From assembly GCF_016735685.1 (NCBI RefSeq), contig NZ_JAERRA010000002.1:124001-188000 (forward strand): 64,000 nucleotides of DNA. The letters run 5' to 3'. This document shows positions 1 through 64,000 of this stretch, piece after piece; the stretch's first letter is position 1, and every line of letters begins with the position of its first letter. Position numbers and translations under genes: made by a program. This DNA is from Piscinibacter lacus (GTDB lineage Bacteria > Pseudomonadota > Gammaproteobacteria > Burkholderiales > Burkholderiaceae_C). Under the pieces are notes generated by a model. It was not told the DNA's origin. It ran no database searches and saw nothing but the letters and a program-made list of their open reading frames with translations.

Positions 1-12
1 CCGGGGCAGACC

Positions 13-594
13 TTACAGCGCCAGCAGATGCTGCCGGTAGTAAGCCAGCTCGTCGATGGATTCGTGGATGTCGGCCAGCGCGGTGTGGGCTTGCTGCTTG
101 CGGAAGCCGTCGAGGATGGCCGGCTTCCAGCGCTTGGCCAGTTCCTTGAGCGTGGACACGTCGAGGTTGCGGTAGTGGAAGAAGGCTTCCAGCTTGGGCA
201 TGTCCTTGGCCAGGAAGCGGCGGTCCTGGCAGATCGAGTTGCCGCACATGGGCGAGCCGCGCTCGCCGATGTAGGCCTTGAGGAAGTCGATCACGGCGGC
301 CTCGGCCTGGGCCTCGTCGACGGTGGAGGCGCGCACGCGGTCGATCAGGCCGCTCTTGCCGTGGGTGCCCTTGTTCCAGGCGTCCATGCCGTCGAGCACG
401 GCATCGCTCTGGTGGATCGCGAAGACCGGGCCTTCCACGCGCACGCCAAGCTGGGCATCGGTGACGACGACGGCGATCTCCAGGATGCGGTCCTTCACCG
501 TGTCGAGGCCGCTCATCTCCAGATCGATCCAGATCAGGTTGTCGGCCTTCTTGGGCAGGCCGGGCGCGGCGGGAGGGTCGGTCGGAAGGCTCAT
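13..594 (-). CDS. orn: Oligoribonuclease
   Basis: A 193-residue DEDDh-family 3'-5' exoribonuclease that degrades 2-5 nt RNA fragments, including pGpG, to mononucleotides in the cytoplasm. The length is typical of Orn. The exonuclease residues are visible: D24 and E26 in [10 protein letters not shown]124 in the NSICQDRRF segment, and H170 with D175 in HTALAD. The first 18 residues are a Pro-rich extension that short Orn proteins lack, so a later start is possible, but no better in-frame start is evident. It is divergent from the M48 protease gene, with about 100 bp between the two starts. Family assignment is secure. Confidence 0.96.
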
Positions 595-683
595 CGGCGG
601 GACTTCGGGATGCGTGGGTTTACGGGCCGCGGCGCAGTGTGGATGCGGCGCCGTGCCGGGTCGGGCGATTGTGGGCCAGCCCT

Positions 684-689
684 TAAACT
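684..689 (+). promoter_or_regulatory. -10-like hexamer 6 nt before the M48 gene
   Basis: TAAACT ends 6 nt before the ATG at 696, and the gap (ggatcg) has no Shine-Dalgarno sequence. Transcription from it would begin at or near the start codon. No convincing -35 was seen. Confidence 0.4.
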
Positions 690-695
690 GGATCG

Positions 696-1982
696 ATGCA
701 TCCCCTGGCCTTCACTGCCCTCTTCGCCACCTTCCTGCTGGCCTCGCTGGCGCTCAAGCTCTGGCTGGCGACACGGCAGATGCGGCATGTGGCCCGCCAC
801 CGCGGCCAGGTGCCGGCAGCCTTCCAGGGCGTGGTCAGCCTGGCCACCCACCAGCGCGCGGCCGACTACACCCTGGCCAAGGGCCGCTTCGGCCTGGTGC
901 AGATCGCCTGGTCCACGCTGCTGCTGCTGGGCTGGACCCTGCTCGGCGGCCTGGAGGTGCTGAACCAGTTCGTCGCGATCCAGGTCGGCGATTCGCTCGG
1001 GCCGGTGGCCCACCAGCTCCTGCTGCTGGCGGCCTTCGCGCTGCTGAGCGCGCTGCTGGAGGCGCCGCTCGATGCCTGGCACACCTTCAAGCTGGAGCAG
1101 GCGCATGGCTTCAACCGCATGAGCGCGGGCCTGTGGCTGGGCGACCAGCTCAAGGGCCTGGCGGTCGGCGCGGTCTTCGGCGGCGCGATCGCCGCCCTCA
1201 TCCTCTGGCTGATGGGCGCGGCCGGCCCGGCCTGGTGGCTGTGGGCCTGGGGCGCCTGGATGGGCTTCAACCTGCTGATCCTGGTGCTCTACCCGGGCGT
1301 GATCGCGCCACTCTTCAATCGCTTCGAGCCGCTGCAGGACGAGGCCGTGAAGCGCCGCGTGCAGGCCCTGATGGCGCGCTGCGGCTTCAGCGCCCAGGGC
1401 CTCTATGTGATGGACGGCAGCCGCCGCTCGGCCCATGCCAACGCCTACTTCACCGGCTTCGGCGCGGCCAAGCGGGTGGTCTTCTTCGACACCCTGCTGG
1501 GCAAGCTCAGCGGGCCCGAGCTGGAAGCGGTGCTGGCCCATGAGCTGGGCCACTTCAAGCACCGCCACGTGCCCAAGCGCATCCTGGGCATGTTCGCGCT
1601 CAGCGGCCTGGGCTTCGCGCTGCTGGGCTGGCTGGGCCAACAGGCCTGGTTCTACACCGGCCTGGGCGTGACGCCGCAACTCGCCGCGCCGAACGATGCG
1701 CTGGCCCTGCTGCTCTTCCTGCTGGCCGGGCCGGTGTTCAGCTTCTTCCTCGGGCCGGTCTTCGCGGCGATGTCGCGGCGCGACGAATACCAGGCCGATG
1801 CCTATGCCGCAGCCCAGACCGACGCCGCCGACCTGCGCGCCGCCCTGCTCAAGCTGATCGAGGACAACGCGGCCACCCTGACGCCGGACCGGCTCTACGC
1901 GGCCTTCTACTACTCGCACCCGCCGGCCGCCGAGCGCCTGGCCGCGCTGCAGGCCCTGGGGCCGGCCCCGCAGGCCGCGTGA
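696..1982 (+). CDS. M48 family integral-membrane metalloprotease (Ste24/HtpX-like)
   Basis: A 428-residue zinc metalloprotease of the inner membrane, likely acting in membrane-protein quality control or peptide cleavage. The HEXXH motif is seen as HELGH (H282, E283, H286), and a downstream glutamate near residue 364 (RRDEYQAD) supplies the third zinc ligand. Several hydrophobic segments lie before and after the motif. The length and the layout of hydrophobic segments around a central catalytic domain fit the Ste24 (CAAX-protease-like) branch better than short HtpX, which is about 290 residues. The stop overlaps the start of rsgA by 4 bp (GTGA), implying translational coupling. The substrate is unknown. 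Confidence 0.9.
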
Positions 1983-3001
1983 AGCGCGCCCGCGCCGCGC
2001 ACGGCGACCGCCCGGCCGCCACCCCCGAGGGCCTGCAGGAAGGCCGGGTGATCGCCGGCCACGGCCGCCACCACAGCGTCGAGACGGCCGAGGGCCGCCG
2101 GGTGCTCTGCACCTCGCGCGGCAAGCGCAACGAGGCCGTGGTCGGCGACCGGGTGCGCTGGCGGCCGACGCAGGACGGCCCGGCCGGCGCGGCCGAGGGC
2201 CCCGAGGGCGAGGTCGCCCAGGGCGTGATCGAGGCCGTCGCCCCGCGCCGCAACCTCTTCTTCCGCCAGGACGAGCTGCGCACCAAGAGCTTCGCGGCCA
2301 ATCTGGATCACCTGCTGGTCTGGATCGCGGTGGAGCCGGTCTTCAGCGAGATGCAGCTCACCCGCGCGCTGATTGCCGCCGAGGCCGCGCGCATCCCCGT
2401 GACCCTGGTGCTCAACAAGACCGAGCTGCCCGGCGCCGACACCGCCCGCGCCCGGCTGGCGCCCTATGCGGCCATGGGCTACCGGGTGATCGACGGCGCG
2501 CTCAAGCCGCGCGACCCGGCCCGGGCCGCCGGCCAGGCCGAGGCCCTGCTCGCCCGGCTGCGGCCGCTGCTGGGCGGGGCCACGCTGGTGCTGGGGCCCT
2601 CAGGCAGCGGCAAGAGCACGCTCATCAATGCCCTGCTGCCCGAGGCCGAGGTGCTGACCGGCGAGATCTCCACCGCCCTCAACAGCGGCCGCCACACCAC
2701 CACCCACACCCGCTGGCACTGGCTGGACCGCGTGCCCGGCACGCTCGACGGCGCCGCGCTGATCGACTCGCCGGGCTTCCAGGAATTCGGCCTGCGCCAC
2801 CTCGCGCCCGAGGACCTGGCCGGCTTCATGCCCGACCTGCGCCAGGCGGCCGAGGCCGGCTGCCGCTTCCACAACTGCAGCCACCGCCACGAACCCGGCT
2901 GCGCGGTGCGCGCGGCCCTGGCCGAGGGCCGCATCAGCCCGCTGCGCCATGAGCTGTACCAGAGCCTGCGCGAGGAGCTGGAGGCGCCGCCGCGCTACTG
3001 A
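1979..3001 (+). CDS. rsgA: Ribosome small-subunit-dependent GTPase A
   Basis: A 340-residue circularly permuted GTPase that acts in late 30S subunit maturation. The permuted motif order is visible: G4 (NKTE, near residue 145) precedes the P-loop G1 (GPSGSGKST, near 206), followed by G3 (DSPG, near 262). The C-terminal zinc knuckle (CRFHNCSHRHEPGC, near 294-307) binds the metal. An N-terminal OB-fold precedes the GTPase part. The start is a GTG inside the stop of the upstream protease gene, so the two are probably co-translated. The N-terminal 20 residues are basic and may contact rRNA. Assignment is firm. Confidence 0.96.
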   Translation: MKRARAAHGDRPAATPEGLQEGRVIAGHGRHHSVETAEGRRVLCTSRGKRNEAVVGDRVRWRPTQDGPAGAAEGPEGEVAQGVIEAVAPRRNLFFRQDELRTKSFAANLDHLLVWIAVEPVFSEMQLTRALIAAEAARIPVTLVLNKTELPGADTARARLAPYAAMGYRVIDGALKPRDPARAAGQAEALLARLRPLLGGATLVLGPSGSGKSTLINALLPEAEVLTGEISTALNSGRHTTTHTRWHWLDRVPGTLDGAALIDSPGFQEFGLRHLAPEDLAGFMPDLRQAAEAGCRFHNCSHRHEPGCAVRAALAEGRISPLRHELYQSLREELEAPPRY

Positions 3002-3107
3002 GCGCCCCGCAGGGCGCAGGCAAGCTTGGGGCGGCCCGGTGTTTCCTGCGCGCCCAGTGTTTCCTTGCGCGCCCGGCGGCTCGCGCGCGGCATCGGCCGA
3101 AGCCCGC

Positions 3108-4406
3108 TCAGCGCCGCGCGTAGGGGGCGGCCAGGGGCTCGCCGATGAAGAGGCTCTGGCCCGGCCAAGCCACGCTCTTCCAGTAGGCCTCGATCGCGGT
3201 CGCGCCCTGCAAGTAATGCAGCAGCAGGACCTGCGGATGCGGGAACTTCTGGAGGTGGTTGCAGGGCTCGCTGACCGTGCCGTGGCTGGCCGTGGCGCCG
3301 GCGGCGATCCAGGCCAGGGCGGTGCTCTGGCCATGGTGGCCGTCGAGCGCGCCGCCCCAGGAGGTGAGGTGGTCGGCCAGGGCGCCGGGCACGAACTGCA
3401 GGGCATCCAGCGCCGGCAGGCGCGCCACGCCCATCTGTGCCAGCAGCACGCGGTCCAGCGCGGGCGGCGGATCGGCGGCGGCCTGCACCACCTCGGCAGG
3501 CAGGCCGCGCAGCGGGCCGGGCGGCGGGTAGAAGACGCTGCGGACGTCGCGACGGGCATCGTTGCTGCGCAGCAGGGCCAGTTGCACCGGCGGCGCGCCG
3601 CGCAGGCCCAGGCGGCCGTCGGCGGCGACGCCGCGGTCGATCAGGGCGCGGGCGGCGGCCTCGTCGGGCGCGGCCAGCAGCATGGCCGGGCGCAGGCCCA
3701 GCTCGGCCGCGGGCCGGAGGCTGGCGCTGTTGAAGTAGGGCGAAGGGGCGGTTGCGGCACAGGTCTGCGTGCAATCGACCGCTTCGGTACCCAGGGCCAG
3801 CGCGCCGGTGATCGAGGCGCAGCCCACCGCATAGGGCTGCTGCCAGGCCAGGGCCAGGGCCTGCACCCGGCTGCCCTCGATCGGGCCGAAGCGGCTGGCG
3901 ATGCGTTGGCGCAGGGCCTCGAATTCCTCGCCGCTGAGCGTGCTGCGCAGCGGCAGGCTGACGCGCAGCACCTGCTCCGGCCGCAGGCCGCGGGCGGCGA
4001 TGTAGTGCTCGCCAACGGCCAGGGAATAGGGATCGGCGGTGTTGATCAGCAGGCCGATGTCGGCCGCCTGCATGCGGCCGCGCAGGCGCGGCACGCGCAG
4101 CAGGGTGGCCAGGCCGGCTGCCGCGCGGGGTCGCGTGCCGCTGCGCAGCGCGGGCGCGGCAGGCTCGGCCGATGCGGCAGGGCCCGCCGGCGCCGGCGCG
4201 GTCAGGGGAAGCGCCGACTCGGCCGCGCGCGGGGCCTGCGGGCCCGCCGCGTCATCGGCCGCGCCGAAGACCGCGCCCGCGCTCAGGCCCAGGCCCAGGC
4301 CCAGCAGCAGGCCGAGGCCGCGGCGCAAGCCACCCAAGCGCCCAGCCGCCCACGCCCCAGGCCGGGCCGGCCTGCAGGCGGGGGCGACCGGGCGGTGCTC
4401 AGCCAC
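3108..4406 (-). CDS. TIGR03790 family protein
   Basis: A 432-residue protein resembling the uncharacterised TIGR03790 family. The recognisable segment is GLLINTADPYSLAVGEHYI, in which an N-terminal core describes an entity 'becoming available' at the cell surface in other members; no enzymatic role is established. I chose the GTG at 4406 because it lies 8 bp inside the end of lutB and gives a hydrophobic leader (GLGLLLGLGLGL) suited to export or membrane anchoring. Longer in-frame starts read into lutB. The C-terminal half carries Gly/His motifs such as TSWGGALDGHHGQ. Its tight coupling to lutB, in the position where lutC normally lies, is the odd feature. Function unknown. Confidence 0.7.
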   Translation of the reverse strand: MAEHRPVAPACRPARPGAWAAGRLGGLRRGLGLLLGLGLGLSAGAVFGAADDAAGPQAPRAAESALPLTAPAPAGPAASAEPAAPALRSGTRPRAAAGLATLLRVPRLRGRMQAADIGLLINTADPYSLAVGEHYIAARGLRPEQVLRVSLPLRSTLSGEEFEALRQRIASRFGPIEGSRVQALALAWQQPYAVGCASITGALALGTEAVDCTQTCAATAPSPYFNSASLRPAAELGLRPAMLLAAPDEAAARALIDRGVAADGRLGLRGAPPVQLALLRSNDARRDVRSVFYPPPGPLRGLPAEVVQAAADPPPALDRVLLAQMGVARLPALDALQFVPGALADHLTSWGGALDGHHGQSTALAWIAAGATASHGTVSEPCNHLQKFPHPQVLLLHYLQGATAIEAYWKSVAWPGQSLFIGEPLAAPYARR

Positions 4407-5826
4407 CCTGGGCGTCGCGCCGGGCGCGGTAGAGGTCGCGGAAGGTGCGGCCGGTGGGCACGGGCAGGTCGCGGCCCACCGTCCAGCCGCCCGCACCGGG
4501 CAGCTTGTGCAGCCGGCCGTCGGGCGCCAGCGCTGCCAGCAAGCGCACACCCACCCGGCTGGCCAGGCGGTAAAGCGCCGGCCGGCGCGCCAGCCAGCCC
4601 CAGGCGGCCAGGAGCGCGCGCTCGCCGCGCGGGCGCAGGCCGCGGTCGAACTGGCGCTCGCGCAGCTTGCGCAGCAGTTCGGGCAGCGGGATCTTCATCG
4701 GGCAGACAACCTGGCACTGGCCGCAGAGCGTGGCGGCATGCGGCAGGTCCAGCGTCTTCTCCAGGCCGACATAGCTGGGCGTGAGCACCGAGCCCATCGG
4801 CCCGGGGTAGACCCAGCCGTAGCTGTGGCCGCCGATCTTCTGGTAGACGGGGCAGTGGTTCATGCAGGCGCCGCACTTGATGCAGCGGAGCATGTCCTGG
4901 AACTCGCCGCCGATCAGGCCGGTGCGGCCGCCGTCGAGCAGGATCACGTAGTTGTGCTCGGGCCCGTCGGTCTCGCCGGGCGCGCGCGGGCCGGTCAGCA
5001 GCGAGAAGTAGTTGCTGATCACCTGGCCGGTGGCCGAGCGCGGCAGCAGGCGCATCACGGTGGCCAGGTCATCCAGCGTGGGCAGCACCTTCTCGATGCC
5101 GGTGATGGCCACATGCACCCGCGGCAGCACCGTGCACAGGCCTTCGTTGCCCTCGTTGGTGACGAGCGCGACCGAGCCGGTCTCGGCGATCACGAAATTG
5201 CCGCCGGTGATGCCCATGTCGGCCGCCAGGAAGCGCTCGCGCAGCACCTCGCGGGCCTCGCGGGCCATGCCGGCGATGTCGTTCTCCCAGCCCTCGCTGC
5301 GCTCGCGGTCATGCTCGCGGCGGAACAGCTCGGCGACCTGCTGGCGGTCCTTGTGCACCACCGGCGCGATGATGTGGCTGGGCGGCTCGTAGTCGTTGAT
5401 CTGCAGGATGTATTCGCCGAGGTCGGTCTCGGTGACCTGCACGCCGACGGCCTCCAGCGCCGCATTCAACGCCATTTCCTCGCTGACCATGCTCTTGGTC
5501 TTGGTCGCGCGCTGGACCTGGTGGCGGCGCGCGATCTCGACGACCAGGGCCGAGGCCTCCTGCGGTGTCTCGGCCCAGAGCACGGTGGTGCCGCGGCGGC
5601 TGGCCTCGGCCTCGAAGGCCTCCAGCCAGCCGTCGAGCTGGGCCAGCGCGGCATCGCGGCGGCGGACGGCCTCGGTGCGGATGATCTCGAAATCGCCCAG
5701 CTCGTCCATCGCCACCGCGCGGGCGGTGACGAACTTGCCGGCAAGCTTCTTGAGGTTCTGCTGCAAGCGGACATCGGCCAGCCGCTGGCCGGCGCGTGCC
5801 TTGAAGTGCATGGCCTGGACTTGCAT
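4399..5826 (-). CDS. lutB: L-lactate oxidation iron-sulfur protein LutB/LldF family
   Basis: A 475-residue cytoplasmic iron-sulfur protein of the LutABC (LldEFG) lactate dehydrogenase system. It has an N-terminal LUD-type region followed by two ferredoxin-like cysteine clusters: CIKCGACMNHCP (near residue 312) and CGQCQVVCP (near 366), each able to hold a 4Fe-4S cluster. LutB is expected to pass electrons from lactate oxidation. The gene starts 3 bp after lutA ends and overlaps the next gene by 8 bp, so all three are likely one operon. No separate LutC gene lies in this operon. The start is an ATG, as usual for the family. Confidence 0.93.
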   Translation of the reverse strand: MQVQAMHFKARAGQRLADVRLQQNLKKLAGKFVTARAVAMDELGDFEIIRTEAVRRRDAALAQLDGWLEAFEAEASRRGTTVLWAETPQEASALVVEIARRHQVQRATKTKSMVSEEMALNAALEAVGVQVTETDLGEYILQINDYEPPSHIIAPVVHKDRQQVAELFRREHDRERSEGWENDIAGMAREAREVLRERFLAADMGITGGNFVIAETGSVALVTNEGNEGLCTVLPRVHVAITGIEKVLPTLDDLATVMRLLPRSATGQVISNYFSLLTGPRAPGETDGPEHNYVILLDGGRTGLIGGEFQDMLRCIKCGACMNHCPVYQKIGGHSYGWVYPGPMGSVLTPSYVGLEKTLDLPHAATLCGQCQVVCPMKIPLPELLRKLRERQFDRGLRPRGERALLAAWGWLARRPALYRLASRVGVRLLAALAPDGRLHKLPGAGGWTVGRDLPVPTGRTFRDLYRARRDAQGG

Positions 5827-5829
5827 GGC

Positions 5830-6600
5830 TCAGCCTTTCTCGGGGGTGGGGGCCGACCCGGCGAGCAGCTCGGCCCAGTGCAGCACGCGGGTGTGGGTGT
5901 CGCCGCGGCGGCGCAGGCGGCCCTCGATGTTGAGCATGCAACCCAGGTCGCCCAGCACCACGGCCTGCGCGCCGCTGGCCGCGATGTGGCCGCATTTCTC
6001 GTCGACGATGGCGGTGGAGATCTCGCCGTACTTGATCGAGAAGGTGCCGCCGAAACCGCAGCACTGCTCGCAGGAGGCCATCTCGCGCAGCTCGACGCCG
6101 GGCAGGCCGGCGATCAGGCGGCGCGGCTGCTGCTTGATGCCGAGTTCGCGCAGGCCCGAGCAACTGTCGTGGTAAGTGGCCACGCCCTGGAAGCGTTGCA
6201 GGCTCGGGTCTTCGCGCAGGCTGGGCGGCAGATCGGTCCAGCCCAGCACATCGACGAGGAAGCCCGACAGCTCGTGGATGCGCGGCTGCAGCGCGGCATA
6301 GCGGCGCGAAAGCTCGGGGTCGTTGGCGAACAGCTCGCCATAGTGCGCGGCCACCATGCCGCCGCAGGAGCCCGAGGGCAGCACCACATGGTCGAAGCGC
6401 TCGAACTCGTCGAGCATCTTCTCGGCCAGGTCGCGGGCGGTGGCGCGGTCGCCGCTGTTGTAGGCCGGCTGGCCGCAGCAGGTCTGGGCCATGGGCACCT
6501 CGACCCGGCAGCCCGCCGCCTCAAGCAGGCGCAGGGCGGCGAAGCCGATCGACGGACGCATCGCGTCGACCAGGCAAGTGATGAAGAAACCAACGGTCAT
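5830..6600 (-). CDS. lutA: (Fe-S)-binding protein LutA/YkgE, lactate oxidation
   Basis: A 256-residue protein with two CCG domains typical of heterodisulfide reductase-type and lactate-oxidation proteins: CCGQPAYNSG at residues 41-50 and CCGFGG near 180. These cysteine pairs coordinate Fe-S clusters. LutA works with LutB in converting L-lactate to pyruvate. It is first in a likely operon lutA-lutB-TIGR03790 and divergent from an IclR regulator 92 bp away, which is a good candidate for controlling it. The ATG follows a GATAAT hexamer by 6 nt without a Shine-Dalgarno sequence. Confidence 0.93.
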   Translation of the reverse strand: MTVGFFITCLVDAMRPSIGFAALRLLEAAGCRVEVPMAQTCCGQPAYNSGDRATARDLAEKMLDEFERFDHVVLPSGSCGGMVAAHYGELFANDPELSRRYAALQPRIHELSGFLVDVLGWTDLPPSLREDPSLQRFQGVATYHDSCSGLRELGIKQQPRRLIAGLPGVELREMASCEQCCGFGGTFSIKYGEISTAIVDEKCGHIAASGAQAVVLGDLGCMLNIEGRLRRRGDTHTRVLHWAELLAGSAPTPEKG

Positions 6601-6606
6601 CGGGGC

Positions 6607-6612
6607 ATTATC
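6607..6612 (-). promoter_or_regulatory. -10-like hexamer before lutA
   Basis: GATAAT on the minus strand ends 6 nt before the lutA ATG (gap gccccg), with no ribosome-binding site. This is consistent with a leaderless lutA transcript. It sits in the divergent lutA/IclR interval, where an IclR operator would be expected. Confidence 0.45.
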
Positions 6613-6691
6613 AGCCGGGCCTGTCCAGGGTCACCTGCCGTCCGGCCGTTTCGCGATGCAAAATCGAGCCTCGATCCGCCTGCCTCCCGCC

Positions 6692-7462
6692 ATGAACCGC
6701 AACGAGAACCCGACCCCGACGATCCAGGTCATCGAGCGCATGTTCTCCCTGATCGACGTGCTGGCCCGGCACCATGAACCGGTGTCGCTCAAGGTCCTGT
6801 CCGAGCAGACAGGGCTGCATCCCTCCACCGCCCACCGCATCCTCAACGACCTGGCCGTCGGCCGATTCGTCGACCGGCCCGAAGCCGGCAGCTACCGGCT
6901 CGGCATGCGCCTGCTGGAGCTGGGCAACCTGGTCAAGGCCCGGCTCGACGTGCGCGAGGCCGCGCTCGTCCCCATGCGCGAGCTGCACCGCCTGACCCAC
7001 CAGCCCGTGAACCTGTCGGTGCGCCAGGGCGACGAGATCGTCTACATCGAGCGCACCTACAGCGAGCGCTCGGGCATGCAGGTGGTCCGGGCCGTCGGCG
7101 GCCGGGCGCCGCTGCACCTCACATCGGTCGGCAAGCTCTTCCTGGCCCACGACGACCCCCAGCGCGTGCGCGCCTACGCCACCCGCACCGGCCTAGCCGG
7201 CCACACCCGCAACAGCCTGACCGACCTGGCCACGCTGGAGCGCGAGATCGCCCGCGTGCAGGCCAGCGGCGTGGCCCGCGACAACGAGGAGCTGGAGCTG
7301 GGCGTGCGCTGCATGGCCGCCGGCATCTACGACGACCAGGGCAAGCTGGTGGCCGGCCTGTCGATCTCGGCACCGGCCGACCGGCTGGAGGAAAGCTGGC
7401 TGGAGCGGCTGCGCACCACCGCCGGCGAGATCTCGCTCAAGCTCGGCCACCAGGCCGCATGA
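6692..7462 (+). CDS. IclR family transcriptional regulator
   Basis: A 256-residue regulator with an N-terminal winged helix-turn-helix (about residues 12-75, including LKVLSEQTGLHPSTAHRIL) and a C-terminal IclR effector-binding domain of GAF-like fold (about 90-250). In this family the C-terminal domain binds small organic acids. Being divergent from lutA suggests it senses lactate or a related metabolite and controls lutAB, but this is inferred from position only. I took the ATG at 6692; an upstream in-frame ATG at 6656 adds 12 residues and cannot be excluded. It is convergent with pbpG, ending 21 bp before it. Confidence 0.92.
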   Translation: MNRNENPTPTIQVIERMFSLIDVLARHHEPVSLKVLSEQTGLHPSTAHRILNDLAVGRFVDRPEAGSYRLGMRLLELGNLVKARLDVREAALVPMRELHRLTHQPVNLSVRQGDEIVYIERTYSERSGMQVVRAVGGRAPLHLTSVGKLFLAHDDPQRVRAYATRTGLAGHTRNSLTDLATLEREIARVQASGVARDNEELELGVRCMAAGIYDDQGKLVAGLSISAPADRLEESWLERLRTTAGEISLKLGHQAA

Positions 7463-7483
7463 GTTGCGCCGCGTCGCGCAGGC

Positions 7484-8842
7484 TCAGGAGGTGAGCCGCA
7501 GCGCGACGGGCGGCGGATCGAGCCGATCGACCGCATCGGGTTCCAGGCTGGATCGCCGGCTCGGGACCTGCGACTCCACCCAGCGCCGCACCCGCTCGGC
7601 ATCGCCGATGCGCGAGTATTTGCCCGCCGAATCGAGGAAGACCATGATCAGGTCGCGACCGGCCATGCGCGTCTGCATGACCAGGCAGCGGCCGGCCTCG
7701 GCGATGTAGCCGGTCTTCTGCAAGACGACTTCCCAGGCCGGGTTGCGGACCAGGCCGTTGGTGTTGCGGTACTGCAGCTCGCGCTTGCCGACGGCGACCC
7801 GGTGCTCCTGCGAGGTGGACAGCACGCGCATCAGGGGCTGGTCCGCGGCGGCACGCACCAGCAGGGCCAGGTCGCGGGCACTGGACTGGTTGGCGCTGGA
7901 CAGGCCGGTCGGCTCGACGAAACGGGTGTCCAGCATGCCCAGCGCCAGGGCGCGGGCGTTCATCGCGCGCACGAAGGACGGCAGGCCGCCCGGATAGTGC
8001 CGACCCAGGGCATTGGCGGCGCGGTTCTCGGACGACATCAGCGCCAGGTGCAGCATCTCGCCGCGGCTGAGCTGCGCCCCGGGCTGCAAGCGCGAGCTGC
8101 TGCCCTTCTCGGTGTCGATGTCCTCGGTCGAGATGCTCAGCACCTCGTCGAGCGGCTGGCCGGCTTCGAGCACGAGCAGCGAAGTCATCAGCTTGGTCAG
8201 CGAGGCGATGGGCACCACGGCCTCGGCGTTCTTGGCCAGCAGCACCTCCTGGGTCTGCGGGTCGATCACCAAGGCGGCGCTGGACTTCAGGGCATGGAGA
8301 TCGAACTGTGGCAGGCCAGGCTCGGGCGCCGCCGGCAAGGCGGCTGCGAGGCCGGACGCGGACGCTCCGGCCGCCAGGCCAGCCGCCGCCCCGCCCGCGG
8401 CCGCAGGCCGCTCGGCGCGGGGTGCCGCAGGGGGCTGGGCCAGCCGGGGCGTAAGCGTCAGCGCCTGACCGGACTTCGCGGCCTTCGCATCGGCCGGCGC
8501 GGGCGGGCCGGCCCGGCGGGCGGTGGCTGAGGCAGCCTTGGCCCGGGGCTTGCCCGCGCTGCGGAGCTGGCCCTTGCGCGGGCTGCGTCGTGCTTCGGCC
8601 TTGCGCTCGCCGCCCGTCACGCGTTTGGCCTTGGCCTCGGGCTTCTTGCGCTTGGCCTTGACCTCACTGCGGCGGGCGGGTGCGGCGCGCTTGGCATCCT
8701 TGGCGCGGGCTTCGGCGGCCTGCAGCGGGGCCGCCGCCTGGACCGGGGGCAAGGCCGCCAGGCCCAGCCCGAGGGGCAGGACCAGGGACCACAAGGCTCG
8801 ACGCAGGGCCGCGCGAAAGACTGGAAACACGCAAATCTCCAT
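7484..8842 (-). CDS. pbpG: D-alanyl-D-alanine endopeptidase, PBP7-type, with long basic linker
   Basis: A 452-residue serine peptidase of the S11 family, cleaving D-Ala-meso-DAP cross-links in periplasmic peptidoglycan. The penicillin-binding motifs are S214-LTK217 (SxxK), S271-E-N273 (SxN) and K376-T-G378 (KTG). A signal peptide is visible (a basic stretch, then WSLVLPLGLGLAALP, ending near VQA). Unusual is the region 40-175 between signal and catalytic domain, rich in Lys, Arg, Ala and Pro, making the protein about 140 residues longer than E. coli PBP7. The ATG at 8842 is preferred because it places the signal peptide close to the N-terminus. Confidence 0.93.
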   Translation of the reverse strand: MEICVFPVFRAALRRALWSLVLPLGLGLAALPPVQAAAPLQAAEARAKDAKRAAPARRSEVKAKRKKPEAKAKRVTGGERKAEARRSPRKGQLRSAGKPRAKAASATARRAGPPAPADAKAAKSGQALTLTPRLAQPPAAPRAERPAAAGGAAAGLAAGASASGLAAALPAAPEPGLPQFDLHALKSSAALVIDPQTQEVLLAKNAEAVVPIASLTKLMTSLLVLEAGQPLDEVLSISTEDIDTEKGSSSRLQPGAQLSRGEMLHLALMSSENRAANALGRHYPGGLPSFVRAMNARALALGMLDTRFVEPTGLSSANQSSARDLALLVRAAADQPLMRVLSTSQEHRVAVGKRELQYRNTNGLVRNPAWEVVLQKTGYIAEAGRCLVMQTRMAGRDLIMVFLDSAGKYSRIGDAERVRRWVESQVPSRRSSLEPDAVDRLDPPPVALRLTS

Positions 8843-8852
8843 AAGGCGCACC

Positions 8853-8881
8853 AGTCTAGGGCCTGCGAAAAAGCTGCACAA
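8853..8881 (-). promoter_or_regulatory. Candidate sigma70 promoter for pbpG
   Basis: On the minus strand TTGTGC (8876-8881) is separated by 17 bp from TAGACT (8853-8858). The expected transcription start is only a few bases before the pbpG ATG at 8842, and no Shine-Dalgarno sequence lies between. Confidence 0.4.
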
Positions 8882-8999
8882 GATCAATAACTTGCAAAGA
8901 GCACTTGAAGTGTGATCTGGGCCGTGATCGCGCCGCTGATGGAGCGATCGAAGCCACAGGCCGGCGCGGGCGGCCCGCCGCCCGGTCCGGCCGCGGGCT

Positions 9000-10541
9000 T
9001 CAGCCCTGGGCCGCGACCCGTTCCTGCTTGCTGTGCAGCTTGTTCAGGGCCGCGAGGTAGGCCTTGGCCGAGGCGACGACGATGTCGGGATCGGCGCCGA
9101 CACCGTTGACCACCCGCCCGCCGTGCTGCAGCCGCACCGTGACCTCGCCCTGCGACTCGGTCGAGCCGCTGGTGATCGCGTTGACCGAATAGAGCAGCAT
9201 CTCGGCACCCGACTGGATCTTCGATTCGATGGCCTTCAGGCTCGCATCGACCGGGCCGTTGCCCTCGCTCTCGGCCCGGTGCTCGACGGCGCCGGCCGCG
9301 AAAGCCACCTGGGCACGCGGCCGCTCGCCGGTCTCGGACTGCTGGGCCAGCGAGAGCAGGCGGTAGTGCTCCTGCTCGGCGGTGACGCTCTCGTCGCTGA
9401 CGAGGGCGATGATGTCCTCGTCGAAGATTTCGCTCTTGCGGTCGGCCAGGTCCTTGAAGCGGGCAAAGGCATTGTTCACCTCGGCTTCGCTGTCGAGCTC
9501 GACACCCAGGTCCTGAAGGCGCTGCTTGAAGGCATTGCGGCCGCTGAGCTTGCCCAGCACGATCTTGTTCGCGCTCCAGCCCACGTCCTCGGCGCGCATG
9601 ATCTCGTAGGTGTCGCGGGCCTTGAGCACGCCGTCCTGGTGGATGCCGCTGGCATGGGCGAAGGCATTGGCGCCGACCACCGCCTTGTTGGGCTGCACGA
9701 CGAAGCCGGTGGTCTGGCTGACCATGCGGCTGGCCGGCACGATCTGCGTGGTGTCGATGCCCACGTCGAGGCCGAAGTAGTCGCGGCGGGTCTTAACCGC
9801 CATCACCACCTCTTCGAGAGAGCAGTTGCCGGCGCGCTCGCCCAGGCCGTTGATGGTGCATTCAACCTGGCGCGCTCCGCCGATCTTCACGCCGGCCAGC
9901 GAATTGGCCACCGCCATGCCGAGGTCGTTGTGGCAGTGGACCGACCAGATCGCCTTGTCGCTGTTGGGCACCCGCTCGCGCAGGGTCTTGATGAAGTTGC
10001 CGTAGAGCTCGGGCACGCCGTAGCCGACGGTGTCGGGGATGTTGATCGTGGTCGCGCCGGCATCGATCACGGCTTCGAGCACCCGGCAGAGGAAATCGGG
10101 ATCGGATCGGTAGCCATCCTCGGGCGAGAACTCGACGTCGCCGACCCGGCTGCGCGCATAAACCACCGCGCTGCGGGCCTGGGCCAGCACCTGCTCGCGG
10201 CTCATGCGCAGCTTCTTCTCCATGTGGAGTTCGCTGGTCGCGATGAAGGTGTGGATGCGCGCCTGGGCCGCACCGGCCAGGGCCTCGGCCGAGCGCGAGA
10301 TGTCGCGCTCATTGGCCCGTGAAAGCGAGCAGACGGTGGATTCCCGGATCGCATCGGCGATCGCCTTCACGGCCTCGAAGTCGCCGTTGCTGGAGGCGGC
10401 GAAGCCGGCCTCGATCACGTCGACACGCAGGCGTTCGAGCTGGCGCGCGATGCGCAGCTTCTCGTCCTTGGTCATCGAGGCGCCGGGCGATTGCTCGCCG
10501 TCGCGCAAGGTGGTGTCGAAGATGATGAGCTTGTCAGCCAT
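9000..10541 (-). CDS. leuA: 2-isopropylmalate synthase
   Basis: A 513-residue enzyme that condenses acetyl-CoA with 2-oxoisovalerate to give 2-isopropylmalate, the first committed step of leucine synthesis. The DRE-TIM metallolyase signature is present ([11 protein letters not shown] near residue 10) along with the metal-binding HCHND motif. The C-terminal 130 residues form the LeuA dimer regulatory domain for leucine feedback inhibition. Length matches the proteobacterial type. GGAG lies at a good distance before the ATG. A 24-codon Leu-rich leader and an attenuator hairpin precede it, so expression is probably controlled by Leu-tRNA charging. Citramalate synthase is less likely given the length and motifs. 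Confidence 0.95.
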
Positions 10542-10589
10542 GGGGAACTCCGTGGTCGGGATCGGAGGAAAGGCGCACGCCGGAAACGA

Positions 10590-10622
10590 AACGGCCCGCG
10601 GGCGTAATGCACGCGGGCCGTT
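10590..10622 (-). terminator. leuA attenuator hairpin (rho-independent)
   Basis: Perfect 11-bp stem: AACGGCCCGCG (10612-10622 read on minus) pairs with CGCGGGCCGTT (10590-10600), with an 11-nt loop, followed on the minus strand by TTTCGTTTCC. It lies between the leader peptide stop and the leuA start, where an attenuator terminator should be. Confidence 0.75.
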
Positions 10623-10661
10623 GGGGCATGGGAATCAGGGGTGCGCCATCAACGGGCCCGC
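10612..10661 (-). promoter_or_regulatory. Predicted antiterminator pairing of the leuA leader
   Basis: GCGGGCCCGTT (10651-10661 on minus, the last codons of the leader peptide) can pair with the 5' arm of the terminator (10612-10622) through 5 bp, a bulged C and 5 more bp. The two structures are mutually exclusive. A ribosome at the leader stop codon would cover the first strand and favour termination. Confidence 0.6.
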
Positions 10662-10723
10662 AGCTCGGCCGGCAGGCCGAGCAGGCCTAGCGACAGCAGG
10701 AAGGGGCGTTGGATCGAGCACAT
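10649..10723 (-). CDS. leuA leader peptide (24 aa)
   Basis: A 24-codon reading frame starting with ATG at 10723 and ending in TGA at 10649. Seven of its 24 residues are leucine, concentrated in the run FLLSLGLLGLP, and one Leu codon is CTA, which is rare in this GC-rich genome. It lies 50 bp after the pssA stop and 107 bp before leuA. Its last codons overlap one strand of the predicted antiterminator. This is the standard layout of a translational attenuation leader for leucine. No Shine-Dalgarno sequence precedes it; TACATT lies 6 nt upstream, so the leader mRNA may begin at the ATG. Confidence 0.7.
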   Translation of the reverse strand: MCSIQRPFLLSLGLLGLPAELRAR

Positions 10724-10729
10724 GAAAAG

Positions 10730-10735
10730 AATGTA
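10730..10735 (-). promoter_or_regulatory. -10-like hexamer before the leuA leader peptide
   Basis: TACATT on the minus strand ends 6 nt before the leader ATG. It would allow leuA to be transcribed independently of psd-pssA. The -35 region is not convincing. Confidence 0.35.
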
Positions 10736-10772
10736 GCACGCAGCCCCGGCCGCAGGACCCGGGCCTTGGCTA

Positions 10773-11624
10773 TCAGCCATGTAGGCCGCGTTCATCGGGC
10801 TCGTCCATCGAGGTGGCGATGACGCTGACCGGCTTGCCCTTGCTGCGCTTCCACACGTAGACGCCGTAACCCGAGAGACCGTAGATCCAGAACAGGGCAA
10901 ACAGCACCGCGGGCGGATGGATGTTGATCAGCGCGATGCCGAGCGCGATCGCGACGATCACGATGAAGGGCACGCTGCGCTTGAAGCTCACATCCTTGAA
11001 GCTGTAGAAGGGCACGTTGGTGACCATCGTCAGCCCCGCATAGAGCGTGACGCCAAAGGCCGTCCAGGCCAGCCAGGTGATGTCGCGCGCGCCGCTCCAG
11101 CCCATGTCGTCGAGCAGCCAGATGAAGCCGGTCACCAGGGCCGCAGCAGCCGGGCTGGGCAGGCCCTGGAAGAAGCGCTTGTCGACCACGCCGATGTTGG
11201 TGTTGAAGCGCGCCAGCCGCAGCGCCGCGCAGGCGCAGTAGACGAAGGCCGCGATCCAGCCGGCCTTGCCCAGGCCCTGCAGCGCCCACTCGTACATGAT
11301 CAGGGCCGGTGCGGCACCGAAGCTGACCATGTCGGACAGGCTGTCCATCTGCTCGCCGAAGGCGCTCTGGGTGTTGGTCATGCGCGCTACCCGGCCGTCG
11401 AGGCTGTCGAGCACCATGGCGCAGAACACGCCGACCGCCGCCAGGTCAAAGCGCTGGTTCATCGCCATCACGATGGCGTAGAAGCCACCGAACAGGGCCG
11501 CCAGCGTGAACAGATTGGGCAGGATGTAGATGCCCTTGCGGCGCGGGCGACGCGGCGGCATCGGATCGTCCGGATCCTCGTCCGCACCTTCGGGCAGGGG
11601 GCTCAGCTCGGTGCCGGTGCTCAT
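10773..11624 (-). CDS. pssA: CDP-diacylglycerol--serine O-phosphatidyltransferase
   Basis: A 283-residue inner-membrane enzyme making phosphatidylserine from CDP-diacylglycerol and serine. The CDP-alcohol phosphatidyltransferase signature DGx2ARx8Gx3Dx3D is seen as [19 protein letters not shown] with the last Asp in SLSD. About six to eight hydrophobic segments follow. The N-terminal 35 residues are acidic then basic (PRRPRRKG) and probably cytosolic. The gene overlaps the end of psd by 4 bp (ATGA), coupling synthesis of phosphatidylserine with its decarboxylation. It is the membrane-bound type II enzyme, unlike the E. coli peripheral PssA. Confidence 0.95.
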
Positions 11625-12265
11625 GGCTTGGGCAGCGTGGCCAGCACGGTGGTGGTGGCGCTGACCTTCTGGCCGGGGGCCACGCGCGGCTGGGCGTCCA
11701 GCGGCAGGTAGACATCGACCCGCGAACCGAAGCGAATGAAGCCGTAGCGCTGGCCGCGCTTCAGCACCGCCCCGACCTGCGTGTAGCAGAGGATGCGCCG
11801 CGCGATCAGGCCGGCCACCTGGACCAGGGTCACCGTGCGGCCGCCGGCATCGATGACGACCGCATTGCGCTCGTTTTCGGTGGAGGCCTTGTCCAGGTCC
11901 GCATTCAGGAATTTACCGGGAAAGTACTGCACGGTCTTGACCGTGCCGTCGACGCCCGAGCGGTTGCTGTGGACATTGAAGACATTCATGAAGACGCTGA
12001 TCAGCAGCGCCTCGCGGCCGGCGTAGGGGTCATGGGCGCGCTCGACCTTGACGATGCGACCGTCGGCCGGCGACAGCACGGCGCCAGGCTCGCTCGGCAC
12101 GGCCCGCGGCGGATCGCGGAAGAACTGGACGACGAAGACCAGCAGCAGCCAGGCGATGGCCGCCAGCCAGCCCGGCAGGTAGGCCGAGGCCAGCAGCGCA
12201 ATGACGAACATGCCGCCGATGAAGGGCCAGCCTTCACGGGCCAGCAGGGGGTGGGGGTAATCCAT
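11621..12265 (-). CDS. psd: Phosphatidylserine decarboxylase, short form
   Basis: A 214-residue pyruvoyl-dependent enzyme that converts phosphatidylserine to phosphatidylethanolamine at the inner membrane. It is the short type of about 210-220 residues. Self-cleavage to create the pyruvoyl group should occur at G180-S181 in the FGSRVDVY segment. Two hydrophobic segments at residues 15-48 anchor it. I chose the ATG at 12265; the open frame continues upstream into sodB and xseA sequence, which is not plausible. TATCCT lies 8 nt before the ATG. It is the first gene of psd-pssA(-leuA), just after the sodB terminator. Confidence 0.94.
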
Positions 12266-12273
12266 GGCGGGCG

Positions 12274-12279
12274 AGGATA
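12274..12279 (-). promoter_or_regulatory. -10-like hexamer before psd
   Basis: TATCCT on minus, 8 nt before the psd ATG (gap cgcccgcc, no ribosome-binding site). It lies directly downstream of the sodB terminator, consistent with a new transcript starting here. Confidence 0.35.
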
Positions 12280-12351
12280 ACCGAGGGGGAGGGGCGCACC
12301 TGACGGGACCCGAGGGGGCCCGCAGGCCGCAGGCAGGGGGCATGAGGCCCC

Positions 12352-12379
12352 AAAACAAACCGGCCCCCGCGGGGGCCGG
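12352..12379 (-). terminator. sodB rho-independent terminator
   Basis: A GC-only palindrome CCGGCCCCCGCGGGGGCCGG (12360-12379) is followed on the minus strand by TTTGTTTT (12352-12359). It begins 23 bp after the sodB stop. Confidence 0.85.
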
Positions 12380-12402
12380 TCGGTCATCGCAAGCGGCTGG
12401 GA

Positions 12403-12984
12403 TCAGCCGAAGTTCTTGGCGGCGAAGTCCCAGTTGACCAGATGGTTCAGGAAGGTCTCCACATACTTCGGACGCGCATTGCGGTGGTCGACGTAGTAGG
12501 CATGCTCCCAGACGTCGACGGTCAGCAGCGCGGTGTCGCCGGTGGTCAGCGGCGTGCCGGCGGCGCCGGTGTTGACGATGTCGACCGAGCCGTCGGCCTT
12601 CTTCACCAGCCAGGTCCAGCCCGAGCCGAAGTTGCCGACCGCGCTCTTGGTGAAGGCTTCCTTGAAGGCCGCATAGCTGCCGAACTTGGCGTTGATGGCC
12701 TCGGCCAGCGCGCCGCTGGGCTCGCCGCCGCCATTGGGCTTCATGCAGTGCCAGAAGAAGCTGTGGTTCCAGACCTGGGCTGCGTTGTTGTAGAGGCCGC
12801 CGGAGGACTTCTTGACGATCTCCTCGAGCGTCATGGCCTCGAACTCGGTGCCCTTTTGCAGATTGTTCAGGTTCACCACGTAGGCGTTGTGATGCTTGCC
12901 GTGGTGGTACTCGAAGGTCTCCTTCGACATGTGCGGCGCCAGGGCGTCGGCGGCATAGGGCAAGGCGGGAAGGGTGTGTTCCAT
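12403..12984 (-). CDS. sodB: Superoxide dismutase, Fe type
   Basis: A 193-residue cytoplasmic dismutase converting superoxide to hydrogen peroxide and oxygen. The four metal ligands are H27, H74, D157 and H161 (DVWEHAYY). The Fe-type pattern is supported by [17 protein letters not shown] and the AAGTPL segment. Length is exactly typical of bacterial FeSOD. The ATG at 12984 is the only start compatible with this family; the frame stays open upstream through xseA by chance. It has its own terminator and sits between xseA and psd on the same strand. Confidence 0.97.
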
Positions 12985-13103
12985 GAGGGGTCCTGGCTGG
13001 GGGGATGGCACCGGGCGGGAGGCCCAAATCGCAGCTTTTGATTGTAGGCAGGGATGCCGCCGGCGCCCGGGGGCGGGAGACCTTGAACCCGGCGGCGCCA
13101 GGC

Positions 13104-14426
13104 TCAGGGCCGACGGCGGCGACGCGTCGGCGGCGGTACCGCCGGCCAGGTGGCCTCGGCGCGGGCCTGCACGCGGCCGTCGGCCAGCACCGCCTCGAAG
13201 GCCTGGCCGGGCTGGACCTGGGCGATCGACAGCAGCGGCTGGCCGGTGTCGTCCTCCAGCCGCGACCAGCCGCGGGCCAGCACCCGGGCCGGATCGAGGG
13301 CATCGAGCCGCAGGCCGAGCTGCGCCAGGCGCTGCGCCAGACCCTCGCGCCGGGCCTGGGCCGCATGCCGGCCGCGCAGGGCCAGGCGGTCCAGGGCCTG
13401 GGCGCGGGCCTGGAGCTGGCGCTCCAGCGCGCGGCGGCGGCGCTGGTCCAGGCCGGCCAGGCGCTCGCGCGCATGCGCCAGGCGCTGGGCCGGCCGGGCC
13501 AGGCGCAGGCCGAGGCGGTCGAGCCGCTCGCCCTCGCGCTCCAGCCGGCGGTTCAGGCCTTCGCTTGCGCGGCGCGCCCATTGGGCGAGCTGGAGCAGCA
13601 GGCTGTCTCGGCTGGGCGCGGCCAGCTCGGCGGCGGCGGTGGGCGTGGGCGCGCGCAGGTCGGCGGCCAGGTCGGCCAGGCTGAGGTCGGTCTCGTGGCC
13701 GATGCCGGTGATCACCGGCACCGGATGGGCGGCAATCGCCCGTACCAGGGCGGGGTCGTTGAAGGCCCACAAGTCCTCCATCGAGCCGCCGCCGCGGGCG
13801 AGGATCAGCAGCTCGATCTCCGGCCGGCGCGCGGCGGCGGCCAGCGCGGCGCAAAGCGCCGCCGGCGCATCCACGCCCTGCACCGGGCTGGGCAGCACCA
13901 GCACCCGGACATGCGGCGCGCGCCGCGCCAGGGCGGTGCAGACATCGTGCAAGGCCGCGCCGGCCAGCGAGCTGACCACGCCGATGCAGCGCGGCAGCGG
14001 TGGCAGCGGGCGCTTGCGCTCGGTCTCGAACAGCCCCTCGGCCGCAAGCTGGGCCTTGAGCCGCAGGAAGCGCTCGTACAGCGCACCGGCGCCGGCGCGC
14101 TGCAAGGATTCGGCGACGAACTGAAGCTCGCCGCGGGGCTCGTAGACGGCCACCCGGCCGCGCAGCTCGACCGCCTCGCCCTCGCCCGGCAGGCTGGCGA
14201 GCAGGGCGGCGGCGCGGCGGAACATCGCGCAGCGCAGGCTGGCGCCGCCGTCCGGATCCTTGAGCGTGAAGTAGCAGTGGCCGCTGGCCGCGCGGGTGAA
14301 GCCGCTGATCTCGCCGCGCAGCGTCACGTTGGCGAAGCGGGTGGCCAGGGTCTCGGCCACGGCCTGCACCAGCGCGGCGACCGACCAGGCCGGGCGGCCT
14401 GAAGCCAGAGGCTCGGCCGGCCTCAC
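13104..14426 (-). CDS. xseA: Exodeoxyribonuclease VII large subunit
   Basis: A 440-residue subunit of exonuclease VII, which degrades single-stranded DNA into oligonucleotides and acts in repair with XseB. An N-terminal OB-fold (about residues 10-110) is followed by the catalytic core, with visible family motifs such as [15 protein letters not shown] and GIGHETD, and by a long Arg/Leu-rich coiled-coil region. I chose GTG at 14426 because GGAGG lies 6 nt upstream and it starts just before the conserved [10 protein letters not shown]. Upstream in-frame starts add 76 residues of unrelated sequence. No xseB is in the window. Confidence 0.94.
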
Positions 14427-14536
14427 GGATGGCCTCCAACCGGCCCGACGCGCTTGCTGCGGCGCACAGCCGGGCGGGGGAACTCCACAAGCACGGGACA
14501 GGCTGCAAACCGCGCCCCAGCCCCCGTCACACGCCC

Positions 14537-14566
14537 GCCATATCGTCTCAAGTGTTTGATTTTCAA
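14537..14566 (-). promoter_or_regulatory. Candidate promoter for xseA
   Basis: TTGAAA (14561-14566 on minus) and TATGGC (14537-14542) are separated by 18 bp in a locally AT-rich patch. The leader before the xseA GTG would be about 105 nt. Confidence 0.35.
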
Positions 14567-14577
14567 TGACATTTTTC

Positions 14578-14594
14578 TGCCTCAGGATGAGGCA
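14578..14594. repeat. Short perfect dyad in the xseA-lpxK interval
   Basis: TGCCTCA-GGA-TGAGGCA is a perfect 7-bp inverted repeat with a 3-bp centre in the 291-bp divergent interval. No T-run follows in either orientation, so it may be a protein-binding site rather than a terminator. No regulator is recognised. Confidence 0.35.
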
Positions 14595-14703
14595 ATCTGT
14601 TGCGGACGCAGGATTCATGCGCCTTGGCGGCCGGTCGAGCCGGCTTGCCCACAAAGTTATCCACAGGGACGGTGGATGACCGGGCAGTCACAAAAGGCCC
14701 GCC

Positions 14704-14709
14704 GATAAT
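14704..14709 (+). promoter_or_regulatory. -10-like hexamer before lpxK
   Basis: GATAAT ends 8 nt before the lpxK ATG at 14718 (gap cgtctgcc, no Shine-Dalgarno), suggesting a leaderless transcript for the lpxK-ycaR-kdsB group. Confidence 0.45.
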
Positions 14710-14717
14710 CGTCTGCC

Positions 14718-15821
14718 ATGCCGCCCTCCCCCCCGCCCCGCTCCGGTCGCGCCCGGCTCGAAATGCGCTTGCAGGCGGCCTGGCGCGGGCGCGGCGCGCT
14801 GGCCTGGGCCCTGCTGCCGCTGGCCGCGCTGTTCGGCCTGCTGGGGGCGCTGCATCGCGGGCTGTATCGCCTGGGGCTGCGTCGCGTGCGGCATCCGGGC
14901 TGTCCGGTGGTGGTGGTCGGCAACCGGATTGTCGGCGGCGCCGGCAAGACCCCGACCACCCTGGCCGTCGTCGCCGCGCTGCAAGACCTGGGCTGGCGGC
15001 CGGGCATCGTCTCGCGCGGGCACGGGCGACGCGATCCGACCCGCATCCTGGCGGTGACGCCGCAGGCCGAGGCCGAGTCGGTCGGCGACGAGGCCCTGCT
15101 GATGCGGCTGCGCAGCGGCGTGCCGGTCTGGGTCGGCCGCAACCGGGCGGCGGCGGCCGAAGCGCTGCGGGCCGCGCATCCCGAGGTCGACGTGATCGTC
15201 AGCGACGACGGCCTGCAGCACCTGCGGCTGGCGCGCGACGTCGAATTGCTGGTCTTCGACCGGCGGGGCGCCGGCAATGGCTGGCTGCTGCCGGCCGGGC
15301 CGCTGCGCGAGCCGCTGCGCACCCCCTCCTTCGCCCGCCGGGCCTGCCGGGTCGTCTACAGCGACGGCGTGGCAAGCACCGCCCTGCCCGGCCTGGTGCT
15401 GCAGCGCCGGCTGAGCCCGCCGCAGCCGCTGGCGGAATGGTGGGCGCGCCGGCCGGCGCCGCCGGCAGCCGCCTGGGCTGCGCTGCGCGAAGGCCCGCAG
15501 CCCCTAGCCGCGCTGGCCGGCATCGCCCATCCGCCCCGTTACTTCGAGGCCCTGCGGGCCGAGGGCTTGCAGATCGACGGCCTGCCCTGCGCCGACCACG
15601 ACCGCCTCGACCCCCTGCCCTGGCCGGCCGGCCTGCCGCGCCTGCTGCTGACCGAGAAGGATGCGGTGAAGGTCCGCCCCGAGCGCCTGGCCCGCGAGCG
15701 GCCGGGCACGCGCGTCTGGGTCACGCCGCTAGACTTGCCCGCCACCCCGGAACTGCGGGATGCGCTGCACGAAGCGCTGGGCCCAGCCCCCGGCCGTGGC
15801 GCCCCTGCCGCCGCCCCCTGA
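14718..15821 (+). CDS. lpxK: Tetraacyldisaccharide 4'-kinase
   Basis: A 367-residue inner-membrane-associated kinase that phosphorylates the 4' position of the lipid A disaccharide precursor. The modified Walker A motif is clear ([18 protein letters not shown], near residue 70-87), and an N-terminal hydrophobic segment ([18 protein letters not shown]) anchors it. The [12 protein letters not shown] segment is family typical. It leads a run lpxK-ycaR-kdsB in which all three are nearly contiguous, coupling lipid A synthesis with CMP-Kdo supply. The exbB-exbD pair often found upstream in relatives is absent; xseA lies there instead. Confidence 0.95.
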
Positions 15822-15840
15822 CCCCCTGCCGACGCGCCCG

Positions 15841-16041
15841 ATGGACACCCGCCTGATCGACCTGCTGGTCTGCCCGATCTGCAAGAGCCCCCTGAGCCAC
15901 GACCGCGAGGCCCGTGAGCTGATCTGCGCCGCCGACCGCCTGGCCTTCCCCATCCGCGACGGCATTCCCGTCATGCTGGTGAACGAGGCGCGTCCCGTGG
16001 ACGAAGCCGCCCCGCCGGCCGCGGCAGGCCTGTCGGCGTGA
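15841..16041 (+). CDS. Trm112 family protein (YcaR-like)
   Basis: A 66-residue protein of the Trm112/UPF0434 family. The CPICKSPL motif near residue 11 forms half of a possible zinc site, and the second half ([13 protein letters not shown]) keeps one cysteine. Members are small stabilising partners for methyltransferases or have unknown roles. In proteobacteria the gene conservatively sits between lpxK and kdsB, as here. The ATG at 15841 is 19 bp after lpxK, and the stop overlaps the kdsB GTG. The C-terminal tail (about 15 residues) is Ala/Pro-rich. Confidence 0.9.
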
Positions 16042-16811
16042 AACCGGTCGTCTTGATCCCGGCGCGGATGGCGTCGAGCCGCCTGCCGGGCAAGCCGCTG
16101 GCCGACCTGGCCGGCAAACCCATGGTGGTGCGGGTGGCCGAGCGCGCGGCGCAGGCCGACGCCGCCCGCGTGGTGGTGGCCGCCGACGATGCGCGCATCC
16201 TCGCCGCCTGCCAGGCCCATGGCGTGGACGCGGTGATGACCCGCGCCGACCACCCGACCGGCAGCGACCGCCTGGCCGAGGCTTGTGCGCTGCTCGGCCT
16301 GGACGATGCCGCGATCGTCGTCAATGTGCAGGGCGACGAGCCCCTGATCGACCCGGCCCTGATCGACGCCTGCGCGCGCCTGCTGGCCGAGCGCGGCGAA
16401 TGCGTGATGGCCACCGCAGCCCATCCCCTCGACCGGGTCGAGGACTACCTGAACCCGAATGTGGTCAAGGTCGTCTGTGACCGGCTGGGCCGTGCGCTGA
16501 CCTTCTCGCGCGCGCCCCTGCCCTGGTGGCGAGACGGCCATGCCCAGGGCGTGCAGGCCCTGCCCGACCCGGCGCCGCTGCGCCACATCGGCCTTTACGC
16601 CTACCGCGTCGGCTTCCTGCGGCGCTACCCCCTGCTGCCGCCCTGCGCGCTGGAGCAGACCGAGTCGCTGGAGCAGTTGCGCGTGCTCTGGCATGGCGAG
16701 CGCATCGCCGTGCATGTCGGCGCCGGACAGCCCGGGCCGGGGGTCGACACCCCCGAGGATCTGGCGCGCGTGCGGGACCTCTTCGCGCGGGGCGCGGGGC
16801 TGGCTTCGTAA
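16038..16811 (+). CDS. kdsB: 3-deoxy-manno-octulosonate cytidylyltransferase
   Basis: A 257-residue cytosolic enzyme that activates Kdo with CTP to CMP-Kdo for lipopolysaccharide core synthesis. The N-terminal nucleotide-binding motif [15 protein letters not shown] is present, followed by the conserved [12 protein letters not shown] and NVQGDEPLI segments that hold substrate and magnesium. Length is typical. The start is a GTG overlapping the ycaR stop by 3 bases, so translation is probably coupled. Confidence 0.97.
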
Positions 16812-16860
16812 GCGGGACACAGGAATGCGGGTGCTATCCTCACCCGAGGTCTGCGGATGA

Positions 16861-17574
<714 letters not shown>

Positions 17575-17619
17575 TCCGCCCCCGGGGCGGGCGCAGCGCC
17601 GGCCCCCAGAAACAAGAAA

Positions 17620-17645
17620 CCCCGCCCGCCGTGAGGCGGACGGGG
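17620..17645. terminator. Hairpin terminator between adk and ubiD
   Basis: CCCCGcCCGCC (17620-17630) and GGCGGaCGGGG (17635-17645) form an 11-bp stem with one mismatch and a GTGA loop. On the minus strand it is followed by TTTCTTGTTT, which suits ubiD; it may also serve adk, which ends 45 bp before it. The rest of the 272-bp interval shows nothing recognised. Confidence 0.65.
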
Positions 17646-17846
17646 GTTGCGGCCGAAGCCGCTGGCGGCCAGTCGAACCGGACGGAGGGGCCGGGGACCG
17701 GACCGCGGAGGCCCAGGGATGGACCTCGGTGCATGCCCTCAGGGGCGTCGCCATCTTGCGACCGCGCCGCCCGTCTTGACCAGCGGGCATTGGCTATCGG
17801 CCCGGGCCGCGCCCGCTGGGCCGGGCTATCCCTCAGCGGCGATCCC

Positions 17847-19424
17847 TCAGCGACGATCCAGGCCCAGGCCGGCGACGATGCCCGCCACCCGCTGCGTGAC
17901 CTCGGGCGACATGCTGAGGGCGCGGCCCCATTCGCGGTCGGTCTCGCCCGGCCACTTGTTGGTTGCGTCGAGGCCCATCTTGCCGCCCAGGCCGCTGACG
18001 GGGCTGGCGAAATCCAGGTAGTCGATGGGCGTCTGCGGCACCAGGGTGGTGTCGCGCACCGGGTCCATGCGGGTGGTGATGGCCCAGATCAGCTCCTTCC
18101 AGTCGCGCACGTCCACGTCCTCGTCGGTGACGACGATGAACTTGGTGTACATGAACTGCCGCAGGAAGCTCCACAGCCCGAACATCACGCGCTTGGCATG
18201 GCCGGGGTAGGCCTTGCGGATGCTGATGGCCGCCAGACGGTAGCTGCAGCCCTCGGGCGGCAAGTAGAAGTCGACGATCTCCGGAAACTGCTTCTGCAGG
18301 ATGGGCACGAAGACCTCGTTGAGCGCGACGCCGAGGATGGCGGGCTCGTCCGGCGGCTTGCCGGTGTAGGTGGAGTGGTAGATCGCCTGGTGGCGGCGCG
18401 TCAGGCGCTGAAGCTCGACGACCGGGAACCAGTCCTGCTCGTTGTAATAGCCGGTGTGGTCGCCGAAGGGCCCTTCGAGCGCATGCAGGTAGCCGTTCTT
18501 CTCCTTGAGCGGCACGCCGTCGGCGCTGTGCCCGACAAAGCCGGGCGCCGCCGGCGGGATGTGCCCCTCCAGCACGAACTCGGCGCTGGCCGGCACCTGC
18601 AGCCAGCGGCCGGCCTCGCCGACCGCGGTGTCGACCACCTCGGTGCGGCTGCCGCGCAGCAGGCCGGCGAACTGGTATTCACCCAGGGTGTCGGGCACCG
18701 GGGTGACGGCGCCGAGGATGGTCGCCGGATCGGCCCCGAGCGCGGTGACCACCGGGAAGGGCTGGCCGGGATTCGCCCGCGCGAAGTCGCGGAAATCCAG
18801 CGCGCCACCGCGATGCGCCAGCCAGCGCATGATGGTCTGGCGCGGGCCGATCTTCTGCTGGCGGTAGATGCCAAGGTTCTGGCGCGCGCGCGGGTTCGGC
18901 ACCGACTGCGGCCCGCGGGTGACCACAAGGCCCCAGGTGATGAGCGGCCCGGCATCGCCGGGCCAGCAGGTCTGGATGGGCAGCGCGCCGAGGTCGATCT
19001 CGCTGCCTTCGAGGACTTCCTCCTGGCAGGGCGCGCTTCGCAGGCGCTCGGGCTTCATCGACCACAGGGCTTTGCCGAGCTGGAGCAGCTTGCCGGCATC
19101 CTTCAGGCCGCGCGGCGGCTCGGGCTCTTTCAGGCTGGCCAGGAGCTGGCCGATGGTGCGCAGCTCGGCCACTTCGCTGGCGCCCATGCCCAGGGCCACC
19201 CGTCGGGGGGTGCCGAAGAGATTGGCCAGCACCGGCACCGTGCCGGGCCGGGAACCCGGTGCTTCCACCGGGGTCTCGAAAAGCAGCGCAGGGCCTGCGG
19301 CACGCAGCGTGGCGTCGGCAACGGCTGTCATCTCCAGCCGGGGCGAGACCGGCTCGCGAATGCGGCGCAGCTCGCCACCGGCTTCCAATCCTTGGATGAA
19401 GTCCCGCAAATCCCGGTATTTCAT
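17847..19424 (-). CDS. ubiD: UbiD family decarboxylase
   Basis: A 525-residue enzyme of the UbiD family, which uses prenylated FMN to decarboxylate aromatic acids. In ubiquinone synthesis it acts on 4-hydroxy-3-polyprenylbenzoate. The N-terminal segment [17 protein letters not shown] and the later [14 protein letters not shown] stretch are typical of the 3-octaprenyl-4-hydroxybenzoate carboxy-lyase branch rather than of anaerobic aromatic degraders. UbiX, which makes the cofactor, is not in the window. It is divergent from a lytic transglycosylase gene. The assignment to ubiquinone synthesis is by family and is likely but not proven here. Confidence 0.93.
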
Positions 19425-19457
19425 GCTTTGGCGGAATGATCCGCGCCTTCTTTATGG

Positions 19458-19487
19458 TTGACAGGTTATTTGAAGCGTCCCTAGACT
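19458..19487 (+). promoter_or_regulatory. Sigma70-type promoter for the lytic transglycosylase gene
   Basis: A perfect TTGACA (19458-19463) is followed after 18 bp by TAGACT (19482-19487). It is the best consensus promoter in the window. It implies a leader of about 165 nt before the ATG at 19660. Confidence 0.6.
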
Positions 19488-19510
19488 GCGGGCCGTCCCT
19501 AGGGATAACC

Positions 19511-19530
19511 CGCGCCACGGTCGTGGCGCG
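19511..19530 (+). promoter_or_regulatory. Hairpin in the 5' leader of the transglycosylase mRNA
   Basis: CGCGCCAC-GGTC-GTGGCGCG is a perfect 8-bp stem (19511-19518 with 19523-19530) about 17-36 nt after the predicted transcription start. There is no T-run, so it is probably a stabilising or regulatory leader structure rather than a terminator. Confidence 0.45.
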
Positions 19531-19659
19531 ACGCTGCCGATGGTCCCCACCCGGGGGTCCGCCCGCTTGAGGCCGACCCGTTCCACCCGCCGGGGGATTA
19601 TCGAATGGGGGGTGCAGACGGTTCTTTCCGTCCCGCGACCACCCCAGGAAAGGAGAGAC

Positions 19660-20679
19660 ATGACAGCGTTCCAAGCCATCGCCAAGGTGGGCGCGGCTGC
19701 GCGTGACGCGCTCCGGCGCACCGCCCTGGCCGTCTTCCGCCCGATCGCGGTCTTCGTCAAGGACGCCGGCCACGGCCTGCTGGAGGTCTGCCACAACTCC
19801 CTGGCCCTGCTGGGCCTGGGCGTCGTCGCGGCCAGCCTGTTTCTGGCCGGCCGCCCGGAACTGCGCGAAACCCTGGAGCTTCGTGCCCTGGGCTGGCTGC
19901 AAGTCCGGCAAGACCTGCGCACCGAGGCCGATCCCAATGTCACCGTCGCCCTCGCCGAGCCGGGCGCGATCGAACGCGTGACCGCGGCCGACCCCAGCTC
20001 CTTGACCCGCCAGCAAGCGGCCATCGCCCAGTGGCTGTCGCGCCGCTACCGCGTGGCGCCCGAGCCCGTCAGCCGCCTGGTGCAGGAAGCCTGGGAAGCC
20101 GGACGCCGTGCCAAGCTGGACCCGACGCTGATCCTGGCAGTGATCGCGATCGAGTCGCGCTTCAACCCCTTCGCCCAAAGCCCCGTCGGCGCCCAGGGCC
20201 TGATGCAGGTCATGACCCGGGTGCATGACGAGAAGTACGAGAACTTCGGTGGCAGCCTGGCGGCGCTCGATCCGCTGGCCAATCTGCGCGTCGGCGTGCA
20301 GATCCTGAAGGAGGCGATCGACCGGACCGGGTCGATCGAGGGCGGCCTGAAGCATTACGTCGGCGCCGCCAACCTGCCCACCGACGGCGGCTACGCACTC
20401 AAGGTGCTGTCGGAGCAGTCGCATCTGCTGCGCATCTCGGGCGGGCGCCAGCTCACCCTGCTGGCGCCGCAGGCCGAGGCCCTGCCGCTGCCCTCCATCC
20501 CGGCGGATGACTCGCCGAGCACCCGGCCGGAGCCGGCCGAAGGACCTGTCGGCGTGGAGGGCACGCCCTCGCCGCTCGGGCGGGACCTGGCGGTGCCGGA
20601 CACCCGCTCGCTCAGCCTGTGGCGGCCGGCGCCGGCGGCCTCGGCGGCTGAACGCCGGCAGCTCGCCTCGTCGCGCTGA
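19660..20679 (+). CDS. Lytic transglycosylase (SLT domain)
   Basis: A 339-residue enzyme that cleaves the MurNAc-GlcNAc bond of peptidoglycan in the envelope. The SLT domain covers about residues 125-260 and contains the catalytic glutamate in AIESRFNPFAQSPVGAQGLMQVM. An N-terminal hydrophobic segment near residues 45-65 (LALLGLGVVAASLFLAG) anchors it to the membrane. The C-terminal 80 residues are Pro/Ala-rich and disordered. The ATG at 19660 has a strong AGGAGAG site 3-9 nt upstream. Which transglycosylase class it belongs to cannot be told from sequence alone. Confidence 0.9.
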   Translation: MTAFQAIAKVGAAARDALRRTALAVFRPIAVFVKDAGHGLLEVCHNSLALLGLGVVAASLFLAGRPELRETLELRALGWLQVRQDLRTEADPNVTVALAEPGAIERVTAADPSSLTRQQAAIAQWLSRRYRVAPEPVSRLVQEAWEAGRRAKLDPTLILAVIAIESRFNPFAQSPVGAQGLMQVMTRVHDEKYENFGGSLAALDPLANLRVGVQILKEAIDRTGSIEGGLKHYVGAANLPTDGGYALKVLSEQSHLLRISGGRQLTLLAPQAEALPLPSIPADDSPSTRPEPAEGPVGVEGTPSPLGRDLAVPDTRSLSLWRPAPAASAAERRQLASSR

Positions 20680-20743
20680 GGCCGCGCGGGCAAGCGCCGG
20701 GCGGATCAGCGGCGCTTAACCCCGCGGTCACAATCCCTGAGGC

Positions 20744-20770
20744 TTGCGCCGGAAGGGCCGCCGCTACACT
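20744..20770 (+). promoter_or_regulatory. Candidate promoter for glyA
   Basis: TTGCGC (20744-20749) and TACACT (20765-20770) are spaced by 15 bp, shorter than ideal. The implied leader to the glyA ATG at 20909 is about 130 nt and contains GC-rich dyads, such as CCTCCGGGGCTCCGG, but no riboswitch that I recognise. Confidence 0.4.
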
Positions 20771-20908
20771 GGTTTGAAGCTGCTGCAATGTCGGCAGTCC
20801 TCGCCTCCGGGGCTCCGGCGGCCACCCTGAAGGACCCCAACGCCCTGGGCGGGACGGTTCGGCAGCTTGCAGGCAGCCCCCTCTTGCCATCCTTGTCGGG
20901 ACACCCTC

Positions 20909-22159
20909 ATGTTCGATCGCAGCACTTCGACCATCGCCAAAATCGACCCGGACCTCTGGGCAGCCATCCAGGCGGAGAACCACCGCCAGGAAGCGCACAT
21001 CGAGCTGATCGCGTCGGAGAACTACACCTCGCCGGCCGTCATGGAGGCGCAGGGCACCCAGCTGACCAACAAGTACGCCGAGGGCTACCCGGGCAAGCGC
21101 TACTACGGCGGCTGCGAGAACGTCGACGTCGTCGAGCAACTCGCCACCGACCGGCTCAAGCAGATGTATGGCGCCAACTTCGCCAACGTCCAGCCCAACT
21201 CCGGCTCGCAGGCCAACCAGGCCGTCTTCCTCGCCTTGCTCCAGCCGGGCGACACCATCCTGGGCATGAGCCTGGCCGAAGGCGGTCACCTGACCCACGG
21301 CATGGCGCTGAACATGTCGGGCAAGTGGTTCAAGGTCGTCAGCTACGGCCTGAATGCGGCCGAAGAGATCGACTACGACGCGATGGAGCGTCAGGCCCAT
21401 GAGCACAAGCCCAAGCTGATCATCGCCGGCGCCTCGGCCTATGCCCTGCGCATCGACTGGGCGCGCTTCGCCAAGGTCGCCAAGGATGTAGGCGCCTACC
21501 TGATGGTGGACATGGCCCACTACTCGGGCCTGATCGCCGCCGGCGTCTACCCGAACCCGGTGCCGCATGCCCATGTGGTGACCTCGACCACCCACAAGAG
21601 CCTGCGCGGCCCGCGCGGCGGCATCATCGTCACCAACGACGAAGACATCGCCAAGAAGATCAACAGCGCCGTCTTCCCCGGCCTGCAGGGCGGCCCGCTG
21701 ATGCACGTCATCGCCGGCAAGGCCGTGGCTTTCCACGAGTGCTTGCAGCCCGGCTTCAAGGTTTACCAGGAGCAAGTGCTCAAGAACGCTGCGGCCCTGG
21801 CGGACACCCTGACCGAGCGCGGTCTGCGCATCGTCAGCGGCCGCACCGAGAGCCATGTGATGCTGGTCGACCTGCGCGCCAAGGGCATCACCGGCAAGGA
21901 CGCCGAGCGGGTGCTGGGCGAGGCGCACATCACCTGCAACAAGAACGGCATCCCCAACGACCCGCAGAAGCCGATGATCACCAGCGGCATCCGCCTGGGC
22001 TCGCCGGCCATGACGACCCGCGGCTTCAAGGAAGAACAGGCCCGCCTGACCGCCCACCTGGTGGCCGATGTGCTGGATGCGCCCAACGATCCCGCCCGCA
22101 TCGCCGAAGTGCGCGCCAAAGTCGAGGCCCTGACCCGCGACTTCCCGGTCTACCGCTAA
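20909..22159 (+). CDS. glyA: Serine hydroxymethyltransferase
   Basis: A 416-residue PLP enzyme that interconverts serine and glycine and supplies 5,10-methylene-tetrahydrofolate. The PLP lysine is K230 in [13 protein letters not shown]. Early family motifs such as [19 protein letters not shown] and [13 protein letters not shown] are intact. The ATG at 20909 gives the usual N-terminus (MFDRSTSTI). It is followed by a strong terminator and nrdR, the common Burkholderiales order. One-carbon and deoxynucleotide supply genes thus lie side by side. Confidence 0.98.
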
Positions 22160-22197
22160 GCCTCTCGCGGCGGCCCCGGCCGCCGCTGCTAAGCTCC

Positions 22198-22235
22198 AAC
22201 GACCCGCCTGCGCGAGCCCCGCGCGGCGGGTCGTT
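22198..22235 (+). terminator. glyA rho-independent terminator
   Basis: AACGACCCGCC (22198-22208) and GGCGGGTCGTT (22225-22235) form a perfect 11-bp stem with a 16-nt loop, followed by TCATTTGG. It lies 38 bp after the glyA stop and 20 bp before nrdR, so it separates the two or attenuates read-through. Confidence 0.8.
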
Positions 22236-22254
22236 TCATTTGGAGTCCCGGTCC

Positions 22255-22698
22255 ATGCGCTGCCCCTTCTGCCTGCATGAAGACACCCAGGTCGTCGAGA
22301 CCCGGGGCTCGGACGAGGGCACGGTCATCCGCAGGCGCCGGCGCTGCCCCTCCTGCGACAAGCGCTTCACCACCTACGAGCGGGCCGAGCTGGCCATGCC
22401 CACCGTCGTCAAGAAGGACGGCACCCGGGTCGACTTCGACCGGGCCAAGGTGCGCGCCTCGATGCAGCTCGCACTGCGCAAGCGCTCGGTCAGCATGGAC
22501 CAGATCGATGCGGCGGTGGCCCGCATCGAGGAGGCGCTGCTGGCCGCAGGCGCCAACGAGACGCCCTCCAGCCGCATCGGCGAGCTGGTCATGCGCGAGC
22601 TGATGAAGCTCGACAAGGTGGCCTATGTGCGCTTCGCCTCGGTTTACCGCAGCTTCGAGGGCGTCGACGAGTTCAGCCGCCTGATCCGCGAGATCTGA
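22255..22698 (+). CDS. nrdR: Transcriptional repressor NrdR
   Basis: A 147-residue zinc-ribbon and ATP-cone repressor that senses ATP/dATP and shuts down ribonucleotide reductase genes when dATP is high. The zinc site is C3-C6 and C31-C34. The ATP-cone covers about residues 49-139 ([19 protein letters not shown]). Length is exactly typical. The ATG at 22255 follows the sequence tggagtcccggtcc, which contains a weak ribosome site. No nrd genes are in the window. It is placed between glyA and the pilin group. Confidence 0.96.
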
Positions 22699-22806
22699 GC
22701 CTCCCTAGACCGTGGACGGCGCTCCCCTGCGCGGGGGACGCAGGCCGGCGACCGGCCCCTTAAGGTGACTCCAACGGCCCCTTTGCACGGGCCGAGGGAG
22801 TGCCCC

Positions 22807-23379
22807 ATGAGCTGCGCCCGCGTCCCCATCGTCGCCCCGCCCACGCGCACGCGGACCGGCGGCCTGACCCTGGTCGAGCTGCTGGTCGGCCTGGCCATCG
22901 GCAGCGTGCTGATCGGCCTGGGCGCGCCGGCCTGGCAGGACCAGCTCGAACGTCGGCGGCTTGAAGGCGGCTTGCAGCATCTGCGCAGCGAGTTGCAGCT
23001 CCTGCGGCTGGATGCCGTGGCCCGGCAGCAGACGCTGCGGCTGGGCTTCGGCGAGGGCCCCGGCCTGGGCAGTTGCTTTGTCAGCCACACCGGCCCGGGC
23101 GGCGCCTGCACCTGCAACCCGGCCGATGGCAGCCTGCATTGCAGCCCCGGCGCCCAGGCCCTGCGCAGCCAGCATTGGCCGGCGGCCGGCAAGGTGGCGC
23201 TCAGCAGCAATGTCGCGAGCCTGGCCGTCTCGCCCCTGCTCGGCACGCTCAGCCCCAGCGCCACGCTCAAGCTGGTCGACAGCCGGGGCCGCGAGCTGCG
23301 CGCCGTGCTCAGCGTGATGGGCCGGGTGCGCAGTTGCCAGGCCGGCGGCAGGGCCTTGCCCGGCCATCCCGCTTGCTGA
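22807..23379 (+). CDS. FimT/GspH-like prepilin
   Basis: A 190-residue minor pilin-like protein. The prepilin motif is G-LTLVELLVGL near residue 19, with glutamate at +5 of the mature chain and a long hydrophobic helix after it; position +1 is Leu, not the usual Phe. The C-terminal domain resembles the GspH/FimT beta-domain and has several cysteines (CFVSH, CTCNPADGSLHC), which may form disulfides. It is first in a group of five. GAGGGAG precedes the ATG at 22807. FimT is linked to DNA uptake in other bacteria, but that role is not shown here. Confidence 0.8.
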   Translation: MSCARVPIVAPPTRTRTGGLTLVELLVGLAIGSVLIGLGAPAWQDQLERRRLEGGLQHLRSELQLLRLDAVARQQTLRLGFGEGPGLGSCFVSHTGPGGACTCNPADGSLHCSPGAQALRSQHWPAAGKVALSSNVASLAVSPLLGTLSPSATLKLVDSRGRELRAVLSVMGRVRSCQAGGRALPGHPAC

Positions 23380-23388
23380 GGCTCCGGC

Positions 23389-23883
23389 ATGTACCCCGCC
23401 CGCGCCCCTTCCCGTCGCCGGCCCGGCTGGACCCTGGTCGAACTCGCCCTGGTGCTGGGCCTGCTCACCCTGCTCAGCAGCCTGACCTTGCCGGGCTACC
23501 TCAGCGCGCTGCGCGAAGGCCGGCGCAGCGAGGCCCTGGGCCTGCTGATGGAGATCGAGCTTCGGCAGGCCCGCTGGCAGGCCATCCGCGGCGACTACAG
23601 CAACAACCTCGGCAGCGAGGGCCTGGCCTTCGATCCGGCGAATGCCCACAGCACGGCGGTGCTTTCCGACAGCGGCCGCTACCGCATCGAGCTCGAAGCC
23701 GTCAGCGCCAGCGGCTACCGCCTGCGGGCCCTGGGCCAGGGCAGCCAGGAGTCCGACCTGGCCTGTCGCCTGCTCGTGCTGGAACAGGCTTCGGCCCAGA
23801 CGCTGCGGCTGGCCGGGCCGGCCCCGGAATCGCTGAGCGAGGTCGGCAGCTCGGCCAGCGCAAGACGCTGCTGGAAGCTCTGA
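23389..23883 (+). CDS. Type IV pilin-like protein (PilE-like)
   Basis: A 164-residue protein with prepilin motif G-WTLVELALVLGLL near residue 13; Glu5 is present and the +1 residue is Trp. The hydrophobic N-terminal helix is followed by a small globular domain with the segment GDYSNNLGSEGLAF, typical of PilE-like minor pilins, and a C-terminal cysteine pair (C near 138 and RRCWKL). It starts 9 bp after the previous gene. It is probably an initiating or tip component of a type IV pilus or pseudopilus rather than a major pilin, because of its single copy and its context. Confidence 0.75.
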   Translation: MYPARAPSRRRPGWTLVELALVLGLLTLLSSLTLPGYLSALREGRRSEALGLLMEIELRQARWQAIRGDYSNNLGSEGLAFDPANAHSTAVLSDSGRYRIELEAVSASGYRLRALGQGSQESDLACRLLVLEQASAQTLRLAGPAPESLSEVGSSASARRCWKL

Positions 23884-23888
23884 GGGCC

Positions 23889-24527
23889 ATGACTGCTGCG
23901 CGACCATGCCGCCGGGCTCGCGGAAGCACGCTGGTCGAGCTGATGCTCGGCCTGGGCCTGAGCCTGGCCCTGCTGGCCGGCGGTCTGCGGCTGATGCTGC
24001 TGCAACTCGATCTGCTGCACCGCGCCGCCCTGGCGCGGCAGCTCGACCAGGACCTGCGCGCCGCGAGCGAGCTGATCGTGCGCGAGCTGCGCCGGGCCGG
24101 CCACTGGCAGGCCGCGCTCGATGGCGGCACCGCCTCCAATCCGAACACGGCCCTGCTGCTGGGCGGCAGCCCGGGCAGCGCCACCCTGGCCTATGCCTAC
24201 GACGAAGGCGGTGCCGTGCAGCGCCGCATGCTGCGGCTCAACAGCGGGGTGCTGCAGCTCCAGCTCAGCCCGGGCAGCAGCTTCCAGGCCCTCACCGATC
24301 CGGCCTCGACCCGTGTGCTGAGCCTGGGCCTGAACCTGGACAGCGCGGACCAGGCCGTCCATGTGGTCTGCGGCCCCGACACGCTCGCGACCGTGCCCCG
24401 GCAACAGCGGGCGCTGAGCCTGCTGCTGCAAGCCGAATCGCCCGCCGACCCGAGCATCCGGCGCGAAGTGCGGGCCCGCCCGCGACTGCGCAATGACCGG
24501 CTCCCGGCCCCACCCTGCCTGGGCTGA
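23889..24527 (+). CDS. PilW-like prepilin
   Basis: A 212-residue protein with prepilin motif G-STLVELMLGLGLSLALL near residue 14 and a helix of about 30 residues that is hydrophobic then amphipathic (DQDLRAASELIVRELRRAGHW), as in PilW/PilJ minor pilins. The C-terminal part is globular without further recognised domains. It starts 5 bp after the previous stop and its 3' end overlaps the next gene by 35 bp. Typical PilW proteins are longer, around 300 residues, so this is a short member. Confidence 0.72.
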   Translation: MTAARPCRRARGSTLVELMLGLGLSLALLAGGLRLMLLQLDLLHRAALARQLDQDLRAASELIVRELRRAGHWQAALDGGTASNPNTALLLGGSPGSATLAYAYDEGGAVQRRMLRLNSGVLQLQLSPGSSFQALTDPASTRVLSLGLNLDSADQAVHVVCGPDTLATVPRQQRALSLLLQAESPADPSIRREVRARPRLRNDRLPAPPCLG

Positions 24528-25839
24528 AGGCCGCCGGCCGCGGGGCCTGGTCTCGCTCGGCCTGGGCAGCCTGATGCTGCTGGGCCTGGTGATCCTGGCC
24601 GGCCTGGGCCTGCGGGCCCTGCTGGCCGAGCTCAAGGCCGCCCACAGCCAGGTGCAGACCTTGCGCGCACGCGAAGCCGCCGAGGCCGGTGCCGCCTGGG
24701 GCCAGGTCTTCCTCAACCAGGCCCAGGTCGCGGGCCTTGCCGGCTGCGGCATGGCCACGCTGCGCGACCGCCTGCTCCAGCCCCTGCCCGCCTCCGGCGC
24801 CCTGCAGCCCGTGCCGGTCGAGGCCGGCCAGCGCGCCGGCTGCCGGCTCGATCCGGGCGGGCCGGCCTGCGATTGCCCGGCGGCCGCGCCGGGAGTGCTC
24901 AGCCCGCCCGCCCTCGGCGGCTCCGCGCCGGCCTTCACCCTGAGGCTGCAAGCCCCGGCGGGCTCGGCCGCCGCAGCGGCCGGCGGCCTGCTGATGCGGG
25001 TGGAGGGCTGCAGCCAGGCCCTGGGCGCCTGCCTCGGCGGCACGGGGCCCGAGGCCCCGGCACGGGCCCAGCTCTCCGTTGGCTTGCAGCTCCGCCCCCT
25101 GCTGCAGCGCCTGCCCCGTGCGGCGCTGACGGCCGGCGGCCGGGCGCGCCTGTGCGCCCCGCTGCATCTGGAGAACCAGGATCCGGCCGAAGCCGGCCTG
25201 CTCGTGCATGCCGGCCTGGCGCTGGAACGTCCGGGGGCGGCGGGCGGCCTGGCGCCCTGCCCGGCCGGCCTGGCGCTGTGCAGCGGCGAGGGCTGCGCCG
25301 GCCTGCGCCTGCATGTCCCGCCCGGCCTGCCGGCGCTGGAGGCCCTGGTCGGCCCCGATGCCGCCCTGAGCCTGCGGCTCGGCACGCCGGAGGCCCTCAG
25401 CCGCAGCATCTTCGGCCTGCCGCCCGAGCTGGCCCGGCAGGCTCCCGGCTGGCAGCGGGTGGGGGCGGCGTCGGCCGAGGATGCGGCAGTCCGCCTGGTC
25501 GAGGCGGTGGCCGCCGGGGCGCGGCGGGTCTGGGTCGAAGGGCCGCTGACCCTGGATGCGCCGGGCGAGCTGGGCTCGCCCACCTCGCCCCTGCTGCTGT
25601 GGGTGGACGGCCCGGTGCACTGGCGCGGCGGCGGCCGCCTGCACGGCCTGCTGCTCGCCCCCGCCCTGCAGGTGGACCCGCCGGCGCCGGGCCCGGAGAT
25701 CCACGGCGGCGTGCTGCTGTCCGGCGACTTCGATGCCGAAGCCGCGCTGTGGCTGCGGCATGACGCCGAGCTGCTCCAGCGGCTGCGGGCCCAGAGCAGC
25801 CTGCTGCTGCCGCAGCCCGGCAGCCTGCGGGATTTCTGA
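24493..25839 (+). CDS. PilX-like pilus assembly protein
   Basis: A 448-residue protein with an N-terminal hydrophobic segment (RGLVSLGLGSLMLLGLVILAGLGL, residues 17-40) followed by an amphipathic helix, as in PilX. Unlike the neighbours, no glutamate is present at +5 after the Gly, which PilX-type proteins often lack too. It is much longer than the usual PilX of about 170-200 residues. The extra part is Ala/Gly/Leu-rich with cysteines in pairs. It overlaps the PilW-like gene by 35 bp, so it is translated from the same mRNA. The call rests on position and N-terminal design. Confidence 0.6.
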   Translation: MTGSRPHPAWAEGRRPRGLVSLGLGSLMLLGLVILAGLGLRALLAELKAAHSQVQTLRAREAAEAGAAWGQVFLNQAQVAGLAGCGMATLRDRLLQPLPASGALQPVPVEAGQRAGCRLDPGGPACDCPAAAPGVLSPPALGGSAPAFTLRLQAPAGSAAAAAGGLLMRVEGCSQALGACLGGTGPEAPARAQLSVGLQLRPLLQRLPRAALTAGGRARLCAPLHLENQDPAEAGLLVHAGLALERPGAAGGLAPCPAGLALCSGEGCAGLRLHVPPGLPALEALVGPDAALSLRLGTPEALSRSIFGLPPELARQAPGWQRVGAASAEDAAVRLVEAVAAGARRVWVEGPLTLDAPGELGSPTSPLLLWVDGPVHWRGGGRLHGLLLAPALQVDPPAPGPEIHGGVLLSGDFDAEAALWLRHDAELLQRLRAQSSLLLPQPGSLRDF

Positions 25840-25848
25840 GCGCCGGCC

Positions 25849-26916
25849 ATGAAGCCGCGCCCCGCCCGTCGACCCGGCAGCGCGCTGCTGGAGGCCCTGC
25901 TGCTCGCCAGCCTGCTGGCCCTGGGCTTGCTCGCCGTCACCGGCTTGCAGCAGCGCATGGCGGCCGACGGCCGGGAGGCCGGCCGGCTGGCCGAGGCGGC
26001 GCAGATCGCCGCCTCGGTGCTCGATCACTTGCGCAGCCAGACCGAGGCCGCCGCGCTGCAAGCCGCGGTCGAGGCGCCGGGCAGCCTGCTTGGCGCGCTG
26101 GCCCCGGCCTCGGCCCCCCACAGCCTGGAACTCGCCCTGGGCGCCAGCGCCACGCTGCACACCCTCAGGCTGAGCCTGGCCTGGCCCGACGGGGCCGGCA
26201 GCAGCACGCGCCTGCACGTGGACAGCCTGATCGCCGAACCCGCCCCGGCCTGGATCGGCGGACCGGCCGCGGCCCCGCTCGACTGGCTGGCGCCGGACAG
26301 GGTGCAGCGCCTGGGCCTGGGCGGGTCGATGGCCAGCGCGCCCGGCCTGGCCCTGGCGCCCGGTGAGCTGCTGCTTGCGCTCGACGGCGAGCACTGGGTG
26401 GCCGACGCCGCCGACGGCAGCTTGCGGCAGCGCTGCAATGCCGCGGGCGCATGCGTAGATGTGAATGCGCGGCTGCTCGGCGGGCATTTGCTGGGCGCCG
26501 GCGCCGCCGCGGTCGAGCGTCTGGACCTGGTGGCCACCGAAGGCCTGCAAGCCGATGTCGACCTGGACCCCGGCCCCGGCCTGGCGCGGGACGGGCATTT
26601 CTGCCGCCTGGCGCCGATGGGCTATGGCGATCCCGCCTGGCCGGAGGGCAGCCGCGGCTACCTCTGCCTGCTGCTGCTGATGGAGACGCCCGGCGCGGTG
26701 CCGGCCTGGGGTGGCCGCCTCCAGCTTCAGGCGGCCTCGGCGCCCGCGGGCAGCGTCGCCTGCCGCTTGCTGGTCACCCTGGCCCCCAGCTTCGACGCCA
26801 GCGCCAGCCCGCCGCGCTACCGCGGCGAAACCGGCTCGCTCAGCCGCCAGCACCTGCTGCTGCGGCCGGGCGAGCCCTGCCCGCCCGGCAGCGCACTGCA
26901 CCAGGTCCTGCCTTGA
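25849..26916 (+). CDS. PilV-like prepilin
   Basis: A 355-residue protein starting MKPRPARRPG then SALLEALLLASLLALGLLAV, a PilV-type prepilin leader with Glu at +5. The first 50 residues match the PilV helix. The rest is a long Ala/Leu/Gly-rich domain with few recognisable motifs, about twice the size of typical PilV. It begins 9 bp after the PilX-like gene. It closes a five-gene set, FimT/PilE/PilW/PilX/PilV-like, without the large adhesin PilY1 that usually accompanies such sets. Confidence 0.65.
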   Translation: MKPRPARRPGSALLEALLLASLLALGLLAVTGLQQRMAADGREAGRLAEAAQIAASVLDHLRSQTEAAALQAAVEAPGSLLGALAPASAPHSLELALGASATLHTLRLSLAWPDGAGSSTRLHVDSLIAEPAPAWIGGPAAAPLDWLAPDRVQRLGLGGSMASAPGLALAPGELLLALDGEHWVADAADGSLRQRCNAAGACVDVNARLLGGHLLGAGAAAVERLDLVATEGLQADVDLDPGPGLARDGHFCRLAPMGYGDPAWPEGSRGYLCLLLLMETPGAVPAWGGRLQLQAASAPAGSVACRLLVTLAPSFDASASPPRYRGETGSLSRQHLLLRPGEPCPPGSALHQVLP

Positions 26917-26957
26917 GGCCGGGCGGCGCCCCGGGGCCGAGCTGGCCGGCGGCCGGG

Positions 26958-26963
26958 GACAAT
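26958..26963 (+). promoter_or_regulatory. -10-like hexamer before ribD
   Basis: GACAAT ends 8 nt before the ribD ATG (gap cgcgcccc, no Shine-Dalgarno). It lies in the 55-bp gap after the pilin group, so ribD can be transcribed independently of it. Confidence 0.4.
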
Positions 26964-26971
26964 CGCGCCCC

Positions 26972-28111
26972 ATGCTGCCGCCCCTCGCCCCCGCCCACTT
27001 GCAGGCCGCGCTCGACGAAGCCACGCGCGCCATCGGCCTGTCCGAACCCAACCCCCGCGTCGGCTGCCTGCTGATCGATGCCGAGGGCCGCGAGATCGCC
27101 CGCGGTCACACCCAGCAGGCCGGCGGGCCGCATGCCGAGATCGTCGCCCTGCGCGCCGCCGAGGCCGCCGGCCGGCCGGTGCGCGGCGCGACCGCCATCG
27201 TCACGCTCGAACCCTGCAGCCACCACGGCCGCACGCCGCCTTGCTGCGATGCGCTGGTGGCGGCGGGCCTAGCGCGGGTCGTGGTGGCCAATGTCGATCC
27301 CAATCCCCTGGTCGCCGGCCGCGGCCTGGCCCGCTTGCAGGCCGCCGGGCTGCATGTCGAGCTGCTGGCCGACAGCGACTGGGCGCATGCATGCCGCGAG
27401 CTGAACCTGGGCTTCTTCTCGCGCATGGTCCGCGGGCGGCCCTGGCTGCGGATGAAGATCGCCGCCTCGCTCGACGGCCGCACCGCGCTGGAGAACGGCG
27501 CCAGCCAGTGGATCACCGGCGAGGCCGCGCGCCGCGACGGTCATGCCTGGCGGCGCCGCGCCGGCGCCGTGCTGACCGGCATCGGCACCCTGAAGGACGA
27601 CAACCCGCGCCTCGACGTGCGCCTGGTCGAGACCGCCGTGCAGCCGCTGCGCGTCGTCGTCGACGCGCGGCTGGAGACCCCGCCCGATGCCCGCCTTTTG
27701 CAGCCGCCGGGCCGGGTGTGGATTTATCACGCGGTCGATGCCGAGGCGCCGGAGCATGCAGCCCGCGCCGCCGCCCTGCGCGCCGCCGGCGCCGGCCTGA
27801 GCTGCCTGCCCGACGCGCAGGGCAAGGTCGACCTGGCCGCCATGCTGGACGCCCTGTCGCGCGACCATGCCGTCAACGAACTGCATGTCGAGGCCGGGCA
27901 CAAGCTCAACGGCTCCCTGGTGCGGGCCGGCCGGGTCGACGAGTTCCTCGTCTACCTTGCGCCGCGCCTGCTGGCCGGCGGCCTGCCGATGGCGAGCTTC
28001 GGCCCCCTGAGCGCGCTGGACCAGAGCCTGGACCTGCGCTTCGAGCGGGTCGACACCGTCGGCGGCGACCTGCGCCTCATCGCCCGCCCGCCGGGCCGGG
28101 CACGGTTCTGA
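26972..28111 (+). CDS. ribD: Riboflavin biosynthesis protein RibD (deaminase/reductase)
   Basis: A 379-residue bifunctional enzyme that deaminates and then reduces the pyrimidine intermediate of riboflavin synthesis. The deaminase zinc site is H54-A-E56 with C82 and C91 ([12 protein letters not shown]). The reductase part (about 150-379) contains [12 protein letters not shown] and the NADPH-binding [12 protein letters not shown] region. Length is normal. ATG at 26972 is the start that fits the family. It is followed by ribE, ribBA, ribH and nusB, in the common Burkholderiales order. Confidence 0.96.
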
Positions 28112-28158
28112 GACCCGCCTTCCCGGCCCCTGGCGCCCGGGGGCCGGAGCGGGCCGGC

Positions 28159-28164
28159 GACAAT
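28159..28164 (+). promoter_or_regulatory. -10-like hexamer before ribE
   Basis: GACAAT ends 6 nt before the ribE ATG, with no ribosome site in the gap cttgtg. Confidence 0.4.
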
Positions 28165-28170
28165 CTTGTG

Positions 28171-28827
28171 ATGTTCACCGGCATCGTCAGCGGCCTCGGC
28201 CGCATCCTCTCCGTCGACCCGCTGGGCGACGGCCCGCAGCATGGCAAGCGCCTGCAGATCGAAACGCCGCCGGGCTGGCTGGCCGGCGTGCAGCCCGGCG
28301 ACAGCATCGCGATCAACGGCGCCTGCATGACCGTCACCCGCTTCGACGCCCCGCCGGCCCCGGCGCCCGGCAGCTTCAGCGTCGATGTGTCGGCCGAAAG
28401 CCTGCGCCTGACCGCCGGCCTCGACCGGCCCGGCCCGGTCAACCTGGAACAGGCCCTGCGCGCGCACGACCGCCTGGGCGGCCACCTGGTCAGCGGCCAT
28501 GTCGATGGCCTGGGCACGGTCGAGGTCTTCGAGCCGGTCGGCGAGAGCTGGCTGCTGGCCGTGCGCGCACCGGCTGCGCTGGGCCGCTTCCTGGCGGTCA
28601 AGGGCTCGATCACGGTCAATGGCGTCAGCCTGACCGTGAACCGGGTGGACGACGCGGCCGAGGGCTGCCGCTTCACGATCAACCTGATCCCGCACACCCT
28701 GGAGCACACCACCCTGGGCACGCTCGCGCCCGGCGCGGCCGTGAACCTGGAGGTGGACCTGATCGCGCGCTATGTGGAGCGCATGCTGGCGGCCGGCCCC
28801 GGCCAGCCCGCCGCCGCCCGCGACTGA
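28171..28827 (+). CDS. ribE: Riboflavin synthase alpha chain
   Basis: A 218-residue enzyme that dismutates two 6,7-dimethyl-8-ribityllumazine molecules to riboflavin. The two lumazine-binding repeats start at [10 protein letters not shown] and at [11 protein letters not shown] (near residue 107), each about 95 residues. Both substrate-site motifs (INGACMTV and VNGVSLTV) are present. The length is standard. The ATG follows a GACAAT box by 6 nt. It is in the cluster with ribD and ribBA. Confidence 0.97.
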
Positions 28828-28865
28828 GGCGTCGCCCTGCCCAGGGTTGCCCCGGGGGCCCCGCC

Positions 28866-28871
28866 TACAAT
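28866..28871 (+). promoter_or_regulatory. -10-like hexamer before ribBA
   Basis: TACAAT ends 8 nt before the ribBA ATG (gap cccgcccc, no ribosome site). This is the closest of the set to the sigma70 -10 consensus. Confidence 0.45.
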
Positions 28872-28879
28872 CCCGCCCC

Positions 28880-29974
28880 ATGCCGATTGCCCCCGTCCCT
28901 GAGCTCGTCGCCGACATGGCGGCCGGCCGCATGGTCATCCTCGTCGACGAGGAAGACCGCGAGAACGAGGGCGACCTCGTGATGGCCGCCGACCTCGTGA
29001 CGCCCGAGGCCGTGAACTTCATGGCCAAGTTCGGCCGCGGCCTGATCTGCCTGACCCTGAGCCGCGAACGCTGCGAGAAGCTGCGCCTGCCGCCGATGAC
29101 GCAGCGCAATGGCGCGCAGCACGGCACGGCCTTCACCGTGTCCATCGAAGCAGCCGAGGGCGTGACGACCGGCATCTCCGCCGCCGACCGCGCCCACACC
29201 ATCCGCACCGCCGTGGCCCCGGGCGCGCGGGCCAGCGACCTGGTCCAGCCCGGCCACATCTTTCCGCTGCAGGCCCAGGACGGTGGCGTGCTGGCCCGCG
29301 CCGGTCACACCGAGGCCGGCTGCGACCTGGCCCGCCTGGCCGGCCTGAGCCCCGCCGCCGTGATCTGCGAGATCATGAACGACGACGGCAGCATGGCCCG
29401 GCTGCCCGACCTGGAAGTCTTCGCCCGCGAACACGGCCTGAAGATCGGCACCATCGCCGACCTGATCGGCCACCGCAGCCGCCACGAGACTCTGATCGAG
29501 CGCGTCAGCCGCCGCCCGCTGCAAACCGCCCAGGGCCTGTTCGACTGCACCGCCTACCGCGACCGTTCCGGCAGCGTACACCTGGCCCTGTCGCTGGGCC
29601 AGTGGCAGCCGGGCGAGGAAGTGCCGGTGCGGGTGCATGAGCCGCTGTCGCTGATCGACCTGCTCGATGTCGGCAGCAGCAGCCACTCCTGGCCCCTGCC
29701 CCAGGCCCTGGCGGCGCTGCAGCAAGCCGGCCGTGGCGTGGCCGTGCTGCTCAATGCCGGCGATGCGGGCGAAAGCCTGCTCGCCGCGCTCGACACCAGC
29801 GCCCAGGCCGGCCCCGCGCCGCGCAGCCAATGGGACTTGCGCACCTACGGCGTTGGCGCCCAGATCCTGCGCGACCTGGGCGTGCGCAAGATGAAGCTGC
29901 TCGGCAGCCCGCGCCGCATGCCCAGCATGACCGGCTTCGGCCTGGAGGTGAGCGGCTACCTCGCCGCCCGCTGA
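28880..29974 (+). CDS. ribBA: 3,4-dihydroxy-2-butanone-4-phosphate synthase with degenerate GTP cyclohydrolase II domain
   Basis: A 364-residue two-domain protein. The N-terminal RibB domain (about 1-200) is intact: the acidic substrate loop [10 protein letters not shown] and [13 protein letters not shown] are present. The C-terminal part (about 205-364) aligns with GTP cyclohydrolase II, but the zinc-site region has lost its cysteines. Where RibA has a C-x-Cx2C-type site, this sequence reads [20 protein letters not shown]. That domain is therefore probably inactive for GTP hydrolysis, and a separate RibA is expected elsewhere. The ATG is preceded by TACAAT without a Shine-Dalgarno sequence. 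Confidence 0.9.
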
Positions 29975-30049
29975 GCGCCGCACCCGGCCGCCGCGCCGGG
30001 GCCCGATCGATCCTGCTTGTTCCTGTTCTTTTTTCTCACGGTCCTCCCC

Positions 30050-30514
30050 ATGCAAGGCGCTGATCAAGGCAAGACCGCCCAGGCCCTCGACGGCCGCGGC
30101 CTCAAGGTGGCCCTCGTCCAGGCCCGCTTCAATGCGCCGCTGACCGGCGCGCTGGTCAAAGCCTGCCGGGCCGAGCTTCTGGCCCTGGGCGTGGCCGAGG
30201 CCGACATCAGCCTGCACACCGTGCCCGGCGCGCTGGAAGTGCCGCTGGCGCTGGAGGCGCTGGCGCGCCGCGGCGGGGTTGACGCCCTGGTCGCGCTCGG
30301 CTGCATCGTGCGCGGCGAGACCTACCACTTCGAACTCGTGGCCAACGAGAGCGGCGCCGGGGTCACCCGCGTCGGCCTCGACCACCGCCTGCCGATCGCC
30401 AACGTCATCCTCACCGTCGAGACCGAGGCCCAGGCCTGGGCCCGCATCGACAAGGGCCGGGATGGCGCGCAAGTGGCGGTGGAAATGGCCCGCCTGATGA
30501 AAGCCCTGTCGTGA
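30050..30514 (+). CDS. ribH: 6,7-dimethyl-8-ribityllumazine synthase
   Basis: A 154-residue enzyme that joins the butanone phosphate from RibB to the RibD product. The catalytic histidine is H93 (RGETYHFEL). The segments [11 protein letters not shown] and [12 protein letters not shown] are typical. The ATG at 30050 follows the T-rich ttttttctcacggtcctcccc stretch; no strong ribosome site is evident. Its stop overlaps the nusB GTG by 3 bases. Confidence 0.97.
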
Positions 30515-31068
30515 GCACCCCCGTTCCCCATCCCGATCCGTCCGCGGCCCCCGCGGCGGATGCCGCGCCCGCCGCCGCGCGCCCGCGCGGTCCGCGCAGC
30601 GGCAAGCCCGCGGCCCGCGTCCCCGGCCAGAAGTCGGCGCGCCGCCGCTCGCGCGAGATCGCCGTGCAAGGCCTGTACGAATGGCTGGTCGCCGCCACAG
30701 AAGCCGGCCTGATCGACGCCCACATGCGCGAGCAGGAGGAGTTCCCTCTCGCCGATGCCAAGCACTTCGACCTGCTGCTGCACGGCTGCATCGGCGAAGC
30801 CGCGCTGCTCGACGAGGTGCTGGCACGCCACACCGACCGACGCACCACCGAGCTTTCGCCGGTCGAGCATGCGGTGCTGCTGATCGGCGCCTACGAGCTG
30901 CGGCATTGCCTGGACGTGCCCTACAAGGTCGCCATCAACGAAGCCGTCGAGCTGGCCAAGGCCTTCGGCGGCACCGACGGCCACAAGTACGTCAACGGCG
31001 TGCTCGACAAGGCCGCGGCCGAGCTGCGGCCGGTCGAGGTGGCCGCCCGCCGCGGCGCCGCGCGCTGA
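30511..31068 (+). CDS. nusB: Transcription antitermination factor NusB
   Basis: A 185-residue all-alpha factor that binds boxA RNA with NusE (S10) for rRNA antitermination. Its NusB domain covers about residues 45-180, beginning at [15 protein letters not shown], with the conserved [13 protein letters not shown] and FVNGVLD-like ([10 protein letters not shown]) segments. The first 45 residues form a Pro/Ala-rich basic extension typical of Burkholderiales NusB. It starts with GTG overlapping the ribH stop. Confidence 0.95.
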
Positions 31069-31095
31069 GCCCCGGCCCGAAGCCCCCCGCACCGC

Positions 31096-31623
31096 ATGGC
31101 CACCGCACCCGTCCTGCGCAGCGTGCCCGTGCCGGCCGGCCCGGCCGCTGCGGGCACCGAAGTCTTCCGCCATGTGCTGCGGGTCTACTGGGAGGACACC
31201 GATGCGGGCGGCGTCGTGTTCTATGCGAACTACCTGAAGTTCTTCGAGCGCGCCCGCACCGAGTGGCTGCGCGCCATGGGCTGGGCGCAGTGGACCCTGC
31301 GCGAGCGCGAGGACCTGATCTTCGTCATCGCCGACACCCAGGTACGCTACCTGCGCCCGGCGCGGCTGGACGACCGGCTCGCGCTCAGCGTGCGGGTGCT
31401 CGACGCCGGCCGCAGCCGCCTGACCATCGCCCAGCAGGCCTGGCGCCTGGCCGACGAGGCCAGCGAGGCCGGCCCGCCCGGCAGCGAAGCGCCCGGCCCG
31501 CTGCTGGCCGAAGGCCTGATTCGCATCGCCTGCGTCGAGGCCAGCAGCTTCCGCGCGCGCCGCTTCCCCGAACAACTGCTCAGCCGCCTGCCGCCGCCGG
31601 AGCCGCCGGCCGCGCCGGCCTGA
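31096..31623 (+). CDS. ybgC: Tol-Pal system-associated acyl-CoA thioesterase
   Basis: A 175-residue hot-dog-fold thioesterase of the YbgC family that hydrolyses acyl-CoA esters and is associated with phospholipid metabolism next to the Tol-Pal system. The catalytic Asp is in YWEDTDAGGVVFYANYL, and the FFERARTEWLRAMG segment is typical. It begins 27 bp after nusB and is followed by tolQ 48 bp downstream. The C-terminal 15 residues are Pro-rich and probably unstructured. Confidence 0.93.
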   Translation: MATAPVLRSVPVPAGPAAAGTEVFRHVLRVYWEDTDAGGVVFYANYLKFFERARTEWLRAMGWAQWTLREREDLIFVIADTQVRYLRPARLDDRLALSVRVLDAGRSRLTIAQQAWRLADEASEAGPPGSEAPGPLLAEGLIRIACVEASSFRARRFPEQLLSRLPPPEPPAAPA

Positions 31624-31671
31624 GCCGTCCGCAACGTCCTTCCTGAACGCCTTCCGACCGAGCCTGTCCGC

Positions 31672-32355
<684 letters not shown>

Positions 32356-32371
32356 CCGGAGGGAGACACTC

Positions 32372-32863
32372 ATGCCCGCGATGGCCAGCCGAGGCGGTTC
32401 ACGCCGCCGCACGATGAGCGAGATCAACATGGTCCCGTTCATCGACGTGATGCTCGTGCTGCTGATCATCTTCATGGTCAGCGCCCCCCTCATCTCGCCC
32501 AGTTCGATCGACGTGCCCTCGGTCGGCCAGGCCAAGCGCGCGCCGGACCGCGTGATCGAGATCGTCGTGGCCAGCGACAACCAGCTCAAGCTGCGCGTCA
32601 ACGGCCGCGACCATGCCACCGTCAGCGCGGCCGACCTGGCCGGCCGGGTCAAGACCCTGCAAGACCAGACCGAACCCGGCCTGACCGAAACGCCCAAGGC
32701 GGGCGCTGCGGCGGCGCCGCGCGCGGTCGATCCGGCGTCGATCACCCCGGTGATCATCTCGGCCGACCGCAACATCAAGTACGACGAAGTCGTCAAGGTC
32801 ATGGACAGCTTGCAACGCGGTGGCGTGCAGCGCATCGGCCTGGCGGTGAAGACCGGCTCATGA
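32372..32863 (+). CDS. tolR: Protein TolR
   Basis: A 163-residue inner-membrane protein with one transmembrane segment near residues 20-42 (NMVPFIDVMLVLLIIFMVSAPL) carrying the conserved functional Asp of the TolR/ExbD family. The C-terminal periplasmic domain contacts peptidoglycan. An insert of roughly 20 residues near 105-125 (ETPKAGAAAAPRAVD) makes it a little longer than the usual 140. It overlaps tolA by 4 bp. Confidence 0.95.
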   Translation: MPAMASRGGSRRRTMSEINMVPFIDVMLVLLIIFMVSAPLISPSSIDVPSVGQAKRAPDRVIEIVVASDNQLKLRVNGRDHATVSAADLAGRVKTLQDQTEPGLTETPKAGAAAAPRAVDPASITPVIISADRNIKYDEVVKVMDSLQRGGVQRIGLAVKTGS

Positions 32864-33771
32864 ACGCACCCACGGCCACCGTGCCCCTGCCGGATACGCT
32901 GCGCCCGCGCGACGCAGACGCGCCCGGGCCGGGCATCGGCCTGGCCTTGCTGGCGCACGCCCTGCTGCTGATTGGCCTGAGCCTGAACCTGGACTGGCGC
33001 TCCAGCCCGCCGCAGGGCCTGGAAGCCGAGCTCTGGGCCGCCGTGCCGGTGGTGGCTGCGCCGCAAGCGGTCGAGCCGCCGCCCACGCCGGCCCCGCCGC
33101 CCCCACCGGCCCCGGCCCGCACGGCCCCGCCGCCGCCACCCCCGCCGCCGCCCACGGCCGACCGCGAGGCTGAGATCGCGACCAAGCGCCGCGAGGCCGC
33201 CCAGGCCAAGGCCGAGGCCGAGCAGAAGAAGATCGAGGCCAGGAAGCGCGAGGCTGCCGAGCAGCAGAAGCGCGAAGAGGCCGCGAAGAAGCTCGACGAG
33301 GAGAAAGCCGCCAAGGCAGAGAAGGCTCGCCTCGCCGCCGAGAAGGCTGCCGAGGAAAAGGCCCGCCGCGAGGCTGCCGAGGAGGCGACGCGCGAAGCCA
33401 TCCGCAGCGAGCAGCTCAAGCGCATCGCCGGCCTGGCCGGCGCGACCGGCGCCCCCACGGCCACCGGCAGCGCGCTGCAATCGGCCGGCCCCTCGGCCAG
33501 CTATGCAGGCCGCATTGCGGCGCGCATCCGGCCGAACATCGTCTACACCGAGAACCTGTCGAGCAACCCGATCGCGACGGTGCGCATTGAGGTCACGCCC
33601 GACGGCCGCATCCGCGGCATCCGGCTGAGCCGCAGCAGCGGTGTCAAGAGCTGGGACGAGGCCGTCATGCGCGCCATCGCCAAGACCGAGGTGCTGCCGC
33701 TGGACACCGACGGCAGCATCCCGCCCGAAATGGAGCTGATCTTCAACCGCCAGGAACTCGGCATCCGCTGA
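32860..33771 (+). CDS. tolA: Cell envelope integrity protein TolA
   Basis: A 303-residue inner-membrane-anchored protein bridging to the outer membrane. One transmembrane segment near residues 22-40 is followed by a Pro-rich stretch (about 68-103, PPPTPAPPPPPAPARTAPPPPPP), then a long charged Ala/Lys/Glu coiled coil (about 103-190) and a C-terminal TonB/TolA-like domain (about 210-303). It completes tolQRA. tolB and pal do not follow; a sigma-factor gene starts 68 bp later. Confidence 0.94.
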   Translation: MNAPTATVPLPDTLRPRDADAPGPGIGLALLAHALLLIGLSLNLDWRSSPPQGLEAELWAAVPVVAAPQAVEPPPTPAPPPPPAPARTAPPPPPPPPPTADREAEIATKRREAAQAKAEAEQKKIEARKREAAEQQKREEAAKKLDEEKAAKAEKARLAAEKAAEEKARREAAEEATREAIRSEQLKRIAGLAGATGAPTATGSALQSAGPSASYAGRIAARIRPNIVYTENLSSNPIATVRIEVTPDGRIRGIRLSRSSGVKSWDEAVMRAIAKTEVLPLDTDGSIPPEMELIFNRQELGIR

Positions 33772-33802
33772 CCCAGGACTGCCCTGGCTGTCAGGGCCTG
33801 CG

Positions 33803-33808
33803 TACACT
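33803..33808 (+). promoter_or_regulatory. -10-like hexamer before the TIGR02943 sigma gene
   Basis: TACACT follows a GCCCTG-GCTGT-CAGGGC hairpin (33781-33797). The leader to the GTG at 33840 would be about 25 nt and includes AAGGA. The -35 is not obvious. Confidence 0.35.
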
Positions 33809-33839
33809 GCGCCCGCTCTCACCCCCGCCGAAGGACACC

Positions 33840-34421
33840 GTGTCGAACGATCTCGCCGCGCTGCTCGAAGATCTGCGCCCCCAGTTGATGCGTTACGCCC
33901 GCTTGCAGACCCGCAACGAGGCCTGGGCCGAGGATGCGGTCTCCGAGACCCTGCTGGTCGCGCTGGAGAAGCCCGGCAGCTTTGCCGGCCGCTCGCAGCT
34001 CAAGACCTGGCTGATCGGCATCCTCAAGCACAAGCTCGTCGACCAGTTGCGCAAGCACAGTCGAGAGATCACCGTCGGCCAGCGCGCCGAGGGCGAGGAG
34101 GACCGCCGCGACGAGATCGAGGCCCTGCTCTTCGACGACAACGGCGGCTTCCGCGAGATGCCGGTGGAATGGGGCGACCCGCAGGCGGTGATCGGCCAGC
34201 AGCAGTTCCTGGCCGTGCTCGATGCCTGCGTCGAGGTGCTGCCCGAACGCCTGGGGCGCGTCTTCATGATGCGCGAGTGGCTGGAGCTGGAGACCGAGGA
34301 GATCTGCAAGGAACTGGGCATCACCTCGACCAACCTCTGGGTCATGCTGCACCGTGCCCGTTTGCGACTGCGGGAATGCCTGCAGGTCAAATGGTTCGGT
34401 GAAACCTCCACGGCGGCCTGA
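33840..34421 (+). CDS. Sigma-70 family RNA polymerase sigma factor, TIGR02943 type
   Basis: A 193-residue factor. Region 2 lies at about residues 9-75 (MRYARLQTRNEAWAEDAVSETLLVALEK), with the usual core-binding and -10 recognition helices. Region 4 is at about 125-180, with a helix-turn-helix (EICKELGITSTNLWVMLHRARLRLRECL). It resembles the ECF-type factors named TIGR02943. The start is a GTG preceded by AAGGA. The next gene encodes a 64-residue zinc-finger protein 11 bp downstream, the usual pattern of sigma/anti-sigma pairs. The stimulus is unknown. Confidence 0.88.
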   Translation: MSNDLAALLEDLRPQLMRYARLQTRNEAWAEDAVSETLLVALEKPGSFAGRSQLKTWLIGILKHKLVDQLRKHSREITVGQRAEGEEDRRDEIEALLFDDNGGFREMPVEWGDPQAVIGQQQFLAVLDACVEVLPERLGRVFMMREWLELETEEICKELGITSTNLWVMLHRARLRLRECLQVKWFGETSTAA

Positions 34422-34432
34422 ACCCGACTGCC

Positions 34433-34627
34433 ATGAAGTTCCTTGACCGTAGCTGCCTCGAAGCCGCCCGCCTGCTCTCCAAGCGGGCCGATCATCGCCT
34501 GACGCTTGTCGAGCGCCTCGCCCTGCGCCGCCACCTGGCGGTCTGTGGTGCCTGCCCGCGTTTCGCGCGGCAGGTGGATTTGCTGCGCAGCGCCGTCGGG
34601 CGCTGGAAGCAGTACACCGAGGACTGA
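34433..34627 (+). CDS. Small zinc-finger protein, putative anti-sigma factor
   Basis: A 64-residue protein with the zf-HC2/anti-sigma motif Hx3Cx2C (HLAVCGACPRF, residues 34-44). In ZAS-type anti-sigma factors such a metal site with a few helices binds the sigma factor and releases it on oxidation or other stress. It has no transmembrane segment, so it would be cytoplasmic. It starts 11 bp after the sigma gene, which supports a pair. The role is inferred from fold and position. Confidence 0.8.
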   Translation: MKFLDRSCLEAARLLSKRADHRLTLVERLALRRHLAVCGACPRFARQVDLLRSAVGRWKQYTED

Positions 34628-34670
34628 GGCACCCCGGCCTGCGGGAGCCTCACGGCCTCAGCGGCAGGCC

Positions 34671-35627
34671 TCAGGCCGGCACGAGGAAATCGCGGCTGAT
34701 GCCGAAGCCCAGGTCGTTGACCCGGTCGAGAAAGGCCGTCAGGTAGGCGTGCAGGCCGGTGGCCAGGATCTCGTCGATCCGGCCGTAGCGCAGGTCGGCC
34801 CGCAGGCGGCCGGCGCGGCGGCGGGTTTCCTCGCTCTGCGGATTGGCCACCAGTTCGAGGTTGGCCACCACCTCGTTGATGCAGGCCACCAGCGAACGCG
34901 GCATGTCCGGCCGCAGGATCAGCAGCTCGGCCACGCGCTCGGGCCGGATGGTGTTGCGGTAGACCTTGCGGTAGACCTCGAAGCCGGAGACCGAGCGCAG
35001 CACGCTGCTCCAGTGATAGAAGTCGATCTCCAGCGGCTCGCGCTGCACGCCCTCGCCGAAGAACTCGCTGTCGGCCGCGTGGTACTTGGCATCGAGCAGG
35101 CGGGCGGTGTTGTCCGCACGTTCGAGGAAGGTGCCGATGCGCATGAAGTGGAAGGCCACGTCTTGCAGCATGGTGCCCAGGGTGACGCCGCGCGAGAGGT
35201 GCGAGCGGAACTTGACCCACTCCAGGAATTCGCCCGGATCGCGCCGGTGGGCCCCGCCGGCGATCAGGCGCTTGAATTCCAGCCAGGTGGTGTTGGCCGT
35301 CTCCCAGACCTCGGTGGTCAGGGTGCCGCGCACGGCGCGGGCGTTCTCGCGGGCGGCGCGCAGGCAACTGTGGATGGAGGCCGGGTTGGCCTCGTCGGCG
35401 ACCATGAAGTCGATCACCGCACGCGGACTGATCTTGCCGTGCTTGGCCAGGAAGTCGCGCAGCAGCTCGGAGATGCCGAGCAGGCCGCGCCAGCCCTGCT
35501 CGGCGGCCTCGCTGGTCTGCGGCAGCAGCGAGGCCTGGTAGTTCACGTCGAGCATGCGGGCGGTGTTCTCCGCCCGTTCGGTGTAGCGCGCCATCCAGAA
35601 GAGGTGGTCGGCGGTGCGCGAAAGCAT
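34671..35627 (-). CDS. Alpha-E domain protein (COG2307-type)
   Basis: A 318-residue all-helical protein of the alpha-E family. The N-terminal signature LFWMARYTERAENTARML (residues 9-26) has acidic, basic and aromatic residues conserved in the family, and an ERADNTARLLD repeat-like motif recurs near 170. The biochemical role is unknown; the family is found with circularly permuted ATP-grasp and transglutaminase-like proteins, as here. It is last in a minus-strand cluster, 52 bp after its ATP-grasp partner. It is convergent with the zinc-finger gene upstream in coordinates. Confidence 0.86.
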   Translation of the reverse strand: MLSRTADHLFWMARYTERAENTARMLDVNYQASLLPQTSEAAEQGWRGLLGISELLRDFLAKHGKISPRAVIDFMVADEANPASIHSCLRAARENARAVRGTLTTEVWETANTTWLEFKRLIAGGAHRRDPGEFLEWVKFRSHLSRGVTLGTMLQDVAFHFMRIGTFLERADNTARLLDAKYHAADSEFFGEGVQREPLEIDFYHWSSVLRSVSGFEVYRKVYRNTIRPERVAELLILRPDMPRSLVACINEVVANLELVANPQSEETRRRAGRLRADLRYGRIDEILATGLHAYLTAFLDRVNDLGFGISRDFLVPA

Positions 35628-35679
35628 GGTGGTCTCCCGGGTGCGTGGATCGATGCGTCGTGTCGTCGCGGGGACGCGC

Positions 35680-37113
35680 TCAGGATTCGAGAACCCAGGT
35701 GTCCTTGGTGCCCCCGCCCTGCGAGGAGTTGACGACCAGCGAACCCTCCTTGAGCGCGACGCGGGTCAGGCCGCCGGGCACCATCTGCACCGACTTGCCG
35801 CTCAGCACGAAGGGCCGCAGGTCGATGTGACGCGGCGCGATGCCGCTCTCGACATAGGTCGGGCAGGTCGACAGCGCCAGCGTCGGCTGGGCGATGTAGT
35901 TGGAGGGGTTGGCCAGCAGATGGGCGCGGAAGGCCTCGATCTCCGCCTTGCTCGCCGCCGGGCCGACCAGCATGCCGTAGCCACCGGCCCCGTGCACTTC
36001 CTTGACCACCAGCTCGTCCAGATGGTCCAGCGTGTATTGCAGGTCGTCCTTGTCGCGGCAGAGGTGGGTGGGCACGTTCTGCAGGATGGGCTTCTCGCCG
36101 AGGTAGAACTCGATCATCTTCGGCACATAGGGGTAGATGGACTTGTCGTCCGCCACCCCGGTGCCGATGGCATTGCAGAGGGTCACATTGCCGCGCCGGT
36201 AGACATCGAGCAGGCCGGCGCAGCCCAGGGTCGAATCGGGCCGGAAGGCGGTGGGGTCGAGGAAGTCGTCGTCGACGCGGCGGTAGATCACGTCGATGCG
36301 CTTCGGGCCCTGCGTGGTCCGCATGTAGAGGTAGCCGTCCTTGACGAAGAGGTCCTGGCCCTCGACCAGCTCGATGCCCATCTGCTGCGCCAGGAAGGCG
36401 TGCTCGAAGTAGGCCGAGTTGTACATGCCCGGCGTCAGCACGACGACGGTGGGATCGTTTACGCCCGAGGGCGAGACGGTACGCAGCGTCTCCAGCAGCA
36501 GGTCGGGGTAATGCGCGACCGGCGCGATCCGGTGGCTTTCGAACAGCTCGGGAAAGAGCCGCATCATCATCTTGCGGTTCTCGAGCATGTAGCTCACGCC
36601 GCTGGGCACGCGCAGGTTGTCTTCCAGCACGTAGTAGGTGCCGCTGCCGTCGGGCTGGGCGGCCCGCACGATGTCGACCCCGGCGATGTGCGAGTACACG
36701 CCGCCGGCCACGTCCACGCCCACCATCTCGGGCCGGAACTGGGCATTGCGGGTGATCTGCTCGGCCGGGACGATGCCGGCCTTGAGGATCTCCTGGCCGT
36801 GGTAGACGTCGTGGATGAAGCGGTTGAGCGCATTCACGCGCTGGCGCAGGCCCTTCTCCATCTCGCGCCACTCGTGGGCGGGAATGATGCGCGGGATCAG
36901 GTCGAAGGGGATCAGGCGCTCGGTGCCCGAGCCGTCCTCGTCCTTCGCGCCGTAGACGGCGAAGGTGATGCCCACCCGCCGGAAGATCAGCTCGGCCTCG
37001 TCGCGACGGCTGCGCATGGTTTCCGGGGACTGGCCCTGCAACCAGCGGCCGTAGGCCTCGTAGTGCTTGCGGACGGCCGCATCGGCGGCGTGCATTTCGT
37101 CGTAGCGTTTCAT
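35680..37113 (-). CDS. Circularly permuted type 2 ATP-grasp protein
   Basis: A 477-residue protein of the circularly permuted ATP-grasp family, predicted to ligate a carboxylate to an amine with ATP. The N-terminal part carries core strands such as VYGAKDEDGSGTERLIPFD, and the ATP-binding Lys and Gly-rich loop (K371 and GAGGYG at 375-380) are intact. Conserved acidic residues lie in YRRVDDDFLDPTAFRPDS. I chose the ATG at 37113 (MKRYDEMHAA). The alpha-E gene follows directly. The small transglutaminase gene is upstream by 93 bp. Product and substrate are unknown. Confidence 0.87.
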   Translation of the reverse strand: MKRYDEMHAADAAVRKHYEAYGRWLQGQSPETMRSRRDEAELIFRRVGITFAVYGAKDEDGSGTERLIPFDLIPRIIPAHEWREMEKGLRQRVNALNRFIHDVYHGQEILKAGIVPAEQITRNAQFRPEMVGVDVAGGVYSHIAGVDIVRAAQPDGSGTYYVLEDNLRVPSGVSYMLENRKMMMRLFPELFESHRIAPVAHYPDLLLETLRTVSPSGVNDPTVVVLTPGMYNSAYFEHAFLAQQMGIELVEGQDLFVKDGYLYMRTTQGPKRIDVIYRRVDDDFLDPTAFRPDSTLGCAGLLDVYRRGNVTLCNAIGTGVADDKSIYPYVPKMIEFYLGEKPILQNVPTHLCRDKDDLQYTLDHLDELVVKEVHGAGGYGMLVGPAASKAEIEAFRAHLLANPSNYIAQPTLALSTCPTYVESGIAPRHIDLRPFVLSGKSVQMVPGGLTRVALKEGSLVVNSSQGGGTKDTWVLES

Positions 37114-37206
37114 CGTGATTCCCTCAAGCCGAAGGGATCCTGCAGGGATTGTGCCGACCCAGGGCTGTGCGCCGGATCGCCTTCTCGACGCAGGCATGCC
37201 CGCCCA

Positions 37207-38259
37207 TCAGGCGGCTTCGCCCGGTCGTGTGCTGACGCGCACCGAAAGCGTGTGCGAGCTGCCGCCACGGATCACGCCGCGCAGCGGCGTCACGTCGCTG
37301 TAGTCGCGCCCGGTGGCCACGCGCACATGGCCGGTGCCGGGGATGCAATCGTTGGTCGGATCAAGTTCCAGCCAGAGGCTGGCGCCCTCGGGCTGCGGAC
37401 AGGCCACGGCCAGCCAGGCATGCGAGGCATCGGCGCCCTGCAGCTTCTCCTGGCCGAGCGGCGGCTCGGTCAGCAGGTAGCCGCTGACGTAGCGGGCCGA
37501 CAGGCCCAGGCCGCGCAGCGCGCCGATCATCAGGTGGGCGAAGTCCTGGCAGACGCCCTCGCGGCGCGCGAAGGCCTCCAGCACCGGGGTGTGGATCTCG
37601 GTGCTGGCCGGCGCATAGCGGAAGTCGCGGTGCACGCGGTGCATCAGGTCGAGCGCGCCCAGATGCACCGGCCGGCCCGGCGGGAAGCTGGCCAGGGTGT
37701 AGGCACGCAGGCCGGCATCGCGCAGCACGGCCGGCGGCAGCATGGGCGAGGCATAGCGGGCGGCCAGGCCCAGGTCGGGCACGGGCGCCTGCGCATCCAC
37801 GGCTGCGGCGGAACGGCCCGCGGGCGCCCGGTAGCGGCCCAGGTCGCGGGCATCGTCCCAGGCCAGGCTGTCGGCCGGGCAGGTGCCGGCCGAAGGCTCG
37901 GGCACGACGCGGCTGCGCGAGCGCACCAGCAGATGACGATGCGGACGCGCCAGGCCGAAGTGGGTGCGCGGGTTGCCCCAGGCGTCGATCGCATCGATGC
38001 GGTGGTTGGGCACCGGGTCGATGCTCAGGCTGTGGCTGAGCAGGCGTTGCAGGCCGGCATCCTCGCGCGGCCGCAGATAGGCCAGATGCTGGGCCAGCTC
38101 GACCGGGCTGGCGTAGGCATAGCGGGTCTCGTGCTCGACTTCGAGCACGGTCGGCCCGGGCCGCGGCAGGGGCTGGGCCGGCGCGGACGGCGGCTTGGCC
38201 GCGCCGGCCGGGTGGGCGGCGGCGCCGGCCGGCGGCTCAGGAGGCAAGTCGTCGGTCAT
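37207..38259 (-). CDS. Transglutaminase-like protein
   Basis: A 350-residue protein of the bacterial transglutaminase-like superfamily. The catalytic triad is visible: C237 (REGVCQDFAH), H280 (ASHAWL) and D300 (LDPTND). An N-terminal beta domain (Bact_transglu_N, about residues 37-115) precedes it. The first 30 residues are Pro/Ala-rich. Such proteins act as peptidases or as amide-bond enzymes on peptides rather than as classical transglutaminases. It overlaps the fused ATP-grasp gene by 23 bp (start 38259), so they are probably co-translated. A start at 38298 would add 13 residues. Confidence 0.85.
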   Translation of the reverse strand: MTDDLPPEPPAGAAAHPAGAAKPPSAPAQPLPRPGPTVLEVEHETRYAYASPVELAQHLAYLRPREDAGLQRLLSHSLSIDPVPNHRIDAIDAWGNPRTHFGLARPHRHLLVRSRSRVVPEPSAGTCPADSLAWDDARDLGRYRAPAGRSAAAVDAQAPVPDLGLAARYASPMLPPAVLRDAGLRAYTLASFPPGRPVHLGALDLMHRVHRDFRYAPASTEIHTPVLEAFARREGVCQDFAHLMIGALRGLGLSARYVSGYLLTEPPLGQEKLQGADASHAWLAVACPQPEGASLWLELDPTNDCIPGTGHVRVATGRDYSDVTPLRGVIRGGSSHTLSVRVSTRPGEAA

Positions 38260-40975
38260 GGCCGGTCGCCAGGGCGAAGTAGCGCTGACCCAGCGCATCG
38301 GACAGGCTGCTGCCCGCGGCGCTGAGCCGTTCGCAGAGATCGATCACCGCAGCGCGGTCGGCCTGCGGGTCGCGGCCCTCGGCCGCCGGCTCGGCCAGGG
38401 CGGCCAGCGGCAGGCCCACGCCCTGTTCCGGCAGGTGGGCCAGCAGGGTGGCGTGGGCATCGACCGGGTCGGCCGCGCCGGGCGGATCGGGCAGCTTGCG
38501 CAGCTCGGTGCGCAAGCGGCGCAGCACGCAGGCCAGCGAGCGGGGGTTGGTCTCGTCCATCACCAGCGCGGCCAGCAGGGCCAGCGGCTCCAGCCGGCCC
38601 TGGTAGCGGGCGCGGTAGGTGATGGTGCTGTCGGTCAGGGCCAGCAGGCTGTCGAAGCCGGCGGCATGGGCCAGGGCGCCGGCTTCGAAGAAGGCCTTGA
38701 GCAGGCTGCTCAGGCCGATCAGGCGCTCGGCCAGGCGGCCGACGCTGAGCAGGCGCCAGCCGTCGTCGCGGGTCATGCGGTCGGTCTGGGTGCCGGTCAG
38801 GGCAGCGAGCTGCTGGGCCAGGCCGTCGAGCGCGGCCAGCGTGGCCGGGCTGCCCAGCTCGGGGGTGGGGCCGCCGGACACGGGTTCGCCCGGCACACCG
38901 GGCCGCTCGACCCCCTCGGGCAAGGGGCGGCGCAGGCGGCGGGCGAAATCCTCGCCCATGGCCCGCACCAGGCGGCTGGCCTCGGGCGAGAGCCGCTCGC
39001 GCAGCGAGCCCGCCACCCGCTGCAGCGCCGCCAGGTTGTAGGCGATGCTGGCCTGGCCGCGCGCATCGCCCAGCGCGGCCGCCACCGCCCGCTCGAAGAC
39101 GCGCGGCGCCACCGCCATCGAAGGCACGCCCCAGCCGACCAGGCCGGTGTCGCGGGCCAGGCGGCTGACGGCCTCCAGCACCGGCGGCGGCAGTTCCTCG
39201 TCCTCGGCCACCAGGGTGGCCAGGGTCTGGGCGCAGCGCACCAGATGCTCGGTGCGCTCGGTGTAGCGGCCCAGCCAGAACAGGTTCTCGGCGGTGCGGC
39301 TGGCCACCGGATGGCGGTAGTCGGCCAGATCCTCGGGCCGCAGCGCGGCCGGCAGCATGGAATAGGTATCGACCGGGCCGTCGGTCAGCACCCAGGTGTC
39401 GAGGCTGGCGCCGCCGCGCTGCATCGACAGGGCATGCGGATCGTGGGTCGCGATGCGGGTCATGCCGCCCGGCAGGATGCGGTGGCCGCCCCGGCCGTCG
39501 GCAATGGCATAGACGCGCAGGATGGCCGTGCGCGGCACGAGCTGGCCGCCGGGCTGCCAGACGGGGGTCTGTGCATGCGGCAGGTCGAGCTGCAGGGTGT
39601 AGGCCTCGGGGTCGGCCTCGATGCGGCGGGTCCAGGCGGCGCGTTCGATCGCATCCAGCCGGGCGCCGACGACCGGCTCGAAGTTCCGGCTGTCCGGGTA
39701 GCTCGGGCGGATCACGCAGCGGCCGAGCTGGCTGCGGCCGGCCGCCCAGGCCGCGGCCTCGCCGCACCACCAGGTCGGCAGGGCCGGCAGGCTCAGCTCC
39801 TCGCCGAGCAGGCGGCGCGACAGCGCCGGCAGGAAACCGGTGATGCCCGGCGATTCAAGGAAGCCCGCGCCCAGGGCATTGGCCACCAGCACCTGGCCGG
39901 CACGCACCACCTTGAGCAGGCCGGGCACGCCCAGGGCCGAGTCGGGGCGCAGCTCCAGCGGGTCGCACCAGTCGTCGTCCAGCCGGCGCAGCAGGCCGTG
40001 GATGGGCACCAGGCCCTGCACGGTGCGCATGAACAGGCGCTCGCCGCGCACCGTCAGGTCGGCGCCCTCGACCAGCGGCAGGCCCAGGTAGCGGGCCAGG
40101 TAGGCCTGTTCGAAATAGGTTTCGTTGTAGGGGCCGGGCGTCCACAGCGCGACGCGCGGCGGGCCGTCGCCAGCGGCGCGGGCGATGGGCGCGGCCAGGG
40201 CATCGAGCTTGTCGACCAGGGCCCGGTAGCTGGAGGCCAGATGCTGCACGCGCAGCTCGCGGAAGGGCTCGGCGAAGACGCGCGAAGCGATCAGCCGGTT
40301 CTCCATCACATAGCCCAGGCCCGAAGGCGCCTGGGTGCGCTGGGCCACCACCCACCAGTGGCCCTGCGGGCCGCGCGCCAGGTCGAGCGCGGTCACGTGC
40401 AGGCGCAGGCCGCCGGGCGGCATGCTGCCGTGCAGGGCCTGCAGGTAGCCGGGATGGCCCAGCACCAGGGCCGGCGGCAGCAGGCCGTCGGCGATCAGGC
40501 GCTGCGGGCCGTAGGCATCGTCGAGGATGGCCTCCAGCAGCCGCACCCGCTGGCCGACACCGGCCTCGATGCGCCGCCACTCGCCGGGCTCGACGAGGAA
40601 GGGCAGCAGGCCCATGGACCAGGGCCGGTCGACGGCCACGCCGTCGCTGCCATAGACGTTGTGGGTCACGCCGTCGCGCAGGATCTGGGCCTGCACCTCG
40701 GCCGCGCGCTGCGGCAGCTCGGCCCAGCCGCTCGGGCCGAGCTGGCCGAAGAAGCGCCGCCAGGGCTCGCGCAGGCCGCCGGCGCCGGCGGGCTCGGCGG
40801 CCTCGGGCGCCTCATGGTCCTCGGGCGGCTCGGTGTGCGGCTCGGGGGCCGGGCCGCGCAGCTCGTCGAAATGACCGGCCACGGCCGGCTGCGCCACGCT
40901 CAGGGCATGGGCGCAGGCGGCCTCGGCGGCGGCCAGTTCAGCATCGGGATCCGGGTCGAGGGGAAGCGGCAGCAC
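38237..40975 (-). CDS. Fused circularly permuted ATP-grasp and alpha-E protein
   Basis: A 912-residue protein joining a circularly permuted ATP-grasp domain (about 90-535) to an alpha-E domain (from about 558, beginning ASRTAENLFWLGRYTERTE). The region matching the Lys and Gly-rich ATP loop of the single-domain partner reads VIRPSYPDSRNFEPVVG (421-437), lacking the GAGGYG loop and with Arg where the Lys is expected. Acidic residues in LRRLDDDWCDPLELRPDS are kept. The order of domains equals the order of the two separate genes downstream. It could be a regulatory or alternative-substrate paralogue. Confidence 0.85.
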   Translation of the reverse strand: MLPLPLDPDPDAELAAAEAACAHALSVAQPAVAGHFDELRGPAPEPHTEPPEDHEAPEAAEPAGAGGLREPWRRFFGQLGPSGWAELPQRAAEVQAQILRDGVTHNVYGSDGVAVDRPWSMGLLPFLVEPGEWRRIEAGVGQRVRLLEAILDDAYGPQRLIADGLLPPALVLGHPGYLQALHGSMPPGGLRLHVTALDLARGPQGHWWVVAQRTQAPSGLGYVMENRLIASRVFAEPFRELRVQHLASSYRALVDKLDALAAPIARAAGDGPPRVALWTPGPYNETYFEQAYLARYLGLPLVEGADLTVRGERLFMRTVQGLVPIHGLLRRLDDDWCDPLELRPDSALGVPGLLKVVRAGQVLVANALGAGFLESPGITGFLPALSRRLLGEELSLPALPTWWCGEAAAWAAGRSQLGRCVIRPSYPDSRNFEPVVGARLDAIERAAWTRRIEADPEAYTLQLDLPHAQTPVWQPGGQLVPRTAILRVYAIADGRGGHRILPGGMTRIATHDPHALSMQRGGASLDTWVLTDGPVDTYSMLPAALRPEDLADYRHPVASRTAENLFWLGRYTERTEHLVRCAQTLATLVAEDEELPPPVLEAVSRLARDTGLVGWGVPSMAVAPRVFERAVAAALGDARGQASIAYNLAALQRVAGSLRERLSPEASRLVRAMGEDFARRLRRPLPEGVERPGVPGEPVSGGPTPELGSPATLAALDGLAQQLAALTGTQTDRMTRDDGWRLLSVGRLAERLIGLSSLLKAFFEAGALAHAAGFDSLLALTDSTITYRARYQGRLEPLALLAALVMDETNPRSLACVLRRLRTELRKLPDPPGAADPVDAHATLLAHLPEQGVGLPLAALAEPAAEGRDPQADRAAVIDLCERLSAAGSSLSDALGQRYFALATGHDRRLAS

Positions 40976-41072
40976 GGGGGCAGGAAGACAGACGTCGGCA
41001 GGGGCAGGAAGGCCGGTTCACCCGGCCCGCGCCGGGTGGGCCTGCCCGAACCGAAACGGCTTCGGGCCGCGC

Positions 41073-44000
41073 TCAGCGGCGCATGCGCAGGTCGAGCGTG
41101 AAGGGGAACTCCCGGCTCGGCTGGGCCGGCAGCAGGTCGATCTTGCCCGGCGTGTGGCCGAAGGCGAAGAAGCGCGCCAGCCGCCGGCTCTCGGCCTCGT
41201 AGGCATTGATCGGGAAGGTCTCGTAGTTCCGGCCGCCCGGGTGCGCCACATGGTAACGGGCACCGCCCAGCGAACGCTGCAGCCAGCGGTCGACCACATC
41301 GAAGCTCAGCGGCGCATGCACGTCAATGGTCGGATGCAGGGCCGAGGGCGGCTGCCAAGCGCGGTAGCGCAGGCCGCAGACGAACTCGCCGATGCGGCCG
41401 GTGGGCTGCAGCGGCAGGGCATGGCCGTTGACGGCGACGACATGGCGGTTGCCGTTGAGGCCGCTGACCTTGACCTCCAGCCGCTCCAGCGAGCTGTCCA
41501 CATAGCGCACGGTGCCGCCGGGCGCGCCTTCCTCGCCCATCACATGCCAGGGCTCCAGGGCATTGCGCAGGCTCAGCTTCAGGCCGGCCGCGGCCACCTC
41601 GCCGATCAGCGGGAAGCGGAACTCGAAGTGCGGCGCGAACCAGGCCGGATCGAAGGCGAAGCCGGCTTCGGCCAGCTCGGCCAGCACATCGTCGAAGTCC
41701 ATCTGCACGAAGGTCGGCAGCAGGAAGCGGTCATGCAGCTCGGTGCCCCAGCGGGTCAGGCGGGTGGCGCCGCGGCCGCGGTGCGGCGTCTTCCAGAACC
41801 AGGCGATCAGCGCGCGCAGCAGCAGTTGCTGCACCAGGCTCATGCGGGCGTGGGGCGGCATCTCGAAGGCGCGCAGCTCCAGCAGGCCGAGGCGGCCGGT
41901 GGGGCCGTCGGGGCTGTAGAGCTTGTCGACGCAGAACTCGCTGCGGTGGGTGTTGCCGGTGACGTCGACCAGCACATTGCGCAGGGTGCGGTCGATCAGC
42001 CAGGGCGGCACGCCGCCGGCCTGGTCCCACAGGCCGATCTGGCGCTCCATTTCGGCCAGCGCGATTTCCAGCTCGACGACCTGGTCGTTGCGCGCCTCGT
42101 CGACCCGCGGCGCCTGGCTGGTCGGGCCGATGAACATGCCGCTGAACAGGTAGCTCAGGCTGGGATGGTTGTGCCAGTAGGTCAGCAGCGAGCCGAGCAG
42201 GTCGGGCCGGCGCAGGAAGGGGCTGTCGGCCGGCGTGGCGCCGCCGAGCACGAAGTGGTTGCCGCCGCCGGTGCCGGTGTGGCGGCCGTCGACCATGAAT
42301 TTCTCGCTGGTCAGGCGCACCTCGTGGGCGGCCTGGTAGAGGAATTCGGTGTGGTCGACCAGTTCGTCCCAGTCGTGGGCCGGGTGGATGTTGACCTCGA
42401 TCACGCCGGGGTCGGGCGTGACCTGCAGGATCTTCAGGCGCGGATCGCGCGGCGGCGGGTAGCCCTCCAGGATGACCGGCATGGCCAGCGTGCGGGCGGT
42501 GGCTTCCAGCGCGGCAAGCAGGTCGAGGTAGTCGTCCAGCGCAGCCAGGGGCGGCATGAACACGTAGAGCGTGCCGTTGCGGGCCTCCACGCAGAGCGCG
42601 GTGCGGGTGATCCAGCCGGCCGATTCGTGGCGCTGCGGCCAGCGGGCGGCGGACGGGTCGCTGCCGGGGGCCGCGGCGGCTTCGCCGCGCGAACCGGGGC
42701 CCTGGGCGCCTGCGGCCTCGCCGGCCGGGCCGTCGAAGCCTGCCGCCTCCGCTGCCGGGAAGGCCGGCGGCATCGGGTCGCCGAGGCCGGCCAGGCCAGA
42801 GGCGCGGGCGTACTGCATGCGCAGCGCCGCGGCCTCGGGCAGCGCGCTGCGCGCGGCGAAGGGATCGGCGTCGTAGAAGGGCTGGCGCTCGCCGGGCACG
42901 GCCCAGGGCAGGGAATCGAGCGGCAGGCGGTAGCCCATGGGCGAGTCGCCGGGGATGAGGTAGAGGCGCTCATCGCGCAGGAACCAGGGGCCGCTGGTCC
43001 AGCGCGGTCCCTGCAGGGCCGGGTCCCAGGGCTCGCGCTTGAGCGGCAGCAGCCAGCCCACGGTGTGCTTGAGGCCCTGCTCGAAGACGCGGCGCAGGCG
43101 GTCACGCTCCAGCTCGTCGTCGAGGCGGCTGTCGTGCGGATCGACATTGACCGGCAGCCGGCGCTCGCGCCACAGGTAGTAGAAGGCGTCCTCGAAGCCC
43201 GGGCGGATGTGCTCGCCGCCGCAGCCGAGCAGGCCGGCCAGGTGGCGGATGAAGGTCTCGGCCTCGGCCGGGCCGTGGCCGGCGGGCTGGCGCTCGTCGG
43301 CGAAGAGGCCGGGATCGGTCCAGCAGGGCTGGCGGTCGGCACGCCAGGCGATGGTCAGGGCCCAGCGCGGCAGCTGCTCGCCCGGATACCACTTGCCCTG
43401 GCCGAAGTGCAGGAAGCCGCCCTGGCCATACTTCTCGCGCAGCTTGTGCACCAGGTCGACGGCATAGCTGCGCTTGGTCGGGCCGAGTGCGGCGGTGTTC
43501 CATTCGGCCGCGTCGCGGTCGCTGACGGCGACGAAGGTCGGCTCGCCGCCCTGGGTCAGGCGCACGTCGGCCGCCTTCAGGGCGGCATCGACCTGCTCGC
43601 CCAGGCTCAACACCTCGGCCCACTGGCCTTCGGTGTAGGGCTGGGTCACGCGCGGCGATTCATAGATGCGGGTGACCGACATCTCGTGCGCGAAGCTGAC
43701 CTCGCACTCGTCGACCGCGCCCGTCACGGGGGCGGCGCTGGAGGGCTCGGGGGTGCAGGCCACCGGGATGTGGCCCTCGCCGGCGAGCAGGCCGGAGGTG
43801 GGATCCAGGCCGATCCAGCCCGCGCCGGGCAGGTAGACCTCGCACCAGGCATGCAGGTCGGTGAAGTCGACTTCGGTGCCGCTCGGGCCGTCCAGGGCCT
43901 TCACGTCGGCCTTGAGCTGGATGAGGTAGCCCGACACGAAGCGTGCCGCCAGGCCCAGGTGGCGGAAGGCCTGCACCATCAGCCAGGCCGAATCGCGGCA

Positions 44001-44537
44001 GGAGCCGCTGGCCTTCACCAGGGTCTCCTCCGGCGTCTGCACCCCGGGCTCCATGCGGATCAGGTAGGCGATGTCGGACTGCAGGCGCTGGTTCAGGCTG
44101 ACGATGAAGTCGATCGTCCGCACTTCCTCGCGCGGGATGCTGTCGACGAAGGCCTTGAACTTCGGCGTCAGCTCGCCCTTGACCAGGTAGGGCGCCAAGT
44201 CGTGCTTGAGGCCGGCCTCGTAGGCGAAGGGGAAGGTCTCGGCCTCCGGCTCCAGGAAGAAGTCGAAGGGGTTGTAGACCGCCATCTCGGCGACCAAGTC
44301 GACGGTGATCTTGAACTCAGTGGTCTTCTCGGGGAAGACCAGGCGGGCCAGGTGGTTGGAGAAGGGGTCCTGCTGCCAGTTGATGAAGTGCTGCGCCGGC
44401 TCGATGCGCAGCGAGTAGCTCAGCACCGGCGTGCGGCAGTGCGGCGCCGGGCGCAGACGCACGACCTGCGGCGAGAGCTGGACCCGGCGGTCGTACTTGT
44501 AGTGGGTGACGTGGTGGAGCGCGACGTGGATGGCCAA
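41073..44537 (-). CDS. Transglutaminase-like and DUF2126 protein
   Basis: A 1154-residue protein. The N-terminal transglutaminase-like domain has Bact_transglu_N at about 1-85 and catalytic C180 (GSCRDS), H229 (LHAWCE) and D245 (GLDPTSG). From about 325 to the end lies a DUF2126 region of unknown function, typical of large proteins in this cluster type. It starts with TTG at 44537 after a strong GAGGAGAG site; the frame remains open for another 627 codons upstream but that overlaps comEC and lacks family sequence. It is the first gene of a five-gene minus-strand cluster. Confidence 0.87.
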   Translation of the reverse strand: MAIHVALHHVTHYKYDRRVQLSPQVVRLRPAPHCRTPVLSYSLRIEPAQHFINWQQDPFSNHLARLVFPEKTTEFKITVDLVAEMAVYNPFDFFLEPEAETFPFAYEAGLKHDLAPYLVKGELTPKFKAFVDSIPREEVRTIDFIVSLNQRLQSDIAYLIRMEPGVQTPEETLVKASGSCRDSAWLMVQAFRHLGLAARFVSGYLIQLKADVKALDGPSGTEVDFTDLHAWCEVYLPGAGWIGLDPTSGLLAGEGHIPVACTPEPSSAAPVTGAVDECEVSFAHEMSVTRIYESPRVTQPYTEGQWAEVLSLGEQVDAALKAADVRLTQGGEPTFVAVSDRDAAEWNTAALGPTKRSYAVDLVHKLREKYGQGGFLHFGQGKWYPGEQLPRWALTIAWRADRQPCWTDPGLFADERQPAGHGPAEAETFIRHLAGLLGCGGEHIRPGFEDAFYYLWRERRLPVNVDPHDSRLDDELERDRLRRVFEQGLKHTVGWLLPLKREPWDPALQGPRWTSGPWFLRDERLYLIPGDSPMGYRLPLDSLPWAVPGERQPFYDADPFAARSALPEAAALRMQYARASGLAGLGDPMPPAFPAAEAAGFDGPAGEAAGAQGPGSRGEAAAAPGSDPSAARWPQRHESAGWITRTALCVEARNGTLYVFMPPLAALDDYLDLLAALEATARTLAMPVILEGYPPPRDPRLKILQVTPDPGVIEVNIHPAHDWDELVDHTEFLYQAAHEVRLTSEKFMVDGRHTGTGGGNHFVLGGATPADSPFLRRPDLLGSLLTYWHNHPSLSYLFSGMFIGPTSQAPRVDEARNDQVVELEIALAEMERQIGLWDQAGGVPPWLIDRTLRNVLVDVTGNTHRSEFCVDKLYSPDGPTGRLGLLELRAFEMPPHARMSLVQQLLLRALIAWFWKTPHRGRGATRLTRWGTELHDRFLLPTFVQMDFDDVLAELAEAGFAFDPAWFAPHFEFRFPLIGEVAAAGLKLSLRNALEPWHVMGEEGAPGGTVRYVDSSLERLEVKVSGLNGNRHVVAVNGHALPLQPTGRIGEFVCGLRYRAWQPPSALHPTIDVHAPLSFDVVDRWLQRSLGGARYHVAHPGGRNYETFPINAYEAESRRLARFFAFGHTPGKIDLLPAQPSREFPFTLDLRMRR

Positions 44538-44674
44538 GGCCCTCTCCTCGGGTGTTCGGAAATCGGTCGGGTTGCGGCGCGGCGGGCGGCCAGCGGCGTC
44601 GACGGCCTGCCCATCATGCCGCTCGGCTGTGTCTTCGCGACCACAGCCGGCGTGGCAGGGCATGGCCTGGCCCC

Positions 44675-47419
44675 TCAAGGCCGGGCAGCAAGTTCCGAGC
44701 CATCGGGCGGTGCGGCTTGCAGTGCCGGTGTCGATGCGGATGCCGATGCAGATGCAGATGCCCTTGTGGGTGCTGTTGCCGGTGCCGGCTTGTCGGGCGA
44801 GGCGGGCCCGGTGGCATGCCAGTGGCGGCGGGCTTCGGCGCGCCAGCAGCGGCTGCCTTGCGGGCCGAGCTGCCAGGCGCCGCAGCGCGGGGTCTCGATC
44901 AGCGGAATGCCGCGCGCGGCCAGGCGCTCGCGCAGCGCGGCGGCCGGATGGCCGTGGCGGTTGCGGTGGCCGGCCTGGGCGAAGGCTGCCTGCGGGCGCA
45001 CGGCATCGAGGAAGAAGTCGTGGCTGCTCAGGCCGCTGCCGTGGTGGGCCAGCATCAGCCATTCGGCCCGCAGCGCGGGGGGCGGGCCGGCGCCGGCCGG
45101 ATCGCCCACCCGGGCCAGGCGCAGTTCCTCGGCGCGGCCGATGTCCCCGGTCAGCAGCAGGCGCTGCGGCTGCGGCGCGCCGCCGGGCTGCGTCGGCCAG
45201 GCCCCGGCCACCCGCAGCACGCAGGAGCGGCCGTTGGACGGCACGGCCGGATCGGCCAGGGTGGCGGCCTCGGGGTGCAGCCAGTCGAAGCGCACGCCAT
45301 CCCACTGCCAGCCCTGGCCGGCCTCGCAGCGCCGCCAGGGCAGGCCCCGGCGGTGCGCGAGCCCGGCCAGGGCATGGTCGGCCGGCAGCGAGGTCTGCAC
45401 GGCGCCCAGGTCCAGGCCCTGGATCAGCGCGGCCGCGCCGCCGATGTGGTCGGCATCGCCATGGCTGAGCACCAGCAGGTCGAGCCGGCGCAGGCCCAGG
45501 TGGCGCAGCAGGGGCAGCAGCACCCGGTCGCCGGCATCGCTGTCGGGGCCGAAGCGCGGACCGGCGTCGTAGAGCAGGGCATGGTGGCGGGTGCGCAGCA
45601 GCACGGCGCTGCCCTGGCCGATGTCGGCAGCCAGCATCTGCCAGGCGCCCTCGGGCAAGCGGGCCGGGGCCGGCAGCAGCATGGGCAGCATCAGCGGCAG
45701 GGCCAGGGCGCGCAGCCGCAGCGGCAGGGCCATGACGACCAGGGCGCCGCCCAGCAGGCCCAGCAGCACCGCGGCCAGCGGCGCGGCGGGCGCCGTCCAC
45801 ACCGGCGTGCCCAGGTGGCGGCCCAGGTCCAGCAGGGCTTCCAGGCCCAGATGCAGGCCCGCCAGGCCCCAGGCGGCTGTGTCCCAGAGCGGCGGCAGCA
45901 AGGCCCCGGCCAGGCTCAGCGGCATCAGCAGCAGGGTGACCAGGGGCACGGCCAGCAGATTGGCCAGCAGGCCCAGGGGCGCGAACTGCTGGAAGAGCAG
46001 CAGGCCCAGCGGCGCCAGGCCCAGGCTGATGCGCGTCTGCGCGCGCACGGCCGGTGCCAGCGCGCTTGCGGCTGCACGCCCGGCCGCAAGCGCCCAGGCC
46101 CGGATGCTGTCGCGCGGCCCGCGGGGCGGGCGGGGGGCCGGCCGGGCCGGCTCGCCCAGCATCAGCAGCGCCACCGCACCAAAGCTCAGCCAGAAGCCGG
46201 GCTGCAGCAAGGCCCAGGGATCCATCAGGCCGACCAGCAGGGCCACGGCGCTGAGCGTGAGCGGCCAGGGCCAGCGCAGGCCCAGGCTGCGCAGCAGGGT
46301 GAAGGCCGCCAGCATCAGCACCGTGCGCTGGGCCGGCACGCCCCAGCCGGCCAGCCGGGCATAGGCCAGGGCCGCCAGCAGCCCGCCCCAGGCGGCGGCA
46401 TGGGGCGCGGGCAGCCACAGCGGCAGGCGGCCGGCACGGGCCCAGGCGCGGCGGATCAGGCCACCGGCCAGCCAGGCGAACAAGGTGACGTGCAGGCCGC
46501 TGATCGACATCAGGTGGGCGATGCCGCTGTCGCGGTAGAGCGCCCAGTCGCGCCGCTCGATGGCGGCCTGGTCACCGACGCTGAGCGCGGCGATCACCCG
46601 CGCCTCGCGCTCGCCCGGCCGGGCGGGCGGCGGCTCGGCGGCGGTGGCCGGCACCTGGCCGGCCTGGGGCGGCTGGCCGACGAGGCGGCGGAAGATGGCC
46701 TCGCGCAAGGCCTCGCGCAGGCCATCGATCGAGAAGGCCGGTGCGGCGGCCAGCCGCTCGGGCGGCGGGCTGGCCCGCACGCTGCCGGTCGCGCCGATGC
46801 CCTGCTCGAACAGGGCCAGCTCGCGGTCGGGCAGGCCGGGATTGGCCAGGGCCTGGGGGCGCTGCAACTTGAGCGTCCAGCGCCAGCGCTCGCCGCTGCG
46901 CAGCGCGGGCGGCGGGGGCTCGCCGGGCCAGCGGTTCCAGGCCAGGCTGAGGTGCCGCGGCAGGCGCACGGGCTGGCCGGCGGCCGTCCAGGCGGCCTCG
47001 ACCTCGAAGCTGAAGCGCCAGCCGGCCGCCTGGGCCTGCGGCAGGCCGGTGATGCGACCCTGCACTTGCAGGGCCTGGCCTTCGAGGCGGGCCTCAAGCC
47101 GCTCGGCCAGGCGGGCCTGGGCGCGGAACTCGGTGAGCGCGAAGACGCCGGCGGCCACCGCCAGGGCGAGCAGCGGCGGCACGAGACGATCTGCGCCGCT
47201 TCTGAAGCCCCGCGCCGAGCCGGCGGGGCGGGCCGCGGCAAGCCCGCATCGCCCAGGGCCTGCCAGGCGCCGCAGGCCCGCCGCCAGCACTGCCGCAGCC
47301 AGGGCCAGGCCCAGGGCCAGCGGCCCGCGATGGGGCAGCAGATCGGCCTGCTGAAGCTGCACCGCCGCCCCCGCCAGCCCCGCCAGCGCCAGGGCCGTGA
47401 GCATGCCGGCGGAGGCCAT
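44675..47419 (-). CDS. comEC: DNA internalization-related competence protein ComEC/Rec2
   Basis: A 914-residue inner-membrane DNA-uptake channel. The N-terminal part has about eight to ten hydrophobic segments and the ComEC signature in SGIAHLMSISGLHVTLFAWL. The C-terminal domain is metallo-beta-lactamase-like with the metal motif SHGDADHIGG, thought to act on incoming DNA. The C-terminus ends in a short Ala-Ser repeat coded by a gatgc-type hexamer repeat. The ATG at 47419 is chosen because TACACT lies 7 nt upstream; longer frames run into the opposite RidA gene. It suggests natural transformation capacity, and the FimT-like pilin could be a partner. Confidence 0.92.
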   Translation of the reverse strand: MASAGMLTALALAGLAGAAVQLQQADLLPHRGPLALGLALAAAVLAAGLRRLAGPGRCGLAAARPAGSARGFRSGADRLVPPLLALAVAAGVFALTEFRAQARLAERLEARLEGQALQVQGRITGLPQAQAAGWRFSFEVEAAWTAAGQPVRLPRHLSLAWNRWPGEPPPPALRSGERWRWTLKLQRPQALANPGLPDRELALFEQGIGATGSVRASPPPERLAAAPAFSIDGLREALREAIFRRLVGQPPQAGQVPATAAEPPPARPGEREARVIAALSVGDQAAIERRDWALYRDSGIAHLMSISGLHVTLFAWLAGGLIRRAWARAGRLPLWLPAPHAAAWGGLLAALAYARLAGWGVPAQRTVLMLAAFTLLRSLGLRWPWPLTLSAVALLVGLMDPWALLQPGFWLSFGAVALLMLGEPARPAPRPPRGPRDSIRAWALAAGRAAASALAPAVRAQTRISLGLAPLGLLLFQQFAPLGLLANLLAVPLVTLLLMPLSLAGALLPPLWDTAAWGLAGLHLGLEALLDLGRHLGTPVWTAPAAPLAAVLLGLLGGALVVMALPLRLRALALPLMLPMLLPAPARLPEGAWQMLAADIGQGSAVLLRTRHHALLYDAGPRFGPDSDAGDRVLLPLLRHLGLRRLDLLVLSHGDADHIGGAAALIQGLDLGAVQTSLPADHALAGLAHRRGLPWRRCEAGQGWQWDGVRFDWLHPEAATLADPAVPSNGRSCVLRVAGAWPTQPGGAPQPQRLLLTGDIGRAEELRLARVGDPAGAGPPPALRAEWLMLAHHGSGLSSHDFFLDAVRPQAAFAQAGHRNRHGHPAAALRERLAARGIPLIETPRCGAWQLGPQGSRCWRAEARRHWHATGPASPDKPAPATAPTRASASASASASTPALQAAPPDGSELAARP

Positions 47420-47426
47420 GCGGGCC

Positions 47427-47432
47427 AGTGTA
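47427..47432 (-). promoter_or_regulatory. -10-like hexamer before comEC
   Basis: TACACT on minus ends 7 nt before the comEC ATG (gap ggcccgc, no ribosome site), consistent with a near-leaderless comEC mRNA. Confidence 0.4.
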
Positions 47433-47497
47433 GGATCGTCGCCGCTTGGCGCCAGGGGGCCTGTTTCCCTCGGACGAGCGAGCTTGGAGAGCCCCCA

Positions 47498-47962
47498 ATG
47501 AGCACCGTTGCGCAACGCCTTGCCGACCTCGGCATCACCCTGCCGCCGCTGGCGATTCCGGCCGCGGCCTATGTGCCTTTTGCGCGCAGCGGCTCGCTGA
47601 TCTTCCTGTCCGGCCACATCGCCAAGCGCGACGGCAAGGTCTGGACCGGCCGCCTCGGCGAGGACCTGGACACCGCCACCGGCGCCGCGGCCGCGCGCGC
47701 GGTCGGCATCGACCTGCTGGGCACGCTGAATGCCGCGCTCGACGGCGACCTGGAGCGCGTGCTGCGCATCGTCAAGCTGATGAGCCTGGTCAGCAGCACG
47801 CCGGCCTACACCGAGCAGCACCTGGTCACCAACGGCGCCTCGCAACTGATGGGCGAGGTCTTCGGCGCGACGGTCGGCGCGCATGCGCGCAGCGCCTTCG
47901 GCGTGCCCTCGCTGCCCCTGGGCGCCTGCGTCGAGATCGAACTGATCGCCGAAGTGCGCTGA
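47498..47962 (+). CDS. RidA family protein
   Basis: A 154-residue protein of the RidA/YjgF/UK114 family, which commonly hydrolyses reactive enamine or imine intermediates. It has the VPFARSGSLIFLSGHIAKRDGK segment and, near the C-terminus, SLPLGACVEIELIAEV, with the usual alpha/beta fold. The family Arg that binds the substrate carboxylate in RidA is not clearly kept, so its exact activity is uncertain; it belongs to the longer, 150-residue branch. TTGGAGAG is a good ribosome site before the ATG. It is divergent from comEC by 78 bp. Confidence 0.88.
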   Translation: MSTVAQRLADLGITLPPLAIPAAAYVPFARSGSLIFLSGHIAKRDGKVWTGRLGEDLDTATGAAAARAVGIDLLGTLNAALDGDLERVLRIVKLMSLVSSTPAYTEQHLVTNGASQLMGEVFGATVGAHARSAFGVPSLPLGACVEIELIAEVR

Positions 47963-47970
47963 CGCCTGCG

Positions 47971-48486
47971 ATGAACACGGCCCATCACCTGCCGCCGCGT
48001 TCGGTCTTCGCGCGCATGCCGCGCGGGGTGCTGGCGCTGGTCGCGCTGGTTGCGCTGGCGGCCGTCGGCCTGGCCCTGCTGTCGCAGCACGGCTTCGGCA
48101 TGCAGCCCTGCCCCTGGTGCATCTTCCAGCGCGTGCTCTACCTGGCGCTGGCCGCCGTCGCGCTGCTGGGCTGGATCAGCAAGCCGCGCGGGGTGCAGAC
48201 CGCCGCCTCGCTGGGGGTGCTGGCCCTGGCCCTGGGCGGCGTGGCTTCGGCCGTGTTCCAGCACAAGGTGGCCGCGCTCGATGCGAGCTGCGCGCTGACC
48301 CTGGCCGACCGTTTCCTGATGGCCACCGGCCTGGAGACCACCCTGCCCTGGCTCTTCCAGGTCACGGCCACGTGCATGGATTCGGCCGGCTACCGCCTGC
48401 TGGGCCTGGGCTACGAGGTGTGGAGCGGGGCGCTGTTCGCCTTGCTGGCCGCCACCGCGCTGCGTCTGTTGCTGGCGCGGCGCTGA
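47971..48486 (+). CDS. dsbB: Disulfide bond formation protein B
   Basis: A 171-residue inner-membrane oxidase that regenerates DsbA by passing electrons to quinone. It has four transmembrane segments and the periplasmic cysteine pairs C47-PWC50 and C107/C135. The first cysteine pair matches the CxxC catalytic loop, and the second loop is well spaced. The ATG lies 8 bp after the RidA-family gene. It is followed by a strong terminator. DsbA is not in the window. Confidence 0.95.
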   Translation: MNTAHHLPPRSVFARMPRGVLALVALVALAAVGLALLSQHGFGMQPCPWCIFQRVLYLALAAVALLGWISKPRGVQTAASLGVLALALGGVASAVFQHKVAALDASCALTLADRFLMATGLETTLPWLFQVTATCMDSAGYRLLGLGYEVWSGALFALLAATALRLLLARR

Positions 48487-48516
48487 GCCGCCCGGCGCAG
48501 GCCAGCCTGAACGTTC

Positions 48517-48552
48517 GAAAGCCGGAGCCCCGCAAGCGCGGCTCCGGCTTTC
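48517..48552. terminator. Bidirectional-type terminator after dsbB
   Basis: GAAAGCCGGAGCC (48517-48529) and GGCTCCGGCTTTC (48540-48552) form a perfect 13-bp stem with a 10-nt loop. The plus strand shows TTTC at the foot and the minus strand the same, so it may serve dsbB and the gene at 48624. Confidence 0.75.
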
Positions 48553-48623
48553 ACGACCCGCGACAGGCGGGAAGCGGGCCGCTCTCAGGGCCCCGCCCGG
48601 TCACCCGGCCAGGGCCCCGACGA

Positions 48624-48794
48624 TCACTTCTTCACCGCATCCTTGGCCGCATTGGGATGCTGCTCGGCGGGATTCTTCACGGGGACATTGTCCTGCGGCT
48701 TGACCTGGGTCTTGCTGCCGTCGCCCGGTGCGGACTTGTCCGGCGCCTGGATGGCCGGACCTTGCGAGGGATTCTTCAGGGGTTCGTTGCTCAT
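48624..48794 (-). CDS. Small hydrophilic protein, unknown function
   Basis: A 56-residue protein starting MSNEPLKNPSQGPAIQ and rich in Lys, Asp, Pro and Gln, with no hydrophobic segment, so it is cytoplasmic and probably disordered. It is followed by a terminator. AAGGTGAA precedes the ATG at 48794 and supports translation. I do not recognise a family. It lies between dsbB and a PRC-barrel gene, among other small stress-type genes, which suggests a general-stress role at best. Confidence in expression is moderate. Confidence 0.5.
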   Translation of the reverse strand: MSNEPLKNPSQGPAIQAPDKSAPGDGSKTQVKPQDNVPVKNPAEQHPNAAKDAVKK

Positions 48795-48958
48795 GGGATT
48801 CACCTTGCAAAAAGGGACGATCGTTGGAGCAGGAGGCGGACGGAACATCCGCCGGCTTGCGGGCCGGGCCGGTGGAGCGGGCAGCTGCGCCTCACCACAC
48901 GTCGAGGCCCGCGGGAAGGGCTCGACACGCCAGCAGGTGCCAGCGTGGCAGGCAGGAT

Positions 48959-49375
48959 TCAGCTCGGCCGCGCCAGCGACGTGCCGTAGAAGCTGTGGAC
49001 CGCATGGGCCCAGGTGGCATCGGACATGCTCGGCCAATGCTCCTTGTCGAAGCCCGGGGCTTCCTTCAAGGCCTCGCGCAGCACGTCCAGCGTGAAGCGC
49101 TTGTTGACCGTGTCGAGCTTCAGGGCCGACCAGGGCACGGCGAAGAGCTTGTCGCCCAGGCCCATCACGCCCCCGAAGGACAGCACCGCATAGGCGATGT
49201 GCCCGGTGGCCATGTCGATCATGAATTCCTTGATGTCGCCGAGGCTTAGTGCGTCGCGGTTGTAGACATCGTTGCCCAGCAAGGTGTGGGCGCCCATCAG
49301 CGCGGGGCCGGGCCCGGCGGTGGGAGCGTGCAGCGTGCCCGGCGCGGGCGAGGACGTGAGGGTGGGGCTGTCCAT
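48959..49375 (-). CDS. PRC-barrel domain-containing protein
   Basis: A 138-residue protein with a PRC-barrel fold in about residues 28-95: GAHTLLGNDVYNRDALSLGDIKEFMIDMATGHIAYAVLSFGG. PRC-barrel proteins are small cytoplasmic modules linked to RNA-processing partners or photosystem assembly, but in soil and freshwater bacteria such standalone copies are often stress-induced. The C-terminal helix region (LREALKEAPGFDKEHWPSM) is typical of this subfamily. AAGGAG precedes the ATG at 49375. No operon partner is evident. Confidence 0.85.
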   Translation of the reverse strand: MDSPTLTSSPAPGTLHAPTAGPGPALMGAHTLLGNDVYNRDALSLGDIKEFMIDMATGHIAYAVLSFGGVMGLGDKLFAVPWSALKLDTVNKRFTLDVLREALKEAPGFDKEHWPSMSDATWAHAVHSFYGTSLARPS

Positions 49376-49590
49376 GAGGACTCCTTGGCAAGGGAAGGGG
49401 CGGAGGGCATCGGGCCGTGCCGATGCACCGTCCGGCCTGTGCAGCCCGAAAGCCAGACCGGCGGGGCGCCGGTGCGGGGGCTTTCGAAATGCACACCCCG
49501 AGCTTGATCCCGCAGGAGCCTCAGGTCGGTGCGCTGGCGCATGCAGTGAGCCTGGACCCGCCGCAGCGCGACGGCCCAGACCGTGCAGGC

Positions 49591-49872
49591 TCAGCGGCTG
49601 GCCGCCTTCTCGACCGCCTCGCCGGCTTGCTTCAGGGCCTTGCCGGCCGCTTCGGCCGCACCTTCGGCGGCCTTGGCCGCTGCGTCCTTGGCCTCGGTCG
49701 CGGCCTTGCCGAGGTCCTCGGCGGCGTCCCGGAGCTTCTCGTTCGGGCGGCGATCGAGCGCGTCGTTGACCTTGTCCTGGGCCTGCTCGATCACGCCCTC
49801 GGGCTTCTTCTCGCAGGCGCTCAGGCCCAGGGCCAGGGGGAGGCAGATGGCAAGCAAGCGCAGCGGACGCAT
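49591..49872 (-). CDS. Ala-rich lipoprotein
   Basis: A 93-residue protein with an N-terminal signal and lipobox (LALGLSAC, cleavage before C19), so it is exported and lipid-anchored. The mature part is a long amphipathic helix of repeated Ala-Lys/Glu pattern (KAATEAKDAAAKAAEGAAEAAGKALKQAGEAVEKAA) resembling stress-related helical repeat proteins. I chose the ATG at 49872; a longer frame lacks a signal peptide. The function is unknown. It may stabilise the envelope. It sits 81 bp upstream of the nitronate monooxygenase end on the same strand. Confidence 0.65.
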   Translation of the reverse strand: MRPLRLLAICLPLALGLSACEKKPEGVIEQAQDKVNDALDRRPNEKLRDAAEDLGKAATEAKDAAAKAAEGAAEAAGKALKQAGEAVEKAASR

Positions 49873-49953
49873 GGCAATCCTTGACGGAAGTGAAGAGGCC
49901 TTGACCCTAGCACGCAGGCCATGCCGCATCGCCGGGGGCGGGTCCCGAAGGGC

Positions 49954-50985
49954 TCAGCGGCCCCAGCCCGCGGCCAGCTCGCGCGTGAGCTGGCCGGCCG
50001 GCACGGCGCGGCAGCCGCTCAGGTTCTGGCCGGCCCAGAGCGGCGAGAAATCGCTGCGGCCACGCGCCTCGGCCGCGGCGCGCAGCGGCGCCAGCGCCCC
50101 CGGAGCGAGCGGGAAGGCCGGGGCCAGCGGGCTCATCGGCCCCAGCTCGCGCATCAGGCGATTGACCAAGCCGCGCGCCGGCCGGCCGGTGAAGAGCCGC
50201 GTGAGCTGGGTCGGCCCGGGCTCGGGCGCCTGGAGCGCGGCGCGGTGCAGCGGGCTGATCCTTGCTTCCGGGCACAGCAGGTAGGCGGTGCCGACCTGGA
50301 CCGCGCAGGCGCCCAGGGCCCGTGCGGCGGCCACACCGGCCGCATCGGCGATGCCACCCGCGGCGACCACCGGCAGCGGCGCCGCCCGCACGATCTGCGG
50401 CAGCAGCGCGAAGCTGCCGAGCTGGGTGGACAGATCGTCCGAAAGGAACATGCCGCGGTGGCCGCCGGCCTCCAGGCCCTGGGCGATGAGGCCGTCGACC
50501 CCGCGTGCGGCGAGCCAGCGCGCTTCCTCGACCGTGGTGGCCGAGGACAGGATGCAGCCGCCCCAGGCGCGGATGGGCGCCAGCAGCGCTTCATCGGGCA
50601 GGCCGAAGTGGAAGCTCACCACCGGCGGCCGGAAGGGCGCGATGCGGGCCAGTACCTCGGCGTCGAAGGGCTGGCGGCCGGGGCCGGCCTCGGCCTGCGC
50701 GGCATCCAGGTACAGCTCCTCGTAGTAGGGCTTCAGCGCCTCGACCCAGGCGGCCTGGCGCACGGCATCCGGCGTCGGCGGCTTGTGGCAGAAGAAGTTC
50801 AGGTTGTAGGGCCGGCCGGCCGCCCGCAGGCGGGCCAGCTCGGTAGCCAGGGCCTCGGGCCCGAGCTGTGCCGCCGGCAGCGAGCCCAGGCCGCCGGCCT
50901 CGCCGACCGCCAGGGCCAAGCCGGCATCCTGTGCGCCGGCCATGGGGGCCTGGATCAGGGGCAGCTCAAGCGGCAGGGGCTTCAT
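49954..50985 (-). CDS. Nitronate monooxygenase (2-nitropropane dioxygenase family)
   Basis: A 343-residue FMN enzyme of the NMO family that oxidises nitronates. The TIM-barrel motifs include LIQAPMAGAQDAGLA at the N-terminus, GLIAQGLEAGGHRG near residue 180 and VVAAGGIADAAGV, which bind FMN. Family length is standard. Two ATGs are possible, at 50985 (MKPLP) and 50994 (MFSMKPLP); I took the first as the more typical N-terminus. The enzyme is soluble. It is alone on this strand between the ilvC terminator and the lipoprotein gene. Confidence 0.9.
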   Translation of the reverse strand: MKPLPLELPLIQAPMAGAQDAGLALAVGEAGGLGSLPAAQLGPEALATELARLRAAGRPYNLNFFCHKPPTPDAVRQAAWVEALKPYYEELYLDAAQAEAGPGRQPFDAEVLARIAPFRPPVVSFHFGLPDEALLAPIRAWGGCILSSATTVEEARWLAARGVDGLIAQGLEAGGHRGMFLSDDLSTQLGSFALLPQIVRAAPLPVVAAGGIADAAGVAAARALGACAVQVGTAYLLCPEARISPLHRAALQAPEPGPTQLTRLFTGRPARGLVNRLMRELGPMSPLAPAFPLAPGALAPLRAAAEARGRSDFSPLWAGQNLSGCRAVPAGQLTRELAAGWGR

Positions 50986-51085
50986 GGAGAACATCCTCGG
51001 TGTCCGGCGGGCTCGGTTGCGCGACAGGCTCAGGGCGTGAGCCCAACCGCCGCGGCCGGGCATGCATCAGCCCGCCCATGAAAAA

Positions 51086-51115
51086 CGGCCGCGATCCCCA
51101 GGGGGATGGCGGCCG
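51086..51115 (-). terminator. ilvBNC operon rho-independent terminator
   Basis: CGGCCGC-G-ATCCCC (51086-51099) pairs with GGGGAT-G-GCGGCCG (51102-51115), 13 bp with one G-G mismatch and an AG loop. On minus it is followed by TTTTT (51081-51085), 33 bp after the ilvC stop. Confidence 0.85.
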
Positions 51116-51148
51116 GCCGGGCTGCGGCGCCCCGCGGGGCGCGCGGGC

Positions 51149-52165
<1,017 letters not shown>

Positions 52166-52241
52166 AGCGTGCTCCAAAGTATTCGGAAAGGTGGGAGGTT
52201 CATCCAGCAGCCGCCGCAGATCCGGCTCCGCCGGTCTGCCA

Positions 52242-52269
52242 GCGGCGCCCCCTGGAGGGGGAGCGCCGC
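52242..52269. repeat. Palindromic REP-like element in the ilvN-ilvC gap
   Basis: GCGGCGC-CCCCT-gg-AGGGG-ga-GCGCCGC forms a nearly perfect 12-bp stem, flanked by AGGCGCTTCGGGGGTGGG. The form resembles short palindromic intergenic repeats of Burkholderiales. It lies between two co-directional genes of one operon. Copy number elsewhere cannot be seen here. Confidence 0.45.
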
Positions 52270-52291
52270 AGGCGCTTCGGGGGTGGGCCGA

Positions 52292-52786
52292 TCAAACCCT
52301 CAGGATGCGCTCGCCGCGGCCGATGCCGCTGGTGCCGGTGCGCACGGTTTCAAGGATGGCGGTGCGGTCCACCGCCTCGATGAAGGCGTCGAGCTTGGCG
52401 GCGTCGCCGGTCAGCTCGATGGTGTAGGTCTTCTCGGTCACATCGACGATGCGGCCGCGGAAGATGTCGGCCATGCGCTTCATCTCGTCGCGCTCCTTGC
52501 CGACGGCACGCACCTTGATGAGCATCAGCTCGCGCTCGGTGTAGCTGCCTTCGGTCAGGTCGACGACCTTGACCACCTCGATCAGGCGGTTCAGGTGCTT
52601 GGTGATCTGCTCGATCACGTCGTCGCTGCCACGGGTGGTGATGGTCATGCGCGAGAGCGAGGGATCCTCGGTCGTCGCGACCGTCAGGCTCTCGATGTTG
52701 TAGCCGCGGGCCGAGAACAGGGCCACGACGCGCGAGAGGGCGCCAGGCTCGTTTTCGAGCAACAGGGCAATGATGTGCTTTTGCAT
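52292..52786 (-). CDS. ilvN: Acetolactate synthase small (regulatory) subunit
   Basis: A 164-residue regulatory subunit with an ACT domain at about residues 5-78 (HIIALLLENEPGALSRVVALFSARGYNIESL) that binds valine and a second regulatory part after it. It stimulates and feedback-inhibits the large subunit IlvB. Length fits IlvH/IlvN of this group. The ATG at 52786 begins MQKHII; a longer frame has only Pro-rich sequence. It lies 182 bp after ilvB and 126 bp before ilvC, on the same strand. Confidence 0.97.
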   Translation of the reverse strand: MQKHIIALLLENEPGALSRVVALFSARGYNIESLTVATTEDPSLSRMTITTRGSDDVIEQITKHLNRLIEVVKVVDLTEGSYTERELMLIKVRAVGKERDEMKRMADIFRGRIVDVTEKTYTIELTGDAAKLDAFIEAVDRTAILETVRTGTSGIGRGERILRV

Positions 52787-52968
52787 GGGGCGTCGTCCTG
52801 GGCGGGCTCTTGGGGACGGCGGCGGTGACCGCCGGCCTGTGGCCGCGCCGGAAGCGTGGAAGGGGAGCAACAAGGTCCGCGGACCGGGCGGCGCGACAAG
52901 CACGGGGGCCGGCAAGCCCCCTGCCCTCGCGTCGCGGTCGGGCCGCGGCTCTGGGGTTCAGGCCAGGG

Positions 52969-54744
52969 TCAGAGGTCTTCGGAGCCGAGCAGCATCTCGC
53001 TGATGCCCTTGCCGGCCTTGACCATGGGCCAGACGTTCTCGGTCGGGTCGGTGCGCACGTCGAGGAAGACGGTGCGGTCCTTCAGGCGGATCAGCTCCTT
53101 CAGGGCCGGCTCGACCTCCGAGGGCTTCTCGATCTTCAGGCCGATGTGGCCGTAGGACTCGGCGAGCTTCACGAAGTCCGGCAGCGCGTCCATGTAGCTG
53201 TGCGAGTAGCGGCCTTCGTAGTCCAGCTCCTGCCACTGCCGCACCATGCCGAGGTAGCGGTTGTTCAGGCTGATGACCTTGACCGGTGTCTTGTACTGTT
53301 GGCAGGTCGAGAGCTCCTGGATGTTCATCTGGATCGAGCCCTCGCCGGTGATGCAGAACACGTCCGCATCCGGCTTGGCAAGCTTGATGCCCATCGCATA
53401 GGGCAGGCCGACGCCCATGGTGCCGAGGCCGCCGGAGTTGATCCAGCGGCGCGGCTCGTCGAAGCGGTAGTACTGCGCAGCCCACATCTGGTGCTGGCCG
53501 ACGTCGGAGGTGATGTAGGTGTCGGTGCCCCGGGTCAGCTCCCAGAGCTTGTCGACCACCGCCTGCGGCTTGATGACATCGTCCGAGAGCTTGAAGCCCA
53601 GGCAGTCCTTCTTGCGCCACTCGTTGATCTGCGCCCACCAGGCCGACAGCACCGAAGATTCGATGCGGGTCGGCGTCTCCTTGATCTGGGCGATCAGCTC
53701 CTGCAGCACATCCTTCACGTCGCCGACGATGGGGATGTCGACCTTCACGCGCTTGGAGATGCTCGAGGGGTCGATGTCGATGTGGATGATCTTGCGCTCG
53801 ACCGAGGCGAAGTGCTTTGGGTTGCCGATCACGCGGTCGTCGAAGCGCGCCCCGATGGCGATCAGCACGTCCGAGTGCTGCATCGTCATGTTGGCTTCGT
53901 AGGTGCCGTGCATGCCCAGCATGCCGAGGAAGCGCGGGTCGGTCGAGGGGAAGGCGCCCAGGCCCATCAGCGTGTTGGTGACCGGGTAGCCCAGCAGGTC
54001 GGCCAGCTCGCGCAGCTCCTTGTGGGCCTCGCCCAGGATCACGCCACCGCCGGTGTAGATGTAGGGCCGCTTGGCGCTCAGCAGCAACTGCACGGCCTTG
54101 CGGATCTGGCCGCTGTGGCCCTTCTTCACCGGGTTGTAGGAGCGCATCTCCACCTTGTCCGGGTAGACGAAGGGGGTGCGGGCCAGCGAGACGTCCTTCG
54201 GGATGTCGACCACCACCGGGCCGGGACGGCCGGTGCGGGCGATGTGGAAGGCCTTCTTGATGGTCGTCGCCAGGTCGCGCACGTCCTTGACAAGGAAATT
54301 GTGCTTGACGATCGGGCGGGTGATGCCGATGGTGTCGCACTCCTGGAAGGCATCCAGGCCGATCGCGGCGGTGGGCACCTGGCCGGTGATGATCACCATG
54401 GGAATCGAGTCCATGTAGGCGGTCGCGATGCCGGTGATGGCATTCGTGACGCCCGGACCCGAGGTCACCAGGGCCACGCCGACTTCGCCGGTGGCCCGGG
54501 CATAGCCGTCGGCCGCGTGCACGGCAGCCTGCTCGTGACGCACGAGGACGTGCTCGATGGTGTCCTGCTTGTACAGCGCGTCGTAGATGTACAGGACGGC
54601 GCCGCCGGGGTAGCCCCAGAGGAACTTGACGCCTTCGGCCTGCAGGCCCTTGACGAGGATTTCCGAACCGTTGGGGTCGGTGGCGGGGGAAGAAGCGGCT
54701 TGGGCGCTGGCGGCCCGTTTGACTTCCGCGGCAGACATGTCCAT
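52969..54744 (-). CDS. ilvB: Acetolactate synthase large subunit
   Basis: A 591-residue thiamine-diphosphate enzyme that condenses two pyruvates, or pyruvate with 2-oxobutyrate, in branched-chain amino-acid synthesis. The ThDP catalytic Glu is in VRHEQAAVHAADGYAR. The C-terminal ThDP motif GDGSx..N region is replaced by GEGSIQMNIQEL, as in AHAS. The FAD-type central domain is intact. AGAGG precedes the ATG at 54744. It is divergent from a sigma-factor operon by 226 bp. No Ile/Val/Leu-rich leader is seen before it. Confidence 0.97.
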   Translation of the reverse strand: MDMSAAEVKRAASAQAASSPATDPNGSEILVKGLQAEGVKFLWGYPGGAVLYIYDALYKQDTIEHVLVRHEQAAVHAADGYARATGEVGVALVTSGPGVTNAITGIATAYMDSIPMVIITGQVPTAAIGLDAFQECDTIGITRPIVKHNFLVKDVRDLATTIKKAFHIARTGRPGPVVVDIPKDVSLARTPFVYPDKVEMRSYNPVKKGHSGQIRKAVQLLLSAKRPYIYTGGGVILGEAHKELRELADLLGYPVTNTLMGLGAFPSTDPRFLGMLGMHGTYEANMTMQHSDVLIAIGARFDDRVIGNPKHFASVERKIIHIDIDPSSISKRVKVDIPIVGDVKDVLQELIAQIKETPTRIESSVLSAWWAQINEWRKKDCLGFKLSDDVIKPQAVVDKLWELTRGTDTYITSDVGQHQMWAAQYYRFDEPRRWINSGGLGTMGVGLPYAMGIKLAKPDADVFCITGEGSIQMNIQELSTCQQYKTPVKVISLNNRYLGMVRQWQELDYEGRYSHSYMDALPDFVKLAESYGHIGLKIEKPSEVEPALKELIRLKDRTVFLDVRTDPTENVWPMVKAGKGISEMLLGSEDL

Positions 54745-54970
54745 TTGAGAACCTCTGAGAATTTCTCTGACGAAAACCCTTCGGTGCCCCTCTCCGCGCC
54801 CTCTTGAGGCGGGTGCGGGGCCTGCGCGGCCACCATCGGCGCCCGGGTCGGGGGCAGAAAGAGACCTGTGAATCTTGATGCGACCTGGGATTATGGCATC
54901 GCGGGCAGCCCGCCCGGCCAGAGCCCGGGCATGGCGATAATCCGGCCCCCACCGCCGCACGCTGCCGACC

Positions 54971-55546
54971 TTGCCCGCCACCGACGCCCTCAGCGACTTC
55001 CTGCGCAGCGTCGAGAAACGGGCCTTCAAGCGGACCGCCTACACGGTGCGCGACGACGATGCCGCCCTCGACATCGTGCAGGACGCGATGATCCGCCTGG
55101 CCGAGCACTATGCCGAGCGCCCCGCCTCCGAGTGGCCCGCACTGTTCCAGCGCATCCTGTCGAATGCCACGCTGGACTGGTTTCGCCGCCAGAAGGTGCG
55201 CAATGCGGTGGTCCAGAACTTCAGCAGCCTGTCCGGCGCCGAGGACGAGGACGGCGACATGAGCTGGCTGGAGACCCTGGGCGCCGCCGAGGCGCAGGGC
55301 GATCCGCGCTTCGAAAGCGCCGCCGACCGGGTCGAGCGGGCGCGGATCCTGCAAGACATCGAAGCCGAGGTCACCAAGCTCCCGGCCCGTCAACGCGAAG
55401 CCTTCTTGATGCGTTACTGGGAAGAGCTTGATGTGGCCGAAACCGCAGCGGCCATGGGTTGCTCGGTCGGCAGCGTCAAGACCCATTGCTCCCGGGCCGT
55501 GCACACGCTGGCCCGGGTCCTCCGCGCCCGGGGAATTGTTCCATGA
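54971..55546 (+). CDS. ECF-type RNA polymerase sigma factor
   Basis: A 191-residue sigma-70 family factor. Region 2 is at about residues 15-75 (DDDAALDIVQDAMIRLAEHYA) and region 4 at about 130-180 (LPARQREAFLMRYWEELDVAETAAAMGCSVGSVKTHCSRAVHTL). The start is TTG at 54971; it gives the usual N-terminus. It overlaps the DUF3619 gene by 4 bp (ATGA), and DUF3106 and RDD genes follow, forming the typical Burkholderiales module beside ilvBNC. The signal it responds to is not known. A GATAAT box lies at 54936-54941. Confidence 0.9.
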   Translation: MPATDALSDFLRSVEKRAFKRTAYTVRDDDAALDIVQDAMIRLAEHYAERPASEWPALFQRILSNATLDWFRRQKVRNAVVQNFSSLSGAEDEDGDMSWLETLGAAEAQGDPRFESAADRVERARILQDIEAEVTKLPARQREAFLMRYWEELDVAETAAAMGCSVGSVKTHCSRAVHTLARVLRARGIVP

Positions 55547-56025
55547 GCCTGTCATCCCACTCCCCCGCACCGATGACCACGACGCCTGACACCCCGGACC
55601 GCGAAGCCTTCGAGGCCCGTTATGCCCTGCGCGTGACGGCCCGGCTTTCGGCCGCCAGCGAGGCGCTGCCGCAGGACATTACCGAGCGCCTGCGGGTGGC
55701 GCGCGAACAGGCGGTCGGCCGGGCCCGGATCCAGGCCGCCCGGCGGCGGGTACCGATCGGTCAGACGGCTGGCGGGCTTTCGCTGCTGGGCCTGGGCAGC
55801 GCTCTGGGCCTGGGCCGGCCGGCGCGCGGCTGGGTGGGCACCCTGGGCGTGGGCTGCGCCGTGGCTGCCCTGCTGCTGGGCCTGAGCGTGGTCGAGCAGT
55901 TGCAGGACGAAGACCTGCTGCTTGCCGCGGCCGAGATCGACGCAGCCCTGCTTGCCGACGATCTGCCGCCCGATGCCTACAGCGACCCCGGCTTCGCCGC
56001 CTTCCTGCGCGGCGTGCGGCCCTGA
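55543..56025 (+). CDS. DUF3619 family protein
   Basis: A 160-residue protein with one transmembrane segment near residues 95-120 (GWVGTLGVGCAVAALLLGLSVVEQL). The family name follows the genomic context and sequence: a cytoplasmic N-terminal part rich in Arg (TERLRVAREQAVGRARIQAARRRV) and a short C-terminal acidic part. It overlaps the sigma gene by 4 bp, the position where anti-sigma factors often lie, so it may hold the sigma factor at the membrane. No anti-sigma activity is proven. Confidence 0.78.
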   Translation: MSLSSHSPAPMTTTPDTPDREAFEARYALRVTARLSAASEALPQDITERLRVAREQAVGRARIQAARRRVPIGQTAGGLSLLGLGSALGLGRPARGWVGTLGVGCAVAALLLGLSVVEQLQDEDLLLAAAEIDAALLADDLPPDAYSDPGFAAFLRGVRP

Positions 56026-56035
56026 AGCCGGCCGC

Positions 56036-56728
56036 ATGTCCAAGGTGACGGTCCGCGCCCTTCTCGGCCTGCTGCTCAGCCTCGGCCTTGCAGGCCCCGT
56101 GGCGGTGCACGCTGCCGCGCCGGCCTGGGCCCAGCTCACCGTCAGCCAGCAGACCGCGCTGCGACCGCTCGCCCGCGACTGGGCCCGCATCGACGATGCG
56201 CGCAAGCAGAAGTGGCTGGAGATCGCCGCCCGCTTCGATCGCATGAGCCCGGCCGAGCAAGCCCGGGTTCAGGAACGCATGCGCGCCTGGGCCAGCATGA
56301 GCCCCCGCGAGCGCGGCCAGGCCCGCTTCAATTTCAGCGAGGCCCAGCGCCTGCGGCCCGAGGTGCGGCAATCCGACTGGGCGGCCTACCAGCAGCTCTC
56401 CGAAGACGAGCGGCGCCGGCTCGCGCGCAGCCTGCCGCAGCCCGCGGCCGGCAAGCCTGACAAGGCCGCGCGTCGCAAGGGCGCTCCGGCCGAGGCCGGC
56501 CAGGGCGGCGCCCGCGTCGTCGCGCCCACGCTGATCCAGGGGCCGCAGGGCGTCAGCACCCGGCCCATCACCCAGCCGCCGGCCCCACCCCTGCACCAGC
56601 AACCGGGCTTGCCGAGAATCGCGACCTCGCCCGATTTCATCGACCCCGCCACCTTGCTGCCGCAACGCGGTCCGCAGGGCGCGGCCGGCACGCCGGATCG
56701 GGCCCCGCCCGCTGCACGGCGGCCCTGA
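56036..56728 (+). CDS. DUF3106 domain-containing protein
   Basis: A 230-residue exported protein. The signal sequence is ALLGLLLSLGLAGPVAVHA (residues 8-26). The DUF3106 core lies at about residues 28-130, with repeated Trp and Arg motifs (LAPLARDWARIDDARKQKWLEIAARFDRMSPAEQARVQERMRAW-type). The C-terminal 100 residues are Pro/Gln-rich. It sits between DUF3619 and an RDD gene in the sigma operon. Function unknown; probably periplasmic, possibly sensing envelope state. Confidence 0.8.
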   Translation: MSKVTVRALLGLLLSLGLAGPVAVHAAAPAWAQLTVSQQTALRPLARDWARIDDARKQKWLEIAARFDRMSPAEQARVQERMRAWASMSPRERGQARFNFSEAQRLRPEVRQSDWAAYQQLSEDERRRLARSLPQPAAGKPDKAARRKGAPAEAGQGGARVVAPTLIQGPQGVSTRPITQPPAPPLHQQPGLPRIATSPDFIDPATLLPQRGPQGAAGTPDRAPPAARRP

Positions 56729-56832
56729 GCGAACGACCTGCCCCGGGCCCGCCGGGCGACCGGACGCCGCGGGCCTCCCTCCGCCTTCCCTCCCGCCCGA
56801 GTCCGGCCCCTGCCGCGCCGGCCCCCTCGCCC

Positions 56833-57336
56833 ATGGCCCTGCCCCCCACCCCGCCGCTGCGCCGCCGCCTGGCTGCGCTGCTCTACGAAGCGGTGCTGCT
56901 TTTCGCCGTCACCATGTTCGCCGGCTTCCTCTATGCGGTGATCACCGGCCAGCGCCACGGCCTGGAGGGTCGCAGCGGCCTGCAAGCCTGGGCCTTCCTG
57001 GTGCTGGCGGCCTACTTCGTCGGCTTCTGGCGCAAGGGGGGCCAGACCCTGGCCATGCAGACCTGGCGGCTGCGCCTGGTGGCCCGCGACGGCGGCCGCC
57101 CGCGCCTGGGCCAGGCCCTGCTGCGCTTCGTGCTGAGCTGGATCTGGGTGCTGCCCCCGCTGGCCCTGAGCTGGGCGATGGGCTGGACGGCCGGCGGCAG
57201 CGCCAGCCTCAGCCTCGCGGCCTGGGTGCTGGTCTACGGCGGCCTGAGCCGCTGGCTGCCCGAGCGGCAGTTCGCCCACGACCTGCTGAGCGGCACCCGC
57301 CTGGTCGACACCCGCCCGGACCTGCCCGCGGCCTGA
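56833..57336 (+). CDS. RDD family membrane protein
   Basis: A 167-residue inner-membrane protein of the RDD family with about three to four hydrophobic segments: LLYEAVLLFAVTMFAGFLYAV near residues 16-36, AWAFLVLAAYFVGFW near 51-65, and two in the C-terminal half (WIWVLPPLALSWAMG and SLSLAAWVLVYGG). The RDD-type motif region is represented by RRRLAALLYE, in which the first Arg/Asp pair is partly altered. Its role may be transport, but this is not established. It is last in the sigma-factor operon, 104 bp after DUF3106. Confidence 0.85.
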   Translation: MALPPTPPLRRRLAALLYEAVLLFAVTMFAGFLYAVITGQRHGLEGRSGLQAWAFLVLAAYFVGFWRKGGQTLAMQTWRLRLVARDGGRPRLGQALLRFVLSWIWVLPPLALSWAMGWTAGGSASLSLAAWVLVYGGLSRWLPERQFAHDLLSGTRLVDTRPDLPAA

Positions 57337-57370
57337 AGCCCGGCGGAACCCTTCGTCACAGGGCCGCGAC

Positions 57371-57376
57371 TACCAT
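57371..57376 (+). promoter_or_regulatory. -10-like hexamer before dgkA
   Basis: TACCAT ends 8 nt before the dgkA ATG (gap cgcgcgcc, no Shine-Dalgarno). Confidence 0.35.
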
Positions 57377-57384
57377 CGCGCGCC

Positions 57385-57765
57385 ATGAGCAACCCCCACA
57401 AGGGCCGCACCGGCCTGGACCGGCTGCGCCATGCACTCGGCTACTCGATCGACGGCCTGAAGCTGGCCTACCGCGGCGAAAGCGCCTTCCGGCAGGAGAC
57501 CTGGAGCGCTGCCGTGCTGCTGCCTGCCGCCTTCTGGCTGGGCCAGGGCTGGGTCGAGGTCTCGCTGCTGGTCGGCTCGGTGCTGCTGGTGCTGATCGTC
57601 GAGCTGCTGAACTCGGGCATCGAGGCCGCCATCGACCGCGTCAGCTACGAGCTGCACGACCTGTCCAAGCGCGCCAAGGACCTGGCCAGCGCCGCCGTGC
57701 TGATGAGCCTGCTGCTGTGTGGCGGCATCTGGGGTGCGGCGCTCTGGCACCGCTTCATGGTCTGA
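57385..57765 (+). CDS. dgkA: Diacylglycerol kinase
   Basis: A 126-residue integral inner-membrane kinase that recycles diacylglycerol to phosphatidic acid. Three transmembrane segments are visible, and the conserved motif ELLNSGIEAAIDR near residues 73-85 contains the catalytic Glu and Asn. The first 20 residues are basic and cytosolic. It is followed by the LOG-family gene after 8 bp. Confidence 0.96.
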   Translation: MSNPHKGRTGLDRLRHALGYSIDGLKLAYRGESAFRQETWSAAVLLPAAFWLGQGWVEVSLLVGSVLLVLIVELLNSGIEAAIDRVSYELHDLSKRAKDLASAAVLMSLLLCGGIWGAALWHRFMV

Positions 57766-57773
57766 GCGACGCG

Positions 57774-58391
57774 ATGATGACCTTGCCCACGCCTGCCCCG
57801 GCCGCGCCCTTCAGCCTCTGCGTCTACTGCGGCTCGCGGGCGGGGCAGGATCCGCGCTTTCGCGCCGCCGCCCAGGCCCTGGGCACGGCGCTGGGTCGGC
57901 GGGGCTGGCGTCTGGTCTATGGCGGCGGCCGGATCGGCCTGATGGGCGTGGTGGCCGATGCCACGCTGGCCGCGGGCGGCACCGTCTTCGGCGTGATCCC
58001 GGTCTCGCTGCAGCAGCGCGAGGTCGGCCACACCGGGCTGAGCGAGCTGCGCGTCGTGTCGTCCATGCACCAGCGCAAGCAGGCGATGGCCGAGGCGGCG
58101 GATGCCTTCCTGGCCCTGCCGGGCGGCATCGGCACGCAGGAGGAGTTGTTCGAAGTCTGGACCTGGCGCCAGCTCGGCGAGCACGACCGGCCGCTGGGCC
58201 TGCTCAATGTGGCCGGCTACTACGACAGCCTGCTCGGCTTCCTGGACCAGACCGTGGCCCAGGGCTTTGTTGGCCCGGCCACCCGGGCCCTGCTGACGGT
58301 GGACACGCAGATCGAGTCGCTGCTCGACCATCTGCACCGGCAGGCAGGCGACCGTCCCGGCCGGCCGCCGCTGGAGCTGGACCGGATCTGA
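57774..58391 (+). CDS. LOG family protein (cytokinin-riboside 5'-monophosphate phosphoribohydrolase-like)
   Basis: A 205-residue protein of the LOG/YvdD family. The nucleotide motif PGGIGTQEELFE (near 113-124) is the signature, and GGGRIGLMG near 43-51 binds the phosphate. Bacterial members hydrolyse AMP-type nucleotides or cytokinin ribosides; the substrate here is not known. Two adjacent ATGs at 57774 and 57777 are both possible starts. It starts 8 bp after dgkA, so they are probably co-transcribed. Confidence 0.92.
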   Translation: MMTLPTPAPAAPFSLCVYCGSRAGQDPRFRAAAQALGTALGRRGWRLVYGGGRIGLMGVVADATLAAGGTVFGVIPVSLQQREVGHTGLSELRVVSSMHQRKQAMAEAADAFLALPGGIGTQEELFEVWTWRQLGEHDRPLGLLNVAGYYDSLLGFLDQTVAQGFVGPATRALLTVDTQIESLLDHLHRQAGDRPGRPPLELDRI

Positions 58392-58424
58392 GCGGTCCGG
58401 CCCTGGCTTGACCTTCGGCCCGCC

Positions 58425-60603
<2,179 letters not shown>

Positions 60604-60754
60604 GGACGAGAACAAGGCGCGCGAGGACGAGAAGCGGCGCCCGCCGACCGCGGCGGAAGCAGCCCGGCATGGTAGCCCCGCCCCCTCGGCCAGGCCGGCG
60701 GCGGGGCCGCAGGCCGCGGGCCAGGGCGGGCCGCCCCCGGACGATGCAGACGCC

Positions 60755-61966
60755 ATGCCCGGCCCGCTCACCCTGCGCGTGCACGAGCGGCCCGACACCG
60801 TGCCCGCCCAGGCCTGGGATGCGCTGCTCGCCGCCAGCCCCACGCCCAGCCCCTTCCTGAAGCATGCCTACCTAGACGCCCTGCATGCCAGCGGCAGCGC
60901 GGTGCCGGCCACCGGCTGGACGCCCTGCTTCCTGACCCTGGCCCGCGCCGACGGCCGGCTGGAAGCCGGCTGCGTGCTCTACGAGAAAAGCCACAGCTAC
61001 GGCGAATACGTCTTCGACTGGGCCTGGGCCGAGGCCTGGGAACGCGCCGGCCAGCGCTACTACCCCAAGCTGCTGAGCGCACCGCCCTTCACGCCGGTGC
61101 CCGGCAGCCGCCTGCTCGCGCGCAGCGCCGCGGCGCGGGCCGCCCTGCTGCGAGCGCTGGAAGACCGGGCGCGCGAGGACGGCCGATCCTCCGCCCACCT
61201 GCTCTTCATCGACCCGGCCGACCAGGCCACGGCCGAGGCGGCCGGCTGGCTGATCCGCCACGGCGTGCAGTTCCACTGGCACAACCGCGACGCCGCACCC
61301 GAGGCGCCGGCCGAGGCCCGGCCCTATGCCGACTTCGACGACTTCCTGGCCCACCTCAGCCGCGACCGCCGCCGCAAGATCGGCCAGGAGCGGCGCTATG
61401 TGGCCGAGGCCGGCGTCACGCTCGACCAGGTCGCCGGGCCGGACATGGACACGGCCGACTGGGACTTCTTCTACCGCTGCTACAGCCAGACCTATGCCGA
61501 GCACCACAGCCGGCCCTACCTGACGCGCGACTTCTTCGCGTACATGGCCGCCCACCTGCCCACGCACTGGCGCTTGGTGCGGGCCTGGCGCGGCCGCACG
61601 CGGGTGGCCAGCGCGCTGATCGCGCTCGACCCGTCACAACGCGTGGCCTACGGCCGCTACTGGGGCGCGACCGAGCCGGTGCGCTGCCTGCACTTCGAGG
61701 CCTGCTACCACCAGCCGATCGCGTGGTGCATCGCCGAAGGCTGGCGCCGCTTCGAGGGCGGCGCCCAGGGCGAGCACAAGATGGCCCGCGGCCTGCTGCC
61801 GGTGCCCACGCGCAGTGCGCACTGGCTGGCGCATCCGGGCTTTGCGGATGCAGTCGCCCGCTTCCTCGACCGCGAGGGCGCGGGCGTGGCCGCCTACCTC
61901 GACGAGCTGAGCGAGCGCCGGGTCTTCAAGGCTCTGGCCGAGGGCCGGCCGGCCGCAGCCGACTGA
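60755..61966 (+). CDS. GNAT-like acyltransferase, COG3146 family
   Basis: A 403-residue protein of the COG3146 (DUF482) family, thought to be an acyl-CoA N-acyltransferase fold of the FemAB/GNAT type, with no clear substrate. Motifs include PFLKHAYLDALHASGS near the N-terminus, FDWAWAEAWERAG and the C-terminal GGAQGEHKMARGLLP. I chose ATG at 60755, directly before the conserved core. A start at 60602 would add 51 disordered residues and would share its ATG with the opposite nadE start. It is convergent with proQ. Confidence 0.85.
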   Translation: MPGPLTLRVHERPDTVPAQAWDALLAASPTPSPFLKHAYLDALHASGSAVPATGWTPCFLTLARADGRLEAGCVLYEKSHSYGEYVFDWAWAEAWERAGQRYYPKLLSAPPFTPVPGSRLLARSAAARAALLRALEDRAREDGRSSAHLLFIDPADQATAEAAGWLIRHGVQFHWHNRDAAPEAPAEARPYADFDDFLAHLSRDRRRKIGQERRYVAEAGVTLDQVAGPDMDTADWDFFYRCYSQTYAEHHSRPYLTRDFFAYMAAHLPTHWRLVRAWRGRTRVASALIALDPSQRVAYGRYWGATEPVRCLHFEACYHQPIAWCIAEGWRRFEGGAQGEHKMARGLLPVPTRSAHWLAHPGFADAVARFLDREGAGVAAYLDELSERRVFKALAEGRPAAAD

Positions 61967-61993
61967 GAGGGTGCAAGCGCGCGGCCCGGCCGC

Positions 61994-63274
61994 TCAGCCG
62001 CGGCGCGGCGCGCGGGCACCGCGCTCGCTGCGGGCCTGGGCGAGCTGGGCCTCCAGCGTCGCCTCGTCCAGGCGCTTGAGGGCGCAGAAGTTCGCGCGCG
62101 TCAGCGTGCTCGTTTCGTAGGCGCGCAGCAGGTTGGCGCGTTCGAGCTGGGCGGGGTCGCGCGGCGTCTCCTCGGCCCGGTCGACCGGCGCGCTGCGGAC
62201 GCCATCCGGACGCGGGCCGCGGCCCTCGCGGTCCGGACGCGGCAGCGGCGGGCGGGCACCGGCTGCCGCCGGGCGGCGGCCGCCCTCGGCCGGGGGACCG
62301 CGTCGCTCGCCCTCGAAACGCGGGCCGCGCGCTGCCCCCTCGGGGCGCGGACCACGCCGATCACCTTCGGGGTGCGGCGGGCGCGGGGCAGCGTCGGCGC
62401 GCGGCGGGCGGGAATCACCCTCGGCGCGGGGTGCGCGCGGCGGGTGGGACTCGCCCTCGGCGCGGGGTGCGCGGGGCGGGCCGGCCTCGCCCGCCGGCGG
62501 GCCGGCGCGGCGGCTGCCTTCGGGCCGCGGGCCGCGCGGCGGGCGGGCGGGCCGCTCGGCATCGGCGGCATCGGCGGCATCGGGTGCAGCGGGTGCGGCA
62601 TCGCCGGCGACGGCCTCGGCGGCGCGGGGTACGCGGCCCGGCGCGGGCGGGCGCTGCTCAGCACGACGGGCGCGGCGGCGCTGCACTTCGGCCGCGGCGG
62701 CGTCGCGGTGCTCGGCATCGACCGGACTGGCCGGCTGGCCGTCGAGGTCGATGCGCTCGGGCTGGCTGGCCAGGGCCTTGAGGTAGGCGGTGGCCGTGGT
62801 GTGGCGGTGCAGGAAGGCCGACAGGATCTTCCTGCCGAAGACGCCCGGCGCCCGGGCCTGGATGTCGGCCTGGATGCGCAGCTTCAGCGGCCGGGCCTGG
62901 CCCGGCGTGAAGACGGCCGGGAAGCGGGTGGCCAGCTCGCTCGCGCAGGCGGCGAGGCTCATGCCAGGCGGGGTGGCTGCGGTTGCGGTTGCGGCTGCGG
63001 TTGCGGTTGCGGCGACTGCATCGGCGGCAGCGGTCTCGGCTGTCGCATCCGCCGGCTCGTCGGCGCCCGCGGCGGCCGGGGCTTGCGCAACCGGGGCGAG
63101 GACCGACTCGGCCGTGGGCGAAGACGCGACCCGCTCGGCCGGCTCCTCAGGCTGCGCCACCGCATCGGCCGGGGCCTCGGGCAGGGCCGCGCCCAGGGGC
63201 TCGGTACGGTCGGCGTCGGCCTGCGGCAGGCTGGGGGACGGGGTCGATTCAGCGGGGGACGAAGAGGGCAGCAC
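61994..63274 (-). CDS. ProQ/FinO family RNA-binding protein with repetitive tails
   Basis: A 426-residue protein. The ProQ/FinO domain lies at about residues 105-215 (RFPAVFTPGQARPLKLRIQADI and ILSAFLHRHTTATAYLKAL). Such proteins bind structured 3' ends of small RNAs and mRNAs. An N-terminal acidic Ala/Thr/Pro region (about 1-105) and a C-terminal Arg/Pro/Gly region (about 200-375) with a 12-residue repeat (RAPRAEGESHPP, RAPRAEGDSRPP) flank it. The last 60 residues (LLRAYETSTLTRANFCALKRLDEATLEAQLAQ) are helical. The tails are longer than in E. coli ProQ, which has 232 residues. Confidence 0.87.
   Translation of the reverse strand: MLPSSSPAESTPSPSLPQADADRTEPLGAALPEAPADAVAQPEEPAERVASSPTAESVLAPVAQAPAAAGADEPADATAETAAADAVAATATAAATATAATPPGMSLAACASELATRFPAVFTPGQARPLKLRIQADIQARAPGVFGRKILSAFLHRHTTATAYLKALASQPERIDLDGQPASPVDAEHRDAAAAEVQRRRARRAEQRPPAPGRVPRAAEAVAGDAAPAAPDAADAADAERPARPPRGPRPEGSRRAGPPAGEAGPPRAPRAEGESHPPRAPRAEGDSRPPRADAAPRPPHPEGDRRGPRPEGAARGPRFEGERRGPPAEGGRRPAAAGARPPLPRPDREGRGPRPDGVRSAPVDRAEETPRDPAQLERANLLRAYETSTLTRANFCALKRLDEATLEAQLAQARSERGARAPRRG
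62418..62489 (-). repeat. 36-bp direct repeat in the ProQ-family gene
   Basis: CCCTCGGCGCGGGGTGCGCG begins at 62418 and again at 62454, a period of 36 bp or 12 codons. It encodes RAPRAEGxSxPP twice in the basic C-terminal tail. Confidence 0.7.
62971..63016 (-). repeat. GGTTGC hexamer repeat in the ProQ-family gene
   Basis: The plus strand shows repeats of GGTTGC/GGCTGC from about 62971 to 63016, seven or so units, coding Ala-Thr pairs in the N-terminal acidic region. It is liable to copy-number change without shifting the frame. Confidence 0.7.
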
Positions 63275-63352
63275 GGCAAAGCCAGGTCGGGGAAAACGGG
63301 GCGATTGTCTCCGCCCGGCCCGCAGCCGCCCGCCGGGGCGGGCGCGGCGGGC

Positions 63353-64000
63353 TCAATCCTTGAAATCGCCGCCCACGGCCGTGACAAAACGCTCGGGCTG
63401 CAGCCAGCGGCGCAGGGCCGTGTTGACCTGGTCGACGGTCAGCCGGGCGATGGCCGCATCGACGCCCGCCTCGGTCGCGAAGCTGCGCTCGAGGTGGAGC
63501 TGCGCGGCCAGGCTGGCGGCAAGCTGCGCGTCCTGCGCCCGGCGCAGCGCCCGGGCCGCCAGCAGGCCCTTGCGGGTCTCCTCCAGCTCGGTCGGGGTGA
63601 TGCCGTCGGCCAGCAGCCGGGCCACTTCCTCGCGGAAACCGGCTTCGACCTTGGCCAGGTTCTGCGGCGCGAAGATGGCCTCGGCCTTCCAGCTCGCATT
63701 GGCATCGACCGGGTTCCATTGGAAGAAGCTGACCACGCTGTAGCTCAGGCCTTCCTTCTCGCGGATGCGCTTCCACAGCCGCGCGCTGCCGCCCAGGCCG
63801 AGGATCTGGTTGCCGACCAGCAGGGCCGGGTAGTCGGCATGCAGGTCGGTCAGGGCCAGGCCGGACAGGCGCACCGACAGGGTCGCGTTCTGCTTGTCGG
63901 GCGTGCGCTCGACCAGGCGGGTCGGCGCCACCGGCACGGCCGGCAGGGGGATGCGGGCCTGCGGCTCGGCGCTGGCCCAGCCGTCGAGCGCCCGGGCCAG
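63353..64000 (-). CDS. M16 family zinc peptidase (C-terminal part, cut by window edge)
   Basis: The frame is open to base 64000, giving 215 residues; the N-terminal half with the HXXEH metal motif would lie outside. The C-terminal part has the M16 features LVGNQILGLGGSARLWKRIREKEGLSYSV, in which the GG..SRL..-like segment is typical, and TELEETRKGLLAARALR. M16 peptidases are often exported or outer-membrane-associated. The stop at 63353 lies 78 bp after the proQ start on the same strand. Because it is partial, signal peptide, length and activity cannot be judged. Confidence 0.8.
   Translation of the reverse strand: MARALDGWASAEPQARIPLPAVPVAPTRLVERTPDKQNATLSVRLSGLALTDLHADYPALLVGNQILGLGGSARLWKRIREKEGLSYSVVSFFQWNPVDANASWKAEAIFAPQNLAKVEAGFREEVARLLADGITPTELEETRKGLLAARALRRAQDAQLAASLAAQLHLERSFATEAGVDAAIARLTVDQVNTALRRWLQPERFVTAVGGDFKD

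Follow-up and report, generated by a model that had tools for sequence, protein, structure and literature searches.

The window analysed here, a 64,000-nt stretch of the Piscinibacter lacus assembly GCF_016735685.1 (contig NZ_JAERRA010000002.1, positions 124,001-188,000 of the forward strand), contains leuA and, upstream of it, pssA, with a short leader region between them; leader elements and both genes are all on the minus strand (Table 1). pssA ends ~50 nt upstream of the leader, which comprises a Leu-rich ORF, a spacer of 26 nt after the stop codon, and a terminator hairpin whose 5' arm can alternatively pair with the end of the ORF. A sequence-only reading of this region had described the leader ORF, the terminator and the competing antiterminator, and all three were confirmed in the sequence. 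The ORF is rich in codons for the end product of the pathway that the next gene serves: 7 of its 24 codons specify Leu (CTG at 10699, CTG at 10696, CTA at 10690, CTG at 10684, CTC at 10681, CTG at 10675 and CTG at 10663), and its single CTA occupies 10690-10688. A second species of the same genus (L116) encodes the leader peptide MSFIAQPLLLSLGLIGLLAALRAR.

Table 1. Features of the leuA leader region and its flanking genes, in window coordinates
Feature	Position	Strand	Remarks
pssA, upstream, co-directional	10773..11624	-	TIGR00473 above cut-off
Extended -10 element, TGCTACATT	10730..10738	-	TG at 10738-10737, hexamer TACATT at 10735-10730, no conserved -35
Predicted transcription start, A of the leader ATG	10723	-	Putative, 6 nt past the -10
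Leader peptide ORF, 24 codons, 7 Leu	10649..10723	-	ATG at 10723-10721, TGA at 10651-10649; peptide MCSIQRPFLLSLGLLGLPAELRAR
ORF-internal 8-bp hairpin, GCTCGGCC/GGCCGAGC	10663..10682	-	Predicted fold
Antiterminator 5' arm, GCGGGCCCGTT	10651..10661	-	Final leader codons and the T of the stop codon
Terminator 5' arm, AACGGCCCGCG	10612..10622	-	Antiterminator shares 10613-10622, AACGGCCCGC
Terminator 3' arm, CGCGGGCCGTT	10590..10600	-	Followed by a T-rich, broken tract to ~10582
leuA SD-like GGAG	10551-10548	-	From the window sequence
leuA, 2-isopropylmalate synthase, short type, proposed regulated gene	9000..10541	-	NCBIfam NF002087 and TIGR00973 above cut-off

A chance scan of both strands of the window, for an extended -10 located 5-8 nt before an ATG, an ORF of 15-40 codons with at least 25% Leu and one CTA, and, no more than ~110 nt away, a perfect hairpin of 8 bp followed by a T-rich tail, returned one place only, the leuA leader, and returned nothing in 40 of 40 first-order Markov resamples of the window. 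With the -10 and CTA requirements removed, the window still gave one place, and 10 of the 40 resamples gave none. The predicted fold of the window leader RNA is more stable than those of 200 of 200 dinucleotide shuffles (z -3.5), and the leader of L116 beats 199 of 200 (z -3.3).

A promoter element at the leader start codon and a predicted leaderless transcript

Relatives were taken from the best 80 leuA loci of a longer list that resulted from a leuA search of genome contigs (the named loci), and were searched with a tight pattern consisting of TGnTAnnnT or TTnTAnnAT, a gap of 5-10 nt, ATG or GTG, and an ORF of 12-35 codons with at least three Leu codons, some of them close together. The pattern finds a leader in 70 of the 80 named loci and in the window, with a -10 element, mostly TGTGcTACATT, 6-10 nt before the Leu-rich ORF. 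Read by eye, the ten remaining loci comprise one that has a leader with two Leu codons (L038), one that keeps the ORF and hairpin and has no recognisable -10 (L082), two whose sequences begin too near leuA to show a leader (L027 and L067), three in which a long LeuA gene comes first and the sequence upstream is too short (L016, L022 and L024), and three with no leader upstream of leuA (L021, L056 and L062). Leader sequences were also read for 67 fetched loci of the family, 63 of which were usable (none was found in L140 and L142, and in L099 and L117, also excluded, the wrong frame had been picked). The 70 named loci, the window and these 63 family loci, which were chosen by a score that rewards Leu and CTA, make 129 distinct leaders after removal of 5 duplicates.

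In 112 of the 129 leaders 6 or 7 nt separate the -10 from the start codon, and in the others 8-10 nt, within the 5-10 nt (named loci) or 4-10 nt (family loci) that the search patterns allowed. When 128 leaders were aligned on the -10, information was concentrated in TGTG-n-TA-nA-TT and was almost nil from -40 to -13; the search patterns themselves specified the T, A, T and partly the TG of this motif, and left free the outer TG, the A that precedes the final two bases, and the preference for C and T. The best match to a -35 hexamer was 2 or 3 of 6 in 94 of 129 leaders, and no conserved -35 or operator was present in the 40 bp examined in the 128. Transcription from a sigma-70 promoter is expected to start ~7 nt after the -10, and the spacing observed here puts that start at the start codon, hence the leaderless reading. 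No SD-like sequence was seen before the ATG of the window leader, and SD-like 4-mers occur in 2 of 71 leaders (the window and the 70 named loci).

A true leucine attenuator with a conventional untranslated leader would also account for the ORF if its transcript started further upstream, for example through read-through from pssA, which ends close by in the same direction and with which leuA could be cotranscribed. The 69 of 71 leaders without an SD-like 4-mer argue against this arrangement, as does the -10-like element found at 6-10 nt from the start codon of the 129 leaders (the search patterns prescribed 4-10 or 5-10 nt), and we consider it unlikely. The same two observations lend support to the leaderless start that the sequence-only reading had suspected, and we think it likely that the 5' end of the transcript coincides with the leader ATG to within a few bases and that the leader peptide is translated from a leaderless message.

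Leader peptides vary in sequence and retain in-frame CTA codons

The leader peptides are 15-36 aa long (17-18 aa in 91 of the 129) and variable in sequence outside their Leu runs; Leu makes up 26.8% of their residues, Leu content being part of the search pattern. They matched nothing in Pfam or NCBIfam apart from one Pfam match at E 0.49, which we take as chance. Some leaders, in L119, L120, L125, L126 and L141, reach 31-36 codons, the Leu run being preceded by a long N-terminal part.

The leaderless arrangement resembles that of Sinorhizobium meliloti trpL as described in the available portion of PMC7298713, and a terminated leader RNA or peptide could on that analogy act mainly in trans, with attenuation secondary. 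The wide variation in peptide sequence and length, with mainly the Leu codons and the RNA pairing kept, speaks against such a role, and we regard it as highly improbable.

Codon choice within the leaders is distinctive. CTA accounts for 163 of the 322 Leu codons in the 71 leaders from the named loci and the window, as compared with 7 of 2,697 in the 71 corresponding leuA genes, and it is present in 71 of 71 of these leaders, which were found by a search pattern without a CTA demand. Across the 129 leaders, 296 CTA triplets are in the frame of the ORF and 16 are in the two alternative frames; the figure free of CTA bias is the one from the 71 leaders, because the 63 family loci were scored for CTA. 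Conservation of the Leu codons had been set beforehand as a test that could refute the attenuator, and Leu codons, strikingly CTA, do recur in relatives.

The genome from which the window comes has at least four tRNA-Leu genes, one each with the anticodons CAA, TAG, CAG and GAG (L221-L224, G000), and no tRNA-Leu with a TAA anticodon was among those scanned individually of its 42 tRNA matches.

A LeuA gene lies within 246 nt downstream of every one of the 129 leaders, being closest to the short type in 92 and to the long type in 37. Leaders before a long-type LeuA gene are found in, for example, L006, L008, L042 and L059. In named loci the long-type gene precedes the short-type leuA, and a single attenuator may therefore control both paralogues.

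These observations bear on another account, in which the hairpin is the ordinary intergenic terminator of the upstream pssA operon, leuA follows it, and the ORF is there by chance. The hairpin does lie between two co-directional genes, and some relatives (such as G066 and G033, considered below) have neither leader nor hairpin. Against it stand the excess of in-frame over out-of-frame CTA, the near-absence from leuA of a codon that forms half of leader Leu codons, the appearance of the leader, again within 246 nt, where a long-type LeuA gene is next, and the manner in which the ORF tail tracks the terminator arm, presented in the following section; we give this account very little credence.

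Terminator and antiterminator pairings in relatives

The window terminator is a perfect 11-bp hairpin with an 11-nt loop (-25.1 kcal/mol) and a mediocre U-tract, TTTCGTTTCC; an intrinsic terminator between ORF and structural gene is present in the window and in relatives. In an alignment of 69 distinct rows (A1, which omits L051), its eight pairs are kept in 99.1% of cells, 53 cells show two-sided change, and none of 500 shuffles was as high on either measure.

The antiterminator (10661-10651 with 10622-10613) consists of 10 Watson-Crick pairs and one bulged C. Its six-pair core is kept in 92.0% of cells in A1, a level that 0 of 500 shuffles reached, and sliding it out of register left at most 51% of cells paired. 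The pairs themselves are nearly invariant, with only one changing on both sides (A-U in 43 rows, G-C in 4). Counts of two-sided pairs and of pair types in A1 gave no excess over shuffles; the antiterminator has 4 two-sided cells versus 10 and 6 for slides of +1 and +2, and a covariation score of 0.063 versus 0.073 and 0.072 for slides of +2 and +3. Because the aligned pairs are nearly invariant, covariation in the antiterminator rests mainly on two divergent loci, L157 and L156, and on switching of reading frame.

In L157 (G140), both partners have changed wholesale: the leader tail is GTCCGCGTAG and the terminator arm CTACGCGGAC, which match over 10 bp. The L157 partners pair at -19.5 kcal/mol, as compared with -6.5 or -9.6 when the arm of L054 or of the window is substituted, and the reverse arm swaps also lose energy (-12.4 to -8.2 and -22.0 to -10.8). 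In L156 (G021), a terminator arm with ACCCG is matched by CGGGT in the leader. The frame evidence comes from GGGY, the motif responsible for the pairing, which occurs 87, 22 and 14 times in frames 0, 1 and 2, respectively, among 123 leaders (the 129 minus 6 rows in which a regular expression found no terminator arm). Being found in all three reading frames, the motif is kept as RNA and not as peptide; it is absent from the last 33 nt in 12 of 129 leaders.

The position of the complement is also consistent. The best complement of the terminator 5' arm lies no more than 30 nt from the ORF end in 113 of the 123 leaders, versus ~43% by chance (the rows are related, hence this count is not a probability), and in 95 of those 113 it lies 5-15 nt before the ORF end. 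A per-row dinucleotide-shuffle test of the duplex was weak, with a median of 0.17, a window value of 0.06 and values of 0.05 or lower in 7 of 71 rows; shuffling the leader tail makes a weak test because both arms are short and GC-rich. RNAalifold, applied from leader tail to terminator arm, recovered a GGGC-type stem of five pairs in 51 rows (-7.6 kcal/mol); in 20 rows whose leaders end in the TGA or CGCTAG manner, and which include the window, it gave only a very weak stem (-0.4).

Sequence and folding alone thus place in this leader an antiterminator that uses the terminator 5' arm and is mutually exclusive with the terminator. Recurrence of both exclusive stems had been the other advance test, and both recur in relatives, with two-sided changes in the terminator and joint change of arm and tail in L157.

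The block that follows the leader stop codon is conserved in relatives as GCGCACGCG or CACACGTC (window 10646-10639, A1 columns 138-145). Sequence would allow this conserved block (GCGCACG) to pair with the terminator loop, but the covariation of such a pairing was no higher than that of shuffles.

An RNA that senses leucine or another ligand directly, as a riboswitch or protein-binding leader with an incidental ORF, is suggested by the compact structured leader before a biosynthetic gene, but the RNAalifold consensus of 70 leaders over the whole alignment contains the terminator alone, Rfam (including RF00512, the Leu leader) has no match in the window at gathering thresholds or in 8 relatives up to E 1, and the leaders keep in-frame CTA codons; we regard this explanation as highly improbable.

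Predicted ribosome positions and a proposed mechanism

The pairings were folded as a function of ribosome position, using only the RNA outside the ribosome and ending before the terminator 3' arm is made, with a downstream cover of 12 nt, the size of the ribosome footprint on that side. When the A site is occupied by Leu codon 9, 12, 14, 15 or 17 of the window ORF, the antiterminator forms with its full 10 pairs (codon 10 gave the same energy as codon 9, its structure not being drawn), and when it is occupied by codon 21 or the stop codon, no antiterminator pair forms. The full window RNA at equilibrium favours the terminator; the antiterminator must therefore win by forming first. The most frequent distance from the last CTA to GGGY is 12 nt (60 of 115 leaders), which is about where the leading edge of a ribosome with CTA in its A site would fall given that footprint. 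The window leader is an outlier: its ORF is longer, its U-tract is poor, and its one CTA lies 31 nt from GGGC, with CTG and CTC codons between. In the same-genus relative there are two CTA codons, the layout being otherwise similar.

In the window, the predicted hairpin within the ORF (10682-10663) could have a protecting or pausing role and, with its flanking pairs, is a possible segment 1:2 hairpin tying up the antiterminator arm. L116 folds differently in this region, so conservation of the hairpin is unsupported.

From the elements observed in the sequence and how they are conserved, together with frame, codon choice, spacing and complementarity, we infer the start site, translation, pausing, termination and leucine response, and propose the following sequence of events. 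RNA polymerase would start at or near the leader ATG from the extended -10 promoter, which has no conserved -35 or operator, and a ribosome would initiate on the bare 5' end and read the Leu codons. If Leu-tRNA were scarce, above all the tRNA reading CUA, the ribosome would pause on one of the first six Leu codons, leaving 10661-10651 free to pair with 10622-10613 before the terminator 3' arm is made; with the antiterminator formed, RNA polymerase would read on into leuA. If Leu-tRNA were plentiful, the ribosome would reach the stop codon and cover 10661-10651, the 11-bp terminator would form, and transcription would end near 10585. We infer that leuA would be induced by leucine shortage. The conserved Leu codons, their frame and codon choice, and the two stems found in relatives support the initial proposal of a ribosome-mediated leucine attenuator, and we consider it very likely that the leader is a functional transcription attenuator of this kind before leuA.

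A broader reading joins several features in a family-wide, stripped-down leucine attenuator: a -35-less extended -10 would sit at the start codon with no operator or SD; the ribosome would load on the bare 5' end, so that no pausing hairpin would be needed; control would be exerted via translation of CUA codons whose distance from the antiterminator arm is one ribosome edge; and the terminated leader, of ~135-140 nt, would double as a small leaderless mRNA with the capacity for action in trans. As a whole, this combination is tentative, and we doubt that all of it holds together.

Distribution of the leader among relatives

A covariance model of 133 positions, built from 69 named loci and the window with L051 left out, matches 268 of 299 sampled genomes of the family, representing 128 of 141 genera; some of the 268 may be species used in training, at least one match is off-target (that of G216 is not at leuA, and G216 leuA has no leader), and the strict filters of the large genome scans can miss weak matches. 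The window's own match has an E-value of 4.1e-9, partly by construction, and that of the second species of the genus 6.3e-10. In a sample of the order the model matches 19 of 399 genomes, of which 11 belong to the family, 4 belong to a single genus of another family, and 4 match over the terminator half only; in a sample of the class it matches 4 of 274 (3 of the family and 1 partial). Full-length matches outside the family are confined, in these two samples, to that one genus. These data point to leucine control of leuA across a large family.

The other-family genus (L180, L181, L182 and L183, from G617, G437, G307 and G589) carries a leader of this kind before a LeuA only 29-30% identical to that of the window, and either shared ancestry or transfer may explain it.

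Sixteen of the 31 family genomes without a match were inspected. Nine have no close orthologue of the window's LeuA, three (G021, G092 and G140) have a divergent leader despite the lack of a model match, and one (G083) is incomplete at the leuA start; in G033, G066 and G088 no leader is present just upstream of leuA, and G066 and G033 are also without the hairpin. Among the weak matches, which include that of G216, the one in G264 is to a decayed leader.

Apparent loss or decay of the attenuator is seen in L021, L056, L062, L082, L151, L152, L153, L154 and L155. L155 keeps the promoter and lacks an ATG for the leader; in L151 and L152, pssA is immediately followed by leuA.

Comparison with known attenuators

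Our literature searches, for which two key papers and one supplementary list were out of reach, turned up no account that we recognised of a leucine attenuator in the window's family. Putative leader peptides and terminators upstream of branched-chain genes are on record for various Gram-negative species (Vitreschak 2004, as cited in the accessible text of PMC6123439). In Burkholderia cenocepacia, 82 5'UTRs are stated to yield short transcripts by processing or attenuation (PMC5688073, in part), and the sections available of a start-site mapping study describe leaderless transcripts in general; the main text of that study contains none of the terms "attenuat", "isopropylmalate", "leader peptide" and "leucine".

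The kind of regulation proposed here is textbook; its family-wide, stripped-down, leaderless form is the notable part. Its many natural variants of a minimal attenuator offer a way to examine how translation of a leaderless message stays abreast of RNA polymerase.

In S. meliloti, the trpL transcript begins at the ATG of a leaderless leader peptide (available portion of PMC7298713), and trans functions have been reported for rnTrpL and peTrpL. The likeness lies in a leader ORF at the 5' end of the transcript, which in our case is a prediction from sequence alone, and the differences are that trpL responds to another amino acid (tryptophan), belongs to the Alphaproteobacteria and encodes 14 aa. 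The sequence-only reading had called a leaderless leader peptide unusual; the one predicted here is neither an oddity of this genome, being a family trait, nor unprecedented, given trpL. In actinobacterial Corynebacterium glutamicum, ilvBNC offers a second likeness, which is one of description and concerns a different gene, ilvB. Both ilvBNC, with a leader peptide that lacks a ribosome binding site (Morbach 2000, by its title in PMC10272879), and the ilvB-II motif are branched-chain amino acid attenuators with an upstream ORF, according to the available part of PMC10272879.

Leucine attenuation is classical in Escherichia coli and Salmonella (PMC6123439, in the part available), and the leader described here shares with their leuABCD attenuator the Leu control codons in a leader peptide and a terminator with a competing antiterminator before leuA, as well as CUA control codons with the Salmonella leu leader. 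Replacement of CUA by CUG lowered sensitivity (Carter 1986, cited in PMC1183508), and the selective-charging account was worked out for E. coli leaders (PMC1183508, both from the portion available); the preference for CTA, a codon near-absent from leuA of the same species, gives that idea independent support. In contrast to the enterobacterial leu leader, the -10 here lies at the start codon, there is no SD, leuA follows pssA, and the final leader codons themselves form the antiterminator arm; the usual peptide length, 17-18 aa, compares with 28 aa in E. coli (PMC6123439, same part). We take the leader to be a probable further leucine attenuator, with its predicted leaderless start as a variant feature.
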